NCBI RefSeq assembly: GCF_947072515.1 | Contig: NZ_CAMTIG010000009.1 | Span: forward strand, 1-64,000 | Length of the DNA: 64,000 bases | Direction: 5' to 3' | Origin: an uncultured Clostridium sp. | GTDB lineage: Bacteria > Bacillota > Clostridia > Clostridiales > Clostridiaceae | In this document: positions 1 through 64,000 of the stretch, one piece after another | How the letters are laid out: the number at the start of each line of letters is the position of its first letter | Numbering within the stretch: the stretch's first letter is position 1 | The notes under the pieces: generated by a model | Told to the model about the DNA's origin: nothing | What the model saw: only the letters and a program-made list of their open reading frames with translations | Databases searched by the model: none | Made by a program: the position numbers and the translations under genes

Positions 1-959
1 ATGGAGTACCAGGAACTTACGGAAATAAATCAGAAACTATAACATGGATAGTTGAGAAGAATGAAGTAAAACCTGTAAAACCAGTAGTTAAAAACAGTTC
101 AGTAACAACAATAGTTGAAACAACAAGTGGAGAAATACTAGTACCAGCTACAACAACAACAGGAGTTGTAGGAAGTAAGGATACAAGTATAAATCCAGAA
201 GTACCAAATGGCTACCACTTAGTAAAAGTAGTTGATGGACAAGGACAAGAAGTAAATGGGGTACCAGGAACTTATGGAAACAAATCAGAAACTATAACAT
301 GGATAGTTGAGAAAAATGAAGTAAAACCTGTAAAACCAGTAGTTAAAAATAGTTCAGTAACAACAATAGTTGAAACAACAAATGGAGAAATATTAGTACC
401 AGCTACAACTACAACAGGAGTTGTGGGAAGCAAAGATACAAGTATAAATCCAGAAGTACCAAATGGCTACCACTTAGTAAAAGTAGTTGATGGACAAGGT
501 GGAGAAGTAAATGGAGTACCAGGAACTTACGGAAACAAATCAGAAACTATAACATGGATAGTTGAGAAAAATGAAGTGAAACCTGTAAAACCAACAAAAC
601 CAGAGCAACCAGTAAAACCAGAACAACCAGTAAAACCTGTAGTTAAGAATAATGTAGTGCCAGTAGTTAAGACAACAACTAAAGAAAATAATACAGAGAA
701 TATTAATACAGGAAAAATAATTAATAATGAAGCAAGTTCTGTTGGACAAACAGCTCAACAAGGTAAAATAATAAATAATCAAGAACCTAAAAATACAAGC
801 AATAATGCAAATGAACAAGAAACTAGTACTAAAGCTTCAGGTAATCCAAAAACTGGAGATGAAGCTAATATTCCTTTTGCAGCAGGAATTTTTGGGGCAA
901 TTGCAGGACTATTTGTTTTAAATAGAAAGAAAAAACCACAAAAAGATACTGATAAATAA
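1..959 (+). CDS. C-terminal part of repeat-rich sortase-anchored surface protein (5' truncated by window)
   Basis: The reading frame is open from base 3, so the gene starts before the window. It carries 85-residue tandem units (starts at 3, 258 and 513) that contain a GYHLVKVVDG core and look like MucBP-type adhesion repeats. A KPEQPVKP proline/lysine spacer follows, then an Asn/Thr/Gln-rich stretch that would span the cell wall. The C-terminus has an NPKTGDE sorting motif, a hydrophobic segment (about AAGIFGAIAGLFVL) and a basic tail, which is the classic sortase substrate layout with N replacing L of LPXTG. The role is probably adhesion or wall decoration, inferred from architecture only. 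The internal GTG at 423 is not the real start. Confidence 0.88.
   Translation, partial: GVPGTYGNKSETITWIVEKNEVKPVKPVVKNSSVTTIVETTSGEILVPATTTTGVVGSKDTSINPEVPNGYHLVKVVDGQGQEVNGVPGTYGNKSETITWIVEKNEVKPVKPVVKNSSVTTIVETTNGEILVPATTTTGVVGSKDTSINPEVPNGYHLVKVVDGQGGEVNGVPGTYGNKSETITWIVEKNEVKPVKPTKPEQPVKPEQPVKPVVKNNVVPVVKTTTKENNTENINTGKIINNEASSVGQTAQQGKIINNQEPKNTSNNANEQETSTKASGNPKTGDEANIPFAAGIFGAIAGLFVLNRKKKPQKDTDK
3..593 (+). repeat. Tandem 255-bp coding repeats
   Basis: Near-identical units begin at 3, 258 and 513, an exact 255-bp (85-codon) period. The third copy breaks off where the proline/lysine spacer begins near 593. Differences are mostly single bases (for example GGA/GGG at the unit start, and Gln versus Gly in the GQGQE/GQGGE segment). 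This suggests recent duplication or homogenisation. The number of copies upstream of the window is unknown. Confidence 0.9.
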
Positions 960-989
960 GAGTCAGAAAACTTTATAAATTAAAAAGAA

Positions 990-1016
990 AAAATGCCGAG
1001 AAATCGGCATTTTTTA
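990..1016 (+). terminator. Intrinsic terminator of the surface protein gene
   Basis: Inverted repeat AAATGCCGA (991-999) and TCGGCATTT (1004-1012) with a GAAA loop, followed by a T-run. Confidence 0.85.
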
Positions 1017-1054
1017 TATTTTTTTGTGATTATATTTAAATCATAGAAATAATA

Positions 1055-1471
1055 TTATTTAATTTTTTCTAAAACCATTGAAATTTGATAGTTAGCAAAA
1101 GGTAATATCTTATCAAGCAGTGCAGTAAGAGTATGATTACTATCATTTTCTATTTTTAAAACATAACAGCAGTCAGAACCAGTTTTATAAGCCTCTACAA
1201 TTTCATTATGATCATTAATGAGATTTAGTATTTTATCATGTGAGTTATCTTTCATATAGATTCTTACATAAGATGTATTTTTAAAACCTAAATAGTTTTC
1301 ATTAATATTAATAGTAAAGTTTTCTATAATATTATTTTCTATAAGCTTATTAACTCTATTTCCAACAGCCTGTCCTGTTAGGTGTAATCTTTCACCAATT
1401 TCTTTAAAAGTAAGTTTTGAATTTAATTTTAATTCTTTTAGTATAGCAATATCTAAATCATCTAGTTTCAA
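1055..1471 (-). CDS. Lrp/AsnC-family transcriptional regulator
   Basis: A 138-residue protein with an N-terminal winged helix-turn-helix (about residues 4-50; LDDLDIAILKELKLNSK followed by LTFKEIGERLHLTGQAVGNRV) and a C-terminal RAM/ligand-sensing half. These are the length and layout of the feast/famine regulator family. The start is TTG at 1471, supported by GGAGATGA 8 bases upstream; there is no in-frame ATG in that position. It is transcribed away from the cyanase gene, and the shared region holds an inverted repeat. Control of cyanase or amino-acid genes is therefore plausible but unproven. The effector is unknown. Confidence 0.85.
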   Translation of the reverse strand: MKLDDLDIAILKELKLNSKLTFKEIGERLHLTGQAVGNRVNKLIENNIIENFTININENYLGFKNTSYVRIYMKDNSHDKILNLINDHNEIVEAYKTGSDCCYVLKIENDSNHTLTALLDKILPFANYQISMVLEKIK

Positions 1472-1498
1472 AATAAATCATCTCCTATACTTAAAGTA

Positions 1499-1540
1499 TT
1501 TCACCATGAAAGTCTAATAAACAAAGTTTTTCATGGGAAA
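1499..1540. promoter_or_regulatory. Inverted repeat (possible operator) between Lrp and cyanase genes
   Basis: CCATGAAA (1504-1511) and TTTCATGG (1529-1536) form perfect arms. With one bulged base the arms extend to TTTC(A)CCATGAAA and its complement. It lies immediately upstream of the cyanase promoter and between the divergent genes, as expected for a regulator site. The link to the Lrp protein is inference. Confidence 0.5.
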
Positions 1541-1541
1541 A

Positions 1542-1571
1542 TTGAACTTAGATAACTACACATATTATAAT
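1542..1571 (+). promoter_or_regulatory. Sigma-A-type promoter of cynS
   Basis: TTGAAC (1542-1547), an 18-base spacer and a consensus TATAAT (1566-1571), 54 bases before the cyanase start. Confidence 0.6.
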
Positions 1572-1624
1572 TTAAATGTACCAATAATAAAAGAAAATAA
1601 ATTAATATAACAAAGGAGAAAAAA

Positions 1625-2089
1625 ATGAAAAATATAGATTATTTAAGAGATAGTAGTAAAGAAGAATTAAGATATTTAAATCAAATGAGAAAAGCAAAAG
1701 GATTGACTTATGAAGAGTTAGCAGAAAAAATTAGTGTGAATAAAGTTTGGCTTGCAAGTGTTTTTAAAGGACAGCAATGGGTTCCAGATGAATATATAGA
1801 TGCTTTAGCCAAAGAGCTAGATATTCCAGTTGAAAAATTTGAGTGTTTAAAAGAACATCCATATAAAGCGGATGTAGATCCAATATTATATAGATTACAT
1901 GAAGCATTAAATACATATGGACCAGCAATAAAAGAGATAATACATGAGAAATCAGGAAATGCAATTATGAGTGCAATTGATTTTGGTGTTGATATAGAAA
2001 TAGAAAAAGATCCAAAAGGTGATAGAGTAATAATTACATTAGATGGAAAGCTATTGCCTTATAGTAAAGGTGGAAAATATCCTTGGTAA
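1625..2089 (+). CDS. cynS: Cyanate hydratase (cyanase)
   Basis: Cyanase converts cyanate and bicarbonate to carbamate, giving ammonia and CO2. The 154-residue protein has the family length: an N-terminal helical HTH-like domain (residues 12-75) and the C-terminal catalytic dimerisation domain. The family catalytic residues are visible: Arg90 and Glu93 in LYRLHEA and Ser116 in IMSAIDF, with the VIITLDGK strand near the C-terminus. The start ATG has AAAGGAG upstream. It is a single gene with its own promoter and no cynT carbonic anhydrase or cynX next to it. Detoxification of cyanate or use as a nitrogen source is the expected role. Confidence 0.93.
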   Translation: MKNIDYLRDSSKEELRYLNQMRKAKGLTYEELAEKISVNKVWLASVFKGQQWVPDEYIDALAKELDIPVEKFECLKEHPYKADVDPILYRLHEALNTYGPAIKEIIHEKSGNAIMSAIDFGVDIEIEKDPKGDRVIITLDGKLLPYSKGGKYPW

Positions 2090-2147
2090 AAACTTCAAAA
2101 ATATAATATAATTATGATATAGAAAGTAGAGAATTAAGGGGGAGATT

Positions 2148-2471
2148 ATGGAGTATGTAGCTTTACTTTTAGCACCAATTATATTAGTTATATTAGGAAT
2201 TATAATTGGCTCTGGAAAAGGTGGGTTTTTAATAGCTGGATACAATACATTAGATAAAAATGAACAAGATAAATATGATAAAGAGAGATATTTTAAATTT
2301 ATGGGTAAGTTTCTATTTGTTTTAGCAGGAATAGAACTTATAATGCCAATAGCTAAAGTATTGAATATAGGAAATTTTGGAGTAGTTATAATAAGTGTTA
2401 ATATTATATTTGTCATAGTTGTAATAGGTGGCATAATTTACATGAACACAAAAAATAGATTTAAAAAATAA
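2148..2471 (+). CDS. DUF3784-like small membrane protein
   Basis: A 107-residue protein with three hydrophobic segments (about residues 4-24, 51-70 and 76-98). A conserved GKGGFLIAGYNT segment and a following KYDKERY stretch lie between the first two. This pattern matches the DUF3784 family of Firmicutes, whose function is unknown. The start has GGGGGAG upstream. It follows cynS by 58 bases and may be read from the same promoter. No catalytic motif is visible. Confidence 0.75.
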   Translation: MEYVALLLAPIILVILGIIIGSGKGGFLIAGYNTLDKNEQDKYDKERYFKFMGKFLFVLAGIELIMPIAKVLNIGNFGVVIISVNIIFVIVVIGGIIYMNTKNRFKK

Positions 2472-2505
2472 AAAAATATTTTAAGGAAATAATAAATTTA
2501 AAATA

Positions 2506-2551
2506 AAAGTGAATAGAACTAATCAGAATGGGTACAATTAAAATATAAATC
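2506..2551 (+). promoter_or_regulatory. Conserved upstream block of small RNA unit 1
   Basis: AAAGTGAATA and, further on, the exact 16-mer AATTAAAATATAAATC (2536-2551) occur here and again upstream of unit 2 at the same relative position. TATAAA within the 16-mer is a possible -10 element; no good -35 is seen. It is probably the promoter/activator region, duplicated with the RNA. Confidence 0.4.
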
Positions 2552-2645
2552 AATTGATTTATATCTATCCCCCATAAATTCACTTATTGGATACCCCCTA
2601 TTTTCAATAAGATAAAGAAAGTCTTAGAAATAAGGCTTTTTTTGT
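2552..2645 (+). ncRNA. Candidate small RNA unit 1 with C-rich loops
   Basis: There is no coding potential here. Elements in order: the inverted repeat AAATC-AATT-GATTT (2547-2560), a single-stranded CCCCC (2569-2573), a hairpin CTTATTG/CAATAAG (2583-2589 with 2605-2611) whose 15-base loop holds CCCCC (2594-2598), and a terminator AAAGTCTTA/TAAGGCTTT plus T-run (2618-2643). The same order recurs about 182 bases downstream with a different but still paired stem, which argues for a conserved RNA structure. The 5' end is estimated. C-rich loops of this kind can pair with Shine-Dalgarno sequences; that function is inferred. Confidence 0.55.
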
Positions 2646-2687
2646 ATGTAAAAATATTTCTTTATAAAAAATAAAAAAATAAATTCT

Positions 2688-2733
2688 AAAGTGAATATAA
2701 TCTTTAGATGTGGATAGAATTAAAATATAAATC
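2688..2733 (+). promoter_or_regulatory. Conserved upstream block of small RNA unit 2
   Basis: AAAGTGAATA (2688-2697) and the exact 16-mer AATTAAAATATAAATC (2718-2733) repeat the block in front of unit 1, offset by 182 bases. Confidence 0.4.
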
Positions 2734-2829
2734 GTTAGATTTAATAAAATTCGTCCCCCATTAACCCTTTCATTAGATCCCCCCTAGGTTTAATGACACA
2801 AAAAAGTCTTAGCAATAAGGCTTTTTTTA
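2734..2829 (+). ncRNA. Candidate small RNA unit 2 with C-rich loops
   Basis: It has the same architecture as unit 1: AAATC-GTTA-GATTT at the 5' side, CCCCC (2755-2759), a hairpin TCATTA/TAATGA (2770-2775 with 2791-2796) whose 15-base loop contains CCCCCC (2779-2784), and a terminator AAAGTCTTA/TAAGGCTTT (2804-2822) with a T-run. The stem bases differ from unit 1 on both sides, so pairing is kept (compensatory change). The exact 5' end is not known. Confidence 0.55.
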
Positions 2830-3028
2830 TTTGGAAGAAAAATATTTTAAATGAAAAGTTGGTGGTAAAGTAGACTAAGGGAAGGGTAGAAAAAAATAAT
2901 TTAGTGAAATAAACTGCTAATTTAAAAATAAAGAAAATAATAGATAAATAAAATTACGATATTGATGATGATAAAAAGATAAGATATTATAGGTGAGGCA
3001 ATTTAAATAAGATTAGGGGAAGATACAA

Positions 3029-3715
3029 ATGAAGAGTAAAAAGCAGCATAAAATGAGAAAAAGAACTAAGATTTTAATAGGTATAGTAATTATATTTATA
3101 ATATACTTACTTAGTTTAGCTGGTAGGGGAACAACAAATACAAATAATTCAGCAGTAACTACGAAAAATCAAACACAGACAGTTCAACAAACACAAAATA
3201 ATACACAGCAAACACAAGAAAATCCACAGAAGCAGAATATAAATAATTCAGAAGTGGATAAAAAAGATGCTACTGAAGTTAAGAAAGTAGATACACATAA
3301 AAAGGTAGAGAGTAATAGTGGAGTAGATACAAAACAAGAAAATATAAAAAAGGAAACTGTATCAGAACCACAAAATGCAGTAGTGAAGAGTACTGAAAAT
3401 AAAACAAATACAGTAAATCAAAATAATGATAGAAAGCAGTCAAATATAAAACAAAATGAAAAAAGCCAAAGTATGGCTGTAAAAGCACCACAAAATAAAG
3501 AAGCAAATGAAGTACAAGGACAGTATGAAGAAATTTCTTTTAATAGTTCAAGTAAAAAAGCTATTTTACATTCAACACCAGATAGTCATGGTAATGATAT
3601 AGAACATTTAAATAATGGAGAGAAGGTTCAAGTTATAGGACAATCAGGTGAATACGATAAAGTAAAAACATCTTCGGGAGAAGTTGGGTATGTCTATGAA
3701 AGATATGTAAAATAA
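3029..3715 (+). CDS. Membrane-anchored extracellular SH3-domain protein
   Basis: A 228-residue protein with a basic N-terminus and one transmembrane helix (about residues 13-32). A long Gln/Asn/Lys/Thr-rich low-complexity linker follows (about 35-165). A C-terminal bacterial SH3 domain (about 168-228) carries the LHSTPDSHGN, VQVIGQSGEYDKVKT and GEVGYVYERYV features. Such domains bind peptidoglycan or wall peptides. It is probably anchored in the membrane and reaches into the cell wall. The start is preceded by AGGGGAAG. It is monocistronic with its own terminator. Confidence 0.8.
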   Translation: MKSKKQHKMRKRTKILIGIVIIFIIYLLSLAGRGTTNTNNSAVTTKNQTQTVQQTQNNTQQTQENPQKQNINNSEVDKKDATEVKKVDTHKKVESNSGVDTKQENIKKETVSEPQNAVVKSTENKTNTVNQNNDRKQSNIKQNEKSQSMAVKAPQNKEANEVQGQYEEISFNSSSKKAILHSTPDSHGNDIEHLNNGEKVQVIGQSGEYDKVKTSSGEVGYVYERYVK

Positions 3716-3736
3716 TATATAAATTAAAATATTTTT

Positions 3737-3764
3737 AAGCCACATATTTCTGTGGCTTTTATTA
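3737..3764 (+). terminator. Intrinsic terminator after SH3-domain gene
   Basis: AAGCCACA (3737-3744) pairs with TGTGGCTT (3751-3758), followed by TTATTATTTT. Confidence 0.85.
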
Positions 3765-3937
3765 TTTTATGATATAAGTTTAATTTGTTTAAATTTTGAT
3801 AGTAATTTTATAAGTTTAAATATAGAGAAAATAAATAGAATTCACCATAGAAAAAGTAGTATATTTATTATATAAAATCATCATAAAAGTATATAATAAA
3901 TATAAAGATTAAAGGAAATTAGAAAAGAGGTATAAAA

Positions 3938-4159
3938 ATGGCAGATTTAAAATTTGAAATAGAAGAAAATCTTGGAGTTATAGCAGAATCATCAAAAGGA
4001 TGGAAAAAAGAAGTAAATCTAATAAGTTGGAATGGAAGAGAAGCTAAATATGATATAAGAGAATGGGACCCAGACCATGTTAAAATGGGAAAAGGTGTAA
4101 CATTAAGTAAAGAGGAATTAAAAAGTTTAAAAGAGATATTGGATAAGATGGATTTATAA
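3938..4159 (+). CDS. YdbC/PC4-like single-stranded DNA-binding protein
   Basis: A 73-residue protein that reads through the compact PC4 fold. The segments GVIAESSKGWKKEVNLISWNG, AKYDIREWDPDHVKMGKGVTL and a C-terminal helix match the bacterial YdbC/PC4 family. That family is related to the eukaryotic p15/PC4 coactivator and binds single-stranded DNA as a dimer. The exact cellular role in Firmicutes is not settled. AGAAAAGAGG lies ahead of the ATG. It is monocistronic and has its own terminator. Confidence 0.82.
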   Translation: MADLKFEIEENLGVIAESSKGWKKEVNLISWNGREAKYDIREWDPDHVKMGKGVTLSKEELKSLKEILDKMDL

Positions 4160-4179
4160 AATTAAAATATAATTAGAGA

Positions 4180-4217
4180 ATAGAACTAGCTAAAAAGTAT
4201 AACTAGTTCTATTTTTA
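4180..4217 (+). terminator. Intrinsic terminator after the PC4-like gene
   Basis: ATAGAACTAG (4180-4189) pairs with CTAGTTCTAT (4203-4212), followed by TTTTTA. Confidence 0.85.
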
Positions 4218-4346
4218 TGTAATTAGAAGCTTTTGAAAAAATGAGTTCAATAAAAATATATGGCAGATATTGAACTTTAAAAGAATAAAAGTTTATTTAG
4301 AAAATATAAATTATTATAAGTAATAAATAAAGGGGTTTTATTATAA

Positions 4347-4874
4347 ATGTGGTGGCTAAATGCAGAAAATGAAAAGGATTTAAGAAAACTTACAAAAGAG
4401 AGGTATAAGACTAGGCAACTAGAAAATTTGAAGAGGGAAATTAATAGTGATATTGATAAATTTTTAGAGGGAAATGGTTTAGATGTAGGACCTAAAAATA
4501 GTAAGAAAATTGTTGCAAGAGGATGGAGTGAATTATACTCTAAGATATTAAGAATAAAAGAGTTTTATCTTAATTTGCAGAGTAAGAATAGTAATGAAGA
4601 AATAGAGAAGAAAAGAGGGGAAAATACAAAGACTGTAGAGATAGAGTACTTTAAAAGTAGAAGTGATGAACTAATATTTTATATTCTTGAACTTAGTGGA
4701 AAAAACAGAAATGAAAAGCTAGGAGTTAAGGAGAGTTTTTATAGGAATAAAAGACAAGGAAAGACTTGGAGAAATAAAATATTAAAAGAGATTCATCCAG
4801 ATGTTTGTACAAACGAAAGGGCAAATGAAGCAATTCATGCTTTTGAGCAATTGTGTGAGCTTATAATTAAATGA
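4347..4874 (+). CDS. J-domain-like protein
   Basis: A 175-residue, mostly helical, highly charged protein. The last 40 residues read KILKEIHPDVCTNERANEAIHAF, with an HPD tripeptide at 150-152 between two helices. This is the DnaK-contacting loop of J-domains, although the first J-domain helix is hard to recognise. It probably recruits Hsp70 or serves as an adaptor. Its stop codon overlaps the next gene (ATGA, 4871-4874), so the two are translationally coupled and likely act together. Specific function unknown. Confidence 0.6.
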   Translation: MWWLNAENEKDLRKLTKERYKTRQLENLKREINSDIDKFLEGNGLDVGPKNSKKIVARGWSELYSKILRIKEFYLNLQSKNSNEEIEKKRGENTKTVEIEYFKSRSDELIFYILELSGKNRNEKLGVKESFYRNKRQGKTWRNKILKEIHPDVCTNERANEAIHAFEQLCELIIK

Positions 4875-5605
4875 AAAAAATAGTTAAAGATAAAAGAGAA
4901 TTACCTCAAGGAATTGCATATACTGGAGATGAACTGAATTTTAAAAGACCTGAAATTGGGGAAGGTGAACATAAAGGAACAGTTACGAGAATAGTAAATG
5001 CATGTAAGGATTGTATAATTGAAGCTAATACATCTACTGTATTTATTTCAGAAGATTCTTTAGGGGAAATATTAAGGCTTAGAGCAGAAGATAAGATAAG
5101 AATAATTTTATCTAATATAAATGAAGATGATAAATATGAAAATAGTAAATATATATTACTTGGAGAATGTTTAAAGCTTATAAATAAAGAAATGAATGAA
5201 GCTAGAAGTGAAAGTAAAAGAAAATATTTACGAGTTTCAGAACAAGCTTTAATAAATATAAGAGATTGTGACCAATTAAGAGTAATGAATGGAAAGATTG
5301 ATGAAAATTATCTAAAAGATTTGAAAAAATTAAAGAAAACTAGAATAAGAGTATATAAGATAAGGGAAGATGAATTAACAGGAGAGTCTTTAATTAAAAG
5401 AAAGGCTGAATTTTCACATATAAGATCTAAGGCATCATATCCTGCTTTAGCTTTAGACATAGAAAATGGACTTATAGTAAATAAAGAAACACATGATAAA
5501 ATAACAGAAGAAAATGTAGAGAATGAAGAAAAATTAAAAAGTTTATGTGAAAGAGAAAAGTGGAATGTTGAGTGGTATGAAAAATATAAGGAAAAATATG
5601 AATAG
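4871..5605 (+). CDS. Putative HNH-type nuclease, partner of the J-domain protein
   Basis: A 244-residue protein of no immediately recognisable full-length family. In the C-terminal part the segment AEFSHIRSKA, ALDIENGLIVNKETHDKI places His183, Asn199 and His208 in the order and N-to-H spacing (9 residues) of the HNH/beta-beta-alpha-Me nuclease motif. The zinc-binding CxxC pairs that often flank it are absent. The N-terminal 110 residues contain a beta-rich segment (HKGTVTRIV, CIIEANTSTVFIS) of unknown role. It overlaps the upstream J-domain gene by four bases. Nuclease activity is inferred from three residues and local context. Confidence 0.5.
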   Translation: MKKIVKDKRELPQGIAYTGDELNFKRPEIGEGEHKGTVTRIVNACKDCIIEANTSTVFISEDSLGEILRLRAEDKIRIILSNINEDDKYENSKYILLGECLKLINKEMNEARSESKRKYLRVSEQALINIRDCDQLRVMNGKIDENYLKDLKKLKKTRIRVYKIREDELTGESLIKRKAEFSHIRSKASYPALALDIENGLIVNKETHDKITEENVENEEKLKSLCEREKWNVEWYEKYKEKYE

Positions 5606-5706
5606 AGACATATGGATATGTTGAGAAGTCAATATAATTAAAAAAATGTTTCTTTAAAGTAGGATAAATAATCTATTTGGGGGATTAGTAAATTGAAGGA
5701 TGGGCA

Positions 5707-5790
5707 ATGAGAAAAATTGTAGCGGAGATAATTTTTACTATTATATTTGGAGTTTTAGCTATGGGATGTATCGATAAAGAGAATATGTAA
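5707..5790 (+). CDS. Possible 27-residue lipoprotein-like peptide
   Basis: A short open frame with ATG at 5707 encodes a basic start (MRKIV), a hydrophobic core and LAMGC followed by IDKENM. This resembles a signal peptide ending in an imperfect lipobox. The ribosome binding site (GGATGGG) is weak. It may be a remnant of a lipoprotein gene, a secreted peptide or chance. Confidence 0.3.
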   Translation: MRKIVAEIIFTIIFGVLAMGCIDKENM

Positions 5791-5828
5791 ATTAAAATTC
5801 CTGTAGAAAATCTATAGGAGTTCTTAGT

Positions 5829-6263
5829 CTATAAGCTTGGTTTTGCTTTAATAATTTCATTATAAAGAGTAGTAGTATCATTAGAATTTTCAAGGGCAAT
5901 TAAATATTTTCCGTTAGTTGTATCTAAATAAATTGATTTACCAGAAGAATTTTCAACATAACAGGCTGTATCACCATAAGTTTCTAAATTTTCATGGCCA
6001 AATATTTTATTATCCATGGAACCACCATTATCATTTGAAATTACATTAGGAGAAGTATTAAGTAATGTTGCATGGCTTACTGTATCTAAATTTATATTGA
6101 TAGATTCCCATCCATTTATAGAAATAGTATTATTAGTAAAGGTAAGTTTATAGGACTTAGTAGGAATAGTAAGTAGAGCAGAACCAACAGCAATAATTCC
6201 TACAATAATTAATATTACAACTAAAATAGTATTAGAGTTAGATTTTTTACTTAATGAATCCAT
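5829..6263 (-). CDS. Membrane-anchored PH-like domain protein
   Basis: A 144-residue protein: a short polar N-terminus, one transmembrane helix (about 13-33) and an extracytoplasmic domain of beta strands. The pattern YKLTFTNNTISINGW, a middle segment with HATLLNTSPNV, then CYVENSSGKSIYLDTTNGKYLIAL and a final helix recalls bacterial PH-like domains. GAGGTG lies ahead of the start. Function unknown. It sits downstream of the 51-residue exported protein gene on the same strand, but a terminator separates them. Confidence 0.6.
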   Translation of the reverse strand: MDSLSKKSNSNTILVVILIIVGIIAVGSALLTIPTKSYKLTFTNNTISINGWESININLDTVSHATLLNTSPNVISNDNGGSMDNKIFGHENLETYGDTACYVENSSGKSIYLDTTNGKYLIALENSNDTTTLYNEIIKAKPSL

Positions 6264-6362
6264 GTGAACACCTCACTTTTATTGTTATAGTAATAATATA
6301 ACAATAAAAAGAAGAATATATGTACATAAAAAGAAAAATATGTAAAAATATAAATGGGGTTA

Positions 6363-6397
6363 AATAAAAAATAAGAGGTGCATTGCATCTCTTATTT
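6363..6397 (-). terminator. Intrinsic terminator (minus strand) of small exported protein gene
   Basis: On the minus strand TAAGAGATGCA pairs with TGCACCTCTTA (one wobble), followed by TTTTTTATTT. It lies just downstream of the gene ending at 6433. Confidence 0.7.
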
Positions 6398-6432
6398 TAA
6401 TTAATAGTATAAGTTTTAAATTGTATGGTATA

Positions 6433-6588
6433 TTATTTAGATGTATTATGTATGTTTGAACTGCTAACAGAAACTTGTGTTGGTGTATTATGTACATTTT
6501 TATTGAAACCTTGAGTAAATAAATATCCTTCAATTCCTATTATGGAAGAAAGAAGAACAATAGAAACTGCCATCATTAGTTTTTTCAT
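6433..6588 (-). CDS. Small exported or membrane-anchored protein (51 residues)
   Basis: ATG at 6588 is preceded by AGAGATGATT, and the frame runs 51 codons to TAA at 6433. The product has a signal/anchor helix (MKKLMMAVSIVLL, SSIIGIEGYLF) and a short Asn/Thr/Ser-rich tail. The first residues and the ribosome binding region (AAAAGAGATGATT) closely match those of the 326-residue exported protein encoded at 7654-8634. It therefore looks like a shortened paralogue that keeps the anchor only. Its own terminator follows. Role unknown. Confidence 0.6.
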   Translation of the reverse strand: MKKLMMAVSIVLLSSIIGIEGYLFTQGFNKNVHNTPTQVSVSSSNIHNTSK

Positions 6589-6829
6589 GTAATCATCTCT
6601 TTTCAAGTAAAATTCTTCTATATCATAGCAGAGGAAAATTAAAAAAGCATAAATAAATAATGTCTAAATAATTAATGCTTGTGAAAAATGTAAGAAATTA
6701 ATGGTGATAAATGAAAAGAATATCTTGTATGTATATATTTAGGTAAAAATAATACAGATGATTACTATTGAATAAAGAGGTAGATATTAATTATAATGAT
6801 AGTAACAAGGATAAAATAATGAGATAAGG

Positions 6830-7612
6830 ATGGGGAATATGACAGTTGAATTAGAAAAATATTATAATAAGTTTTGTGAAGATAAAAGGCTTGGAAGACG
6901 ATATGCGCAAGTTGAATATTTTACTTCATTAAGATATATACATAAGTTTTTAGGTGAAAACAAAGATGCTAAAATACTTGATGTAGGTGCAGGTACAGGA
7001 CGCTATTCAATAGCACTTGCAGAAGAAGGTTATGATGTAACTGCAATTGAGCTTGTAAAACATAATTTAGGAGTTTTAAAATCAAAAGGAAGTTCAGTAA
7101 AAGCAATGCAAGGTACAGCTTTAGATTTATCAAGATTTAAAGATAATACTTTTGATATGACATTAGTATTTGGACCAATGTATCATTTATATAGTTTTGA
7201 AGATAAAGTACAAGCTTTAAAGGAAGCAGAAAGAGTTACTAAAAAAGGCGGAATAATTTTAGTTGCTTACTGTATGAATGAATATAGCATTTTAACTTAT
7301 GGTTTTAAAGAAGGAAATATTAAAAAGAGTATACAAAATGGAAAGGTATCTAAGGATTTTCATGTTATAGCTGAAAAGGAAGATCTATATGATTATGTAA
7401 GAATAGAAGATATAGACAAAATAAATGCGGAAACAGATTTAAAGAGAGAACAAATAATAGCTGCAGATGGACATGCAAACTTTATAAGACCTATCTTAAA
7501 TAATATGGATGATGAGGATTTTAATTTGTTTTTAGAATATCATTATAGTACTTGTGAAAGAATGGACTTAATAGGAATGAGTGCACATACATTAGATATA
7601 TTAAAAAAGTAA
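6830..7612 (+). CDS. Class I SAM-dependent methyltransferase
   Basis: A 260-residue protein. The SAM-binding Rossmann motif ILDVGAGTGRYSIALAEEGYDV is at about residues 50-70, followed by acidic motif II (VTAIEL) and a post-motif segment MTLVFGPMYHLY. The fold and length fit small-molecule methyltransferases of the UbiE/type 11 group. The substrate is unknown. The start is ambiguous: ATG at 6830 or at 6839, the latter preceded by GGATGGGG. It stands alone, with a shared bidirectional terminator downstream. Confidence 0.85.
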   Translation: MGNMTVELEKYYNKFCEDKRLGRRYAQVEYFTSLRYIHKFLGENKDAKILDVGAGTGRYSIALAEEGYDVTAIELVKHNLGVLKSKGSSVKAMQGTALDLSRFKDNTFDMTLVFGPMYHLYSFEDKVQALKEAERVTKKGGIILVAYCMNEYSILTYGFKEGNIKKSIQNGKVSKDFHVIAEKEDLYDYVRIEDIDKINAETDLKREQIIAADGHANFIRPILNNMDDEDFNLFLEYHYSTCERMDLIGMSAHTLDILKK

Positions 7613-7652
7613 AAAAACAGACACTAAATTATTTAATTTAGTGTCTGTTTTT
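7613..7652. terminator. Bidirectional intrinsic terminator
   Basis: AAAAACAGACACTAAATT pairs with AATTTAGTGTCTGTTTTT, with A and T runs on both sides. It ends both the methyltransferase gene (+) and the convergent exported-protein gene (-). Confidence 0.9.
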
Positions 7653-7653
7653 A

Positions 7654-8634
7654 TTAAGGTAAGGTTGCTCCATTAAGAGAAACTAGCTCAGGATTACTAT
7701 ATCCATTATTTAATCTTCTTATATAAACACCAGTAAGTGTATTTCCGTTATTAGAAGATGTTAAGAAAAAGTATCCTGTAACAGTATTATAAGTTTCACA
7801 ATAAATAAAGGTATTATTTGATGCATAGTGTTTTAAAGCATTGGGTACTATTGCAGTAGGAAGAAGTAAAAATGAATTTCTATCATTTTCATATTGCTCA
7901 TATACATTAAATGATTGCCCGTTTACAGCCATTTTAACATTAGTATTTCCAACAGTGCCTACATAGTAAGGCGAACTAGTAAATGCATAGTTATTAGGTT
8001 GAACAATAGAAAATAAACAAGAAACAATACCACCTGTACCGATAATAGTTTTAGTACAAGAAAATTCATTTCCACTAGAATATGTTCCTGTATATAAAGC
8101 TACATATTTACCATCAAAAAATTCGTGAATTTCATACTTGTTATTACCTAAATTATTAATATAAAATGTTGCAGGGAAATTTAATAAAAATACAGTATAT
8201 CCAGTACCAACTAAAGCTTTGCCTTCTCTATGAAGATTGGTTATTGTAGTGCATTCTCCAGCTGGAGTAGTAATTTGAATAAAACCATTTTCTTCATTTA
8301 TAAGATTAGTTAAAGTAGAAAAATTACCAGTTCCTAAACTTTCAAGTTGGGAAATAAAACTTGATTTTGGAGAAGTAGCAGTTGTTGAACTAGAAGAAGT
8401 ATTTGCGACACTTATACTAGATGTATTGCTTGGAGTTGTGTTTGTAGAATTGGTACTAGCGTTAGTTGTAGTAGAAGTATTTTCAGGAGTTATACTACTA
8501 ACGGATGAATTTAAAGATTTAGTTAAAAGGGATTTACTTTTATTTAATGTAGAATCTTCTTTAAATAAAAATATACCGATACCTATTATAAAAATACATA
8601 GAAGGGTAGACACTGTTATAGCTAATTTTTTCAT
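7654..8634 (-). CDS. Exported membrane-anchored protein with Ser/Thr-rich stalk, unknown C-terminal domain
   Basis: A 326-residue protein with a signal/anchor helix (about residues 4-24). A Ser/Thr/Asn-rich stalk follows (about 30-90) and would span the wall. The C-terminal part (about 95-326) is beta-rich with paired cysteines (such as ECTT, FSCTK, VSCLF, IYCET). I do not recognise the domain. The ATG is preceded by AGAGATGATT. The N-terminus is paralogous to the 51-residue protein at 6433-6588. Surface exposure is inferred from the layout. Confidence 0.7.
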   Translation of the reverse strand: MKKLAITVSTLLCIFIIGIGIFLFKEDSTLNKSKSLLTKSLNSSVSSITPENTSTTTNASTNSTNTTPSNTSSISVANTSSSSTTATSPKSSFISQLESLGTGNFSTLTNLINEENGFIQITTPAGECTTITNLHREGKALVGTGYTVFLLNFPATFYINNLGNNKYEIHEFFDGKYVALYTGTYSSGNEFSCTKTIIGTGGIVSCLFSIVQPNNYAFTSSPYYVGTVGNTNVKMAVNGQSFNVYEQYENDRNSFLLLPTAIVPNALKHYASNNTFIYCETYNTVTGYFFLTSSNNGNTLTGVYIRRLNNGYSNPELVSLNGATLP

Positions 8635-8801
8635 TGAATCATCTCTTTTCTAAATTATATTAAACTTATAATATCAATTTAAATTTAACATGAAATGGAT
8701 AAAAGATTACAAAAAGGTTTTTTAGGGAGAAAAATTGAAAAGAATAAATTTATTTATTTGTAGAAAATATATAGTAAATAGAAAAAGAAAGGGAGAAAAC
8801 T

Positions 8802-9812
8802 ATGAATGAATTTATTCCACAAAAAGTTTATTATGAGGAGGTAGTTTTAGAGTACAAACAAGGAAGAGAATTATTAGAGAAGTATAAAGAAATGAATATT
8901 GAAACAATAGAAATAAGAGCTCATCATAAGATAGATGAATTGAGATTGCTTCCATATAAAGAGTTTATTAGAGTTAAAAAGTACTTAGTATTAGGAAAAA
9001 GAAAAACAATTAATTTAACACCTAATGATAAGAGTTCAGATTATATAGTGCCATTTACATCAACTGGATGTAGTGCAACATGTCTTTATTGTTATTTAGT
9101 ATGTAATTTTGAAAATTGCTCCTATTTAAGGATTTTTGTAAATAGGGATGAAATATTAAATAAGATAAAAAAGAAGATAGAGAAAGAGGGAGTTCATAGG
9201 GTGTACGAACTTGGATGTAATTCTGATATGATTCTTGAAAATACTATTACAGGGAATTTAAAATGGGCAATAGAAGAGTTTGGAAAACTTTATAATGCAA
9301 CAGCAACATTTGCTACAAAGTTTCATCAAGTAGACGAATTATTAAATTTAAAACATAATGGAAACACCCAAATGAGAATATCAGTAAACCCAGAAGAAAT
9401 AATTAGAAAAGTAGAATTTGGAACAAGCAAATTAGAGGAGAGGATAATAGCTGCAAATAAAATGTTTAAAGCTAGATATAGAGTAGGGTTAAATATTGCA
9501 CCTATTATTTTAGTATCAAATTTTGAAAAGCTTTATGAAGGATTATTTAAGACTCTTAGTGAAAATTTATTAGAGGAACTTAAAGAAAATGTATTTATAG
9601 AAGTTATCTTTATGACATATGGATTAGCAAACTTACAGGTAAATACTCAAAGTATGCCAAGGGCAGTAAATCTACTGGATATGAATAAAATGAGACTTAA
9701 ATCACCTAAGAAATATACATATAAAAGTGAGTTTAGAAATTATGGTGAAAAGATAATAATATCTTATATAAAAAAATATTTACCTAAAGCCACAATAAGC
9801 TATATAGTATAA
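8802..9812 (+). CDS. splB: Spore photoproduct lyase
   Basis: This radical SAM enzyme reverses the 5-thyminyl-5,6-dihydrothymine photoproduct in germinating spores. The protein has 336 residues, with the radical SAM cysteines Cys90, Cys94 and Cys97 (GCSATCLYC) at the position typical of SplB. Cys139 in ELGCNSDM is placed like the conserved hydrogen-donor cysteine. The C-terminal MTYGLANLQVNTQ and RMR-like segments also fit. The start has AAAGGGAG upstream. It is a stand-alone gene, as is usual in clostridia; sporulation control (sigma G) is expected but no convincing promoter was identified. Confidence 0.95.
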   Translation: MNEFIPQKVYYEEVVLEYKQGRELLEKYKEMNIETIEIRAHHKIDELRLLPYKEFIRVKKYLVLGKRKTINLTPNDKSSDYIVPFTSTGCSATCLYCYLVCNFENCSYLRIFVNRDEILNKIKKKIEKEGVHRVYELGCNSDMILENTITGNLKWAIEEFGKLYNATATFATKFHQVDELLNLKHNGNTQMRISVNPEEIIRKVEFGTSKLEERIIAANKMFKARYRVGLNIAPIILVSNFEKLYEGLFKTLSENLLEELKENVFIEVIFMTYGLANLQVNTQSMPRAVNLLDMNKMRLKSPKKYTYKSEFRNYGEKIIISYIKKYLPKATISYIV

Positions 9813-9957
9813 AGGAATTTTAATGATAAAAGAGTTTTAAATAAAAATAATAGTTAACATAGAAGAAAATAAGGAGATTGGCATTGTTTATTATTTAAAA
9901 TTAGGTGGGGATAATATATAATTAGAAGATAAGGTTATATATGGAAGGGGATAAAAT

Positions 9958-10686
9958 ATGGTTACTTTAAAGGATACATCAAACTTAAATGAACTTGAGG
10001 TAGATATATATAAATATATTTTAAATAATAGAAAAAGCGTTAGTTATATGAGAATTAGAGAACTTGCAGATGAGACCCACGTTTCTACTTCTACTATATT
10101 AAGATTTTGTAGAAAGCTTGGCTGTGATGGTTTTTCAGAGTTTAAAATAAAACTTAAAATGGAGCTAGAAAGTTCCCTTGATATAGAAATTAAAGATGAT
10201 CAAAGTATAATACTTGAGTTTTTCAATAGAACAAATACAGATGAGTTTAAAAAAGATATAAGAAAAGCAGCAGAGGAATTAAGTAAATATAACACTATAT
10301 TTTGTGTGGGAATTGGAAGTTCAGGTGCTTTAGCTAAATATGCTGCAAGATATTTTAGTGGACTTGGAAGTTTTGCATTAGAAATTTCAGATCCTTTTTA
10401 TCCTACGGAGAGAATTGCAGGGCAAGATGGTATTTCATTACTTTTTTCAGTAGAAGGAGAAAGTCCAGATGTAATTGAACATTTAAATAGATTAAAAAGA
10501 TGTGGAGGAAAAGCAATTTCTATAACTAATAGTAAGAGTTGTACTTTAGCTACACTTTCAGATTTAAATTTAAATTATTATGTTCAAATTCAGAAAAATG
10601 GATATCATCAGTTGACAACTCAAGTGCCAGTTATATATATTATTGAAGCGTTAGGAAAAGAACTTATAGAATTAAATAAGAAATAA
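9958..10686 (+). CDS. RpiR/MurR-family transcriptional regulator (HTH + SIS)
   Basis: A 242-residue protein with an N-terminal HTH of the RpiR type (about residues 10-75, including VSTSTILRFCRKLGCDGFSEFK). A C-terminal SIS sugar-isomerase domain (about 90-225, with FCVGIGSSGALAKYAAR and a Ser-rich SITNSKS site) binds phosphosugars. It lies upstream of a beta-glucoside operon in the same direction, and a TGAAA-N4-TTTCA repeat sits between them. It most likely controls that operon in response to a phosphorylated beta-glucoside or its product; whether it activates or represses cannot be told. Confidence 0.9.
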   Translation: MVTLKDTSNLNELEVDIYKYILNNRKSVSYMRIRELADETHVSTSTILRFCRKLGCDGFSEFKIKLKMELESSLDIEIKDDQSIILEFFNRTNTDEFKKDIRKAAEELSKYNTIFCVGIGSSGALAKYAARYFSGLGSFALEISDPFYPTERIAGQDGISLLFSVEGESPDVIEHLNRLKRCGGKAISITNSKSCTLATLSDLNLNYYVQIQKNGYHQLTTQVPVIYIIEALGKELIELNKK

Positions 10687-10708
10687 AGAAACAAGTTGTT
10701 TCTTTATT
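10682..10708 (+). terminator. Hairpin after rpiR-type gene, possible terminator
   Basis: AATAAAGAAACAA pairs with TTGTTTCTTTATT around a single G. The descending arm is T-rich but there is no long T-run after it, so termination may be partial. Confidence 0.5.
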
Positions 10709-10747
10709 GTAAAAAATCACCCTATCTGAAAATGATTACAATAACGT

Positions 10748-10761
10748 TGAAAACTATTTCA
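10748..10761. promoter_or_regulatory. Candidate RpiR operator
   Basis: TGAAAACTATTTCA is a TGAAA-N4-TTTCA inverted repeat 56 bases upstream of the glycosidase start, in the gap between the regulator and its presumed target operon. Confidence 0.45.
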
Positions 10762-10789
10762 AAGTAGTTCATGAGATGTTAATATTTAA

Positions 10790-12256
<1,467 letters not shown>

Positions 12257-12288
12257 AAATAAATAAATAGGTTTTAGGGGGAAAGGAA

Positions 12289-13605
12289 ATGAATAATAAA
12301 ATAATGGATAAAGTCTCAGCAAAATTAGAAGCAATATTATTACCTATTGCAGGAAGATTAGCACAACAAAAGCATGTTATGGCAATTAGAGATGCATTTA
12401 TATTAATTTTTCCATTAACAATGGCAGCTTCTTTAATGCTACTTCTTAACTTTACAATATTAGCACCAGATGGATTTATAGCTAGTCTTTTAAGATTACA
12501 TCAAATTTTCCCAGGACTTGCAGAGTATCAAGCTGTTTTTAGTCCTGTATTAAAAGGTTCAACAGATATTATGGCTCTTTTAATTACATTTTTAGTAGCT
12601 AAAGAATTAGCTAGATCCTATGAACTTGATGATATTATGATAGGTCTTACCTCATTATCAGTATTTATGATTGTATATCCAAATTACGTAACAACAGAGA
12701 GTGGTAATGCTTTAATAACTCAATATATGGGAGCTCAGGGATTATTTGTAGCAATTATTATAGCACTTTGTGTTACAGAGTTAATGAAAGTTTTAACAAG
12801 AACTAAGAAGTTAGAAATACAAATGCCAGAGCAAGTACCTCCGGCAGTAATGAGAAGTTTTAAAGTTTTAATTCCAATAATATTAGTAACAGTTTTATTT
12901 GCAGTTGGAAACTTTATTTTAATGAAGTTTGTAGATGGTGGATTACATGACCTTGTGTACTCTACAATACAAAAACCATTAACATTAATGGGGACAAGCA
13001 TTTGGTCAGTAATAATATTAGCACTAGTTTCAAACTTCCTTTGGGTTTTAGGAATACATGGACCAAATACTATTGCAGCTATAAGAGATACTATGTTTGC
13101 AGAAGCAGGAGCAGCAAATATTAAATATGTAGCAGAACATGGAACGGCATGGGGAGCGCCTTATCCAGTAACTTGGGCATTAAATGATGCCTTTGCAAAT
13201 GCAGGAGGTTCAGGAGTGACTTTAGGATTAATTATAGCAATATTTATTTTCTCTAAAAGACAAGAATATAAAGAAATTGCTAAGTTATCTATAGCACCAG
13301 GATGTTTTAATATAAATGAACCAGTTATATTTGGGTTACCAGTAGTTTTAAATCCAATGTTAATGATTCCATTTATAATAGTTCCATTAATTAACATTTT
13401 AATAGGTTATTTCTGTATAATGGCTGAAATAATTCCACCGGTAGTATATGGAGTTCCATGGACAACACCAGGACCAATAATTGCTTTCTTAGGAACAGGT
13501 GGAAATTACATGGCTCTTGTAGTAGGAATATTATGTCTAATTGTTAGTATAATAGTGTATACACCTTTTGTTATAGCGTCTAACAAGGTGCAGCAAGGAG
13601 AATAA
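12289..13605 (+). CDS. PTS lactose/cellobiose-family EIIC permease
   Basis: A 438-residue polytopic membrane protein of the CelB/ChbC type. Family features include an N-terminal RDAFILIFPLTMAASLM segment, IHGPNTIAAIRD, and FNINEPVIFGLPVVLNP, which holds the conserved Asn-Glu-Pro substrate site. It transports and phosphorylates cellobiose-like beta-glucosides together with IIA and IIB proteins that must be encoded elsewhere. GGGGGAAAGGAA lies ahead of the ATG. It lies 32 bases after the glycosidase and 6 before the ROK gene, a clear operon. Confidence 0.93.
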   Translation: MNNKIMDKVSAKLEAILLPIAGRLAQQKHVMAIRDAFILIFPLTMAASLMLLLNFTILAPDGFIASLLRLHQIFPGLAEYQAVFSPVLKGSTDIMALLITFLVAKELARSYELDDIMIGLTSLSVFMIVYPNYVTTESGNALITQYMGAQGLFVAIIIALCVTELMKVLTRTKKLEIQMPEQVPPAVMRSFKVLIPIILVTVLFAVGNFILMKFVDGGLHDLVYSTIQKPLTLMGTSIWSVIILALVSNFLWVLGIHGPNTIAAIRDTMFAEAGAANIKYVAEHGTAWGAPYPVTWALNDAFANAGGSGVTLGLIIAIFIFSKRQEYKEIAKLSIAPGCFNINEPVIFGLPVVLNPMLMIPFIIVPLINILIGYFCIMAEIIPPVVYGVPWTTPGPIIAFLGTGGNYMALVVGILCLIVSIIVYTPFVIASNKVQQGE

Positions 13606-13611
13606 ATAAGA

Positions 13612-14493
13612 ATGAAAAATATTTTAGGTATTGATATAGGAGGAACATCAATTAAGTTTGGTGTTCTCTCAAAAAATGGAGAAATTATTTTTAAAGATAA
13701 AATGAAGACCTTGATGGATGGAGAATATATTATAAAAAGTATTTGTTTTTTGTTTAATGAAAACAAAGAAAAATACAGTCTAGAAGGAATAGCTATAAGT
13801 GCACCAGGTTTTATCAATGTAGATACAGGATATATGAGAACTGGTGGAGCTATAATGGATTTTTATGATTTCAATTTAAAAGAAGTATTAGTAGAAAGAT
13901 TAAATACTAAGGTTGAAATTGAAAATGATGCAAACTGTGTTGTTTTAGCTGAAAAATGGTTAGGTAATGCAAAAGAGTGTAAGAATTTTATGGCTATGAC
14001 TATAGGGACAGGCATAGGTGGAGGAATCTATATAAATGATAGTTTATATAGAGGAGCTAAGTTTGGAGCAGGTGAGTTTGGATTTATGATAACTCATGGA
14101 ATAAGTAATAATGTTATCGAACAATGTACAATGAGTCAAACAGGCAGTACTAGAGGCATTAGAGAAGATTATGCAAAGTCTATTGGAGAAGATATAGAAA
14201 ATATTAATGGAGAATATCTTTTTGAGCAATATGGAAAAGGTGATATCATTGCAGAATCTGTTATAAATAAATTCTATGAAGTGTTAACTATAGGAATATA
14301 TAATTTATTCTTTATAATGGATCCAGAAAAGATTTTAATTGGTGGAGGAGTAAGTGAAAGAGAAGACCTTATTCCAGAAATAAAAAGAAGGTTAAAAGCT
14401 TTTACAAAAGATGAAATAAATTTAGAGGCATGTAAGTTCTCTAACGATTCAGGAATAATAGGAGCAGTAAAAAATTATATTGATAGAAATTAA
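13612..14493 (+). CDS. ROK-family sugar kinase
   Basis: A 293-residue ROK protein. It has the phosphate loop GIDIGGTSIKFGV, catalytic Asp in IENDANCVVLAE and adenosine-site glycines in MTIGTGIGGGIY and IGGGVSE. The CxCGxxGCxE zinc motif usual in ROK glucokinases is missing; only EQCTMSQTGSTRG stands in its place. Zinc-free ROK kinases occur among Firmicutes beta-glucoside kinases. Given the operon, it likely phosphorylates glucose released by the glycosidase, or an unphosphorylated beta-glucoside. There is no HTH, so it is not a ROK repressor. Confidence 0.88.
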   Translation: MKNILGIDIGGTSIKFGVLSKNGEIIFKDKMKTLMDGEYIIKSICFLFNENKEKYSLEGIAISAPGFINVDTGYMRTGGAIMDFYDFNLKEVLVERLNTKVEIENDANCVVLAEKWLGNAKECKNFMAMTIGTGIGGGIYINDSLYRGAKFGAGEFGFMITHGISNNVIEQCTMSQTGSTRGIREDYAKSIGEDIENINGEYLFEQYGKGDIIAESVINKFYEVLTIGIYNLFFIMDPEKILIGGGVSEREDLIPEIKRRLKAFTKDEINLEACKFSNDSGIIGAVKNYIDRN

Positions 14494-14512
14494 TATAATT
14501 AAAAAGTAAGAT

Positions 14513-14546
14513 AGAGCCATTAGTTTAACTAATGGTTCTTAAATTT
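14513..14546 (+). terminator. Intrinsic terminator of the beta-glucoside operon
   Basis: GAGCCATTAGTT pairs with AACTAATGGTTC (one wobble), followed by TTAAATTTT. Confidence 0.7.
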
Positions 14547-14550
14547 TATG

Positions 14551-14578
14551 AGATAAATACAAGGATTTATCTTATAAT
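14551..14578 (+). promoter_or_regulatory. Inverted repeat overlapping the jet operon promoter
   Basis: AGATAAAT (14551-14558) and ATTTATCT (14565-14572) are perfect 8-base arms with a 6-base centre. They abut a consensus TATAAT (14573-14578) that lies 20 bases before the jetD start. The -35 would fall in or just before the repeat. It looks like an operator that could control the Wadjet genes; the binding protein is unknown. Confidence 0.5.
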
Positions 14579-14598
14579 ATAGATAATGAGGTGATTTT

Positions 14599-15600
14599 AT
14601 GGAATTATTTAGTGCTAGAAATAAAAAAACTATTGAATTATATGAATTAGAAAAAAAATTTAAGATAGAAAATTATAATGAATTATATAAGTTAGTTAAT
14701 AAATTAATAGATGAAGAAAAAATGCAACCTATTAAAAGTAGTGGAGGAAATGGGAAAAAACCAACTCTATATAAAAAATATAGATTGATAATTAAAGAGG
14801 AAAATTATGATAAATTTTTAGAGGAGATAAATTTTAAATTATCTACTAGGTTTAATTTAGATTATTATAGAAAGAATTTAAAAAAGTATAAAGAACATAG
14901 AGAATATATTTTAAAGCTTAGTCAATTTTTAAAAAATAATTCTAATCTTTTAAATATTAAAATTTCAATGAATGAAAGGGCATTTCAGATTTTTGGACGT
15001 GAAAAATTTATTCAAAAAGAATTAGGTAAAACAATTTTTAAGAATTTAGGAATAGATATATCTATATTAAATTTTTATGAAACATCAGAACCAATTGCAT
15101 ATTATTCTATGCATAAGAATATGCCACAAAATATTCTTATTATAGAAAATAAGGATACATATTATACATTAAGAAGACATCTTTTAAATGGAAATAATAT
15201 TATCTTAGGAGATAATATCGATACAGTAATGTATGGAGGCGGAAAATCAGTAAATAGGGCATTTAAGGATTATGGTATTTCAGTAGAAAAATATTTGTTA
15301 GATGATGATAATAAAATGTTCTATTTTGGAGATTTAGATTATGAGGGAATTTTAATATATGAAAGTTTTTATAAGTTATTTAAAGATAAATATTGGATTA
15401 ATCCATTTATAAAAGGTTATGAAAAAATGATTGATAAAAGTGAGGCGATAGGATTACCTCTATCAAAAAAAGGTCAGAATAAAAATATAGGAGATTTATT
15501 TTTAAATAAATTTAACTTTTATTATAGAGAAAAAATACAGGTTATATTAGAACGTGGTGAGTATATTCCACAAGAGATATTAAATATAACTGATATTTAA
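14599..15600 (+). CDS. jetD: Wadjet subunit JetD (Toprim-type DNA-cleaving subunit)
   Basis: JetD is the nuclease of the Wadjet (JetABCD) anti-plasmid system. The protein has 333 residues: an N-terminal winged-helix/extended region (1-115), a SMNERAFQIFGREKFIQ segment (about 123-139), then a Toprim domain with Glu183 in IIENKDT and the Asp245-x-Asp247 pair in FGDLDYEGI. These acidic residues bind the catalytic metals in Toprim enzymes and type IIB topoisomerase A subunits. The start has GAGGTGATTTT upstream. It is first in the operon, nine bases before jetA; in the best-known Wadjet loci jetD comes last. Confidence 0.85.
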   Translation: MELFSARNKKTIELYELEKKFKIENYNELYKLVNKLIDEEKMQPIKSSGGNGKKPTLYKKYRLIIKEENYDKFLEEINFKLSTRFNLDYYRKNLKKYKEHREYILKLSQFLKNNSNLLNIKISMNERAFQIFGREKFIQKELGKTIFKNLGIDISILNFYETSEPIAYYSMHKNMPQNILIIENKDTYYTLRRHLLNGNNIILGDNIDTVMYGGGKSVNRAFKDYGISVEKYLLDDDNKMFYFGDLDYEGILIYESFYKLFKDKYWINPFIKGYEKMIDKSEAIGLPLSKKGQNKNIGDLFLNKFNFYYREKIQVILERGEYIPQEILNITDI

Positions 15601-15609
15601 GGAGATATT

Positions 15610-17220
15610 ATGGACTTGAATTTTTTAGATACACAGTATGAGAGAATGAGGAAAATAGGAGCATATGCACTTCTTTTTAGAAATAGTATAAGTAAAAAAA
15701 CCTGGAGTAGTTATGGATTTACAGAAGGATATGAGCAAGATAATTTAATATTTTCAATTCTTCTTTATATAATGGAACAATCGTCTAAAGAGGAAATATG
15801 TACAATTGACCATATTACAGAATTTTTAGATGCTTTAAATGAAAGACATTTAAAAAAGGAACTGTCTTATGAAGAACTAAAAAACTTAGCAATATTTATT
15901 GTCAATAATATTATTTGTGATGAAGGAAAAGCGATGTACTTTAAAGGATATGAATTTAGAGAAGGAACGTATAAAGATATAAATATTTCATTTGTAAAAA
16001 ATAAAATGGAAGAAGTAGATGGAGTGAGAAGAGTTTCTTACTATCTAACAGATCAAGGATATGATTTATTATTATCTACTTTAGAAATTGAGGAGAATTT
16101 AAAGATAACTATTCAGGAGTTAATATTTAAAGAACATTTAAAAAAAGCATCATATGATAAAGCAGTTTTAGATATTAAAAATATTTTTGATATGTATAGA
16201 AGAAAGATATTAGGTATGGAAGAGGCTGTATTAAGAATAAGAGAAAATCCATTATCATATTCAAATGAAGAATATAGAAAGATGTTAGAAGGAAATTTTG
16301 GTCTTTTAGATGATACAAAGAAAAGATTTACTTTACATAAGGAAAAGGTTGATGAAAGAATACAAGAATTTATAGAACACAATATAAAGGTACAAGAACT
16401 AACTAAGGAAGAAAATGATAATTTAACTAATTTAAAGATTATAAAGAGATACTTAAATAAGGTTATAGACGAGGATCAAAAGATTTTAATAAAGCATTTT
16501 AATTTAAAAGAAGCTTATGGAAGTGAGCTTGAGAATATAGTAAAAATGTCGGTAATAGAAAGATTTAATTTTAAGAGAGAAGTTTATGACAAAATTTTAG
16601 ATGATTTAAATAAAATAGAGGATATAGATATATTTTTAAGACCATTATTCAATTCAAACCCTGAAAAAATTTATAATATAAATAAGGCTTTAGAATATCA
16701 AAAGGTTATAAAAGCAAAGGAAATAGAAAACGATGAAGAACTTAATTTTGATGAAGAAGATTTCTTAGAAGAAGAAAATAAAAAAAAGTTAGAGAAATTA
16801 AAAAAATATAAAAGGGTTATAGAGTTTATTTTAGAATTTGCATTTAAAGATGGAGAAATTACTTTAGCTAGAATAAATGAAATAATGAAGGAAGATGAAA
16901 AGGTTTTAAAGACATTGATTCCAACAATAGAAATTTTTAGAGAAGTGATTATAGAGTTTTTAAAAAGTGGAGTTATAGATATTATTGAAGTACGAGAGGA
17001 AAGTAAAGAGTTTATAGAGAATGGAGAGATAGAATTTAGGCTTATAAAAAATATATTAGAGATAATAGATGAAAATGAGATATTTAAAAATATTAAATCT
17101 ATAGAAACATTAAAAATGAATTCTACAGAAGAAGTTAAATTAGAAAATGTCTTATCTGAAGGTGGAATTTATAAAAATTGTGTATGTTCAAATGTAGTTT
17201 TTAAAGTTATTAAAGAATAA
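15610..17220 (+). CDS. jetA: Wadjet subunit JetA (MksF/kleisin-like)
   Basis: A 536-residue, largely helical and acidic protein. It has the position and size of JetA, the MukF/MksF-like kleisin that bridges two JetC ATPases. The N-terminal part (about 1-150) reads like a winged-helix dimerisation domain, the middle (about 160-360) is helical, and a very acidic segment (DEEDFLEEENKKKLEKL, about 375-400) precedes a C-terminal winged-helix-like part. Kleisins diverge strongly, so identity rests mainly on the operon with jetB, jetC and jetD. AAGGAG lies ahead of the ATG. Confidence 0.8.
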   Translation: MDLNFLDTQYERMRKIGAYALLFRNSISKKTWSSYGFTEGYEQDNLIFSILLYIMEQSSKEEICTIDHITEFLDALNERHLKKELSYEELKNLAIFIVNNIICDEGKAMYFKGYEFREGTYKDINISFVKNKMEEVDGVRRVSYYLTDQGYDLLLSTLEIEENLKITIQELIFKEHLKKASYDKAVLDIKNIFDMYRRKILGMEEAVLRIRENPLSYSNEEYRKMLEGNFGLLDDTKKRFTLHKEKVDERIQEFIEHNIKVQELTKEENDNLTNLKIIKRYLNKVIDEDQKILIKHFNLKEAYGSELENIVKMSVIERFNFKREVYDKILDDLNKIEDIDIFLRPLFNSNPEKIYNINKALEYQKVIKAKEIENDEELNFDEEDFLEEENKKKLEKLKKYKRVIEFILEFAFKDGEITLARINEIMKEDEKVLKTLIPTIEIFREVIIEFLKSGVIDIIEVREESKEFIENGEIEFRLIKNILEIIDENEIFKNIKSIETLKMNSTEEVKLENVLSEGGIYKNCVCSNVVFKVIKE

Positions 17221-17230
17221 GGAGAAAAAA

Positions 17231-17932
17231 ATGGCATATTTATTAGAAGAAATAAAGTTAAGTAATAAAATTTTTTACTACTTACTTAAGAATAATAGAT
17301 TAGAAAAAAATGAAGAGGAGTTATATAAAGCTTACTCAGAAAATGAAAATATTATGGAATTAGTTAAAGGACTTGGAGAAGATTCAGAGTGTTATATAAA
17401 AAAGTATGGTGGAATAGTATATCTTATTCCAAATGAAGAAAACGATTTTTTAGGATATTCTAAAGGAGAACTTAAAAAGGTTCTTTGTAAATCAGGAGCA
17501 AATGACAAAGATTATTATTTGTCTCAATTTACAATTTTAACTTTTTTAGTTACTATGTATGGAGCTCAAGGAAATACAGCTAACTCAAGAGAATATATAA
17601 AACTTGGAGATTTTATTAATATAATTACAGATAATTTAAATGAAGGCGTAAAGAGAAGCAATGAGAAGAATGGAATTGCTTTTGAAAATATTTTAGAGAG
17701 GTTTGAAGCTTTAAAGAGTAGTGATAAAAAAACAACATCGAAGACTACAAAAGAAGGCTTTATAAATACTATTTTAAAATTTTTAGAAAAACAAGGGTTA
17801 ATAAATTATATTGAAGAAGATGAAATGATATTGCCAACTAAAAAGTTGAATAATTTTATGGATTGGAATCTTTTAAATAAAAATAATTATGCCAGAGTTT
17901 TAAAGGCTTTAGGTGAGGTGGAAGATGAGTAA
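17231..17932 (+). CDS. jetB: Wadjet subunit JetB (MksE/KITE-like)
   Basis: A 233-residue protein between jetA and jetC. In Wadjet and MksBEF condensins this place is held by the small tandem winged-helix (KITE) subunit that binds the kleisin. Visible are a first helical domain (about 1-70, ending YLIPNEENDFLGYSK) and a second with TTKEGFINTILKFLEKQGLINYIEEDEMILPTKK split over about 165-215, which reads as a winged helix. AAGGAG lies ahead of its ATG. Its 3' end overlaps the jetC start by eight bases. Identification by context and domain shape. Confidence 0.78.
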   Translation: MAYLLEEIKLSNKIFYYLLKNNRLEKNEEELYKAYSENENIMELVKGLGEDSECYIKKYGGIVYLIPNEENDFLGYSKGELKKVLCKSGANDKDYYLSQFTILTFLVTMYGAQGNTANSREYIKLGDFINIITDNLNEGVKRSNEKNGIAFENILERFEALKSSDKKTTSKTTKEGFINTILKFLEKQGLINYIEEDEMILPTKKLNNFMDWNLLNKNNYARVLKALGEVEDE

Positions 17933-20900
17933 AATAAATAAACTTAGAATAGTAAATTTAAATTATAATAATAATAATTTTAAAATAAATGATGAATTGT
18001 TTTATTTAAATAATGAAAATACTTTATTTAATTTAAGAAATGGTGGAGGAAAATCTGTTTTAGTTCAAATGATAACAGCACCTTTTGTAAGAGGAAAATA
18101 TAGAAAAACTTCAGATAGACCTTTTGAAAGTTATTTTACAACATCAACACCATCTTATATTTTAATAGAATGGAAACTTGAACATGAGGCAGGATATCTT
18201 TTAACAGGAATGATGGTTAGAAAGAAAGATACTAGTTCAGATGAAAATTCAAAGGAAAAATTAGATATAATAAATTTCATCAATGAATATAGAAGTGAAA
18301 ATGAATTTGATATAGAAAATATAAAGATAGTAGAAGAAGACAGTAGAAGTAAGAGAGTAAAGAGTTTTGGAAATACTAAAAAGTTTTTTGAAGATTTAAA
18401 GAAGAATAGAGATGTAAAATTTAATTATTATGATATGAATAATTCAAAAACTAGTAGAGATTACTTTAATAAACTTCTAGAGTATGGAATAGATCATAAA
18501 GAGTGGGAGGGGATTATTAAAAAGATAAATGTAAAAGAATCAGGACTTTCAGAGCTTTTTAATGAGGCTAAAGATACTACAGGATTAATAAAAAAATGGT
18601 TTATTCCCAATATAGAAAATAAGCTTGATAAAGATGAAAGTAGAATTAAAAATTATAGAACACTTATAGAAAGTTATATTAAGCAATATAAGAAGAATAG
18701 AGCAGATATTGAGAAAAAAGAAAAAATAGAAAGATTTAATGAGCTATCAATAGAACTTTTTGAAATGTCAAAAATGGGAGTAAATAATATTTTTGAAAAG
18801 GAAAGACTTGAAAATGTTATAAAAAATACATTGATAAAATTAAATGAAGAAATAGAGTTTAGAGAAAAAAGAGAGCTTAAATTAGAAGAAGAAAAGGAAA
18901 AACTTATAGAAAAAATAGAAGAGCTAAATTATGAAAAATTATCTATAGAGATTCATAAAAATAAAGATGATGAAGATAGATTAAAAGAAGAATTAGATGA
19001 AGTTAAAGAGTGGATTAAGAAAGCTAATGAAGAGGAAGAAGTAGCATTAAGAGAAAAATCTATTTTAGAATGCGCAAAAATTCATAAAAGATATAGTGAA
19101 TGTTCTAAAAAGCTGCAGGAAATAGAAAATAAATTAGAAGTGTTAAGAAATAAAAGCGAAGACTCTAAAGAAGAGATATTAAATTTAGGATACACATTAA
19201 AATTAATTACAAAAGAAGAATTGGATGTATTAAAGAAAGAATTTTTAGAGATTACTGAAAAAGAAAATATATTAGAACAAGAAAAAAAGGGGATTGAAGA
19301 AGGGTTAGATAGAGATAGAAAATATTTAAGAGGCTTAGAAAGTAGTAAAGGTGAATATAAAGCAAAAGTTAATGAATTTAATTTTAAGGAAAGTAAATTT
19401 AATAAAGTTTATGATTTCAATATAAATAGAAATATAGAAGATTTATTAGAAGAGAATAGTTTATTAGAAATAGATGAAAAAATAAGAGATGAAAAGATTA
19501 ATTTAGATAAAAAGAAGAAACAAACTAGAGAAGGAATTTTTACTTTAGAAAAAGAGAAAAAAGATAGAAGTAATGAAAGAGAAACAATAAGGGAAGAAAT
19601 AAATAAAATTAAATTTACTTTAGAAAATAAAAAAGAACGATTTGATGAGTTAAATAGGGACTTAGAAGAAAGAAAAGGTATATTAAAATTTATAGATTTT
19701 AGTGAAGAAAGAATATTTGAAAGTAAAGAGATAAAAAAGGAATTTAATAAAAAACTTGAAGGGTTTAGAGAAGATATAAAGATATTTGGAGATGAGAAAG
19801 AAAAGATTGAAAAGGAAGCAAATAAATTAAAGACAGGAAATATAATTCATATACCTAAGGAAATATTAAGTAGATTAAAAGAAAAAGATATAAAAGTTAT
19901 ATATGGATTAGAGTGGCTTAAGAAAAATGGAAATAGCGAAGAGCAGAATATAAATCTTGTGAAAAAGAATCCATTTATTCCGTATTCATTAATTATGGAA
20001 AAAAGAGAAATAGAATTATTAAAAGAAGATGAATTTGACTTTTTTACATCTAATCCAATATCAATAATTGAAAGGGAAGAGTTAAGCAAAGGAGTAAAAG
20101 AGAGTGTAGGAAAAGTTATAGAAATACCGGGAGTAAAATTTATAGTTTCATTTAATAATAAGTTATTAAATGAAAAGGAACTTTTAGAAATTATAAGAGT
20201 AAAAGAAGATGAAACAAAAAAATTAGAATTAAAAATAAATGAAAAAAATGACTCTATAGAATTATATGATGAAAAATTAACTAAAGTAAAAATATCAAAA
20301 TTAAGTTTAGAATTATACGAAGAGATAAAAAATGACATAGAAAAATTAAGAATAAGAGAAGCAGAAATAAAAGAAAATACATTATATTTAGATAAAGAAA
20401 TTTCAAGACTTAGTGATGAAATAAGGGATAAAGAAAAAGTTATATTAACTTTAAATGAAGCAGAAAGTTTTAATGAGAAAAAGAAAGAAGCTTTTGATGA
20501 GTTTAAGGAAGAATATAAAAGATATGTGGTTAATAAAGAAAAGTTAGCAGAAGTAGAAATGAAAATAGGATTAATAAGTAAAGAGATAGAAAGCAATGAA
20601 GAAAAATTCAAGAACTTAAGTAAAGAATTAAGAAATATTATAGATGAAATAAATAAGTATAATAATTTAAAAGACGAGAAGGAAAGAGAGCATTTTGAAT
20701 ATATTTCTTATGATAAAGGAACAAAAATAGAGAAAGATAAAGAAGATTTGCTAGCAAGATTTAAGGCTTTAACTGTAGAAATAACAAGTTCAGAAGAGGA
20801 ACTTATAAAAGAAAAGATTGAAAAACAAAGTGAATATGTAGAGAGTGAAAAAGAATTAATAGAAGCTGCTGATGAATATAAGTTAGAAGAAAAAGATTAT

Positions 20901-22307
20901 ATAAGTGAAGCTTATAATAAAATTAAGGAAAGAGAAATAAAAAAATTAATTAAAAAAATAGGGGACAAAGAAAGACGTTTAAATAAAGATTATAATAAAA
21001 TAGATAAGGCTATAGCAGTTAAGGATACAGAAACTAAGAATCTTTATAAAAAGCTTAATGAGGAATGTAAAAAAGAAGAAATAAAAGAAAAGAAAAGTCT
21101 TATAGAAAAAAACTTTAAAGAAGAAATAGGAAAAGTAAATATAGAAATTAAAATTTTAGAAAAAGAAAAGAAGGAATTAAAGAAGGAAAAGGAAAAACTT
21201 AATAATGCACTAGGAAGCTTAAGTGAATATAAGGACTTGAAGACAAATGAGGAATTAGATTTTAAAATAAATATTAATAATATATATGATGAAGCAAGTA
21301 TTTTAAAGAGAGATTTAAATATTATTAAAGGTAAAATAAATAAAAATGCTATAAATATTAAAGACAGAATGATAGAAATTGAAATAAGTAAGGACTTTAA
21401 AGATGAATTATTCTTTAAAGATTCAATAGAAACTTTAAAAAGATTAAATGAAAATCCAAAAGGATTTACAAAACAATTAGAAATTATTTTAGAATCCTAT
21501 AAGTATATGTTAGATAAACTTAAAGCTGATATTGAGTTTATACAAAAGGAAGAGGAAAAAATCATAGTAAATATTTTAGAATATATAGAAGAAATTCATT
21601 TGAATATAGGGAAAATAGATGATAATTCGGCTATAGAAATAAAAGGCAGAAAGCTTAAAATGCTAAATATAGATACACAAAATTTTGAAGAGGAAAAAGA
21701 GAGTTATAAAGTTAGAGTACGAAATTATATTATAGATATAAGAGAAAGAGCTTTAGGAGAACTTAAGAAAAATGAAACTATAGAGGAGATAATAAGTACA
21801 AATATAACTACAATAAAATTATATGACGAGGTTGTGGGAATAGGAAATATAGATATAAAGCTGTATAAAATAGAAGAGGATAAACAAAGGAAAATAAGCT
21901 GGCAAGAGGTTGCTAAAAATTCTGGAGGAGAAGGATTCTTATCGGCGTTTGTAATATTATCAAGTTTACTATCCTATATAAGAAGAGATGAAAATGATAT
22001 ATTTACAAAAAATGAAGAAGGAAAAGTTTTGGTGATGGATAATCCATTTGCACAAACAAATGCAGCACATCTTTTAAAGCCATTAATGGATATAGCAAAA
22101 AAAAGTAATACACAGTTAATTTGCTTAACAGGACTTGGAGGCGAATCAATTTATAATAGGTTTGATAATATTTATGTTCTAAATTTAGTGAATTCACGAT
22201 TCAAAGAAGGAATAAAAAATCTGAAAAAAGAGCATATAAAAGGAAAGGATGAGGCTGAAATTATATCGTCTAGATTTAAATTGGAAAATCAAATAAAGTT
22301 GTTCTAA
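17925..22307 (+). CDS. jetC: Wadjet subunit JetC (SMC-like ATPase)
   Basis: JetC is the SMC-type motor that extrudes DNA loops so that JetD can cut small circular DNA. The 1460-residue protein has Walker A (NGGGKS, with Lys43), a long charged coiled coil (about 230-620 and 760-1180) around a globular hinge (about 640-750), then the ABC signature SGGEGFLSAF (about 1333) and Walker B VLVMDNPFAQTN (about 1368). Walker B has Asn in place of the usual catalytic Glu. ATG 17925 is preferred over GTG 17913 because AGGTGG sits just before it. It overlaps jetB by eight bases. Confidence 0.9.
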   Translation: MSKINKLRIVNLNYNNNNFKINDELFYLNNENTLFNLRNGGGKSVLVQMITAPFVRGKYRKTSDRPFESYFTTSTPSYILIEWKLEHEAGYLLTGMMVRKKDTSSDENSKEKLDIINFINEYRSENEFDIENIKIVEEDSRSKRVKSFGNTKKFFEDLKKNRDVKFNYYDMNNSKTSRDYFNKLLEYGIDHKEWEGIIKKINVKESGLSELFNEAKDTTGLIKKWFIPNIENKLDKDESRIKNYRTLIESYIKQYKKNRADIEKKEKIERFNELSIELFEMSKMGVNNIFEKERLENVIKNTLIKLNEEIEFREKRELKLEEEKEKLIEKIEELNYEKLSIEIHKNKDDEDRLKEELDEVKEWIKKANEEEEVALREKSILECAKIHKRYSECSKKLQEIENKLEVLRNKSEDSKEEILNLGYTLKLITKEELDVLKKEFLEITEKENILEQEKKGIEEGLDRDRKYLRGLESSKGEYKAKVNEFNFKESKFNKVYDFNINRNIEDLLEENSLLEIDEKIRDEKINLDKKKKQTREGIFTLEKEKKDRSNERETIREEINKIKFTLENKKERFDELNRDLEERKGILKFIDFSEERIFESKEIKKEFNKKLEGFREDIKIFGDEKEKIEKEANKLKTGNIIHIPKEILSRLKEKDIKVIYGLEWLKKNGNSEEQNINLVKKNPFIPYSLIMEKREIELLKEDEFDFFTSNPISIIEREELSKGVKESVGKVIEIPGVKFIVSFNNKLLNEKELLEIIRVKEDETKKLELKINEKNDSIELYDEKLTKVKISKLSLELYEEIKNDIEKLRIREAEIKENTLYLDKEISRLSDEIRDKEKVILTLNEAESFNEKKKEAFDEFKEEYKRYVVNKEKLAEVEMKIGLISKEIESNEEKFKNLSKELRNIIDEINKYNNLKDEKEREHFEYISYDKGTKIEKDKEDLLARFKALTVEITSSEEELIKEKIEKQSEYVESEKELIEAADEYKLEEKDYISEAYNKIKEREIKKLIKKIGDKERRLNKDYNKIDKAIAVKDTETKNLYKKLNEECKKEEIKEKKSLIEKNFKEEIGKVNIEIKILEKEKKELKKEKEKLNNALGSLSEYKDLKTNEELDFKININNIYDEASILKRDLNIIKGKINKNAINIKDRMIEIEISKDFKDELFFKDSIETLKRLNENPKGFTKQLEIILESYKYMLDKLKADIEFIQKEEEKIIVNILEYIEEIHLNIGKIDDNSAIEIKGRKLKMLNIDTQNFEEEKESYKVRVRNYIIDIRERALGELKKNETIEEIISTNITTIKLYDEVVGIGNIDIKLYKIEEDKQRKISWQEVAKNSGGEGFLSAFVILSSLLSYIRRDENDIFTKNEEGKVLVMDNPFAQTNAAHLLKPLMDIAKKSNTQLICLTGLGGESIYNRFDNIYVLNLVNSRFKEGIKNLKKEHIKGKDEAEIISSRFKLENQIKLF

Positions 22308-22393
22308 AAAAATATATTTAGTAGGTAGATATAATATTGAAATTAGTGATGATATAATTAAAGACAAGAAAAGTATTAAAGGAGTGATGAATA

Positions 22394-22960
22394 ATGGAAA
22401 TTTTAAATTCAAATAATATTTATACATTACAAGAATTTTTAGAATTTGAAAATTCTACAGATGAAATTTTAGAGTTTATCAGTGGATACATTTATAATAA
22501 ATCTTTTACGTCATTAAATCATAATACTATAGTTAATGCTATGTCAAGAAAAGTTTCTGAATATTTAGATGATAAACCATGTAGAGTTTTTACGGAGCAG
22601 ATAGAAGTAATATTAGGAGAAAATAGAGTTAAGCCAGATGTATTTGTTGTTTGTAAAGGAAAAGATAATAAATATGAAAAAGTTGGGCAATCATTAGTAT
22701 CGATACCTATAGTAATTTTTGAAATAGTATCAGCAAGCAATGCGGAATTAGATACTATTATAAAAATGAATTTATATGCTAAACATGGAATTGAAGAATA
22801 TAATTTAGTTTATCAAGAAGGAACAATTATTCAATATAAATTAAATGAGCATGGATCATATTATTTAAATAAAGCATATGAAAAAAATGATATTTATAAA
22901 AGTATAACTTTAGATAATTTTAAGATGGAAATAAAAGAAATATTTAAAGATGTAGAATGA
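22394..22960 (+). CDS. Uma2-family putative endonuclease (PD-(D/E)XK fold)
   Basis: A 188-residue protein of the Uma2/DUF820 type. Features are an ISGYIYN strand with a following His43, KPDVFVV (Asp82), IFEIVSAS (Glu110) and a downstream Asp120/Lys124 before YAKHGIEEYNLV. These correspond to the restriction-endonuclease-like active site. The function of the family is poorly known and members are often scattered in mobile or defence regions. It starts 87 bases after jetC with its own AAAGGAGTGATG, so it may be cotranscribed. Whether it takes part in Wadjet defence is unknown. Confidence 0.82.
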   Translation: MEILNSNNIYTLQEFLEFENSTDEILEFISGYIYNKSFTSLNHNTIVNAMSRKVSEYLDDKPCRVFTEQIEVILGENRVKPDVFVVCKGKDNKYEKVGQSLVSIPIVIFEIVSASNAELDTIIKMNLYAKHGIEEYNLVYQEGTIIQYKLNEHGSYYLNKAYEKNDIYKSITLDNFKMEIKEIFKDVE

Positions 22961-22992
22961 AAAAGTAATTTTAATTAAAGTGAAATTAAGAG

Positions 22993-23019
22993 GAGACACA
23001 CTAAATTTTAGTGTGTCTC
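22993..23019. terminator. Strong hairpin after the Uma2 gene
   Basis: GAGACACACTAAA pairs with TTTAGTGTGTCTC. No T-run follows on either strand, so it is a weak or factor-assisted terminator between convergent genes. Confidence 0.5.
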
Positions 23020-23056
23020 AGCTTGTATAAACAATCCCTAAGCTTACATATCTATA

Positions 23057-23530
23057 TTATTTTTTACTTTTTTGAGCTTCGTATTTTAATTTACCTTCTT
23101 CATAGTTCTTTTTATCTTCTTCAGTTTCAAGAATTAATTTTGGAACTTGAGCAGGTTTACCTTCATTATTTAAAGCAACCATTGTAAAGTATGCAGATAA
23201 TGCTTTATTTCTATAACATACATCCTTACATTCTAAGCTTTCAACTTCTACAATTACTTTAACTTGCATAGAAGATCTTCCAGCATAAACAACTTCAGCA
23301 GTACAAGTAACTAAATCTCCTATGTAAATTGGTAGATGAAATTGTAATTCATCAACTCTAGCAGTTACCGTATTAGTATTAGCATATCTTCTTGATGCTG
23401 CATAAGCAGTTGAATCCATCATTTTCATAATTTCTCCACCATGCATATTCCCAGAAATATTTGCTTGGTGTGGCCAAACAACTCCACTAGTTACTATTTT
23501 TGAATCTGATGGTCTTTTTTCTAAAATCAT
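23057..23530 (-). CDS. Acyl-CoA thioesterase (hotdog fold)
   Basis: A 157-residue hotdog-fold protein. The family core is clear: VVWPHQANISGNMHGGEIMKMMD, with the conserved Asn-x-x-Gly-x-x-Gly-Gly loop and Asp, then AVTARVDELQFHLPIYIGDLV-like strands and a C-terminal basic tail (EAQKSKK). This is the YciA/BACH-type acyl-CoA hydrolase group, which cleaves acyl-CoA to free acid and CoA. The substrate range cannot be told. The start is preceded by AAAGGAG. Monocistronic. Confidence 0.88.
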   Translation of the reverse strand: MILEKRPSDSKIVTSGVVWPHQANISGNMHGGEIMKMMDSTAYAASRRYANTNTVTARVDELQFHLPIYIGDLVTCTAEVVYAGRSSMQVKVIVEVESLECKDVCYRNKALSAYFTMVALNNEGKPAQVPKLILETEEDKKNYEEGKLKYEAQKSKK

Positions 23531-23957
23531 ATAAATTTCTCCTTTGTTACATATAAAACTTCGTATTAATATTATGTGTAAAACTATTATATTTAAGTCT
23601 TAAAATTTTCTCTTTAATATTAATTAATAATAATTATTAGTTAACAAAAAGAATTATAAATGAAAAACGGAAAAAATGCAAGGAAGAATTTTGAAGATAC
23701 ATTAAATAGATTTAAATACAATCAAGAAAAAAAGTCTTTTATTTTATAATAATTGCAATTTTAGAAATATATTTAGGGTTTAAATTGAAAAATAAAGTTA
23801 AAATAATTAAAAATAATTTAATTGTAAGGAGATTAATATAGTATATAATTATATTAATTTCCTATTTTTATAGAGAAATAAATATAATTAGAATATATAG
23901 TTAAAATTGCTTAATTAGGAGATAATAAATAGATACAATAGATAAAAGGAGAGCAGT
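23531..23957. other. 427-base intergenic region with an orphan terminator
   Basis: AT-rich and without an open frame of note. It contains the thioesterase 5' region at its left end and a strong plus-strand hairpin with T-run at 23827-23870 (listed separately). No gene on the plus strand precedes that hairpin. Confidence 0.6.
23827..23870 (+). terminator. Orphan intrinsic terminator
   Basis: AGGAGATTAATATA (23827-23840) pairs with TATATTAATTTCCT (23850-23863), 14 pairs with one wobble, followed by ATTTTTA. No plus-strand gene lies upstream of it within the intergenic region, so it would end a short noncoding transcript or a leader of the next gene. Confidence 0.55.
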
Positions 23958-25793
23958 ATGGAAGGAAAATGTTACTTTTGTGGGAAAGATGTGACTAATA
24001 GAACAGCAAAAAGACATGCAAAAACATGTAGCGTATTTCAAGAAAAAAATGAAGAAGGAATAAAATTATCTAAGAGTCTTAAGGAAAGATTTATTATAAA
24101 AATAAATGATAAAGAAACTAAAAAATTCACACTATACATAGTAATGGATTCATATTTAAAGTTAAGAGAGTTAGATAATTTTATTAGAGATATATGGGTA
24201 GAGTGTTGTAATCATTTAAGCTTATTTAAGATAAATGGAGAAAGATACTTTAGTAATACAGAGATAAATGATGGAGAAAATCAAGAGTACAGATTAGAAG
24301 AAATCTTCGATATAGGAGATAAATTTGATTATGAATATGACTTTGGAACTACTACATATTTAGAAGGAGAAATAATAGATAAAATAAAATCAGGAGACAA
24401 TGCGCCACAAATAGAAATAATTATTAGAAATAATAAAATTGGAGCGGTAAATTCTCCAAGAGAAGATGAATGTGGGTATGTAGGAAATATAGATATAGAA
24501 GAAAAGTATAAGCCGGGAAATAGTACAAAATTAAGTGAAGAGAAAAAAAGCTTAAATAATATTACAGAATTATCTAGTAGAATGAATAGTCATTTACAAG
24601 CGGTTGAAAATGAAGAGGCATTAGAAGGATATTTTAATGAGAATTTAATTGAAGATTTCATGAAAAAGGTAGAAAAGAGTTTTCAAAAGGATTTGAAAAG
24701 AAAATTAGATTGGAGTTCAAAAGAGATAATATCTTACTTAAATAAAAATGAAATAAAATATATTTTAGATAGGTTATCAATAATGTATTTAGAAAATGCT
24801 AAAAAAGCAGAGTTAGTAAATATATATATGGATAATTATGTGGAAAGATATAAAGAGATATTTACAAATATTCCAATAGATATTTATGAAGACTTAATGG
24901 AGTTAAAGAAAAATAATTATAATATGGACATAGATTATCTTGCATCATTTAATAAACCAGAAGTATTGAATGAATTAGGAATAGCAAATGTAGGAACTAA
25001 TAATAAAAGTGACGTTAGATTTTTTATTCCAAAAGAAATTGCAAAATTAATTGAGGAAACAGAATTTGATATAAACAGAATAGAGAAAAATAGTGAAATA
25101 TTAAATTTTTCAAAGGGACTAACAAGGTATTATGGTGTAATTCCTATATTTAAACTTGGTGAACTATTAGTGGAGTATGAAATAATAGAAGAAAAAGAAG
25201 GTAGAAAAAAAGATATCCTTATGTATGGATTAGATGCCATGTTAAAGATAGGATACTTAGGAGAAATTTCAGTTTTATATGAAGATGGCCTTGTTATAGA
25301 TTCTGGTATTGTAGATGTAGAGAATATAATACAAATATTAGATGATGAGAGAGAGTATAAAATATTTCCCAAATATAAGATAGAAAATTATAAGGATGCT
25401 GAAGAAATAGTAGAAGAAAAGGAATTCAAAAAGCTTAGAAACTTTATTGAAAGTTTAGGTTTAGATAGAGATATGGCAAATTCAGAAATTGAAGATTTTT
25501 ATTATATGTATCAATTAGAATCAAAAGAAGAAATAGAGAAAATGATAGAAGAGGAATATCCTTTACCTGAAGAGATTAAAGTAAAATTAAAAAATATCCT
25601 TTTTGAAGCATTAGATTCTATACCATGTTGGAGATTAAAAGGATATAGTCAAAAAGAAGTAGATGGGATTAATTATAAGGTTATAGAAAAAGTTAAAATG
25701 GGAAGAAATGAATTGTGTCCTTGCGGAAGTGGTAAGAAATTTAAAATGTGTTGTGGACAAAAAGTTATAAAGGTTAATTTTAAAGATAAATAG
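23958..25793 (+). CDS. Zinc-finger / pRiA4b ORF3-like / SEC-C protein
   Basis: A 611-residue protein. The N-terminus has a short zinc-finger-like motif (CYFCGKDVTNRTAKRHAKTC, about residues 5-24). Next comes a pRiA4b ORF-3-like domain (about 45-190) with the hallmark FDIGDKFDYEYDFGT. A long helical acidic middle follows. The C-terminus carries a SEC-C zinc motif, GRNELCPCGSGKKFKMCCG (Cys-x-Cys...Cys-Cys). pRiA4b ORF3 proteins are frequent on plasmids and mobile elements, but their function is unknown; SEC-C often binds partner proteins. AAAGGAG lies ahead of the ATG. Confidence 0.85.
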   Translation: MEGKCYFCGKDVTNRTAKRHAKTCSVFQEKNEEGIKLSKSLKERFIIKINDKETKKFTLYIVMDSYLKLRELDNFIRDIWVECCNHLSLFKINGERYFSNTEINDGENQEYRLEEIFDIGDKFDYEYDFGTTTYLEGEIIDKIKSGDNAPQIEIIIRNNKIGAVNSPREDECGYVGNIDIEEKYKPGNSTKLSEEKKSLNNITELSSRMNSHLQAVENEEALEGYFNENLIEDFMKKVEKSFQKDLKRKLDWSSKEIISYLNKNEIKYILDRLSIMYLENAKKAELVNIYMDNYVERYKEIFTNIPIDIYEDLMELKKNNYNMDIDYLASFNKPEVLNELGIANVGTNNKSDVRFFIPKEIAKLIEETEFDINRIEKNSEILNFSKGLTRYYGVIPIFKLGELLVEYEIIEEKEGRKKDILMYGLDAMLKIGYLGEISVLYEDGLVIDSGIVDVENIIQILDDEREYKIFPKYKIENYKDAEEIVEEKEFKKLRNFIESLGLDRDMANSEIEDFYYMYQLESKEEIEKMIEEEYPLPEEIKVKLKNILFEALDSIPCWRLKGYSQKEVDGINYKVIEKVKMGRNELCPCGSGKKFKMCCGQKVIKVNFKDK

Positions 25794-25796
25794 ATG

Positions 25797-25836
25797 AAAG
25801 ATTCTAATTAAAAGTTTTAATTAGAATCTTTTTTTA
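25797..25836 (+). terminator. Intrinsic terminator after the SEC-C gene
   Basis: AAAGATTCTAATTAAAA pairs with TTTTAATTAGAATCTTT, followed by a run of T. Confidence 0.9.
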
Positions 25837-25843
25837 AAATTAG

Positions 25844-25872
25844 TTGACGATATCACTAATTAGTGATATATT
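25844..25872 (+). promoter_or_regulatory. marR promoter with a palindromic operator in its spacer
   Basis: TTGACG (25844-25849), an exact 17-base spacer and TATATT (25867-25872). The spacer holds almost all of a perfect 20-base palindrome, ATATCACTAA/TTAGTGATAT (25850-25869). The +1 expected 7 bases after the -10 coincides with the A of the ATG at 25879, so the mRNA appears leaderless. Autoregulation by the encoded MarR protein is the simplest reading. Confidence 0.8.
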
Positions 25873-25878
25873 AAATGT

Positions 25879-26322
25879 ATGGAAAACAGAGTTGATAAAA
25901 ATAATAATTTAAATTTAAACCTAAAAGCATTGATAGCTTTAAGTAGGGCGGAACAAAAAGTTCATCAAAAGGAATATGTAACTATAAAGGAGTGTGGACT
26001 TACTGTATCACAGTTTGGCGTATTAGAAGTACTTAATCATAAAGGTGATTTAAAAATATGTGACATTATTGAAAAAGTACTTGGAACATCAGGAAATATA
26101 ACTGTTGTAATAAAAAACCTTGAGAAAGATGGACTTATAAAAAAGTATCCAGATCCTGAAGATAAAAGAGCTGTGCTTATTAGTATAACTGAAAAAGGAA
26201 AAAACATTATAGATAATATGTTTCCAAAACACTTGGAAAATATAAATAATATTTTTTCAGTTTTAACTGATGAAGAAAAACAAGATTTAATAAAAATAGC
26301 AAAAAAACTAACAAATAGATAA
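25879..26322 (+). CDS. MarR-family transcriptional regulator
   Basis: A 147-residue MarR-type winged-helix repressor. The recognition region TVSQFGVLEVLNHKGDLKICDIIEKVLGTSGNITVVIKNLEKDGLI (split by the wing) and the wing PDPEDKRAVLISIT are canonical. There is no Shine-Dalgarno, because the promoter places the transcript start on the ATG. The palindrome in its promoter recurs before the pirin gene. With azoreductase and pirin downstream, it is probably a quinone/electrophile-sensing repressor like the Bacillus MhqR or YodB type; that specificity is inference. Confidence 0.9.
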   Translation: MENRVDKNNNLNLNLKALIALSRAEQKVHQKEYVTIKECGLTVSQFGVLEVLNHKGDLKICDIIEKVLGTSGNITVVIKNLEKDGLIKKYPDPEDKRAVLISITEKGKNIIDNMFPKHLENINNIFSVLTDEEKQDLIKIAKKLTNR

Positions 26323-26336
26323 AAATTTTTAAAAAT

Positions 26337-26356
26337 ATATCACTAATTAGTGCTAT
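26337..26356. promoter_or_regulatory. Second copy of the MarR operator, upstream of pirin
   Basis: ATATCACTAATTAGTGCTAT repeats the marR-promoter palindrome with one mismatch in the right arm. It overlaps TATATA just before the pirin ribosome binding site, so binding there would block a pirin promoter. Confidence 0.75.
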
Positions 26357-26372
26357 ATAAGGAGTGGAAAAG

Positions 26373-27071
26373 ATGTTAAAAAAGATGAATAATATAGATA
26401 TGGGAAAAAGTGATTTAGGTTGGCTTCAAAGTTCATTCCATTTCTCTTTTGCAGAATATTGGAATCCATATAATATGGGATTTGGAAAACTTAGAGTTTT
26501 AAATGATGATTTAGTAAAACCAGGAACAGGGTTTGATACACATCCACATCAGAATATGGAGATTATTTCATATATTGTTTCAGGAGAAATAACTCATGGA
26601 GATAGTATGGGGAATAAAAGAAGTCTTACTAGAGGAAATGTTCAGTATATGAGTGCTGGAACAGGAGTGTTACATAGTGAACATAACTATGGAGATGAAA
26701 TGTTAAGACTTTTACAAATATGGATTTACCCAGATAAAGCTGGATATACACCTAATTATGGAGATTATGAATTTGATTGGAGTTTAAGAGAAAATAAATG
26801 GCTTAATATCGTTTCAGGAAAATCAGGAAATGCTCCAATTAAAATAAATCAAGATGTAAATGTATATGTATTAGCTTTAGATAAAGATAAGGAAATAGAA
26901 TTTGAAGTTAAACAAGGCAGACAAGCATATTTAGTTCAAATAGAAGGTAAGGCAAAGATAAATTCAGTTGAACTTGATGCAAAAGATGCATTAGAGATTG
27001 TTGAAGAAGATATAAAAATAGTTGCAGAAGAAAAATCTCACTTTATTGTAATAGAAATGAAAAAAGAATAA
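26373..27071 (+). CDS. Pirin-family cupin protein
   Basis: A 232-residue bicupin. The N-terminal cupin has the metal-binding set in THPHQNMEIISYIVSGEITHGDSMG (two early His, one later His, then the Glu in a following strand) and the signature LTRGNVQYMSAGTGVLHSEHN. Pirins of the YhhW type are metal-dependent quercetin dioxygenases or redox-linked regulators. ATG 26373 is preferred, with AAGGAG eight bases upstream; the GTG at 26364 lies inside that site. It is preceded by a MarR operator and followed by an azoreductase. Confidence 0.92.
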   Translation: MLKKMNNIDMGKSDLGWLQSSFHFSFAEYWNPYNMGFGKLRVLNDDLVKPGTGFDTHPHQNMEIISYIVSGEITHGDSMGNKRSLTRGNVQYMSAGTGVLHSEHNYGDEMLRLLQIWIYPDKAGYTPNYGDYEFDWSLRENKWLNIVSGKSGNAPIKINQDVNVYVLALDKDKEIEFEVKQGRQAYLVQIEGKAKINSVELDAKDALEIVEEDIKIVAEEKSHFIVIEMKKE

Positions 27072-27203
27072 TTTATACTTTAATATTACTAATGATTGAG
27101 TGAATAAAGATTTTAAATTTAGAAAAAAATATAGATTAATGGTGGAAAAATGATTAAAGGAATAATTAAATTTTTTAAAAATAATGGAAAAGAGGAAAAG
27201 AAT

Positions 27204-27839
27204 ATGAAAAAAGTATTATATGTAACAGCAAACCCAAAGGCAGAAAACAAATCATTTGGATTACAAGTAGGAAGAAAGTTCATTGAAGAATATAAAAGAT
27301 TAAACCCAGAAGACGAAGTAACTGAAATAGAAGTGTATGATGTAAATGTACCTTTAGTTGATAGAGATATTTTATCAGCATGGGATAAACTTGCAAACGG
27401 AAGTGAATTCTCTGATTTAACAAAAGAAGAAAGTGAAAAACTTACTAGATTTAATGAGTTTACTGAACAATTTATGTCAGCAGACAAGTATGTATTTGTA
27501 ACACCAATGTGGAATTTAGGAATTCCAGCAATGATGAAAGCTTATTTAGATACAGGAGTAGTAGCTGGAAAGACATTTAAATATACTGCGAATGGACCAG
27601 TTGGATTATTAGAAGGTAAAAAAGCAGTTCATATTCATGCAACAGGTGGAGTATATTCTGTAGAACCAGGTAAATCAGTGGAACACAGTGATAGTTATGT
27701 TAGAACTATAGCTAACTTTATTGGAATTAAGGATATTCAAAGCATTTTAGTTGAAGGAATGGCATATTCACCTGATAAAGCAGAAGAAATAAAAGATAAA
27801 GCTATAGAAAAAGCTATAGATGTAGTTAAAACTTTTTAG
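27204..27839 (+). CDS. azoR: FMN-dependent NADH azoreductase / quinone reductase
   Basis: A 211-residue flavodoxin-fold protein of the AzoR/acpD family. FMN loop 1 is VLYVTANPKAENKSFG, FMN loop 2 is VFVTPMWNLGIPAMMKAYLD (a hallmark), and loop 3 is IHATGGVYS. It reduces quinones and azo compounds by two electrons using NADH. ATG 27204 has AGAGGAAAAG upstream and matches the family start; an in-frame ATG at 27150 (after GGTGG) would add 18 residues. Together with MarR and pirin it forms a probable electrophile-stress group. Confidence 0.92.
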   Translation: MKKVLYVTANPKAENKSFGLQVGRKFIEEYKRLNPEDEVTEIEVYDVNVPLVDRDILSAWDKLANGSEFSDLTKEESEKLTRFNEFTEQFMSADKYVFVTPMWNLGIPAMMKAYLDTGVVAGKTFKYTANGPVGLLEGKKAVHIHATGGVYSVEPGKSVEHSDSYVRTIANFIGIKDIQSILVEGMAYSPDKAEEIKDKAIEKAIDVVKTF

Positions 27840-27901
27840 ATCTTAAAAATAAAAAAATGGAAAATACTTGAAATTTAAAACCCATAAGAATATAATGTAT
27901 T

Positions 27902-27949
27902 TAAAGCTATTTCTTTGTGATATGGACAGAGAAATAGCTTTAATTTTTT
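27902..27949 (+). terminator. Intrinsic terminator of azoR
   Basis: TAAAGCTATTTCT (27902-27914) pairs with AGAAATAGCTTTA (27930-27942), followed by ATTTTTTG. Confidence 0.85.
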
Positions 27950-27977
27950 GTGTATAAAAATAGAAAGGAGTGAATTT

Positions 27978-29267
27978 ATGAGAAATATAAAAATTGCATT
28001 GCTTGGGTTTGGAAATGTTGGAACAGGGGTATTTAAAATATTTAATACAAATAGAGAGGAGATTTTTAAACGTTCTGGATGTAATATAGAAATAAGTAAA
28101 ATATTAGTCAGAGATAAAGAAAAAGAGAGGAGTGTATATGCCCCTAAAGAACTGTTTACAACAGATTTTAATGATATTTTAGAGGATGATGACATTAAAA
28201 TTATAGTAGAAGTTATGGGTGGAGTTGAAAGTGCAAAAGAATATATTCTTAAAGGAATGGAGAAAAGAAAGCACATAGTTACAGCAAATAAAATGCTTTT
28301 AGCCCTTGAAGGAGATATTCTTTATAGGAAGGCTGATGAAAATAGCGTAGGATTAAATTATGAAGCTAGTGTAGCTGGTGGGATTCCTATAATTGGTGGG
28401 ATAAATGAGGGGCTTGCAGCAAATAAAATCCAAAGTCTTTATGGAATAATAAACGGAACTACTAACTATATTTTAAGTAAGATGCAGTTTGAAGGGAAAG
28501 CTTTTGAAGAAGCCTTAATGGAAGCAAAGGAAAAGGGATATGCAGAAGCAGATCCAACATCAGATATAGAAGGATACGATGCGCAATATAAGGTAGCAAT
28601 TTTAGCTTCATTAGCATTTGGAACAAAGATAGATGTAAAGAATGTATATAGAGAAGGAATTTCTAAAATAACTAAAAGTGATATAGATTGTGCAAATGAA
28701 TTTGGCTATGTAATAAAACTATTAGGAATAATAAAGGAAGTAGATGATGAGTTAGAGCTTAGAGTACATCCAACTATGATTTCTAAAAGGCATCCTTTAG
28801 CAAATGTTAATGATTCATTTAATGCTATATTTGTTAAAGGAAATGCAGTAGGAGATTTAATGTTTTATGGAAAAGGTGCAGGAGATTTACCTACAGGAAG
28901 TGCTGTTGTAAGTGATATAATTTCAATAGTTAGAAATAATATTGTAATAGAATCAGAAGAATTAGTAACTAAAAATAATCTATGGAAGAGAAGAATAAGA
29001 GAGTTTAAGGATATTGAAAGCAAATATTATACAACTATATCAGTAGAAGATAAAATAGGGGTCTTGGGTAGAGTAACTACTGTTTTTGGAGAAAATAATG
29101 TAAGTGTAAAGTTTATTGCACAAAGAGAGGTAAAGGATAATTTTATAAAGCTTGTAATAACTACACATGAGACAAAAGAGAAAAATATAAAAGTGGCAAT
29201 TAAAAAATTAAAGGAATTAGAGAAGATTTGTACTATTCATAATGTGATTAGAATAGAGGAAGTTTAA
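27978..29267 (+). CDS. hom: Homoserine dehydrogenase
   Basis: It reduces aspartate semialdehyde to homoserine, the branch to threonine and methionine. The 429-residue protein has an N-terminal Rossmann motif (IALLGFGNVGTGVFK), the catalytic-domain signature VAGGIPIIGGINEGLAANKIQ followed by GIINGTTNYILSKM, and a C-terminal ACT domain (about 345-429) that usually mediates threonine feedback. ATG 27978 has AGAAAGGAG nine bases upstream; the TTG at 27948 is therefore not used. It is monocistronic between two terminators, with no thrB or thrC beside it. Confidence 0.95.
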   Translation: MRNIKIALLGFGNVGTGVFKIFNTNREEIFKRSGCNIEISKILVRDKEKERSVYAPKELFTTDFNDILEDDDIKIIVEVMGGVESAKEYILKGMEKRKHIVTANKMLLALEGDILYRKADENSVGLNYEASVAGGIPIIGGINEGLAANKIQSLYGIINGTTNYILSKMQFEGKAFEEALMEAKEKGYAEADPTSDIEGYDAQYKVAILASLAFGTKIDVKNVYREGISKITKSDIDCANEFGYVIKLLGIIKEVDDELELRVHPTMISKRHPLANVNDSFNAIFVKGNAVGDLMFYGKGAGDLPTGSAVVSDIISIVRNNIVIESEELVTKNNLWKRRIREFKDIESKYYTTISVEDKIGVLGRVTTVFGENNVSVKFIAQREVKDNFIKLVITTHETKEKNIKVAIKKLKELEKICTIHNVIRIEEV

Positions 29268-29272
29268 GAAAA

Positions 29273-29303
29273 TGAAGAGCTTTTTTTAAGGCTCTTTATT
29301 TAA
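29273..29303 (+). terminator. Intrinsic terminator of hom
   Basis: AAGAGC (29275-29280) pairs with GCTCTT (29290-29295), followed by a T-rich run. Confidence 0.65.
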
Positions 29304-29476
29304 TTTTCTTTTTATAAAATGAATAGAAAAGAAATAAAGTATTAAAAAAAATACTTAAAAGAAAATAAAATGATAACGTATAAACAACAATATAGCTAGT
29401 AAATTCAGTAGAAAAAGGAATAAAAAAAATATATAAATAGGTAATTACTTATATAAAGTATAAAATAATAAGTAAA

Positions 29477-29505
29477 TTGACATATTCTCTAATAGAGAAT
29501 AAGAT
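29477..29505 (+). promoter_or_regulatory. Promoter of the chromate-transporter pair with an operator-like palindrome
   Basis: TTGACA (29477-29482), a 17-base spacer and TAAGAT (29500-29505). The spacer is filled by TATTCTCTA-A-TAGAGAATA (29483-29501), a perfect 9+1+9 palindrome, typical of a repressor site. No regulator gene is adjacent. Confidence 0.75.
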
Positions 29506-29551
29506 GAATAAGGATTTATAAATAAATTAGAGTTTTTTAGGAAGTGATAGA

Positions 29552-30103
29552 ATGAAAGAATTAATCCAATTGTTTTTAACATTCTTAAAAATAGGCGCAA
29601 CTACTTACGGTGGTGGTTATGCAATGATAGGAATTATGGAAAACGAAATTATAATAAAAAAAGAATTTTTAGATATAGAAAGTTATATGGATATTATTAC
29701 AGTGTGTCAAAGTTTACCGGGGCCATTAGCAATAACATCTACAGCATTTATTGGATACAGGCTTAAAAAGTTTCCAGGAGCTATAGCATGTCTTTTAGGA
29801 ATGCTTATTCCTTCTTTTATAATTATATTTTTAGTAGCAACAATATTTATGAAATTTGAATCAAATATTTATGTACAACATGCTCTAAAAGGTATAAAAG
29901 CAGTTGTTCCAGTACTTGTATTTATAGCAGTTATAAAGTTTTGGAAAAGACTTAATAAGAATATACATAACATTTTATTTGCAATAATAATGTTTATTGC
30001 ATTAGAATATTTTAAAGTAAATCCAGCATTAATTATTATTTTTTCTGCCATCTATGGAATTGTTGTATATGGAGTTAAAGGAAAAAAGGATGGTGAAGAG
30101 TAA
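29552..30103 (+). CDS. chrA: Chromate transporter, N-terminal-type half (short-chain CHR)
   Basis: A 183-residue membrane protein with about five helices. The CHR motif TTYGGGYAMIGIMENEII is near the N-terminus and the conserved segment VCQSLPGPLAITSTAFIGYRL follows. Short-chain CHR proteins work as pairs that together equal one full ChrA. The start has GGAAGTGATAGA upstream. Its TAA overlaps the ATG of the second half by one base, so the two are coupled. Substrate chromate is the family name; sulphate-like oxyanions or another substrate are possible in clostridia. Confidence 0.88.
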   Translation: MKELIQLFLTFLKIGATTYGGGYAMIGIMENEIIIKKEFLDIESYMDIITVCQSLPGPLAITSTAFIGYRLKKFPGAIACLLGMLIPSFIIIFLVATIFMKFESNIYVQHALKGIKAVVPVLVFIAVIKFWKRLNKNIHNILFAIIMFIALEYFKVNPALIIIFSAIYGIVVYGVKGKKDGEE

Positions 30104-30627
30104 TGGGTGTGATAATAAAATTATATTTAGCATTTTTAAAAATAGGAGCATTAGCCTTTGGTGGTGGATATGCAATGCTTCCTTACATAAAAACTGTTTT
30201 AGTAAACCAAAATCATTGGCTTACAGCTGAAAAGTTAAACTCATACATAGGACTTGTACAAATTTCACCAGGACCATTCACAACAAATTTATCTGTATAT
30301 GTAGGATTTAAAACAGCAGGTATTTTAGGAGGTCTTGCAGCACTTTTAGGTATAGCAACAGTACCATTTTTATTAGTAACAGTTGTTTATTTAATATTTA
30401 GTAAGGTTCAGCATGCAACAGCATGGCAAAATGCCTTAATAGGAATGAAACCTGCAATCATAGCTCTTATACTTAGCGCTTTAATTTCAGTTTCAGGAGT
30501 AGATGTATTTCATATAAGAGAAATAATAATAACAGCTGTTGGGGCGTACTTGCTATTTGTAAGGAAGGTTCAACCAGTATATATTATTATTATTGCAGCA
30601 GTACTTGGAATAATATTATACATGTAG
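30103..30627 (+). CDS. chrA: Chromate transporter, second half (short-chain CHR)
   Basis: A 174-residue partner of the preceding protein, with GALAFGGGYAMLPYIK and LVQISPGPFTTNLSVYVGFK as the matching CHR motifs, followed by four or so hydrophobic helices. The two halves are antiparallel-type paralogues. Translation is coupled through a TAATG junction. A terminator follows, so this is a two-gene operon under the palindrome-containing promoter. Confidence 0.88.
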   Translation: MGVIIKLYLAFLKIGALAFGGGYAMLPYIKTVLVNQNHWLTAEKLNSYIGLVQISPGPFTTNLSVYVGFKTAGILGGLAALLGIATVPFLLVTVVYLIFSKVQHATAWQNALIGMKPAIIALILSALISVSGVDVFHIREIIITAVGAYLLFVRKVQPVYIIIIAAVLGIILYM

Positions 30628-30658
30628 AAATTAAAGTATAAATAAAAATAAGAAATTT

Positions 30659-30689
30659 TAATAAGGTGTTTAATTACATCTTATTTTTT
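30659..30689 (+). terminator. Intrinsic terminator of the chrA pair
   Basis: AATAAGGTGT pairs with ACATCTTATT (one wobble), followed by TTTTTGC. Confidence 0.8.
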
Positions 30690-30916
30690 GCATTTTTATA
30701 CAAAAATATTTAAAATCTGTTTCAAATAAAACTAGGTAATGAATTTTTTTAACAAAAAGGGCGAAAATTTATATTTATATTAAGAAAATACGATATATAC
30801 TAAAATAAATTTAGTTAAATGATATAATGATTAAAAGATTTTAAAAAATCTTTTAGGGTTTGTAAAAAATAAGTAAGGCTTTAAGTTACAGAATAAAACA
30901 AAACACAGGAGGATTT

Positions 30917-31933
30917 ATGGTAATATTAATACCTGCATACAAACCAGATGAAAAATTAATAGAGTTGATAAAAAATATAAAAGAAAAATGTGACTATAAG
31001 ATAGTAATTGTTGATGATGGTAGTGGTATAGAGTATGCTGAAATTTTTAAGAAGGCAGAGAAGCAAGGCTGTTATATAGTAACACATGAAGAGAATAGGG
31101 GAAAAGGCAGAGCATTAAAAACGGGATTTAATTATATAAAAAATTTAAATGATATTCAGGGAATAGTTTGTGCAGACTGTGATGGACAGCATTTACCAAA
31201 GGATATTATAAAAATTGGGAATGCTATAAAATTGCATAAAGATTGTATAATATTAGGATCAAGAAAATTTACGGGGAAAGTTCCTTTAAGAAGTAAGCTT
31301 GGAAATACAGTAACAAGAGGATTGTTTACTATAATAAGTGGGATAAAAATACATGATACGCAAACTGGATTAAGAGGATTTTCGATAGATATGATTCAGT
31401 GGCTTACAGAAATTAAAGGTGAGCGATATGAGTATGAAATGAATATGTTATTAGAGGCAAAGAGTCTTAATTATGGGTTTATTGAAATAGATATTGAAAC
31501 TGTTTACTTAGAAGAAAATAAGAGTTCTCATTTTAATCCAGTAAAAGATTCTATAGCTATTTATTTACCAATAATAAAATTTAGTATTTCATCAATAATT
31601 TCAGCAACAATAGATTACGTTTTATTAGGAGTAATATTACTTATGACGAAAAATCTATTTTTGGCTGTAGTTGGAGCAAGACTTTGTAGTGCAACATTTA
31701 ATTACTTAGCAAATAGACTAGTTGTATTTAATAAAAATAATAAAGATAAAATGTATAAATCTTTATGGAAATATGCATTGTTAGCAGCTTTTATAATGCT
31801 ACTTAATTATGTAGTTATATACTTCTATATAAATGAATTAAAATTAAATTTATATGTAGCAAAAGTACTAACAGAAGTTACAATATATTTCTTTAGTTAT
31901 ACAGCACAAAAAAGATTTGTATTTAGAAGATAA
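30917..31933 (+). CDS. Glycosyltransferase family 2 fused to a GtrA-like membrane domain
   Basis: A 338-residue protein. Residues 1-215 are a GT-A glycosyltransferase with VILIPAYKPDEKL, IVIVDDGSG, CADCDGQH (the DxD-like metal site) and DTQTGLRGFS, typical of dolichol/undecaprenol phosphate sugar transferases. Residues about 220-338 are four helices of the GtrA type, ending in a YTAQKRFVFRR tail. It probably makes an undecaprenyl-phosphate sugar and moves it across the membrane for wall or teichoic acid glycosylation. CAGGAGG lies ahead of the ATG. Confidence 0.9.
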   Translation: MVILIPAYKPDEKLIELIKNIKEKCDYKIVIVDDGSGIEYAEIFKKAEKQGCYIVTHEENRGKGRALKTGFNYIKNLNDIQGIVCADCDGQHLPKDIIKIGNAIKLHKDCIILGSRKFTGKVPLRSKLGNTVTRGLFTIISGIKIHDTQTGLRGFSIDMIQWLTEIKGERYEYEMNMLLEAKSLNYGFIEIDIETVYLEENKSSHFNPVKDSIAIYLPIIKFSISSIISATIDYVLLGVILLMTKNLFLAVVGARLCSATFNYLANRLVVFNKNNKDKMYKSLWKYALLAAFIMLLNYVVIYFYINELKLNLYVAKVLTEVTIYFFSYTAQKRFVFRR

Positions 31934-32007
31934 ACTTAGAATATTTAGTTCTCATTTTTTATGGAGTATAATGTAAAATAATATATTTAAATAAAAAGGA
32001 GAGAAAA

Positions 32008-32268
32008 ATGAAAGATTATAGAGACGAAGATATAGAATATGTAAGAAAAGAAGCAGAAACTTTATATGAATCTATGTTTTCAGATACTGAAATATTAGAC
32101 AGTAAAAAGCAAGTTTATGGAATGATTTTCAATAATATAAAGATGATATTTGGTTGTCAGATTGGTGGCATTGAAAATCTAGAGTTAAGTAAAGATGAAA
32201 TAAAAAAAATTATTAAAGATGTAGTTGATAATAACAAAAGAAAGTTAAATTATAAAAAAGATTTATAG
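32008..32268 (+). CDS. Small hypothetical protein (86 residues)
   Basis: A charged, helical 86-residue protein with an acidic N-terminus (MKDYRDEDIEYVRKEAETL) and a central hydrophobic segment (YGMIFNNIKMIFGCQIGG). I do not recognise a family. A good AAAGGAG precedes the ATG and a terminator follows, so it is a real single-gene unit. It lies upstream of the PIN/kinase/vWA/PP2C cassette but is separated from it by that terminator. Confidence 0.65.
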   Translation: MKDYRDEDIEYVRKEAETLYESMFSDTEILDSKKQVYGMIFNNIKMIFGCQIGGIENLELSKDEIKKIIKDVVDNNKRKLNYKKDL

Positions 32269-32278
32269 AGTAAATTAA

Positions 32279-32308
32279 AAAGAATTCTTTTAAGGATTCT
32301 TTTTTTTA
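32279..32308 (+). terminator. Intrinsic terminator after the 86-residue gene
   Basis: AAGAATTC pairs with GGATTCTT (one wobble), followed by TTTTTTTA. Confidence 0.75.
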
Positions 32309-32380
32309 TAGATAATTAAGAAATTTTATATTATTTTTGCATAGATATTAAAAGAAGAAAAAAATTTATGGAGGGAAAAA

Positions 32381-32923
32381 ATGAATAAATGTGAGGAAAT
32401 AAAAAAGGAGAAAGCTGAATTATTAGAAAGCAATTCAAACTTAAATGAGCTTATAGATTTAGATGAAATTACTAAGGGATATAAAATTTTCACTAATATA
32501 GATTCTTTAAGACATGAAAAGGCATTTGAGTTTTTTAGTAAACTTTCAGAGAGTTTAGTGAAGAATAACAATAAGCTTCTTATACCGTTAAAAGGAATAA
32601 GAATAATGGAAGATAATTCAGACAGCTTAGATTTAGAAGAAGGATTAGAATGGAAAAAAGGGATAGATATATTAAAAAATATCCAAGAAAATGGAGTGCT
32701 AGATGTGAGAGGAGAGGAAACAGATGGGCATTTGAATAATTTAATTCAATATGTTTTTGCAAAGCATAGAATAAGTAATAATTTATTATTACTAACACAA
32801 AATGAAAATTTAGCTTATGACATATTAGAACTTAATAAATCTAGGACTGTAAGAGGAAATAAAATTGAAGTCTATAAAATAAATGGAAAAGGAAATGCTG
32901 AAAGGTTTGAAACTAACAGTTAG
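32381..32923 (+). CDS. PIN-like domain protein of the kinase/vWA/PP2C cassette
   Basis: A 180-residue protein. The order YKIFTNIDSLRHEKA, KLLIPLKGIRIM, acidic GEETD (about 111-115) and LLLLTQNENLAYDILELN then VRGNKIEVYKI follows a PIN domain, as in PIN-like genes placed next to TerY-P modules. Usual catalytic acids look partly replaced (Asn39 before Asp41; LTQN rather than LTQD). It may be a weak or inactive nuclease, or an RNA-binding relic. GGAGGG lies ahead of the ATG. It overlaps the kinase gene by 29 to 41 bases in another frame. Confidence 0.6.
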   Translation: MNKCEEIKKEKAELLESNSNLNELIDLDEITKGYKIFTNIDSLRHEKAFEFFSKLSESLVKNNNKLLIPLKGIRIMEDNSDSLDLEEGLEWKKGIDILKNIQENGVLDVRGEETDGHLNNLIQYVFAKHRISNNLLLLTQNENLAYDILELNKSRTVRGNKIEVYKINGKGNAERFETNS

Positions 32924-34094
32924 AGTACTAGCAAAGCATTTAGCTAAAACAGATGAAGAAATGTTGTTTATGTTAAAAGAGGTAGGCATTTTAGTAGAAA
33001 ACTCAGATAGTCCATTAACAAATGTGCAAATATATAGTTTAAAAAGATATATAAAAGAAATTAAATTTAAAGAAAGAAGAGAAAAAAGAATATATGTGTA
33101 TGTTAAGGGAAAAAAGTATGAATTAAAAGAAAAGATTGGTGATGGCGGAGAGGGACAGGTTTATAAAATAGAGAATAAAAAAGTTTGTAAAATTTACAAT
33201 AAAGTAGATAAGTTAAAAGAAGAAAAATTAAGATTAATGATAGATAGAAATCTTGAGTATGAGGGAATATGTTTTCCAAAAGATATTGTATACAACTTTG
33301 AAGGCGAAGTTATAGGATATATTATGAATGAAGCAAAAGGGGTTGAAATGCAGAAATCTTTAATGGGAAAAAAACAAATAGAAGAATATTTTCCAAGTTT
33401 AAAAAAAAGGGATATGGTAGAACTAGGAGTGACTATTCTTAAAAAGGTTGAATATTTGCATAAACAAAAAATCATTTTAGGAGACATTAATCCAAGAAAT
33501 ATTTTAATTTGTTCACCGAGAGAAGTTTATTTTGTGGATACAGATAGCTATCAAATAGAAAGTTTTCCATGTTGTGTTGGAAGTACTGTATATACAGCTC
33601 CAGAAATACAAAGAAGAGATTTCAATAATTTTTTGAGGAGCTATGGAAATGAGAATTTTGCAATAGCAACTCTTTTATTTATGATAATGGTTCCAGGAAA
33701 ACCACCTTACTCAAAAAAGAATGGGGAGGATATTGTAAAAAATATTTTGAATATGGATTTCTCATATCCAATGAAAGATGGAGAAAATGAAAATATTCCA
33801 GAGGGATTATGGCAATATTGTTGGAGTCATTTACCATTATATATAAAGAGGGCTTTTTATAAAACATTTAAAAAAGGTGAAGATTATAATAAGGAAAAAG
33901 AGAGGATAGATGCTTCTAAATGGAGAACATATATGGAGAAGTATTTAAAATTTATTGATGAGGGAAAAATAGAAAAAAATGATGAAATGTCTTTGGAAAT
34001 ATTTCCAACAAGATATAAAAAACAAAAAGAAGAAATTGATTATGAAGAAGAAGGAAAGTATAGATTGATTTTCAGAAAATTACTTAATATTTAG
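32883..34094 (+). CDS. Unusual protein kinase with IF2-N-like N-terminus (TerY-P type)
   Basis: A 403-residue protein. Residues 10-60 (VRVLAKHLAKTDEEMLFMLKE then GILVEN) resemble an IF2-N helical module. Residues 78-330 are a kinase: GDGGEG loop (86-91), Lys103, a catalytic LGDINPRNIL (Asp201, Asn206) and a metal loop DTDSYQI in place of DFG. This DTD-type loop and the GDxNPRN form are typical of kinases in vWA-PP2C triads. ATG 32883 and 32895 are both possible; AAAAGGAA precedes the latter. Likely phosphorylates partner proteins in the cassette. Confidence 0.82.
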   Translation: MEKEMLKGLKLTVRVLAKHLAKTDEEMLFMLKEVGILVENSDSPLTNVQIYSLKRYIKEIKFKERREKRIYVYVKGKKYELKEKIGDGGEGQVYKIENKKVCKIYNKVDKLKEEKLRLMIDRNLEYEGICFPKDIVYNFEGEVIGYIMNEAKGVEMQKSLMGKKQIEEYFPSLKKRDMVELGVTILKKVEYLHKQKIILGDINPRNILICSPREVYFVDTDSYQIESFPCCVGSTVYTAPEIQRRDFNNFLRSYGNENFAIATLLFMIMVPGKPPYSKKNGEDIVKNILNMDFSYPMKDGENENIPEGLWQYCWSHLPLYIKRAFYKTFKKGEDYNKEKERIDASKWRTYMEKYLKFIDEGKIEKNDEMSLEIFPTRYKKQKEEIDYEEEGKYRLIFRKLLNI

Positions 34095-34104
34095 GGGGAA
34101 AAGG

Positions 34105-34788
34105 ATGTTAGAAGAATTATTAAAATTAGAGGATTTAGTTAATAATCCAACAGCAAGAATACCAGTATGTTTATGTTTAGATACAAGTGGATCTATGGAT
34201 GGAAAGCCGATTAAAGAATTAAATGATGGAATAAAACTTTTTTATGAGGCTATTGAAGAGGATGAAATAGCAAAATATTCTGCGGAAGTTTCTATTGTTA
34301 AGTTTGGTGGAGATGCTAAATGCATAGAAGGATTCTCTAGTTTAGAAAATAGACAGATTGGAGGAAGTTTAAATGCTATAGGGGGAACTCCAATGGGAGA
34401 AGGTGTAAATATAGCTTTAGATTTATTAGAAGAAAGAAAAAAAGAGTATAGTGAAAATGGAGTAGATTATTATCAGCCATGGTTAGTTTTAATGACAGAT
34501 GGACAACCGAACGGACTAAGAAAAGAGCTAGAAAGAGCTATCGAAAGAGTAAATAAACTTGTAGATGATGGAAAACTTACTGTATTCCCAATAGCAATTG
34601 GTGAAAATGCAGATATTAAGGTTTTAGAGAGATTTTCAAAAAATAGAAAGCCTTTAAAATTACAAGGACTTAGATTTAAAGAGTTTTTTGCATGGCTTAG
34701 TAAAAGTGTTAGCAATACTTCAAAGTCTATGGTAGGAGATAAAATAAAATTAGATATAGAAGGCTTAAAAGGATGGGCAGAATTATAG
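34105..34788 (+). CDS. TerY-like von Willebrand factor A protein
   Basis: A 227-residue single vWA domain. A complete metal-ion-dependent adhesion site is present: LDTSGSMDG (Asp26, Ser28, Ser30), Thr95 in GGTPMGEG and Asp132 in LMTDGQPNG. This is the layout of TerY. Cytoplasmic: no signal or membrane segment. In TerY-P triads such proteins are thought to be the hub whose partners are phosphorylated and dephosphorylated. GGGGGAAAAGG precedes the ATG; it is eleven bases after the kinase and abuts the phosphatase. Confidence 0.88.
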   Translation: MLEELLKLEDLVNNPTARIPVCLCLDTSGSMDGKPIKELNDGIKLFYEAIEEDEIAKYSAEVSIVKFGGDAKCIEGFSSLENRQIGGSLNAIGGTPMGEGVNIALDLLEERKKEYSENGVDYYQPWLVLMTDGQPNGLRKELERAIERVNKLVDDGKLTVFPIAIGENADIKVLERFSKNRKPLKLQGLRFKEFFAWLSKSVSNTSKSMVGDKIKLDIEGLKGWAEL

Positions 34789-35790
34789 ATGTGGAAAATG
34801 GTTTCTTATGAAGCTTGTGGTAGAGGACATTTAAAAGAGAATATTCCTTGCCAAGATAAAACTTTACAAAGGCGAGAAAGAGATATTGCATTAATAGCAT
34901 TAGCAGATGGAGCAGGTTCTTGCAGTAAGTCAGATTTGGGAGCTGATATTGTGACTAAATATGGAGCAGAAATAGTAAAAGATAATTTTGATGAATTTAT
35001 AAAAGAAGAAAATGGTATGAAAGTAAAGAAGAAAATTATAGATTTATTATTAAAAGAACTAGAAAATAAATCAGTAGAATTAAAATGTAGTATTAAAGAT
35101 TTATCATCAACGTTTTTATTAGTTTGTGTAAGGGGAGAAGAGTTTTTTATTGGACATCTAGGAGATGGAGTTATCGGAGTTTTAAAAGAAGAAAAGCTTA
35201 AAGTAATATCAAATCCAGTAAATGGGGAATTTATTAATAATACTGTCTTTGTAACATCAAGTCTTGCATATAAATATATGCAAATTTATAGAGGGAATAT
35301 AAGTGATATTGATGGATTTGTCCTTTTATCGGATGGAACTTGCGAAAGTTTGTATGATAAGCGAAAAAAGAAGCTCTCTATTGGAATAAAAAAGATTATG
35401 GATTATTTAGGCATCTTAGATGAAGAAAAGATAAAAATGAATCTAATTAAAAGCTTTGAAAACTTAATTTTAAAAAAGACTTTAGATGACTGTAGTATAG
35501 GAATAATGATTAAAAAAAGTTATGGAGAAAAAGTTTATAAAAATCTTGAAGCTGAAGAGAAATTAAAGATATTTAATTTAAAAGGAAATAATGGAAAGTT
35601 TAAGGCGAAAAAACTTTATGAATATGAAAAATTACTACAGTTATTAAGTGAAAAGCCTTTAAGTAGAAAGGAAATTTATAAGAAGATAAGTTTAAAAAAT
35701 AGATATTTAAGAAAGGAAATAAGAGCATTAGAAAACAATGGATTAGTTACGTCCTTTAATGATGAATATTATAGTAATATAAAATTATAG
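34789..35790 (+). CDS. PP2C-type protein phosphatase with C-terminal winged helix
   Basis: A 333-residue protein. The PP2C core (1-245) carries NIPCQDKT, IALADGAGSCSKSD (metal-binding Asp40), FFIGHLGDGVIG, LLSDGTCESL and a final DDCSIGIMI. This is the TerY-P-associated PPM family type that acts on Ser/Thr phosphoproteins with Mn/Mg. Residues about 275-333 (KLLQLLSEKPLSRKEIYKK, NRYLRKEIRALENNGLV) form a winged helix-turn-helix, a possible DNA- or protein-binding arm. The ATG directly follows the vWA stop codon, so translation is coupled. Confidence 0.85.
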   Translation: MWKMVSYEACGRGHLKENIPCQDKTLQRRERDIALIALADGAGSCSKSDLGADIVTKYGAEIVKDNFDEFIKEENGMKVKKKIIDLLLKELENKSVELKCSIKDLSSTFLLVCVRGEEFFIGHLGDGVIGVLKEEKLKVISNPVNGEFINNTVFVTSSLAYKYMQIYRGNISDIDGFVLLSDGTCESLYDKRKKKLSIGIKKIMDYLGILDEEKIKMNLIKSFENLILKKTLDDCSIGIMIKKSYGEKVYKNLEAEEKLKIFNLKGNNGKFKAKKLYEYEKLLQLLSEKPLSRKEIYKKISLKNRYLRKEIRALENNGLVTSFNDEYYSNIKL

Positions 35791-35883
35791 AAATAAAAGG
35801 AAAATAAGGTAAAGTGTAGAATATTTAAATATATTGAGATGATTTGTAGTAGATTTAAATATTAATAAGAAGGGACGATTTTT

Positions 35884-36126
35884 ATGATTTGTAACACAAT
35901 TATTGCTATAGTAAAGGGGAAAAACTTTGCAATAGAAAAAGTAACTAAATCTTTAGATGAAAATGCTATTCCATATGAAAATATTTTTGATTTAACATAC
36001 TATGCAAATGTAAAAGCAAGTATGGTAGACACATTAGTTTGTGTTGAAACTTTAGAACCAAATTTAGCAACAAAAACATTAAATAAAATGGATGGCATAT
36101 TAGTAATGCCAACAGGCTTGAGATAA
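35884..36126 (+). CDS. Small conserved-looking protein, ACT-like fold possible
   Basis: An 80-residue protein with alternating strand-helix pattern: CNTIIAIVKG, a helix with FAIEKVTKSLDE, then VDTLVCVETL, NLATKTLNKM and ILVMPTGLR. The beta-alpha-beta arrangement is reminiscent of ACT/NIL-sized regulatory domains, but no family is clearly recognised. AAGAAGGGA precedes the ATG. It has its own terminator, and a 93-base gap separates it from the PP2C gene, so it may or may not belong to the cassette. Confidence 0.6.
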   Translation: MICNTIIAIVKGKNFAIEKVTKSLDENAIPYENIFDLTYYANVKASMVDTLVCVETLEPNLATKTLNKMDGILVMPTGLR

Positions 36127-36133
36127 TAAGGGG

Positions 36134-36170
36134 AAAGGCTACAGTATAAGGGGTACTGTAGCCTTTTAAT
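36134..36170 (+). terminator. Intrinsic terminator after the 80-residue gene
   Basis: AAAGGCTACAGTA (36134-36146) pairs with TACTGTAGCCTTT (36154-36166), followed by TAAT. Confidence 0.85.
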
Positions 36171-36209
36171 AAGGGTTTATTAATAGTGATTATTTTTTTG
36201 AGTTTTTAA

Positions 36210-37601
36210 TTATTTTTTGCCATTACGCATAAGAACAGCTTCATCCATAACGTCAATTCTTCTTTTTACGTTTCCTTGCATTTCAGGATAAAGTTCTTCC
36301 CAAGCTTTCTTGGCATAAGGAGTGTAATTTTTTGAAAGCTCTTCAAGCTCTTTTTGAAATTTTTCATCTTCAAGCATAGCTCTAGCACTTTCATCAGTTG
36401 GTCTTGCACCAACTTCTTTAACAATCTTTCTAACCACAGTAGGATTATCAATCATCATACAAGGTTTTAAAAGATTTTTGCTGTAAGGTTGATGTTTTAA
36501 TAAAGTTTTGAAAAAGGTACCTGCAAAAATTTCTTTAAGAGATTTTTCTCGTATATTATCTACAGTAAAATGTGCAAATACACAAGGTTCAACATCACCA
36601 GATGCAGTTATATGACAGTAATAAGTACCTGCTATACAACCACCAACATATGGTGAATCATTGAAAAAGTCTACTGTTAGATATGGTTTAGTATGTCTAA
36701 TTTCATTAGTTCTAGTACCGAGTCTCAATCTTTGCTTAGGGGTAAGCATTAAAGAAGTATCTGGTTTAGAACCAATAGGCATAAACATAAAGTACCATCC
36801 TATAAATGCACCTTTAGATATAGCAAGATCTATAAAATCTTCTGAAATAACTGTATCTACATTTGGTTTACCAGTAGCGGAAGAAATACCAAATGGTATC
36901 TTTCTAGCTTTAAGCTTATCCATACCTTCCATAACTTTTTGGTAAACGCCTTCTCCACGTCTTGAATCAGTATCTGACTCATAACCTTCAAGAGAAAACA
37001 TAGGTAAAACATTCTTTAATTTAAAGATTTTATCTGCAAATTCATCATTAAATAATGTTCCGTTTGAGAATGTTAAGAATTCTACATCAGGATATTTTTC
37101 ATAAATTTTCCACATAAAGTCTACAAAATAAGGTTCTCCTCCTAATACGAACATGAAGTGTATTCCGAGATCTCTAGCCTGTGAAACTATGCTATCTACT
37201 TCTTCAAAGCTTAACTGTTTACATTTATCCCAGTCATTAGCATAACAACCTACACATCTTAAATTACATTTCATAGAGGGACTTATTAAAAGTGCAAAGG
37301 GTACACGTCCACCTGTTTCTTCATAGAATTTATTACGGATTTCTCCACCTTCCCAGATACCTTTAAGAACAAAGTTTTTAAAAAAAGTTTTTACGATTTC
37401 TGGATCAATTTCATCGCCAACTCTAGCTAAAAGTTCTTTTACAGAAGGAACATCATTATAGAAGTGTTCTAAAAGTTCTACACCTTGTTTGTCGTAAGGG
37501 CTTTTAACAAGCTTCTTAGCAATGCTTATAATTTTTCCTACATTTTTTTCTGGATTTTTTTCTATATATGATAGAAGTTGTTCCAAAATAATTTTTTTCA
37601 T
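36210..37601 (-). CDS. Radical SAM protein with SPASM-type C-terminal cysteines
   Basis: A 463-residue protein. An N-terminal helical region of about 100 residues precedes the radical SAM motif CNLRCVGC (Cys112, 116, 119), GGEPYF and a TIM-barrel body. The C-terminal GGCIAGTYYC, GDVEPCVFA cysteines suggest an extra iron-sulphur cluster of the SPASM/Twitch kind. Such enzymes modify peptides or proteins or act in cofactor synthesis; no precursor peptide was seen next to it. ATG 37601 is chosen because GGGGTGA lies ahead; the GTG at 37610 is within that site. Confidence 0.85.
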   Translation of the reverse strand: MKKIILEQLLSYIEKNPEKNVGKIISIAKKLVKSPYDKQGVELLEHFYNDVPSVKELLARVGDEIDPEIVKTFFKNFVLKGIWEGGEIRNKFYEETGGRVPFALLISPSMKCNLRCVGCYANDWDKCKQLSFEEVDSIVSQARDLGIHFMFVLGGEPYFVDFMWKIYEKYPDVEFLTFSNGTLFNDEFADKIFKLKNVLPMFSLEGYESDTDSRRGEGVYQKVMEGMDKLKARKIPFGISSATGKPNVDTVISEDFIDLAISKGAFIGWYFMFMPIGSKPDTSLMLTPKQRLRLGTRTNEIRHTKPYLTVDFFNDSPYVGGCIAGTYYCHITASGDVEPCVFAHFTVDNIREKSLKEIFAGTFFKTLLKHQPYSKNLLKPCMMIDNPTVVRKIVKEVGARPTDESARAMLEDEKFQKELEELSKNYTPYAKKAWEELYPEMQGNVKRRIDVMDEAVLMRNGKK

Positions 37602-37610
37602 TTTCTTCAC

Positions 37611-38308
37611 CCCATAAAATATATTTGATTTTTAAAACTTTTGGAATATTTCCTCTTCGCTAATAGTTATAGCACAAAAAAATTAGAATAAAAAATTGGA
37701 TAATTTATTAATAAAAGATAAAGTCAAAAAGGAAAGAATAAAAAAATTTTAAAAACAGCAATCGTTATATAATTCACAATCTTAGCACTGAAAAGTTACA
37801 TAGCATTACATAAGTTCTTTAAAAATACATAATTTTTCTTAAAAAACAATAAAAAATATCATAAAAACAAACTTTAATTATGAATAAAATATATACTATA
37901 AATAAAAATCAATAAAATAATAATTTACAAAAGTTACAAATAATACTTTAAATAAACAGTTAAGTTATAAAATTAAAAAAATAGAAAAGAATTATAAGGA
38001 AAAATAAATATAAAAAATTACAAAAATGAATAGATAAAGCGAAAAATAGAGATATAGTTTTTATTTTTTTAACAAAAAGATATGCGTAAAATATATATAA
38101 TTGTAAATAAAAAGTGATTTTAAGTACATATACTGCTATGGAGATAATAAAGATAAGTAGATTAGGTTTAAAAAATAAATTAAGAAAATAATTATTAAAA
38201 TGAAGATTTAGAAATTTATTATAGAGAGAAGTTAGTAACTATTGAAGGAAAAAAAATATATGTTACAATATTATTATGAAATAATAGATATTAGTTAGGA
38301 GAAAATAT
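37611..38308. other. About 700-base AT-rich intergenic desert
   Basis: It lies between the divergently transcribed radical SAM gene and nfo. Open frames are all short, and no ribosome binding site is paired with a credible frame. Runs of A dominate the plus strand. TATTAT near the right end and the nfo leader lie here. I see no structured RNA or repeat that I can support. Confidence 0.6.
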
Positions 38309-39145
38309 ATGTTGAATATAGGAAGTCACTTATCAACCACTAAAGGTTTTGAACATATGGGAAAAGAAGCAGTGAGTATTGGAGGAAATACATTTCAGTT
38401 CTTTACGCGTAATCCAAGAGGTGGAAAAGCAAAGGATATAGATCAAAAAGATGTAGATGGACTTTTAAAAATAATGAAAGAAAATAATTTTAGTCAAATT
38501 TTAGCTCATGCTCCATATACATTAAATGCTTGTTCAGGAACAGAAAGTACAAGAGTATTTGCTGTAGAAACAATGAAAGATGATTTAAGAAGAATGGAAT
38601 ATCTTCCAGGGAATTTATATAACTTTCATCCAGGAAGCCATGTAAAACAAGGTGTAGATGTTGGAATTAACTATATAGTAGATATGTTAAATGAAGTTTT
38701 GACAGAGGAACAAACAACAACAGTTCTTTTAGAAACAATGGCTGGAAAGGGAACAGAAGTTGGAAGAAATTTTGAAGAAATTGCAGAGATTATAAGCAGA
38801 GTAAATTTAAAAGATAAAATGGGTGTTTGTTTAGATACATGTCATGTACATGATGGTGGATATGATATAGTAAATAATTTAGATGGAGTTTTAGATGAAT
38901 TTGATAGAATCATTGGATTAGATAGATTAAAGGCAATTCATTTAAATGATAGTAAAAATATCGTAAATAGTCATAAAGATAGACATGAAAAAATTGGTGA
39001 AGGAGAAATTGGATTAGAAGCAATTGAAAAAATAATAAATAATCCAAGATTAAAAGGGATACCATTTTTCTTAGAAACACCAAATGAAATTGATGGATAT
39101 GAAAAAGAAATCCAACTTTTAAGAGGTTTATATAAAGAAATCTAA
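38309..39145 (+). CDS. nfo: Deoxyribonuclease IV (apurinic/apyrimidinic endonuclease)
   Basis: Endonuclease IV cleaves 5' to abasic sites in base excision repair. The 278-residue TIM-barrel protein has the zinc ligands in place: NFHPGSH, LLETMAG (Glu), [14 protein letters not shown] (Asp and His), AIHLNDSKN, a further [12 protein letters not shown] and PFFLETP at the end. TAGGAG lies ahead of the ATG. It is a single gene with its own terminator. In spore formers Nfo is often linked to spore DNA repair. Confidence 0.95.
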
Positions 39146-39153
39146 TTTTTTAG

Positions 39154-39190
39154 AAAAATCTTGATTTAAATCAAGGTTTTTTATTTTTTT
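39154..39190 (+). terminator. Intrinsic terminator of nfo
   Basis: AATCTTGATTT pairs with AAATCAAGGTT (wobble at the base), followed by TTTTATTTTTTT. Confidence 0.85.
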
Positions 39191-39342
39191 ATATGATAAT
39201 ATTATTGTATAAATGACATAGGTTTTTTAGTTGAATTCAATACACACTATTAAATCATTAATGCAAGTAAAGTTTATTTGCATAGCGACATATATTACAT
39301 TAAAAATTTCAGTCTATATATATAAATATATAGAGCCTTTAC

Positions 39343-39378
39343 AAAAAAACAGACTGGTTATTTCCAGTCTGTTTTTTT
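39343..39378. terminator. Intrinsic terminator of the Crp/Fnr gene (bidirectional)
   Basis: AAAAAAACAGACTGG pairs with CCAGTCTGTTTTTTT, with A and T runs serving both strands. It lies just downstream of the minus-strand gene ending at 39388. Confidence 0.85.
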
Positions 39379-39387
39379 GAATCTTTT

Positions 39388-40095
39388 TTAAAGATAGCAA
39401 AGCTGTTGCTTACAATATAAGCAACCTATTCTTTCTCTAACATAATTTAAATCATTAATAATAAATAATCCATTTTTTTTATCTAAAATACCTTCTTTCC
39501 GCAAAGAAGAGAGTGTTCTAGAAACAGTTTCTTCAGTTACATCTAAGCATTTTGCAATGCTGGTATTGAAAATTTTCTTGCTGATGATAAACTTGTTATT
39601 TTCTTCAATTCCATAAGTGTTATAAGCTCTTACAAGTATCGATAAAATTGCATCTTCTGTATTTAAAAGTTGAATGTCACGAAGTTGATAAAAGTTCTTT
39701 TCATAAAAGACACCATAAAATTTAAGAAGTTTATAAACTAGCTCCTCATTTTTAGAAATAATATTAGTAAAAGTTTCATTAGAGATAAATTCTAATGTAG
39801 CACCATGAGATGCTGTTATATTAAAAGATGAAATAGCCTGTGGATTAGGAATAGTATCCTGAAAAACACCACTTAAAAATATAATAGCTCCAGAACTATA
39901 ACAACCTAAGGAAATTTCTTTTCCATTTTTTAAAGAATTATTATAGTTTATTATTCCATCCGTAACAATTGCTATTTTTTGATCAGAATATTCATCTAAA
40001 AAAAGAATTTCTCCTCTTTTGATTGCAACTTTTCTACTTGGATAATATAATAAGCTATCTGCTAATTCTTTTCTGCCAAGCATGTAATTATCCAT
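39388..40095 (-). CDS. Crp/Fnr-family regulator with C-terminal cysteine cluster
   Basis: A 235-residue protein. The N-terminal cyclic-nucleotide-binding fold (about 10-125) is followed by a dimerisation helix and a winged helix (about 150-220) with SIAKCLDVTEETVSRTLSSLRKEGIL as recognition region. It ends in GCLYCKQQLCYL, a C-x2-C-x4-C group placed like the C-terminal iron-sulphur ligands of Bacillus Fnr. Oxygen or redox sensing is therefore plausible. Glu-Ser contacts of cAMP binding are not seen. AGGAGG precedes the ATG. It is divergent from a 61-residue gene. Confidence 0.85.
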   Translation of the reverse strand: MDNYMLGRKELADSLLYYPSRKVAIKRGEILFLDEYSDQKIAIVTDGIINYNNSLKNGKEISLGCYSSGAIIFLSGVFQDTIPNPQAISSFNITASHGATLEFISNETFTNIISKNEELVYKLLKFYGVFYEKNFYQLRDIQLLNTEDAILSILVRAYNTYGIEENNKFIISKKIFNTSIAKCLDVTEETVSRTLSSLRKEGILDKKNGLFIINDLNYVRERIGCLYCKQQLCYL

Positions 40096-40187
40096 TTTAA
40101 CACCTCCTAAATTTAATATAATTATAACACAACTAATAAAAAAATATGGTTACAATATAAATATACAAAGTAAAGGAGCATTTAGAT

Positions 40188-40373
40188 ATGGGATTTATAG
40201 ATAAAATGAATAAAGACGAAAGTGAAGATAGAAAAATAAAAATGGAAAGTTCAAGGCTACCAGTTAGGAACATGCTTAAAAAGGGATTACCATTAGATTT
40301 AATCGCAGAACTTTTAGGTGTAGACTTGGATATTGTTAAAGCTTTAGATGAAGAAAAAAGATTAGAAGAATAA
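40188..40373 (+). CDS. Small helical protein (61 residues)
   Basis: A charged 61-residue protein whose second half, LKKGLPLDLIAELLGVDLDIVKAL, reads like one helix-turn-helix. Similar small motifs occur at the C-terminus of Rpn/PD-(D/E)XK-type transposase-like proteins, so this could be a remnant. It could also be a free-standing small regulator. AAAGGAG precedes the ATG. It is transcribed divergently from the Crp/Fnr gene. Confidence 0.55.
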   Translation: MGFIDKMNKDESEDRKIKMESSRLPVRNMLKKGLPLDLIAELLGVDLDIVKALDEEKRLEE

Positions 40374-40583
40374 AAATTGAAATTATCATATAGATTTAAA
40401 GGAGTATCTTATTAAATTTATGTGATAATTTTTTTTATAATGGAATTAAAAGTTATTTAAAAGTTTAGAATAAAAAGATGAAGGTATTTAAAGGAAAATA
40501 ATATAATAAAGAAAACTGATAAAAAATATACTAAAAGAAAATTTATAAAATAAAAATTAAAGTTACAAAAGGGGAGGAAGGCT

Positions 40584-41486
40584 ATGAAAATTGGACTAGT
40601 GTTATCAGGTGGTGGAGGAAAAGGTGCATATGAATTAGGAGTTTGGAAAGCTTTAAAAGAATTAGAACTAGCAAAATATATTCAAGTTTTTTCAGGCACA
40701 TCAATAGGGGCATTTAATGCAGTTTTATTTGCACAAGATGATATGGATTTAGCAGAGGCATTATGGGATGAAGTTACGATGGAAAAGCTTGCTCCGATTA
40801 GTAAGGCTCAACTGTTAAAGAAAGGTTTTGAGTTAGTAATTGGTGGAATGCATATGGAGCTTATAAAAAAGAGAATGTCGAGACTTATGGAAACAGGTAT
40901 TGCACCTAAAGATGGAGCAATAGATATAATAGATAGATATTTAATGGTAGATAAGGTTAAAGAAAAAAAGAAAATATGCTATGCTGCATGTACGCAATTA
41001 CCAGATTTTAAGCCTAAATATTTTAAATTAAATGATTATGATGATAATATTGCGAGGGAAATAGTTACAGCTTCAGCTACATTACCAAGAATTTATGATT
41101 GCACAGAAGTCCTTGGAGATAAATATATAGATGGAGGAATTACAGATAATACACCAGTACTTCCAGTATATAATGAAAAATGTGACATTATAATAGTTGT
41201 TCTATTATCAAGGGACTCAAAAATAGATAGGAGTTTATATCCAGACGTACAAATTATAGAATTATATCCAAGACATTTAAATGAAAATACTATTAAAGGA
41301 ACATTAAATTTAGATGCAGAATCTAAAAAAATAAGAATTGATGAAGGATATAGGGATACTATTGAAATATTAGAACCAGTTATGGAAATGACAAAATTAA
41401 AAATTAGAATGGAAGAAGAAGAAAAGAATCCTAAACTATATAAGACATATAATTGGTTGAAAAGAAAAATGAAGAAGGAAGAGTAA
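40584..41486 (+). CDS. Patatin-like phospholipase (RssA-type)
   Basis: A 300-residue patatin-fold hydrolase. The oxyanion loop is SGGGGKGAYELGV, the nucleophile serine lies in GTSIG, and the Asp of the Ser-Asp dyad in YIDGGITDNTPV. Family members cleave acyl esters of phospholipids. No signal peptide, so cytoplasmic or membrane-peripheral. GGGGAGG precedes the ATG. Monocistronic. Role probably in lipid turnover; no effector-type neighbour is present. Confidence 0.9.
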   Translation: MKIGLVLSGGGGKGAYELGVWKALKELELAKYIQVFSGTSIGAFNAVLFAQDDMDLAEALWDEVTMEKLAPISKAQLLKKGFELVIGGMHMELIKKRMSRLMETGIAPKDGAIDIIDRYLMVDKVKEKKKICYAACTQLPDFKPKYFKLNDYDDNIAREIVTASATLPRIYDCTEVLGDKYIDGGITDNTPVLPVYNEKCDIIIVVLLSRDSKIDRSLYPDVQIIELYPRHLNENTIKGTLNLDAESKKIRIDEGYRDTIEILEPVMEMTKLKIRMEEEEKNPKLYKTYNWLKRKMKKEE

Positions 41487-41564
41487 GCTAAAAGTAATTT
41501 TAAAATCAAAAAAACTTCCAATACTTAGTTTTTATGGATAATAAATATCTAAAAATAAAAAATA

Positions 41565-41593
41565 TTGACTATATCAGAGTAATATAGTATGAT
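41565..41593 (+). promoter_or_regulatory. Promoter of the BFD-type ferredoxin with internal inverted repeat
   Basis: TTGACT (41565-41570), an exact 17-base spacer and TATGAT (41588-41593), 36 bases before the start. ACTATAT-N7-ATATAGT (41568-41588) spans from the -35 to the -10, an operator-like arrangement. Confidence 0.7.
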
Positions 41594-41628
41594 ATAAATA
41601 AATTAAGATAAAATTTGGAGGGATTAGG

Positions 41629-41793
41629 ATGAGTAAAATGATATGTACATGCTTAGGCATTGATGAAGATACAATAAAGGAAGCTATTGCAAATGGTGCA
41701 GATAGCGTAGAAGCAATAGAAGAAGTTACAGGAGCAGGTTCTTGTTGTGGAGTTTGTGTTCCAGAAATTGAAGGAATACTTTTGAAAAAATAA
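41629..41793 (+). CDS. BFD-like [2Fe-2S]-binding protein
   Basis: A 54-residue protein: MICTCLGID near the N-terminus and GSCCGVCVPEIEGIL towards the end. The four cysteines (C-x-C and C-x2-C, apart from one extra Cys) are those of the Fer2_BFD domain of bacterioferritin-associated ferredoxin and NAD(P)H nitrite reductase. The helix between (TIKEAIANGADSVEAIEEVTG) is also typical. It likely holds a [2Fe-2S] cluster and serves electron transfer or iron release. GGAGGGATTAGG precedes the ATG; a strong promoter and terminator frame it. Confidence 0.88.
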   Translation: MSKMICTCLGIDEDTIKEAIANGADSVEAIEEVTGAGSCCGVCVPEIEGILLKK

Positions 41794-41806
41794 ATATAAA
41801 TAATAA

Positions 41807-41841
41807 GTGCTGTTACAAAATATTTTGTAACAGCTTTTTTG
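41807..41841 (+). terminator. Intrinsic terminator of the BFD-like gene
   Basis: GCTGTTACAAAA pairs with TTTTGTAACAGC, followed by TTTTTTG. Confidence 0.9.
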
Positions 41842-42109
41842 TTTTATGAAAATTACGTGGAGAATATCTTTAATAAGTAGCAAATTATTTATTTTGGGTT
41901 ATACAATTAGTATTAAATAATAATAATTATTAAATAATTATTAACAAAGGGTAAAACGTAATGACAAGAATAAATACATAAAGTACAATGGCAATGCAGT
42001 TGAAAAGTGATTTTATATTTGAAGTTATCAGAATATCAGAAATTTTCTGTAATAATAGCGTTGATTTAAGAAATACTATTATTAAACGAACTAATAGAAG
42101 GAGATAAAA

Positions 42110-43297
42110 ATGAGCGATTCAAAAAACAAAAGAACGGTTATCCTTATTGGAACAATGCTTGCACAATTAGGATTAGGAACTCTATATACGTGGAGTTTAT
42201 TTAATAAACCATTAGGCGATTTACATGGATGGTCAGTAGAACGGGTAGTTCTAAGTTTTTCTATAACAAGTTTTTCTTTAGCTATAGGAACTCTGTTTTC
42301 AGGAAAGTTACAAGAACTCTTTGGAATAAAAAAAGTTACTATTATATGTGCAGTAGTATTAGGAGCTGGACTTATTATTGCACCTAGAATGAATTCATTA
42401 ACTTTATTATACATATTTGCAGGAGTAGTAGTTGGATTAGCAGATGGAGTAGCATATATGCTAACCCTTACTAACTGTATTAAATGGTTTCCAGAAAAAA
42501 AGGGGGTTATTTCAGGAATATCGATAGGATGCTATGGGTTAGGAAGTCTAATATTCAAATACATAAACTCATGGTTTCTTAAAGAATTTGGAGTTGTAAA
42601 TGCATTTACATATTGGGGAATCTGTGCTTTTATATTAGTATTTATAGGTGGTGTTCTACTTAAAGATGCAATTGTTAAACATATAGGAGAAAATAGAGCT
42701 ATGGTAGGCGGAAGAGAATATAAAAGGAGTGAGTTATTTTCTTCACCACAAGCATATCTTCTATTTATAGCATTCTTAGCTTCTTGTTTAGGAGGATTAT
42801 ATGTTATAGGTGCGGCTAAAAACGTTGGGATGACATTAGCTCATTTAACAGCTGTTGATGCAGGAAATGCAGTTGCAATAATTGCTATATTTAATACGAT
42901 TGGAAGATTTGTTCTTGGAAGTCTTTCAGATAAAATACAAAGAACAAAAGTTGCAGCAATAGCTTTTGCAATAATAATAATATCATCAATTATTCTTATA
43001 TTTGCTCCTTTAAACTATGAATTATTCTTATTATCAGTTGGGGGAATTGCATTTTCATTTGGAGGAAATCTTACAGTATTCCCAGCAGTAGTTGGTGAAT
43101 ATTTTGGATTAGCAAATAGTAGTAAAAACTACGGTATTATTTATCAAGGATTTGGAATTGGAGGCTTACTTGGTGGAGTTGTAGCGAATGTAATGGGAGG
43201 ATTAAAACCAACATTCTATTTAGTATTAGTTTTAGGAATAGTAGCATTCTTAATAATGTTATTTATAAAAGCACCAAAGGATGCCATAAGAAGATAA
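42110..43297 (+). CDS. OFA-family major facilitator transporter
   Basis: A 395-residue, twelve-helix MFS protein. The start QLGLGTLYTWSLFNKPLGDLHGWS and the loop LQELFGIKK, with FGGNLTVFPAVVGEYFGLANSSKNYGIIYQGFG in the second half (split by a helix), are the signature of the oxalate/formate antiporter (OFA) group. Many members carry monocarboxylates such as lactate or formate; the substrate here is unknown. AGAAGGAG precedes the ATG. Monocistronic with a strong terminator. Confidence 0.9.
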   Translation: MSDSKNKRTVILIGTMLAQLGLGTLYTWSLFNKPLGDLHGWSVERVVLSFSITSFSLAIGTLFSGKLQELFGIKKVTIICAVVLGAGLIIAPRMNSLTLLYIFAGVVVGLADGVAYMLTLTNCIKWFPEKKGVISGISIGCYGLGSLIFKYINSWFLKEFGVVNAFTYWGICAFILVFIGGVLLKDAIVKHIGENRAMVGGREYKRSELFSSPQAYLLFIAFLASCLGGLYVIGAAKNVGMTLAHLTAVDAGNAVAIIAIFNTIGRFVLGSLSDKIQRTKVAAIAFAIIIISSIILIFAPLNYELFLLSVGGIAFSFGGNLTVFPAVVGEYFGLANSSKNYGIIYQGFGIGGLLGGVVANVMGGLKPTFYLVLVLGIVAFLIMLFIKAPKDAIRR

Positions 43298-43301
43298 TTT
43301 A

Positions 43302-43350
43302 AAATAGAGACTATATCAAAAGAAGCTTTTTGATATAGTCTCTATTTTTG
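43302..43350 (+). terminator. Intrinsic terminator of the OFA transporter gene
   Basis: AAATAGAGACTATATCAAAA pairs with its 20-base complement ending in CTCTATTT, then TTG. Confidence 0.9.
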
Positions 43351-43413
43351 TATAGGAAAATAATTAACATATACATGGGTGAGTATGGTTTAATATAAAA
43401 GGAGGTAAAGAAG

Positions 43414-44550
43414 ATGAATAATAAATGTTTTGAAATCTATTCAGAAAATATTTTAATTAGATTTTTTTCGATAATACTAATGGTGATTTTAAATTTAAAT
43501 GAAAATATTGATATATTTTATATAGTAACGTATTTATTGATTTTATTTATCTTAACTTTAGGACAAGAAATGGTGAAAAATAAGAATCTTAAAATGTTAT
43601 ATTATTTTTTAGCTATAGTATCGGCTATAATATTTTTTAAAATAGATTATATTATAGGAGTAATTACTATAATATGTTTAATATCAGAAGTTATAATAGA
43701 ATTTAAGTATGGAATAATTCTATGGATAACAGCACTCATTTTCTTTGCATTATATAGTGTCTATATAGTAGCTGTTGAAAATGGTCTTATTTGTTTAATA
43801 GTAGGGATATTGAATATATATGTAATAAAAACTATTTACAAATATAGGATGTTAGCTAAAAGAGAAAATGAAAAGTTAGAAGAAATAAAAGAAAAATTTT
43901 ATAGAAACATGCAAGAGCATAATAAATATAAAGATTTAAGTGAGCAAAATATAAGAATGGCAAAGCTTGAAGAACGTAATAGAATAGGAAGAGAAATGCA
44001 TGATAAAATAGGGCATGTTTTAGCTGGTTCTATAATGAGACTTGAAGCATCAAAGATCATTTTAAATTCTGATAAAGAAAAAGGTGTCTCAATGATGGAT
44101 GAATCTATTGAGAATCTTAGAGAAGGAATGAATGATATAAGAGAGATAATTCATAAAATAACGCCTAAAAGAGATGAGATTGGAATAAATAGAATAAAAA
44201 ATGAGCTTAATGAGAAATTTGTGAATAGTGGAGTTAAAATTAGCTTTAATACTTTGGGTGATTTAGATAAAATATCTTTTAATAAGTGGATAATATTTGA
44301 AAGAATAGTAATGGAGTTATCGACTAATACATTAAAATATGCAGAGTGTAAAAATGTAGTCCTTTCCTTTGAAGTTTTAAATAAGATAATAAGATTTAGC
44401 TTTAAGGATGATGGGATAGGAAATATGAATTTAAAAAAGGGATTTGGACTTAGTAAAATAGAAGAAGAAGTTATGAATAATAATGGTATTATGACTATTA
44501 ATTCGTTAAATGGATTTCAAGTTATAATTACATTGAAGATAGAGGAGTGA
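43414..44550 (+). CDS. Sensor histidine kinase (NarL-type, HisKA_3)
   Basis: A 378-residue protein with about five to six N-terminal helices (1-140) and no large extracellular domain. A coiled linker follows, then the HisKA_3 box ERNRIGREMHDKIGHVLAGSIMRLE split around the phospho-His in EMHDK, and a compact ATPase domain (N-box ELSTNTLKYAE, G-box GFGLSKI). This is the DesK/LiaS-like arrangement. It is four bases from its response regulator and upstream of an ABC-2 exporter, a layout used for sensing membrane-active compounds. Confidence 0.9.
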   Translation: MNNKCFEIYSENILIRFFSIILMVILNLNENIDIFYIVTYLLILFILTLGQEMVKNKNLKMLYYFLAIVSAIIFFKIDYIIGVITIICLISEVIIEFKYGIILWITALIFFALYSVYIVAVENGLICLIVGILNIYVIKTIYKYRMLAKRENEKLEEIKEKFYRNMQEHNKYKDLSEQNIRMAKLEERNRIGREMHDKIGHVLAGSIMRLEASKIILNSDKEKGVSMMDESIENLREGMNDIREIIHKITPKRDEIGINRIKNELNEKFVNSGVKISFNTLGDLDKISFNKWIIFERIVMELSTNTLKYAECKNVVLSFEVLNKIIRFSFKDDGIGNMNLKKGFGLSKIEEEVMNNNGIMTINSLNGFQVIITLKIEE

Positions 44551-44554
44551 TATT

Positions 44555-45175
44555 TTGATTAGAATTATAATAGCTGATGATGATAGCTTAATAAGGGAAA
44601 GTTTAAAAATAATATTAGATATTGATAATGAAATTGAAGTTTTAGAAACTTTTGAAAATGGATTAGATGCTCTTAATTATATAAATAATAATGAAGTGGA
44701 TATAGCATTGCTAGATGTAAGAATGCCTATACTAAAGGGTGTAGAAATAATTGAAAAGATAAAAGGAGATACTAAAGCTATAATATTAACTACTTTCGAT
44801 GAAGATGAGTATATAAGAAGAGCAATACAAAATGGAGCTAAAGGATATCTTTTGAAAAATACAGCACCAGTAAAGATTATAGAAACTATAAAAATGGTGT
44901 ATGGAGGTAACTCTGTTATACAGTCTGAAGTTCTAGAAAAAATAAAGTTAGGTTTTAATAATGAAATAAAGGAAGAAAAAGAAGACTTGTCTCTTTTCAC
45001 AGAACGTGAAATTCAAATAATAAAAAAGATAACAGAAGGCCTTAGTAATAAGGAAATAAGTAAAAGTTTGTTTATATCAGAAGGAACAGTGAAGAATTAT
45101 ATAACTTCTATATTACAAAAAACTAATTTAGATCACAGAACTCAAATTGCAATTAAATATTTAAAAAAAGTTTAG
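44555..45175 (+). CDS. NarL/FixJ-type response regulator
   Basis: A 206-residue protein with an N-terminal receiver (IIADDDSLIRESL acidic pocket, phospho-Asp in IALLDVRMP, then ILTTFDEDEY and GYLLKN) and a C-terminal LuxR helix-turn-helix (FTEREIQIIKKITEGLSNKEISKSL then EGTVKNYITSIL). The start is TTG at 44555, seven bases after GAGGAG, with no better codon near. It is activated by the kinase in front and most probably drives the ABC exporter genes behind it. Confidence 0.92.
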   Translation: MIRIIIADDDSLIRESLKIILDIDNEIEVLETFENGLDALNYINNNEVDIALLDVRMPILKGVEIIEKIKGDTKAIILTTFDEDEYIRRAIQNGAKGYLLKNTAPVKIIETIKMVYGGNSVIQSEVLEKIKLGFNNEIKEEKEDLSLFTEREIQIIKKITEGLSNKEISKSLFISEGTVKNYITSILQKTNLDHRTQIAIKYLKKV

Positions 45176-45208
45176 CTTATATGACTTTCGTCATATAAGC
45201 TTTATTAC
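45174..45208 (+). terminator. Intrinsic terminator after the two-component genes
   Basis: AGCTTATATGAC (45174-45185) pairs with GTCATATAAGCT (45190-45201), then TTATTACTT. The stem includes the response-regulator stop codon. Confidence 0.75.
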
Positions 45209-45280
45209 TTTATTCAGAGTTCAAATTAAAAATTGTTAGTTATACTTATATTAAAGAATTAAGTATAGGAGGAAATAATT

Positions 45281-46216
45281 ATGGAAGCTATAAAGCTAGA
45301 AGGTTTAGGAAAAAGTTTTGGAGATTTCGTAGCAGTAGATAATATCACAATAGATATAAAAGAAGGAGAAATTTATGGGCTTTTAGGTCCAAATGGAGCA
45401 GGAAAAAGTACAACTATAGGAATTATATGTGGGCTTTTAAGACCTTCAAAAGGAAAGATATCTATTTTAGATACTGATGTAACTAAAAGTATGAAAAATA
45501 TGAATAAAGAGATAGGACTTGTGCCACAAGAAATAGCTCTTTATGGAGACTTAACTGCATGTGAAAATCTAAAGTTTTTTGGTGAACTTTATGGATTAAG
45601 AGGAAAAGAATTAGGAAATAAAATAGAAGAAGTTTTAGAATTTATAGGACTTACTGATGTAAAAAATAAAAAAGCTAATGAGTTTTCTGGAGGAATGAAA
45701 AGAAGGTTAAATATTGGATGCGCATTAGTTCATTCTCCTAAAATAGTAATAATGGATGAGCCTACTGTAGGAATTGATCCACAATCTAGAAATCATATAT
45801 TAGAATCAGTAAGAAAATTAAATAAAAAAGGTGTAACAGTGGTTTATACAACTCACTATATGGAAGAGGTAGAAACTATATGTGAAAGAATTGCAATTAT
45901 AGATAAAGGAAGAGTAATTGCAGAAGGCTCAAAAGATGATCTTAAAAATATAATTAGTGATACACATTTACTTTCATTAACATTAAGTAATATTGAAGAG
46001 ATAAATGAAGAAGAAATTCATTTTATAAATGGAGTTACTAAGGTTTCTATAAAGGATAATGTATTAGAAATTTCATCTTCAAAAGAAATAAATAATTTAA
46101 ATAAAATTATTGAATATGTAGGTAGTAAAAATACTGAAATACTTAATATAGAACAAAAGGCAGTAACGTTAGAAACTGTATTCTTAGCATTAACAGGAAG
46201 AAAACTCAGAGATTAG
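45281..46216 (+). CDS. ABC transporter ATP-binding protein (drug/lantibiotic export type)
   Basis: A 311-residue ATPase. Walker A is GPNGAGKST, Q-loop LVPQEIALYGDLT, signature FSGGMKRRLNIG, Walker B IVIMDEPTVGIDPQ and the H-loop TTHYMEE. The C-terminal 80 residues form the extension common in DrrA/NatA-type exporters. AGGAGG precedes the ATG. It powers the two ABC-2 permeases downstream. Coregulation by the NarL-type system just upstream is likely. Confidence 0.93.
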   Translation: MEAIKLEGLGKSFGDFVAVDNITIDIKEGEIYGLLGPNGAGKSTTIGIICGLLRPSKGKISILDTDVTKSMKNMNKEIGLVPQEIALYGDLTACENLKFFGELYGLRGKELGNKIEEVLEFIGLTDVKNKKANEFSGGMKRRLNIGCALVHSPKIVIMDEPTVGIDPQSRNHILESVRKLNKKGVTVVYTTHYMEEVETICERIAIIDKGRVIAEGSKDDLKNIISDTHLLSLTLSNIEEINEEEIHFINGVTKVSIKDNVLEISSSKEINNLNKIIEYVGSKNTEILNIEQKAVTLETVFLALTGRKLRD

Positions 46217-46227
46217 GAGGGAAATCC

Positions 46228-47352
46228 ATGATTGGAATTATAAAAAATGTAATTTTAAGAAATTTTCGAAGTCCTAAGTATTTAATATTTAGTGCCTTAT
46301 TTCCTATTTTTTTAATCTTAATAATAGGTGGACTTCTTAGTAATACAGGAAATAATGATGTGAAAAATTCAACTACGAATGTATATTATTCAATTAGTAA
46401 TGCATCAAAAAATACTACTGAGGCTTTTAATATAATGAAGGATAATCTTAATAAGGGTGATGTGAAATTTAATTTTATTAAGAGTGATAATGAGAGCAAA
46501 GCATTAAATAATGTTAAGTTAAATGGTGATGTATATTTAAAAATAAATAATAATAATGCTTCTATATATACTACAGCACAAGATGATACAAGTTATATTT
46601 ATTTAAAATCAGCTTTTGAAGGAATAAATAAAAGTATAGTAGTGGCAAATGAAGTTTATAAAGCAGATTATTTAAATGGGAATAGTATTATGAAGGAAAC
46701 GAGTAATATTCCATTAGAAATGAAATCAAAAACACAAGCACCAACAGGGTTTAATTATTATTCAATAGTTGAAATAACAATGATGTGTTTATATATTGTA
46801 TCCTTCCCGATTTCAGGATATTTTTATGATAAGAAAAAGAAGGTAAAAGAAAGAATCGCATTGTCAGGAATAACAACTAGAAAGTATATAATAGGAAGTA
46901 CGCTAGGGTATTTTATACTTTCATTTGTAATTACTGCACCAGAATTTTTATTTTCTAACTTTATTTTAAAATCTAACTGGGGAACACATAAACTTTTATA
47001 TTATGTAGCAATAGAATTATTAGCATTTATGTGTATATTAATTGGAACATTAATAATTACTGTTATAGAGGATAAAGAAAAGATTCAATCCATAATACAA
47101 GGAGCTATTTTACCTATATTATCGTTTTTAGGAGGAGCATATGTTCAATTACCTTATAGCGGAAAAACAGATTTATTTGGATATATAACTTATATATCTC
47201 CACTAAGATGGATAAATAAGGGGATATTTTTAAGTATATATAATGGAGAAAATACTTTATTAATAAATACAATGATAGGCTTTGTTTTAATAGGTATAGT
47301 TTTATTAGGACTAATATTAGTATTAGCTAAGAAAGAAGAGGTAAGAATATGA
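46228..47352 (+). CDS. ABC-2 type permease (first subunit)
   Basis: A 374-residue membrane protein. One N-terminal helix (about 17-36) is followed by a long extracytoplasmic loop (about 40-175) rich in Asn and Lys, then five helices (about 180-370). This is the ABC-2/YhgE-like topology. EEVRI ends the protein; its TGA overlaps the next ATG by four bases (ATGA). It forms a heterodimeric exporter with the next protein. Substrate unknown, perhaps an antimicrobial. Confidence 0.88.
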   Translation: MIGIIKNVILRNFRSPKYLIFSALFPIFLILIIGGLLSNTGNNDVKNSTTNVYYSISNASKNTTEAFNIMKDNLNKGDVKFNFIKSDNESKALNNVKLNGDVYLKINNNNASIYTTAQDDTSYIYLKSAFEGINKSIVVANEVYKADYLNGNSIMKETSNIPLEMKSKTQAPTGFNYYSIVEITMMCLYIVSFPISGYFYDKKKKVKERIALSGITTRKYIIGSTLGYFILSFVITAPEFLFSNFILKSNWGTHKLLYYVAIELLAFMCILIGTLIITVIEDKEKIQSIIQGAILPILSFLGGAYVQLPYSGKTDLFGYITYISPLRWINKGIFLSIYNGENTLLINTMIGFVLIGIVLLGLILVLAKKEEVRI

Positions 47353-48497
47353 ATGGTTTAATTATGATGATAAAGCACAATTTAAGATTTATGATAATAA
47401 AGAAGAAAATGAGCTTTATAATTACAATAATAATACCTATAATTGCTGTTCTTCTAACTTCAAAAATATTAATAGGAAGTTCTAATGGACTTAAAGTAGG
47501 AGTGATAAATACTGATAATAGTAAAGCTAGTAACTATATAGTTAGTTTATTAGATAATAATGATAGTATTTCTACGGTTAAAAACACATCTATAAATGAA
47601 TTAAATACAAGCTTTAGTGATAATAGTGTTCAAGCAGCAATTGTTATAGATAAAGGATTTGAAAAAGGTTTAACAGAAGGAAAAATAGAAAATATAAAGA
47701 TTATTGGAAAAGATGGAGATGGAACTTATAAAATCGTTAAAGGAATCGTAAGTTCCAATTTAGATAATATGTTAAGACTTGGTAGTATATCAAAAGGAAA
47801 TGAAAATAATTTTAATACGCTACTAAGTAAATATGAAAAAAGTAGTTTAAATATAAAGAGAGAAAATATAGCAAATTTAAATTTAGATTATACAAAGACA
47901 GCAATATTTATCGGGTTCTTAATTATGTTTATTTTCTATAGAGCTATGTTTGGAGCAGAAAGAGTAAATGAAGATAGGGAAGAAAAAGTATTTACAAGAG
48001 TTTTTGTATCATCTATTAAACCATGGCAATATTATGGTGGAAATGTAATAGCCAGTTTAGTTGGAATTAGTATTCAAATTGTATTAGCAGTATTAGTAGT
48101 AAAAAATGTAGCTAATTTGAATTTTGGTATGAGTAACTTAGTATTATGTACAATACTTATACTGGCTGGACTTGTAGCTGTTTCAGTAGGAACTGTATGT
48201 ATCTCTATAACAAGAGATTCACAAGAAGCAGCTTTATTAAGTAATATTGTAGTATTGATGTTAGTAATGATAGGTGGATGTTTTATACCAGTAAGTGTTT
48301 TTCCAGCTGTAATGAATACTATATCTAAATTTCTACCAACTAGATGGATTTTAGATATGATCTATAATATACAAAATGGGCAAAGCTTCATGCTGCAATG
48401 GCATTATATAATAATGGTACTCTTATTAAGTTTTGCATTATTACTTTTATCAGCATATTTTACAAAAAGAAAAGATAAGAGTTTTTTAGAAATTTAA
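47349..48497 (+). CDS. ABC-2 type permease (second subunit)
   Basis: A 382-residue paralogue of the preceding permease: helix at about 20-40, an extracytoplasmic domain (about 45-180), then helices from about 185 to 375. The ABC-2 signature segment GGCFIPVSVFPAVMNTISKFLPTRWILD is split over about 310-338. Overlap with the first permease gene means coupled translation and probably a 1:1 complex. A terminator closes the operon. Confidence 0.88.
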   Translation: MNGLIMMIKHNLRFMIIKKKMSFIITIIIPIIAVLLTSKILIGSSNGLKVGVINTDNSKASNYIVSLLDNNDSISTVKNTSINELNTSFSDNSVQAAIVIDKGFEKGLTEGKIENIKIIGKDGDGTYKIVKGIVSSNLDNMLRLGSISKGNENNFNTLLSKYEKSSLNIKRENIANLNLDYTKTAIFIGFLIMFIFYRAMFGAERVNEDREEKVFTRVFVSSIKPWQYYGGNVIASLVGISIQIVLAVLVVKNVANLNFGMSNLVLCTILILAGLVAVSVGTVCISITRDSQEAALLSNIVVLMLVMIGGCFIPVSVFPAVMNTISKFLPTRWILDMIYNIQNGQSFMLQWHYIIMVLLLSFALLLLSAYFTKRKDKSFLEI

Positions 48498-48513
48498 AAT
48501 TAGATAGAAATTT

Positions 48514-48550
48514 ACCTTATAACTTAACCTTAAGTTGTAAGGTTTTTTTA
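48514..48550 (+). terminator. Intrinsic terminator of the ABC exporter operon
   Basis: ACCTTATAACTTA (48514-48526) pairs with TAAGTTGTAAGGT (48531-48543, one wobble), followed by TTTTTTTA. Confidence 0.85.
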
Positions 48551-48578
48551 TTTTTAGAGATATAAAGAATAGAAAATG

Positions 48579-48607
48579 TTGGAAAAAATTTGGATATGAA
48601 TTATAAT
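48579..48607 (+). promoter_or_regulatory. Promoter of the rnf operon
   Basis: TTGGAA (48579-48584), a 17-base spacer and TATAAT (48602-48607), 44 bases ahead of rnfC. Confidence 0.6.
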
Positions 48608-48650
48608 CATCATATATGAACAAAATGTTAACTGAAATAGGGGGGAATTG

Positions 48651-49640
48651 ATGTTTAACTTTTTTAATAATAAGAATTTTTTTAAAGATAAATTTAACTT
48701 TAAAAATGATTGTTATATTCAAATAGGTTCTGATAGTGAGGAGAAAGTAGAAATAGTAGATGAAAATGATATTATAAATAACTTAGGAAAATTAAGTTTA
48801 GATGAAAAAGTGTATTCAAATTTTAGTAAAGGTAAAGTAATAATAAAAGCTTTTAATTTTGAAAAGAATATTCAAATTACAGATTTTTTATCTGAAAAAA
48901 CGTTGGAAATAGATAAAGGGATAGAGATATTTAAAAAAATAAATAGTGATGTCCAAATAAAGGTTTTAGGAAATATAAGTATATCTGGAACAGAAAGTAT
49001 AAGGGTAAAAGATAAATTAATTCAATTCAAAGAGAAGGAATTTATAGAGCTAGCTTATAAAAATAGTTTAATAGAAGAAGTTTTAATTTTAGATTTAGTA
49101 GATTTAGTTTACTTAGGAGAAGCATTTTTAACTAAAAGAAAAAAAGAGTTTGTTTATATAACAGTATCAGGACAAGCTATAAGTAAAAATTGCATATTAA
49201 AAGTAAAGATAGGTGAGAGATTAGAGACTATTTTTAATGAATTAAGTGGTGATAAAGAAAAGCTAAGTAGTATTGTAAGTGGTGGATTTATAAAAGGGAT
49301 TCCTAGAAAATCTTTAGATGAAAAAGTGGAAGAAAGAGAAAGAGGATTATTATTTCTTACTGAAAAAGAATCAAATATAGGGGAAAGAAAATCTTGTATA
49401 AGATGTGGAAGATGTTTAAAAGCATGTAATGAAAAATTAAATCCTACAAAACTTGTAGACCTTTACAAGAGAGGAGATAAAGAAGAATTTCTTAAATTTG
49501 GAGGAATGAAATGTATAGAATGTGGATTATGTACAATAGTTTGTCCTTCTAATATTGAAATTAGTCATAGCATAAAAGTTTGTAAATTAGGGTTTAAGAG
49601 TAAAGATAAAATAAAAGTTAGGAGTGAGAGTTTTGTCTAA
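48651..49640 (+). CDS. rnfC: RnfC-like subunit, unusually short and divergent
   Basis: A 329-residue protein in the rnfC position. The C-terminal two [4Fe-4S] motifs are clear: CIRCGRCLKACNEKLNP and CIECGLCTIVCPSN. The N-terminal two-thirds do not show the Gly-rich flavin/NADH-binding motif (GGAGFPT type) that full RnfC proteins of about 440 residues carry. The normal N-terminal PLxxHIGxPA-type start is also absent. It may be a reduced RnfC that no longer binds NADH, or a subunit with another electron donor. ATG 48651 follows GGGGGAA; the TTG just before it is less likely. Confidence 0.75.
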   Translation: MFNFFNNKNFFKDKFNFKNDCYIQIGSDSEEKVEIVDENDIINNLGKLSLDEKVYSNFSKGKVIIKAFNFEKNIQITDFLSEKTLEIDKGIEIFKKINSDVQIKVLGNISISGTESIRVKDKLIQFKEKEFIELAYKNSLIEEVLILDLVDLVYLGEAFLTKRKKEFVYITVSGQAISKNCILKVKIGERLETIFNELSGDKEKLSSIVSGGFIKGIPRKSLDEKVEERERGLLFLTEKESNIGERKSCIRCGRCLKACNEKLNPTKLVDLYKRGDKEEFLKFGGMKCIECGLCTIVCPSNIEISHSIKVCKLGFKSKDKIKVRSESFV

Positions 49641-50511
49641 GGGGTTATTTAGCGTATCACCGGGACCGTATATAAGGAAAGGAAATTGTGTAAATAAGAT
49701 AATTTTAGATTTTATTATAGGGTTAGTACCAGCTACTATTGCAGGGTTATATTTTTATGGTGTAGATGGATTCAAAATAATATTAGCAGCACTAGTGACT
49801 AGTATTATAGCAGAGGGAACTTGGAATAAATTGATTTTAAAGAAAAAATTCTTTGATGATTTAAGTCCCATTTTAAATGGACTTTTATTGGCACTTATAA
49901 TGCCTACATATGTTCCAATGTGGATTGTAGTAATTGGAAGTTTATTTGGAGTTATAGTAGTGAAAAAGTTTTTTGGTGGCTATGGGCAAAATTTTATGGA
50001 ACCTACAGCTGCAACGAAAGCATTTTTAATTGCCTCTTGGGCATCTGTTATGGCAAAGCCAGTGACGGAGTCAGTTGGAGTTACATCAGAGGGAGTAACA
50101 TTAATCCATAAATTTATTGGGCAACCCGTAGGTAATATAGGTGAGGGATCTATATTAGCGATTTTAATTGGAGGAGTTTATCTCTTATTAAGAGGAAGAA
50201 TAAGTATTAGAGCACCTTTTGCATTTATTGTAGCAGCAACAGTTTTTTGTGTTTATAATGGTAAACCGTATCTATTACCAGGTGCATTTTATTTTTCAGC
50301 TATATTTTTAGCAACAGATTATGCAACATCACCAATAACTAATTGGGGACAAGTTATCTTTGGAAGTTTAGCAGGAATTTTAGCAGCAGTAATAGCAGTT
50401 AAAGGATATAATCCAGAAGGCCCTTATTATGCAATTATTATAATGAATCTTGCAGCTCCATTAATTGAATATTTAACAACTAAAACTTATAAAAAGGGGT
50501 GTGTTAAATAA
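49633..50511 (+). CDS. rnfD: Rnf complex subunit RnfD
   Basis: A 292-residue membrane protein with about eight to nine helices, homologous to NqrB/RnfD. It begins SVSPGPYIRKGNCVNKIILDFIIGL and carries FMEPTAATKAFLIASW, the region around the flavin-linked threonine. In Rnf it carries electrons and helps move Na+ or H+. Start TTG 49633 fits AGGAGTGAG eight bases upstream; GTG 49624 lies in that site. It overlaps the rnfC end by eight bases and meets rnfG at a TAATG junction. Confidence 0.92.
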   Translation: MSKGLFSVSPGPYIRKGNCVNKIILDFIIGLVPATIAGLYFYGVDGFKIILAALVTSIIAEGTWNKLILKKKFFDDLSPILNGLLLALIMPTYVPMWIVVIGSLFGVIVVKKFFGGYGQNFMEPTAATKAFLIASWASVMAKPVTESVGVTSEGVTLIHKFIGQPVGNIGEGSILAILIGGVYLLLRGRISIRAPFAFIVAATVFCVYNGKPYLLPGAFYFSAIFLATDYATSPITNWGQVIFGSLAGILAAVIAVKGYNPEGPYYAIIIMNLAAPLIEYLTTKTYKKGCVK

Positions 50512-51122
50512 TGAGAGAAAACTTAAAACTTGGAGGAATATTATTAGGCGTAACAATGATAGCGGGGATTCTTTTAGGTGCAGTAAATAATTTGACTAAA
50601 GATGCTATTTTAGAAAATTCAAAAATAAATAAAGATGATTTACGACTTATTATGAAGGAAGCAAATAAGATAGAAGATACAGACTTTGAATTAGGAGAAG
50701 ATGATGGAATAAAGGAAGTTTATTTAGCAAAGTCTGAAGATAAAGAAGTTGGATACGTATTTAAAGTTACGACTAAAGGATTCCATGGACCTATAGATAT
50801 GTTTGTAGGAGTAGCAGAAGATAAATTAAGTGGGATGAAAATATCATCGCATACTGAAACACCAGGGCTTGGAGCTAGAATTGAAGAGGAAGAATTTAGA
50901 GCGGAATTTACAGATAAACTTATAGAAAAGAGTCTAGAAATAGTTAAAATGGAGCCAGCAGAAGAACATCAAATAGATGGAATATCAGGAGCTACTGTTT
51001 CCTCTAAAGCAGTGGGGACAGCTGTAAATGAAGTTATAAATTTTTATAGAGAAAATATAAAAGGTGAGGAAGTAGATGATGAAATAGATGCTACTACTGG
51101 AGCTAGTGAATCAGATTGGTAG
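50511..51122 (+). CDS. rnfG: Rnf complex subunit RnfG
   Basis: A 203-residue protein: one N-terminal membrane anchor (about 8-27) and an extracytoplasmic FMN-binding domain. The DGISGATVSSKAV motif holds the threonine to which FMN is covalently bound. The GFHGPIDMFVGV and HTETPGLGARI segments are typical. An acidic tail ends the protein with a second TGAS-like repeat (DATTGASESDW). Starts one base into the rnfD stop codon. Confidence 0.93.
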   Translation: MRENLKLGGILLGVTMIAGILLGAVNNLTKDAILENSKINKDDLRLIMKEANKIEDTDFELGEDDGIKEVYLAKSEDKEVGYVFKVTTKGFHGPIDMFVGVAEDKLSGMKISSHTETPGLGARIEEEEFRAEFTDKLIEKSLEIVKMEPAEEHQIDGISGATVSSKAVGTAVNEVINFYRENIKGEEVDDEIDATTGASESDW

Positions 51123-51131
51123 GAGGATATC

Positions 51132-51824
51132 ATGGGAAAGTTAATTGAGAGATTAAAAAATGGAATTATAACTGAAAATCCTATATTTGTGCAGGTGTTA
51201 GCAATGTGTCCAACTCTTGCAGTAACTACAAGTGCTAAAAATGCAGTTGGAATGGGTATTGCAACAACAGTAGTATTAATATTTTCTAATATGATAATAT
51301 CAGCTATTAGAAAATTTATTCCAGATAAAATAAGAATACCTTCATATATAGTTGTTATAGCATCTTTTGTTACGATGTTAGAAATGCTTATGCAAGGATA
51401 TGTTCCAGAACTATATAAATCTTTGGGAATATTTATACCGTTAATTGTAGTTAACTGTGTAATTTTAGGAAGAGCAGAAAGTTATGCATCTAAAAATAAA
51501 GTAATACCATCTATTTTTGATGCAATAGGAATGGGTCTTGGCTTTACTGTAGCATTATTCTTAATAGGTTCATTTAGAGAAGTTTTAGGAAATAGTAGTA
51601 TCCTAGGAATAAATATTATGTGGGAAAGTTTTAAACCAGTATCAATAATGATTTTAGCACCAGGAGCATTTTTTACGTTAGGAATTCTAATGACTATTTT
51701 GAATTATTTTAGTTTGAAAAAAGATAAAAAACCTTTAGAAGATAAATGTGGTGGAGGATGTGCAAATTGTTCTTCATGTGGTGATGGGGAATTAAAATCT
51801 AAAGAAATAGAAATTAAAAGATAA
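51132..51824 (+). CDS. rnfE: Rnf complex subunit RnfE
   Basis: A 230-residue membrane protein with six helices, family start NGIITENPIFVQVLAMCPTLAVTTSAKNA. A conserved LGRAESYASKN loop follows helix four. The C-terminal 25 residues contain CGGGCANCSSCG, a cysteine-rich tail not seen in the usual E. coli RsxE. It pairs with RnfA to form the membrane [2Fe-2S] channel core. TAGGAGG precedes the ATG. Confidence 0.92.
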   Translation: MGKLIERLKNGIITENPIFVQVLAMCPTLAVTTSAKNAVGMGIATTVVLIFSNMIISAIRKFIPDKIRIPSYIVVIASFVTMLEMLMQGYVPELYKSLGIFIPLIVVNCVILGRAESYASKNKVIPSIFDAIGMGLGFTVALFLIGSFREVLGNSSILGINIMWESFKPVSIMILAPGAFFTLGILMTILNYFSLKKDKKPLEDKCGGGCANCSSCGDGELKSKEIEIKR

Positions 51825-51838
51825 AAGGGGAAGAATAT

Positions 51839-52417
51839 ATGGAATTACTACTTATATTTGTTAGTGCTATGCTTGTAAATAATTTTGTTCTTTCAAAATT
51901 CTTAGGAATATGTTCATTCCTTGGAGTGTCTAAAAAGAAAGATGCAGCTATAGGTATGGGACTTGCAGTTACATTTGTAATGGTATTAGCATCAATAATG
52001 TCATTTTTAGTTTACAATGGAATTTTAGTAAAATTTGAACTTGAATATTTATCAACAATAGCTAATGTATTAGTTATTGCAGCTTTAGTTCAATTTGTAG
52101 AAATGGCTATGAAAAAGATAAGTCCTACCCTTCATAAGGCATTAGGTATATATTTACCATTAATAACTACAAACTGTGCAGTGCTTGGAATGGCAGTTTT
52201 AAATATACAAGAAGGATATACATTTATTCAAGCTTTAGTAAATGGAGTAGGAGCTGCAGCAGGATTTATGCTATCAATAGTTCTTTTAGCATTTATAAGA
52301 GAGAAAATAGATAATAATGAAAATATACCAGTAGTTTTAAGAGGATTACCAATAACTTTATTTACAGCAGGGTTAATGGCAATTGCTTTCTTAGGATTTC
52401 AAGGATTAATACATTAG
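51839..52417 (+). CDS. rnfA: Rnf complex subunit RnfA
   Basis: A 192-residue six-helix protein, homologous to NqrE/RnfA. The start is LLLIFVSAMLVNNFVLSKFLGICSFLGVSKK with the conserved NNFVLxxFLGxCxxxG motif, and LITTNCAVLGMA matches RnfE symmetrically. It contributes the cysteine that coordinates the intramembrane iron-sulphur cluster with RnfE. AAAAGGGGAAG precedes the ATG. Confidence 0.94.
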   Translation: MELLLIFVSAMLVNNFVLSKFLGICSFLGVSKKKDAAIGMGLAVTFVMVLASIMSFLVYNGILVKFELEYLSTIANVLVIAALVQFVEMAMKKISPTLHKALGIYLPLITTNCAVLGMAVLNIQEGYTFIQALVNGVGAAAGFMLSIVLLAFIREKIDNNENIPVVLRGLPITLFTAGLMAIAFLGFQGLIH

Positions 52418-52427
52418 GGAGGGATTT

Positions 52428-53216
52428 ATGAATATATTATATGCAGCATTAAGTTTAGGAGGACTTGGCTTAATATTTGGAATATTACTTGGATTTGCAT
52501 CAAAAAAATTCCAAGTGAAAGTAGATCCGAAAATACCAAAGCTTAGAGAATCTCTTCCAGGAGCTAACTGTGGAGGCTGTGGTTATCCAGGCTGTGATGC
52601 TTATGCAGAGGCAGTGGTTTTGGAAGGGGCAAAAGGAAGTTTATGCACTGTTGGAGGAATAGAAATAGCTAAAAAAGTTTCAGATATATTAGATATTGAA
52701 GTTAGTTTAGAGGAAAGAAAGACTGCTTTTGTAAAATGTAGTGGAGATTGTGGTAGTGCAAAGCGTAATTTTTATTATACGGGAATATCTAATTGTGAGG
52801 AAGGAGCAGCTTTAGAAACAAAAGGTGGAAAAGCATGTTCATATGGTTGTTTAGGTCTTGCAAGTTGTGTAAGAGTTTGTGAATTTGAGGCAATTACAGT
52901 AGAAAATGGAGTTGCAAGAGTAAATAAAGAAAAATGTACAAATTGTGGAGCATGTATAGATAAGTGTCCAAAGGGATTAATTATATCAGTAGAAGAAAGC
53001 AAGAAAGTAAGAGTAACTTGTAATTCTCAAGATAAAGGAAAAGAAGTCAGATCAAACTGTGCAGTAGGATGTATTGGGTGTACTTTATGCCAGAGAACTT
53101 GCCCAAAATCAGCTATAAAAATAAAAAATTCATTAGCAAGGGTTAAATATAGTGAGTGTATAAATTGTGGACTATGTATAAAAAAATGTCCAACTAAGGC
53201 GATAGGTTTTAAATAA
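52428..53216 (+). CDS. rnfB: Rnf complex subunit RnfB (polyferredoxin)
   Basis: A 262-residue protein: one N-terminal membrane helix, the Fe-S domain LPGANCGGCGYPGCDAYAEAV, a cysteine-rich middle (CSGDCGSAKR, CSYGCLGLASCVRVC), and two ferredoxin-like clusters (CTNCGACIDKCPKG and CINCGLCIKKCPTKAI) plus GCIGCTLCQRTCP. It accepts electrons from reduced ferredoxin. Last gene of rnfCDGEAB. The complex couples ferredoxin oxidation to ion export, or the reverse. Confidence 0.94.
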   Translation: MNILYAALSLGGLGLIFGILLGFASKKFQVKVDPKIPKLRESLPGANCGGCGYPGCDAYAEAVVLEGAKGSLCTVGGIEIAKKVSDILDIEVSLEERKTAFVKCSGDCGSAKRNFYYTGISNCEEGAALETKGGKACSYGCLGLASCVRVCEFEAITVENGVARVNKEKCTNCGACIDKCPKGLIISVEESKKVRVTCNSQDKGKEVRSNCAVGCIGCTLCQRTCPKSAIKIKNSLARVKYSECINCGLCIKKCPTKAIGFK

Positions 53217-53226
53217 TAAAATGGGG

Positions 53227-53260
53227 AGGAATAGATACTTATAGAATCTATTCCTTTTAT
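53227..53260 (+). terminator. Intrinsic terminator of the rnf operon
   Basis: AGGAATAGAT (53227-53236) pairs with ATCTATTCCT (53246-53255), followed by TTTATAAA. Confidence 0.7.
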
Positions 53261-53376
53261 AAATTAAATAGAAAATACATAATATATAGTAGAGGAATAA
53301 AATTAACATTTTATCAATCTATATATCTAGTTTATACGATATAATATTATAAAACAGTTATTTAAGGAGGAAGAAA

Positions 53377-53967
53377 ATGAAATTTGATGATTTAGCAAAA
53401 AATTGGGAAACAGAAGAAGTGAAAGAAAGAGCAGAGCTAGTTTCAGAAAAAATAAAAAAATTAAAAGGAAATAATGCAAGAAAAGCATTAGAGTTTGGAG
53501 CAGGAACAGGGCTAATTAGCTTTAAGTTAAAAGATGAATTTGACCAGATTGATTTAATAGATACATCGGCAAATATGCTGAAGGTAGCACAAGAGAGAGA
53601 TAAAACAATAAAAGTATTTAATATTAATATTTTAGAAGAAGAAATTGATGAAAAATATGATGTAATATATACATCAATGGCATTACATCATGTTTTAGAA
53701 GTAGATAAGGCTATAGAGAAGTTTTACTCATTGTTAAATGAGAAGGGACAATTATATATCATAGATTTAGAACCGGATAATGGAGATTTTCATTATGGAG
53801 TGGATGATTTTAATGGTTATGATGGATTTAGTAAGGATGAGATAGAAGGAAAATTAAAAAAAGCTAATTTTAAGATTGAAAAATTTGAAGATATATTTAC
53901 AGGAGAGAAAAATCAAAAAGGTAAAGATATTACATATACTTTATTTATGGTTAAAGCGATAAAGTAA
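53377..53967 (+). CDS. Class I SAM-dependent methyltransferase
   Basis: A 196-residue protein with SAM motif I ALEFGAGTGLISFKL, motif II IDLIDTSANML and the motif-IV stretch DVIYTSMALHHVLEVDKA. This is the small UbiE/SmtA-like methyltransferase group; substrate not recognisable. AAGGAGGAAG precedes the ATG. It is downstream of the rnf operon but has its own upstream gap of 160 bases with a terminator, so it is independent. Confidence 0.85.
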   Translation: MKFDDLAKNWETEEVKERAELVSEKIKKLKGNNARKALEFGAGTGLISFKLKDEFDQIDLIDTSANMLKVAQERDKTIKVFNINILEEEIDEKYDVIYTSMALHHVLEVDKAIEKFYSLLNEKGQLYIIDLEPDNGDFHYGVDDFNGYDGFSKDEIEGKLKKANFKIEKFEDIFTGEKNQKGKDITYTLFMVKAIK

Positions 53968-54080
53968 TAGAAATAAATATTATGTTACCAGTTTAATTAA
54001 ATTTTTCCATAATGCCCCTCCATAAATTTGTTATAAAGATATGATATTATATAAATACAAAATGATTATAGAAGATTGAG

Positions 54081-54114
54081 ATTTATAAATAAATAGTTAA
54101 ATTTATTTATAAAT
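54081..54114 (+). repeat. Perfect 14-base inverted repeat in intergenic region
   Basis: ATTTATAAATAAAT (54081-54094) and ATTTATTTATAAAT (54101-54114) with a 6-base loop. It is upstream of a second hairpin and of the gene at 54184. Confidence 0.7.
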
Positions 54115-54126
54115 TCTGATTTGAAT

Positions 54127-54165
54127 ATAACAAGGATATATAATAATATTCTTGTTATGTTTTTA
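54127..54165 (+). terminator. Terminator-like hairpin upstream of the membrane protein gene
   Basis: ATAACAAG (54127-54134) pairs with CTTGTTAT (54151-54158), extended by AT pairs, and is followed by GTTTTTATA. It could end the methyltransferase transcript or attenuate the gene at 54184, whose start is only 19 bases away. Confidence 0.6.
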
Positions 54166-54183
54166 TAAAGAAGGGGGCTAGAA

Positions 54184-54978
54184 ATGAAGAAATTAAAGAA
54201 ACACACGAAAGAAACCATAATTATAGGTATAATTTTAATTGGACTATCTTTATTTTTACATTTTTTACACTATAAAATATTCAATGACTTACATCATACC
54301 TTAATATTCCTTTTTGCAGATATTGCTTTTATTCCAATGGATGTATTCTTTACTGCATTTGTAATAGAAAGATTATTAGATAAGAGGGAAAAAGCACATA
54401 AATTAGAAAAACTTATTATTATTAAAGGAGTATTCTTTTCAGAGTTTGGAACAGAACTTTTAGAGGAGTTTATAAAAGCAGATGATAATGTGAAAATAAT
54501 AGGTGATGAAGCACATATAAGTAAAGAGTGGGGAAAAGAAGAATTTAAAAATTTAGAGAAAATAACTAAAGAATATAGTTTTGAAATTAATCCAGATAAA
54601 CTTAACATAGAAAAGATATCTAAAATTTTAAATGATAATAAGGAGTACATAGTTTCAACAATAACAAATCCAACACTTATGGAACATGAAAGTTTTTCAG
54701 AACTTGCTATTTCATTATTCCATTTAAGAGATGAACTTCAAGATAGATATTTTAAAATGGAGTATGAGTGTGGGTGTTGTGATAGAGGTCACATTGCAAA
54801 GGATGTGCAAGTATCTTATAGATACATAGTAAATGGATGGGTTATGTATATGAACCATTTAAAAGAAGAGTATCCACAATTATTTGTGAAGGCGATGATT
54901 CAAAATCCATTTGAACAAAAAAGCTTTGAAGAAAAATATGAAGTTTATAAATTAAAAAAAGAAAATTATGATAAATAG
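54184..54978 (+). CDS. Membrane protein of unknown function
   Basis: A 264-residue protein: two N-terminal transmembrane helices (about 11-30 and 38-62), a basic turn, then a cytoplasmic helical domain of about 190 residues. Within it is a CGCCDRGH motif (about 202-209) with three cysteines and a histidine, which could bind metal. I do not recognise the family. AAGAAGGGGG lies ahead of the ATG, just after a terminator-like hairpin. Confidence 0.7.
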   Translation: MKKLKKHTKETIIIGIILIGLSLFLHFLHYKIFNDLHHTLIFLFADIAFIPMDVFFTAFVIERLLDKREKAHKLEKLIIIKGVFFSEFGTELLEEFIKADDNVKIIGDEAHISKEWGKEEFKNLEKITKEYSFEINPDKLNIEKISKILNDNKEYIVSTITNPTLMEHESFSELAISLFHLRDELQDRYFKMEYECGCCDRGHIAKDVQVSYRYIVNGWVMYMNHLKEEYPQLFVKAMIQNPFEQKSFEEKYEVYKLKKENYDK

Positions 54979-55012
54979 AAATAGGGTCTTATATAAGACC
55001 CTATTTTGTTTG
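54979..55012. terminator. Bidirectional intrinsic terminator
   Basis: AATAGGGTCTTAT pairs with ATAAGACCCTATT, followed by TTGTTTG on the plus strand. It separates the convergent membrane-protein and threonine ammonia-lyase genes. Confidence 0.8.
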
Positions 55013-55018
55013 AAAGTT

Positions 55019-56218
55019 TTAATACATTTGAGTAATGATATATCCATTGTCCATAAGACATGTTTTAACTCGATCTATATGTTCAAAGCCATTAGTTTCA
55101 ACGGTGACTTCAAGATGAACATTTTTTAATTTATTGGCAGCCTTAAATTGATTATGCTCAAGTTTAACAACATTAACATGTAGACTGCTTAGTATTTTAG
55201 AAATTTTAGTTAATTCACCAGGTATATTTGGAAGTTCTAAAGTGAAACAGAAAAGTCTATTTCGTTTAACTAAACCACTATTTATAAGTGAGGTTATAGT
55301 AAGCATATCTATGTTTCCACCACTTATTATAGATACGATATTTTTATTTACACAATCTAGTTTAGATAAGGCTGCAAGTGAAGCAGCTCCAGATGCTTCA
55401 GCAACTAATTTATGTTTTTCACTTAAAATTAAAAAGGCATCTACTATTTCAGAATCAGATACTTCTATAATATCATCAACATATTCGCGTATAAAAGAAA
55501 AGTTTAATTCCCCAGGAGATTTTACAGCAATACCATCAGCGATAGTATTAACATCGTCAAGATTTATAAGCTTATTAGCATAGAAACTTTTCTTCATAGC
55601 ATTTGCACCAGATGCTTGGACACCGATAATTTTTATATTAGGATTTATTTCTTTAGCAGCAAGTGCTATTCCAGAGATGAGACCACCTCCGCCAATAGGA
55701 CAAAGAATTATATCAATATGCTTAAGATCCTCAAATAATTCTAAAGCAATAGTTCCCTGTCCATAAATAATATTTATATCATTGAAAGGATGAATAAACG
55801 TCATCTCTTCTTCAAGTTCTATTTTTTTTGCAGTTTTATAGGCATCATCATAACAATCACCACTAAGAATAACATTACCACCTAAATCACGAGTTGATTG
55901 AACCTTTAAATATGGTGTTGTTTTTGGCATTACAATTGTAGAATCTATATTTACAAAGTTAGAAGCAAAAGCAACTCCTTGAGCATGATTTCCGGCTGAT
56001 GAACAAACTACCCCTTTACTTTTTTCTACATCAGATAGAGATTTAATTTTATTTAAAGCTCCACGAATTTTATAAGCCCCTGTTAATTGTAAATTCTCAC
56101 ATTTCATATATACATTATTATTACAAGATTTTGAAAAAACATTGCTATATAAAAGTGGTGTCTTAAGAATAGTTTCTCTTATATTTTCTCTAGCTTCTTT
56201 AATGTTTTCTAAATGCAT
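55019..56218 (-). CDS. ilvA: Threonine ammonia-lyase (dehydratase)
   Basis: It deaminates threonine to 2-oxobutanoate with PLP. The 399-residue protein has the Lys in ENLQLTGAYKIRGALNK, the Asn-containing CSSAGNHAQGVAFA loop, the glycine-rich ILCPIGGGGLISGIA phosphate site and ISGGNID near the C-terminus of the core. A single ACT-like domain (about 325-399) follows. This size fits the catabolic/single-ACT type rather than the two-ACT biosynthetic IlvA. AAGGGGG lies ahead of the ATG. Monocistronic. Confidence 0.93.
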   Translation of the reverse strand: MHLENIKEARENIRETILKTPLLYSNVFSKSCNNNVYMKCENLQLTGAYKIRGALNKIKSLSDVEKSKGVVCSSAGNHAQGVAFASNFVNIDSTIVMPKTTPYLKVQSTRDLGGNVILSGDCYDDAYKTAKKIELEEEMTFIHPFNDINIIYGQGTIALELFEDLKHIDIILCPIGGGGLISGIALAAKEINPNIKIIGVQASGANAMKKSFYANKLINLDDVNTIADGIAVKSPGELNFSFIREYVDDIIEVSDSEIVDAFLILSEKHKLVAEASGAASLAALSKLDCVNKNIVSIISGGNIDMLTITSLINSGLVKRNRLFCFTLELPNIPGELTKISKILSSLHVNVVKLEHNQFKAANKLKNVHLEVTVETNGFEHIDRVKTCLMDNGYIITQMY

Positions 56219-56435
56219 AAAAATTCCCCCTTAAGAAAGTAATATAATTAAATTATACCTTCTTAACGAAATATTCACAATTAAAAGAATAGGATTTAAG
56301 AAAATAGTGGAAGTTTTAAATAAATCTTTACCAAAAAATAGAGTTTTAATTAAATGTTAACATAAGTATAAAAGAAAATAAAAATTAATAAGGTATACTT
56401 ATGAGGAAACAGGATAGAAAAGTGAGATAAAATAT

Positions 56436-58715
56436 ATGAAAGATATAAGAAAAATATATATTTTTATGGTCGCATATATTATTGCAACTATATTACCAGT
56501 ATTTATTTTAGTTAATAAAGTACCTGTATATGTGGTGTGGATAGGTGGTGCAATACTAACTGTTTACTTACTATCAGTAAAAAAGAAAAAATTTATAAAT
56601 TTAGGGCTTTTATTTGCATTTGTTATAACAGCAATACAATTATTTGTTATTTTTTTAGTAGTAGATCATGAAAAAATGATTGCTTTATCTATATGTATTA
56701 GTATGATACATATGATAAATTCATATATTATCTATAAATTAATAAATAATAGAGGAAGGCTAAATGAAGCTAATTTATATAAAATAATAGATAAGACTTT
56801 TTTCAGAGTAATTCCAACCATTGGAGTTTCGAGTGTTTTAGAACAAATATTATATTCTATAGGTAGAGCTAATAATGTAGATTTTGCACTTTATAATTTT
56901 CTATTGCCGAACTTTTTAGGATATGTATTAGTTTTTAGTGTGGTATACATAATCTTTAAAAATAATGTAAGAAAGATAGTGTTAACATTTAGGTTTTATA
57001 TATTTTTCATTGTAATATTTATATTTAATATAGAAGAAATATCTTTGGCTAATGTATTTGATATGAATAGATCACATTTAGAATATTTATCAATATTTAT
57101 TCTAGTATTAGCATGTATAATATTAAAACCGGAGGAGTTTATTTTTTTAATTATAGAAGATTTTATAGTATCTTTTTTTATGATATCTCATTTTTTAGAT
57201 ACTCTATCAATGATGTATAGAGAATATATGGTTTTAGATTTACAATTATTTTATACAGTCGTAATGGCAACAGCTTTTTTCTTAATTGTTTTAAAGTCAG
57301 AAAATAAACGATTAATAGAAGAAATTAGTATTAAAAACAATATATTAGAAAAGGAAGTTGAAGATAATAAGGAAATGCTAAAAAAAGTAACATTACTTAT
57401 TGATTCTATAAAAAATACGGCATTTATAGCAGATGAAGATGGAGAAATAATATATTCAAATAATGAATTTAAAAAGCTTATAGATGTAAAAAATATAAAA
57501 GATAAACAATGCTTATATAAAGTATTCTATGATTTAAAAAAAGGGGCTAAAAATATAATAAGAAAAGAAATAAATGTTAAAGAGAGTTTTATAATGCAAG
57601 AAATTTTTATTTCAAATTATGAAAATAAGACATTTATTTCTGGTATAGGAACAGATATAACAAGACTAAAAAGAATTCAAGAAAAACTTGAAAATTCTAA
57701 AAAAGAAGCTGAAGATGCAAATAATGCAAAAACTTCACTTATAAGTCGTGTAAGTCATGAATTAAAAACACCAATGAACACAATTACAGCAGTAAATTTT
57801 CTTTTATCAGAAACAAATTTAGATAATAAACAAAGAGATTATATTAAAAAAATCGATAAGGCATCAGAATTTTTATTAAAGATGATAGAAGATATTTTAT
57901 TTGTTTCTAAAGTTACAAAATCAAAATTAAATTTAGAAGAAAGTAAGATAGATTTTTTTGATATGATTCAAACTATTATAATGTTAAAAGAAGATGTAAT
58001 AAGAAAAAAAGGAATAAAATTTATTTATTTTATAGATAGAGAATTACCAAGTTATGTTATTGGGGATGCATTTAGAATAAAGCAAATTTTAATAAATATT
58101 ATTGGAAATTCAATAAAATTTACAGAAGAAGGATTTATAAATTTTACAGTTAAATGGTTATATCAGAGAGAAGATATGGCTTATATTAAATTTATTATAG
58201 AGGATACAGGAATTGGAATAAGTGCTGAAAAGAAAGATAAAATTTTTGAGCCATTTACTCAAGAAGATGAGGGAATAGCTAGAAAATATGGAGGCACAGG
58301 TATTGGACTTACAATATGTAAAAATTTAGCCGAACAAATGAATGGAGAAATACATTTAGAAAGTCAAAAGGGAATGGGAAGTAGATTTGAAGTTACAATA
58401 CCCTTTAAGATTTATAATGAAACAAAGGAAGATTTAGAACAGATAAGTCAAGTAATAGAGGCAAAAGAAGAAACTAGAGAGTTTTATAATAATGAAGTTG
58501 ATGAAAAAATTATTTTAAGAAAATTGAGTTATATAGAAGAAATTATAAAGATAGATTTAGGTGAAACTATAGATAAAATAGAAGAGCTTTTTAAAGAAGT
58601 TAGTGGAACTAAATATGAAGAAAAAGTAGAGGAAATAAAAGAATTAATAGATACATTCAAACTAGATGAAGCAATTAAACAAATAAATAATGTTAAAAAG
58701 ATTTTAATAGTATAG
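56436..58715 (+). CDS. Multi-helix membrane sensor histidine kinase with PAS
   Basis: A 759-residue protein. Residues 1-290 hold about eight to nine transmembrane helices (MASE-like sensing module). A coiled segment and a PAS domain (about 320-405, AFIADEDGEIIYSNNEFKKL) follow. HisKA has His441 in SRVSHELKTPMNT. HATPase carries N-box IIGNSIKFTEEG, G1 DTGIGIS, F-box FEPFTQ and G2 GGTGIGLTICKNL. A C-terminal helical tail of about 90 residues has no receiver. The next gene encodes the response regulator 12 bases downstream. Confidence 0.92.
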   Translation: MKDIRKIYIFMVAYIIATILPVFILVNKVPVYVVWIGGAILTVYLLSVKKKKFINLGLLFAFVITAIQLFVIFLVVDHEKMIALSICISMIHMINSYIIYKLINNRGRLNEANLYKIIDKTFFRVIPTIGVSSVLEQILYSIGRANNVDFALYNFLLPNFLGYVLVFSVVYIIFKNNVRKIVLTFRFYIFFIVIFIFNIEEISLANVFDMNRSHLEYLSIFILVLACIILKPEEFIFLIIEDFIVSFFMISHFLDTLSMMYREYMVLDLQLFYTVVMATAFFLIVLKSENKRLIEEISIKNNILEKEVEDNKEMLKKVTLLIDSIKNTAFIADEDGEIIYSNNEFKKLIDVKNIKDKQCLYKVFYDLKKGAKNIIRKEINVKESFIMQEIFISNYENKTFISGIGTDITRLKRIQEKLENSKKEAEDANNAKTSLISRVSHELKTPMNTITAVNFLLSETNLDNKQRDYIKKIDKASEFLLKMIEDILFVSKVTKSKLNLEESKIDFFDMIQTIIMLKEDVIRKKGIKFIYFIDRELPSYVIGDAFRIKQILINIIGNSIKFTEEGFINFTVKWLYQREDMAYIKFIIEDTGIGISAEKKDKIFEPFTQEDEGIARKYGGTGIGLTICKNLAEQMNGEIHLESQKGMGSRFEVTIPFKIYNETKEDLEQISQVIEAKEETREFYNNEVDEKIILRKLSYIEEIIKIDLGETIDKIEELFKEVSGTKYEEKVEEIKELIDTFKLDEAIKQINNVKKILIV

Positions 58716-58727
58716 GGATTTTATAGT

Positions 58728-59804
58728 ATGAGTATAGAAAAGAAGAATAAAGTTTTAATAATTGATGATGTAGCAGATAACGCTAAAGTTTTGATAGATA
58801 TATTAAAGAATGACTATATGCTAAACGTAGCATTAAATGGAGTTAAAGGAATAGAATTAGCAAAAGAATGGAAACCAGATTTGATTTTATTAGATATAAT
58901 GATGCCAGAACTTGATGGATATGAAGTTTGTAGAATACTTAAAAGTGATGATAGAACAAATATAATACCAGTTATATTTTTAACAGCATTAAGTGATGTG
59001 AATGATGAATATAAAGGACTGAAATTAGGTGCATTAGATTATATTACAAAACCAGTTCATCCAAAGCTTTTAAAAGCAAGAATAAAAAACTATATAGAAA
59101 TAAAAAAATACAGAAATAATTTAGAAGAACTAGTAAATGAAAAAGTTCATGAGTTAGAGCAGTTTAATAATTCTTTTGTAGAAACTTTAGCATTAATAGC
59201 AGAAACAAGAGATTCAGATTTAGGATGCCATATTGATAGATGTAAGGAATATGCAAAAATAATGCTTGATTGTATGAGACATGATTCAAGATATATAATC
59301 TCAGAAATAGAAGAAATAAATATTATAAAAGCTGTTCCATTACATGATATAGGCAAGATAGGTATACCAGATAATATTTTACTTAAACCAGGAAAACTTA
59401 CTGATGAAGAGTTTGAGATAATGAAGGGGCATTCATATTGTGGATATAGAATTTTAAAAAATGCTGAGGTTAAACTAGATGGAAAAACTAATAGCATAAT
59501 AAAATGTGCTAAAGAAATAGCATATTATCATCATGAGCAGTGGGGAGGTACGGGATATCCTATTGGATTAGAAGGCAAAAATATACCATTACCAGCTAGG
59601 CTTATGATGATAATTGATGTATTTGATGCAATTGTAAGTAAAAGGATTTATAAAGGAGCTAAAAACCCAGAAGAAGCAATAAGGTTTATTCAAGAAGGTA
59701 GAGGGTTAATGTTTGATCCAGATTTAGTTGATATTTTTGAAATGGTGAAGGATGAATTTTTAAAAGTAGCTTTAAAATATTCAAAATTAGAAAAAAATAA
59801 ATAG
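58728..59804 (+). CDS. Response regulator with HD-GYP domain (c-di-GMP phosphodiesterase)
   Basis: A 358-residue protein. The receiver (1-120) has IIDDVADNA, phospho-Asp56 in LLDIMMPELDGYE and LDYITKP. A coiled linker leads to an HD-GYP domain (about 150-350): His206-Asp207 in LHDIGKIGIPD, KGHSYCGYRIL, YHHEQWGGTGYPIGLEGKNIP (split at GYP 276-278) and VFDAI. All key metal and GYP residues are present, so it likely degrades c-di-GMP when phosphorylated by the kinase in front. Motility or lifestyle control is expected. Confidence 0.94.
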   Translation: MSIEKKNKVLIIDDVADNAKVLIDILKNDYMLNVALNGVKGIELAKEWKPDLILLDIMMPELDGYEVCRILKSDDRTNIIPVIFLTALSDVNDEYKGLKLGALDYITKPVHPKLLKARIKNYIEIKKYRNNLEELVNEKVHELEQFNNSFVETLALIAETRDSDLGCHIDRCKEYAKIMLDCMRHDSRYIISEIEEINIIKAVPLHDIGKIGIPDNILLKPGKLTDEEFEIMKGHSYCGYRILKNAEVKLDGKTNSIIKCAKEIAYYHHEQWGGTGYPIGLEGKNIPLPARLMMIIDVFDAIVSKRIYKGAKNPEEAIRFIQEGRGLMFDPDLVDIFEMVKDEFLKVALKYSKLEKNK

Positions 59805-59845
59805 AAAATTTTAGAAAAAAATAAAAATAAATTATTAAAAAAAAG

Positions 59846-59874
59846 TTGACAAACTATGAATAGTAAGATATATT
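59846..59874 (+). promoter_or_regulatory. Promoter of the methionine transport operon
   Basis: TTGACA (59846-59851), a 17-base spacer and TATATT (59869-59874), 26 bases ahead of the riboswitch. Confidence 0.8.
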
Positions 59875-59899
59875 AAAAACAAGTAAAACAGAATATTAA

Positions 59900-60021
59900 C
59901 TTATCAAGAGCGGTGGAGGGACTGGCCCTATGAAACCCAGCAACCTGTAATTTTAAATATACAATAGCTATATCTAAATTATGTGGTGCTAATTCCTGCA
60001 ACTATTTAGTTGGGAGATGAG
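59900..60021 (+). ncRNA. SAM-I (S-box) riboswitch
   Basis: S-box landmarks occur in order: CTTATCAAGAG, GGTGGAGGGACTGGCCC, TGAAACCCAGCAACC, then GGTGCTAATTCCTGCAA and GGGAGATGAG, whose end pairs with the 5' CTTATC to close P1. A terminator hairpin follows at 60045. Binding of S-adenosylmethionine should stabilise P1 and favour termination, so the metN and metIQ genes are expressed when SAM is low. Confidence 0.96.
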
Positions 60022-60044
60022 AAAAGAATATGGGTATATTATTT

Positions 60045-60078
60045 ATGCACTAGAGTTTTTTCTCTAGTGTATTTTTTT
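60045..60078 (+). terminator. Riboswitch expression-platform terminator
   Basis: CACTAGAG (60048-60055) pairs with CTCTAGTG (60062-60069) around a T6 loop, followed by TATTTTTTT. It lies 23 bases after the riboswitch and 70 before metN. Confidence 0.92.
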
Positions 60079-60148
60079 GCAGGAAAATAAAAGTCCAAAA
60101 ATTAAATTTACTACTTTATAAAATAAATTACTTTGGGGGTGTCAAGAA

Positions 60149-61111
60149 ATGATAAAAATAGAAAATGTGTATAAAAAATTTGGGGAGACAAGTGTTTTAA
60201 ATAATGTTTCATTAGAAATAAAAGAAGGAGAAATATATGGGATAATAGGGCATAGTGGAGCAGGAAAAAGTACTCTTCTAAGATGTATTAATGGACTTGA
60301 AGGATATAATGAAGGTTCAATAAATGTTATGGGCGATGAAATAGGTAAATTAAAGGATAAGCAAATAAGAGACTTAAGAAGAAACTTAGGAATGATTTTT
60401 CAAAATTTTAATCTTTTAGATAGAAAAACTGTTTTTGAAAATATAGCATTACCTTTAGAAGTATGGAAATATGATAAGAAGCATATAGAAAATAAAGTGA
60501 TAGAACTTTTAAAATTAGTTGGATTAGAAGATAAAAAGGATAGAAAACCAAAAGAATTATCAGGAGGGCAAAAACAAAGAGTTGCTATAGCTAGAGCATT
60601 AGCATTAGAGCCAAAGGTATTGCTTTGTGATGAAGCAACATCAGCGTTAGATCCAAAAACAACAAAAGATATATTAGAACTTCTATTAGAAATAAATAAC
60701 AGATTAAATATAACTATTGTAATAGTGACTCACCAAATGGAAGTAGTTAAAGAGGTATGTGAAAAAATAACTTTATTAGATGGTGGAAGGGTTAAAGCAC
60801 AGGGATTAGCAAAAGAATTGTTTTTAAAGCCAGAAAATCATTTGAAAAAATTTCTAGGGGAGGGTGATGAAGAAATATTACCTTCAGAAGGAATAAATAT
60901 AAGAATATTTTTCCCAAGTGATTTTTCGGAAAATGCAATAATAACAAAACTTGCGAGAGAGTTAGATATAGATTTTTCAATTGTATTTGGAAAATTAGAG
61001 AAGTTTAGAGGAGATATATTAGGTAGTTTAGTTATAAATATAGAAGAAAAAGATAAAGACAAAATACTAGGGTATTTAAATGAGAAAAATGTGAAGTGGG
61101 AGGTAATATAA
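60149..61111 (+). CDS. metN: Methionine ABC transporter ATP-binding protein
   Basis: A 320-residue ATPase: Walker A GHSGAGKSTL, Q-loop MIFQNFNLLDRKTV, signature LSGGQKQRVAIARAL, Walker B VLLCDEATSALD and H-loop VTHQMEVV. The C-terminal NIL domain (about 245-320, RIFFPSDFSENAII...) is the methionine-binding regulatory module of MetN that inhibits transport at high methionine. GGGGGTG precedes the ATG. Directly downstream of the SAM riboswitch. Confidence 0.96.
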   Translation: MIKIENVYKKFGETSVLNNVSLEIKEGEIYGIIGHSGAGKSTLLRCINGLEGYNEGSINVMGDEIGKLKDKQIRDLRRNLGMIFQNFNLLDRKTVFENIALPLEVWKYDKKHIENKVIELLKLVGLEDKKDRKPKELSGGQKQRVAIARALALEPKVLLCDEATSALDPKTTKDILELLLEINNRLNITIVIVTHQMEVVKEVCEKITLLDGGRVKAQGLAKELFLKPENHLKKFLGEGDEEILPSEGINIRIFFPSDFSENAIITKLARELDIDFSIVFGKLEKFRGDILGSLVINIEEKDKDKILGYLNEKNVKWEVI

Positions 61112-62581
61112 ATGAATGCAGAAATTATAAGAGCAGTTCAAGATACAGTAATAATGGTAGTTTTTTCAACGGTATTTGCAACTATATTAGGATTTATACC
61201 TGCGATAATACTTACTTTAACTGCAAAGGATGGACTAAGACCAAATAAAGCAGTATATAATACATTAGATTTTATAATAAATATTTTAAGAAGTTTTCCA
61301 TTTATAATTTTAATGGTTGTATTATTTCCAATTTCAAGATTTATTATAGGAACATCTATTGGAGTAAAAGCAGCAATAATTCCATTAACAATAGGAACAG
61401 CACCATTTATTGCAAGAATTATAGAAAATGCATTAAGAGAAGTGGACAAGGGGATTGTTGAAGCGGCAAAATCTTTTGGGGCTACTGATTTTCAGATAGT
61501 ATTTAAAGTATTATTAAAAGAAGCTATTCCATCTATTGTATCAGGATTAACATTAACTACAATTAGTGTTATAGGATATTCTGCAATGGCAGGAGCTATT
61601 GGAGCTGGTGGGCTTGGAGATGTTGCTATAAGATATGGATATCATAGAAATAATACAAAAGTGCTGATTGTTACTGTTATACTTTTAATAATAATTGTAC
61701 AGATTGTACAAAGTTTAGGAAATCTTATTTATAAGAAATTAATTAATGGGCAAAGCAAAAATAATAAAATTAAAAAGAAGTCATTAATAGGAGTTATAGT
61801 AGCAGCATCAATATTATTAATTATAGGAAGTATTGGAGTTGTTGCTAAGAATAAGGATGATAAAACTATAAAGCTCGGAGTTTCACCTGTACCTCATAAG
61901 GAAATAGCTTTGGCTGCAAAAGAAGACTTAGAAGCTAAAGGATATAAGGTTGATATTATAGAGTTTAATGATTATGTAACACCGAACACAGCTCTTGCAG
62001 AAGGTAGCCTAGATGCAAACTTTTTTCAGCATATACCTTATTTAAATGATCAAAATAAAACAAGAAATTTAAATTTAGATTATACAGCACAAATTCATTT
62101 AGAACCTCTTGGAGCATATTCGAAAAAAATAAAAAACATTAATGAATTAAAAAATGGAGATATTATAGCTATTCCAAATGATCCATCAAATGAAGCAAGA
62201 GCATTAAAACTTTTAGAGGAAAATGGATTGATAAAAGTTAAAGATGGAGATCTTATAACACCTAAAGATATAATTGAGAATAAAAAGAATTTAAAATTTA
62301 AAGAGTTAGAAGCAGCAACTATACCAAAAGTTTTAGAAGATGTTAGTCTTGCAGTAATTAATGGAAACTATGCTATAGATGCAGGATATGAAATAAAAGA
62401 TGCATTAATAAAAGAAAATAAAGATTCAGAAGGATCTAAGCCTTACGGAAATGTAATAGCAGTAAGAAAAGAAGAGAAAGATACTGAAAAAATTAAAGAT
62501 TTAACAGAGGCTTTAACATCAGAAAAAGTAAAAGAATTTATAAATGAAAAATATAATGGAAATGTAATTCCTGTATTTTAG
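61112..62581 (+). CDS. metI: Methionine transporter fusion: MetI permease with MetQ-type binding domain
   Basis: A 489-residue protein. Residues 1-215 are a MetI-type permease with five helices and the EAA loop EAAKSFGATDFQIVFKVLLKEAIPS. After a linker (NGQSKNNKIKKK) and a single helix (about 228-248), residues 255-489 are a NlpA/MetQ binding domain (IKLGVSPVPHKEIA, DYVTPNTALAEGSLDANFFQHIPYL). The usual free lipoprotein with a lipobox Cys is replaced by a domain tethered to the permease. GGGAGG precedes the ATG. It forms the rest of the transporter with MetN. Confidence 0.95.
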   Translation: MNAEIIRAVQDTVIMVVFSTVFATILGFIPAIILTLTAKDGLRPNKAVYNTLDFIINILRSFPFIILMVVLFPISRFIIGTSIGVKAAIIPLTIGTAPFIARIIENALREVDKGIVEAAKSFGATDFQIVFKVLLKEAIPSIVSGLTLTTISVIGYSAMAGAIGAGGLGDVAIRYGYHRNNTKVLIVTVILLIIIVQIVQSLGNLIYKKLINGQSKNNKIKKKSLIGVIVAASILLIIGSIGVVAKNKDDKTIKLGVSPVPHKEIALAAKEDLEAKGYKVDIIEFNDYVTPNTALAEGSLDANFFQHIPYLNDQNKTRNLNLDYTAQIHLEPLGAYSKKIKNINELKNGDIIAIPNDPSNEARALKLLEENGLIKVKDGDLITPKDIIENKKNLKFKELEAATIPKVLEDVSLAVINGNYAIDAGYEIKDALIKENKDSEGSKPYGNVIAVRKEEKDTEKIKDLTEALTSEKVKEFINEKYNGNVIPVF

Positions 62582-62649
62582 GAATAAAATAATAAAATTA
62601 GGTAATAATAAAAAAAGCAAAAGTAGGACCTTAAATATAATCTTAGTTT

Positions 62650-62688
62650 AATATCACAAAACGTAGTTTTGTGATATTTTTCTTTTAT
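62650..62688 (+). terminator. Intrinsic terminator of the methionine operon
   Basis: AATATCACAAAAC (62650-62662) pairs with GTTTTGTGATATT (62666-62678), followed by TTTCTTTT. Confidence 0.9.
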
Positions 62689-62765
62689 TAGCATAGAAAG
62701 GCTAGAAGTTTTTTAGAGAAAAAGGTAAAATAATAAAAGAATATAAAAAGGGGGAGTACTTTTTA

Positions 62766-63818
62766 ATGAATATTTCAAATGTACAAGTTAAATTAAAAGG
62801 AAGCGATATATTAAGTATTATAAATGACTTTGTAAAGGTTGAAGGGTTAGATTTAAAATCAGTTAATATAGACAATGGAATAGAAGTAGAAGGAAGTTTT
62901 AAAAAAGGAATAAAGATAAATTTTAAGGGAACAATATCAGATTTATCAGTAATTGATGGAAAATTACATTTAAGATTTTCTGCATTAAAGGTGTGGAAAG
63001 TTGGGATTTTTAGAATCTTTAGAAGTTTAGGAGTTAAATTTCTTTTAAAACTTTTAGGGGACTTAGGTATTGATGGAAATAAGGACAAGCTTGTTATAGA
63101 TATAGATAAAATTCTTGAAGCTGTTAAGATAGTAAAATTAAAGTTAAAAGAAGTAGAGATAGTAGAAGATGTTGTTTGTGCAGAGGTTTATGATATAAAA
63201 ATAAACTTAAGTGGAAATAATGAAGAAGAGATATCAGAAGATACAGAAGAAAATAAAGCGGATAATGAAACAGAAGAAAATAAAACAGATAGTGAGGCAA
63301 AAGAAGAAAACTCAGATGGCACTATAGAAGAAGATGTAGAAGACGAAGAAATAGATAACTTAATAATAGAGAAAAAAACAGATGATTATTATAATAAAGG
63401 AAGAAATATAGCAAAAGAAAAGCTAGAAGAAACTCTACCTAAAACAAAAGAGTTTTCAGATTATCTTTTTGTTATTCCAGATTTAATAGCATTAACAGGA
63501 AGACTTTTAAGAGATGAGAGAGTTCCGATAAAAACAAAGCTTACTATATCAGGAAGTATAGCATATCTTCTATTTCCAAATGATTTAATTCCAAATAAAA
63601 TACCTTTTGTAGGACAAATTGATGATTTAGCAGTTTTATTCTTTGCATTAAATAGAATTGCTAATGATGTTCCAGCAAAAGTGTTATTAGAAAATTGGTC
63701 TGGAAAAAATGAATTAATAGTAGTATTAAAAAATGGATTAGAATATGTAATAAACTTTACAGGAGCTAAGAATTTAGAAAAAATAGTTAGTGTTATAGAA
63801 GAATTAGGAACATTATAA
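62766..63818 (+). CDS. DUF1232-domain protein with acidic linker
   Basis: A 350-residue protein. The N-terminal part (about 1-155) repeats beta-rich hydrophobic segments (IDNGIEVEGSFKKG, KLVIDIDKILEAVKIVKLKLKEVEIVEDVV) of unknown fold. A very acidic Glu/Asp/Asn-rich linker (about 157-205) follows. The C-terminus (about 235-300) is DUF1232/YkvA: RDERVPIKTKLTISGSIAYLLFPNDLIPN and GQIDDLAVLFFALNRI. The DUF1232 family is small helical membrane-associated and of unknown function. GGGGGAG lies ahead of the ATG. It is eleven bases upstream of the rnhA-type gene. Confidence 0.8.
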   Translation: MNISNVQVKLKGSDILSIINDFVKVEGLDLKSVNIDNGIEVEGSFKKGIKINFKGTISDLSVIDGKLHLRFSALKVWKVGIFRIFRSLGVKFLLKLLGDLGIDGNKDKLVIDIDKILEAVKIVKLKLKEVEIVEDVVCAEVYDIKINLSGNNEEEISEDTEENKADNETEENKTDSEAKEENSDGTIEEDVEDEEIDNLIIEKKTDDYYNKGRNIAKEKLEETLPKTKEFSDYLFVIPDLIALTGRLLRDERVPIKTKLTISGSIAYLLFPNDLIPNKIPFVGQIDDLAVLFFALNRIANDVPAKVLLENWSGKNELIVVLKNGLEYVINFTGAKNLEKIVSVIEELGTL

Positions 63819-63828
63819 GGAGTAAAAA

Positions 63829-64000
63829 ATGGCAGGAAAATATTATTCAGTATATAAAGGAAAATCAGGAGAACCAAAAATATTTACTTCTTGGGATGCA
63901 TGTAAAAAAGAAGTTATAGGATTTAAGGGAGCAATATATAAGAGTTTTAAAACAGAGAAGGAAGCAGAGGAATTCATTCTTTTAAACTTACGGAATAGTG
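63829..64000 (+). CDS. rnhA: Ribonuclease H-like protein with viroplasmin N-terminus (3' truncated by window)
   Basis: Only the first 57 codons are present. They read AGKYYSVYKGKSGEPKIFTSW, DACKKEVIGFKGAIYKSFK and EKEAEEF, which is the caulimovirus viroplasmin / RNase H1 hybrid-binding domain. Such proteins usually continue into an RNase HI catalytic domain, which lies past the window end. AAGGAG precedes the ATG. The catalytic part is inferred from the family, not seen. Confidence 0.85.
   Translation, partial: MAGKYYSVYKGKSGEPKIFTSWDACKKEVIGFKGAIYKSFKTEKEAEEFILLNLRNS

Follow-up and report, generated by a model that had tools for sequence, protein, structure and literature searches.

Candidate C-rich small RNA genes with forespore-type promoter-like boxes in a Clostridium genome

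CsfG of Bacillus and relatives is a small RNA under the control of forespore sigma factors, and the Rfam ylbH entry presumably corresponds to it. It is described as an RNA of 136 nt encoded between ylbG and ylbH, whose loops and interhelical segments contain conserved CU-rich stretches (PMC3574147). By the title of Marchais 2011, as cited in PMC3574147 and PMC12456014, it is sporulation-specific and highly conserved in endospore formers. Few small RNAs have been described as acting inside the developing spore. It is stated in PMC9147052 that before the case presented there no small RNA of late sporulation had been experimentally confirmed, and in C. difficile other small RNAs are reported to act on the initiation of sporulation (PMC10267692).

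Small RNAs with C-rich or CU-rich binding sites are found in several other bacteria. LhrC of Listeria monocytogenes exists in five copies with redundant CU-rich sites, the third of which lies in the terminator, and has been connected with the LisRK system and with stress on the cell envelope (PMC4132741). The same report gives the UCCC motif as typical of small RNAs that bind Shine-Dalgarno (SD) sequences in low-GC bacteria. RsaE/RoxS and FsrA, from low-GC Gram-positives, bind SD sequences with a UCCC or C-rich seed (PMC4132741, PMC9410917), and IsrR of staphylococci, which is Fur-regulated, carries C-rich regions in apical loops and beside a stem and has SD targets (PMC9410917). C-rich, SD-binding small RNAs in several copies are already known as a kind; the feature that sets the present locus apart is its forespore-type promoter-like sequence. 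As far as the literature was searched, no such C-rich design is reported for Clostridium, and the family presented here is not described.

The window, i.e., the whole stretch of 64,000 nt that was analysed, comprises positions 1-64000 of contig C9 in a genome of 3.9 Mb and 130 contigs. Units 1 and 2 are located in the gap 2472-3028, downstream of a cyanase-DUF3784 gene pair (1625-2089 and 2148-2471) and upstream of an SH3-domain (SH3_3) gene (3029-3715). In the ORF list, no frame of at least 50 aa overlaps this gap, in agreement with a preliminary description of the locus, which had held that no frame there encodes protein. That description had reported two tandem units with common elements, all of which are present in both: the 16-mer AATTAAAATATAAATC (2536-2551 and 2718-2733), AAATC-N4-GATTT, TCCCCCAT, a C-loop hairpin, and AAAGTCTTAGnAATAAGGCTTTTTTT. 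The spacing of 182 nt given for the units is correct at the promoter-like block but not at the terminator, where it is 185 nt. The 16-mer is indeed shared, but it is less an upstream element in its own right than the downstream end of a promoter-like block with sigma-F/G-type boxes. The mean column identity of the two units is 86% in a MAFFT alignment.

Both units have the same predicted design. A hairpin at the 5' end is followed by an unpaired UCCCCCAU and by a second hairpin whose loop is C-rich; the last element is a terminator-like hairpin, capped by a GNRA loop and followed by seven T. In unit 1 (+ strand), the putative small RNA of ~99 nt (2545-2643) would start ~7 nt past the -10 box and end in the T-run. 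Its parts are the 5' hairpin ATATAAATC-AATT-GATTTATAT (2543-2564), the first 2 nt of which may precede the transcription start, the interhelical single-stranded CCCCC (2569-2573), the C-loop hairpin (2583-2611, with CCCCC at 2594-2598 in the loop), and the terminator-like hairpin with a GAAA loop and T7 (2612-2645). In unit 2 (+ strand), the putative RNA is ~103 nt long (2727-2829, the T-run ending at 2828), with the 5' hairpin TAAATC-GTTA-GATTTA (2728-2743), single-stranded CCCCC (2755-2759), the C-loop hairpin (2770-2796, with CCCCCC at 2779-2784), and the terminator-like hairpin with a GCAA loop and T7 (2800-2829). All hairpins are taken from the predicted folds, the C-loop hairpins also from a comparison of pairs, and the single-stranded runs from the folds and C-run counts. 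Note that no site in 2300-3100 passes a consensus terminator scan, since its rule requires three G-C pairs and the 8-bp cores of these stems, followed by T7, have two.

The folding energy is -27.6 kcal/mol for unit 1 (z -6.0) and -22.0 kcal/mol for unit 2 (z -4.9), and for neither is any of 200 dinucleotide shuffles as good. With the terminator removed, z is -3.9 and -3.6, respectively, again with none of 200 shuffles as good. The C-loop hairpin proposed earlier exists, but its stems are predicted at 9 and 10 bp and its loops at 11 and 7 nt, not at 6-7 bp and 15 bases as first given; eight pairs are common to both units. It had also been proposed that pairing is conserved while sequence is not. 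Among the 21 shared pairs, two are compensatory (U-A/C-G and G-C/A-U, both within the C-loop hairpin) and 19 are invariant, and slid pairings give 29-59% paired cells versus 100% in the true register. The proposal holds for these two pairs, but 117 of 500 shuffles reach the compensatory count, and with two sequences only the covariation cannot reach significance. The compensatory pairs are thus suggestive only: they agree with conserved pairing and are no proof of a selected structure.

Upstream of units 1 and 2, two conserved blocks, AAAGTGAATA and TGGnTAnAATTAAAATATAAATC, are separated by 13 diverged nt (3 of 13 letters alike), so that both units read GTGAATA-N13-TGGNNANAATTAAAATATAA. In unit 1, the -35 box GTGAATA, identical in units 1-3 while the spacer differs, is at 2509-2515 (GAATA at 2511-2515). 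The -10 box GGGTACAAT, of the sigma-F/G type GGNNANAAT, is at 2530-2538, N14 from GAATA as in the candidate spoIIR promoter. In unit 2, alignment and pattern matching place GTGAATA at 2691-2697 and the -10 box GGATAGAAT at 2712-2720. Conserved boxes around a diverged spacer are the pattern expected of a promoter after duplication, and the shared block is a promoter candidate whose boxes resemble those of forespore sigma-F/G promoters. By motif comparison they fit the B. subtilis consensus sequences as given in PMC3416734 (sigma-F, GTATA / GGNAANAMTR; sigma-G, GNATA / CAWAMTA). For sigma-F, a spacing of 15 nt is reported as commoner, with 14 nt for sigG (PMC5942855). In C. difficile, sigma-F -10 elements are reported to have a conserved upstream G (PMC3789822), and the recognition of sigma-F and sigma-G is described as overlapping (PMC7438776).

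The genome encodes sigF, spoIIAB, SASP and SpoVA genes. Genome-wide, the loose pattern GNATA-N14-GGNNANAAT has 34 matches versus 21 for a reversed control. Of 30 loci examined, 17 lie within ORFs of at least 90 codons and 13 outside; the latter include units 1 and 2, a site on contig C10, and a site 26 nt upstream of the start codon of spoIIR (identified by PF09551 and TIGR02837). Upstream of one SASP gene (L049) there is a similar site, GAATA-N15-GGGAATAAT. For another SASP gene (L048) the nearest 300 nt contain no match, the one present being ~340 nt upstream, and none was found upstream of spoVAC, which lies directly 3' of spoIIAB-sigF and may be served by the sigF operon promoter. spoIIR has the site, and two of these three other forespore loci do not have it nearby. 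Forespore control, assigned by motif and with sigma-F fitting better than sigma-G, is plausible, and we lean towards it. As a separate observation, a hairpin CACTTCCTTAG...CTAAGGAAGTG in the spoVAC start region (L174, ~1374-1408) would cover the SD site of that gene.

A family of such units had been suggested, and a third unit with the same promoter block does exist on the minus strand of contig C10 (from ~86,974 down to 86,855; L068). It was found through its promoter, GTGAATA-N13-TGGAAAGAATTAAAATATAA, and not through a covariance model. In the genome, GTGAATA-N13-TGGNNANAATTAAAATATAA is matched exactly at three places, with none further at up to three mismatches. Among the rows inspected, nucleotide BLAST gives one meaningful match, C10:86968-87031, recognised as unit 3. 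At the corresponding place, unit 3 has the hairpin AATTTGAAT-CCCC-ATTCAGATT, followed by a long terminator-like hairpin; the 5' hairpin and the interhelical C5 are absent. For the whole unit z is -6.75; without the terminator the fold is marginal (z -1.55), with 15 of 200 shuffles doing as well. Its flanks are an alpha/beta hydrolase-like gene (26.6 bits at a Pfam cut-off of 27), which is followed by an inverted repeat read by eye as a possible terminator, and a CitMHS-type transporter gene. No Rfam family reaches the gathering threshold at this locus.

Counted as overlapping starts, CCCCC occurs six times on the + strand of the window. Five of these starts (four of the five runs) are inside units 1 and 2, and the sixth is the complement of the SD sequence of a minus-strand gene. 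In 20,000 mononucleotide shuffles of 2542-2829, the number of CCCCC starts always stays below five. GGGGG has 12 starts on the + strand. On both strands of the window together there are 16 runs of at least five G, four of which are complements of the C-runs of the units. The other 12 include nine that lie 4-13 nt upstream of an ORF (one of the nine within a larger gene). In an additional 105 kb of the same genome, made up of loci that came from other searches and hence not a random sample, SD positions account for 10 of 40 G-runs. Over the total of ~169 kb, 19 of 52 G-runs (the four complements left out) lie 4-13 nt before an ORF start, versus 893 of 20,000 random positions; GGGGG is thus enriched at SD sites, yet not confined there.

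Among 149 start regions, 51 are predicted to pair with the C-segments of the units at <= -11 kcal/mol, versus 19 of 148 intragenic stretches; beyond the window, these too come from the loci that are not a random sample. In this comparison no target stands out. spoIIR is ranked 23 of 149 (-14.5 kcal/mol, AGGGGGU against the unit 1 loop ACCCCCU), and since many SD sequences would pair, the pairing is generic and supports no single target. The anatomy agrees well with the earlier proposal of C-rich-loop small RNA candidates able to bind SD sites, and SD-directed repression is a fairly probable function by design. Covering of the SD is also how known C-rich small RNAs repress, among them LhrC with its redundant CU-rich sites (PMC4132741) and IsrR with its C-rich loops (PMC9410917).

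A covariance search, proposed earlier as a test, gave no convincing further copy in 68 genomes of the genus, including the present one. In its own genome, the model R2 (built from units 1 and 2) finds these two units plus two matches with E 0.23 and 2.7, and with filters off it does not recover unit 3. In the 68 genomes, with stricter Infernal filters, six other genomes have matches at E <= 0.1 (best 0.017). All eight non-unit sequences were rejected, as they share little beyond the terminator-like hairpin or are coding-looking DNA. Apart from unit 3, BLAST against the own genome, 58 other genomes (35 of the genus) and plasmids gave, among the rows inspected, matches that were short and AT-rich or resembled terminators.

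The strict promoter pattern has 32 matches in 24 of the 67 other genomes of the genus, all with 2-3 mismatches (reversed control, 15). Of these matches, 29 were examined as loci: none has a CCCC run in the following 150 nt, and in 14 an ORF preceded by an SD-like site begins a short way downstream (one of them inside a larger ORF). A pattern extended to the C-run, TGAATA-N13..16-GGNNANANT-N15..45-CCCC, is matched 35 times in 25 of the 68 genomes, with 33 of the matches outside the own genome and 20 for the reversed control. Twenty of 29 non-own loci lie in an open frame of at least 100 codons on one strand. The remaining nine, two of which are the same place, were read individually. A block in a cinA-CPBP gap of two genomes (L090/L104) was considered as a relative and set aside: it has no evident sequence relation to the units, and a 5' leader on the opposite strand would account for it equally well. 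A block between genes named by eye as endolysin-like and ParM-like (L093) was likewise set aside, having no evident sequence relation to the units. A pattern scan of a wider genome collection gave eight stretches, none of them Clostridium by title and all in frames of at least 113 codons. Scans of viral contigs gave one match that overlaps what seems to be the start of a gene, and three coding stretches identical to one another; all were judged to be chance. No clear copy was found in the 67 other genomes of the genus by covariance model or promoter pattern, and the searches gave no ortholog in other species. With three exact promoter matches here and no convincing covariance-model copy among 68 genomes, the family appears to be lineage-restricted among the genomes examined.

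Some other elements were seen in these loci. The cinA-CPBP-like block (L090/L104, ~position 1501) contains GAAGCGA...TCGCCTCTCCCCCATTTTATTTATATA and may be an opposite-strand leader or another small RNA. In several genomes of the genus (L113, L117, L123, L125, L127, L128, L130, and L131), recurrent GAATATTTGTTCG-like sites are followed by TTGGCAATAATTATAATATAA; the arrangement looks like an SOS-type operator promoter. On the minus strand of L003 (~1725 of the reverse complement), a palindrome TACCCCCTACCTAGGGGGG, presumably akin to copper-sensor operators, is found just before a gene that by eye encodes a CsoR/FrmR-family-like sensor.

Among known small RNAs, CsfG is by analogy the closest functional relative of the units. 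Both are small and intergenic in a spore former, and the CU-rich stretches described for CsfG (PMC3574147) are comparable to the C-runs. The units differ in that they are shorter, number three per genome, have other gene contexts, are lineage-restricted, and match no Rfam model. They are not members of the CsfG family, given the absence of an Rfam match and the neighbours DUF3784 and SH3_3 in place of ylbG and ylbH; in 2300-3100, the ylbH entry is absent from the five Rfam matches up to E 5. The units share with LhrC the presence of more than one copy per genome (three promoter-matched units), and with LhrC, RsaE, IsrR and FsrA the C-rich motifs, which are predicted to be unpaired in all three units. 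The regulators and the sequences of RsaE/RoxS and FsrA are other than those of the units. As in LhrC, C-rich sites are placed in a stem-loop and in a single-stranded region; the account of LhrC in PMC4132741 differs in its five copies, its terminator CU-rich site and the lack of a sporulation sigma factor, the sequence comparison being through Rfam only. IsrR is similar in its C-rich loops, its stem-adjacent C-rich region and its AT-rich genome, and differs in being Fur-regulated and conserved in staphylococci (PMC9410917). With RsaE/RoxS and FsrA, the likeness is in the C-rich seed (PMC4132741, PMC9410917), while the units have no Rfam match to them.

The anatomy, the conserved promoter-like boxes and terminator-like hairpins, the three copies, and the likeness of the boxes to those before spoIIR can be read from the DNA itself. 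In the reading proposed here, units 1-3 would be separately promoted and terminated genes of trans-acting small RNAs, with unit 3 more diverged. A forespore-type sigma factor (sigma-F, possibly also sigma-G) would transcribe each unit to an RNA of ~100-120 nt. The RNA would present unpaired C-runs, i.e., the interhelical UCCCCCAU and the C-rich apical loop in units 1 and 2 and the CCCC loop in unit 3. By pairing with G-rich SD sequences (GGGGG, AGGGGA, GGAGGG), these would keep ribosomes from loading onto several mRNAs while the spore forms, in the manner of LhrC, RsaE, IsrR and CsfG. We infer transcription, compartment, pairing and repression from sequence. That the units are real small RNA genes is very probable; small RNA genes, forespore control and SD-directed repression together are given a probability of about 0.5, a joint figure that takes the three parts as not independent.

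The same small RNA genes might instead depend on the housekeeping sigma factor, or on some activator of the GTGAATA block, with the forespore likeness being coincidental. This is conceivable though rather unlikely: TACAAT (unit 1) and TAGAAT (unit 2) are fair sigma-A -10 hexamers, and neither the modest enrichment of the loose pattern nor its absence near two of the three other forespore loci speaks for sigma-F. However, there is no TTGACA-like -35 box, a scan of 2300-3100 for the sigma-70 consensus has no entry at unit 1 or unit 2, and all three units and spoIIR retain the GG of the -10 region. Another reading dispenses with separate promoters: the 3'-UTR of the cyanase-DUF3784 genes would have been duplicated, or their terminators would stand in tandem, with unit 1 ending the upstream mRNA and unit 2 being a copy. 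The units indeed follow the DUF3784 gene on its own strand, and no other terminator is seen by eye in 2471-2509. Such an origin is nevertheless improbable: the promoter boxes are conserved across a diverged spacer, termination needs no second full unit with its own C-runs, and unit 3 has the same promoter block in an unrelated gap, after a possible terminator repeat.

The position of unit 2, whose 3' end is ~200 nt upstream of the SH3-domain gene on the same strand, would together with the tandem layout suit a cis-acting leader (riboswitch or attenuator) of that gene at 3029. It is very improbable that the units act in this way, as the best sub-threshold Rfam match in 2300-3100 has 27.7 bits against a cut-off of 55, no alternative antiterminator pairing is kept in both units (by eye), and unit 3 precedes a different gene, that of the CitMHS-type transporter. 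Moreover, a single homolog of the SH3 gene reaches E <= 1e-10 in the rest of the genus (G089), and the flanks and upstream gap of that homolog, read by eye, contain no unit. Finally, the units might be non-functional duplicated intergenic DNA, in which the structures are terminators plus chance. The lack of clear copies in the 67 other genomes and the non-significant covariation would agree with this. Its probability is low, since the folds of units 1 and 2 beat shuffles outside the terminator too, the boxes, C-runs and hairpin position are conserved while the intervening sequence differs, and five of the six + strand CCCCC starts of the window fall in the units.

If the small RNAs are expressed as predicted, they would offer a direct test of post-transcriptional repression shaping compartment-specific expression, and would point to repeated origins of the C-rich SD-binding design in AT-rich Gram-positives. 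A bolder conjecture, which we consider unlikely, is that lineage-born, forespore-only small RNAs that evolved independently of CsfG use their C-runs to silence a whole class of mRNAs with G-rich SD sequences after asymmetric division, possibly including spoIIR. If this were true, sigma-F would, through the pairing with spoIIR, exert a negative feedback at the post-transcriptional level on the signal for mother-cell activation.

Elsewhere in the window, the only Rfam match at gathering score is an ordinary SAM riboswitch (59898-60023, + strand, 81 bits) upstream of ABC transporter genes at 60149 and 61112. At the other end (1-959, + strand), tandem near-identical repeats encode GSKDTSINPEVPNGYHLVKVVDGQG...TWIVEKNE units of a surface protein, which is truncated at the window start and has an LPxTG-like end, NPKTGD.
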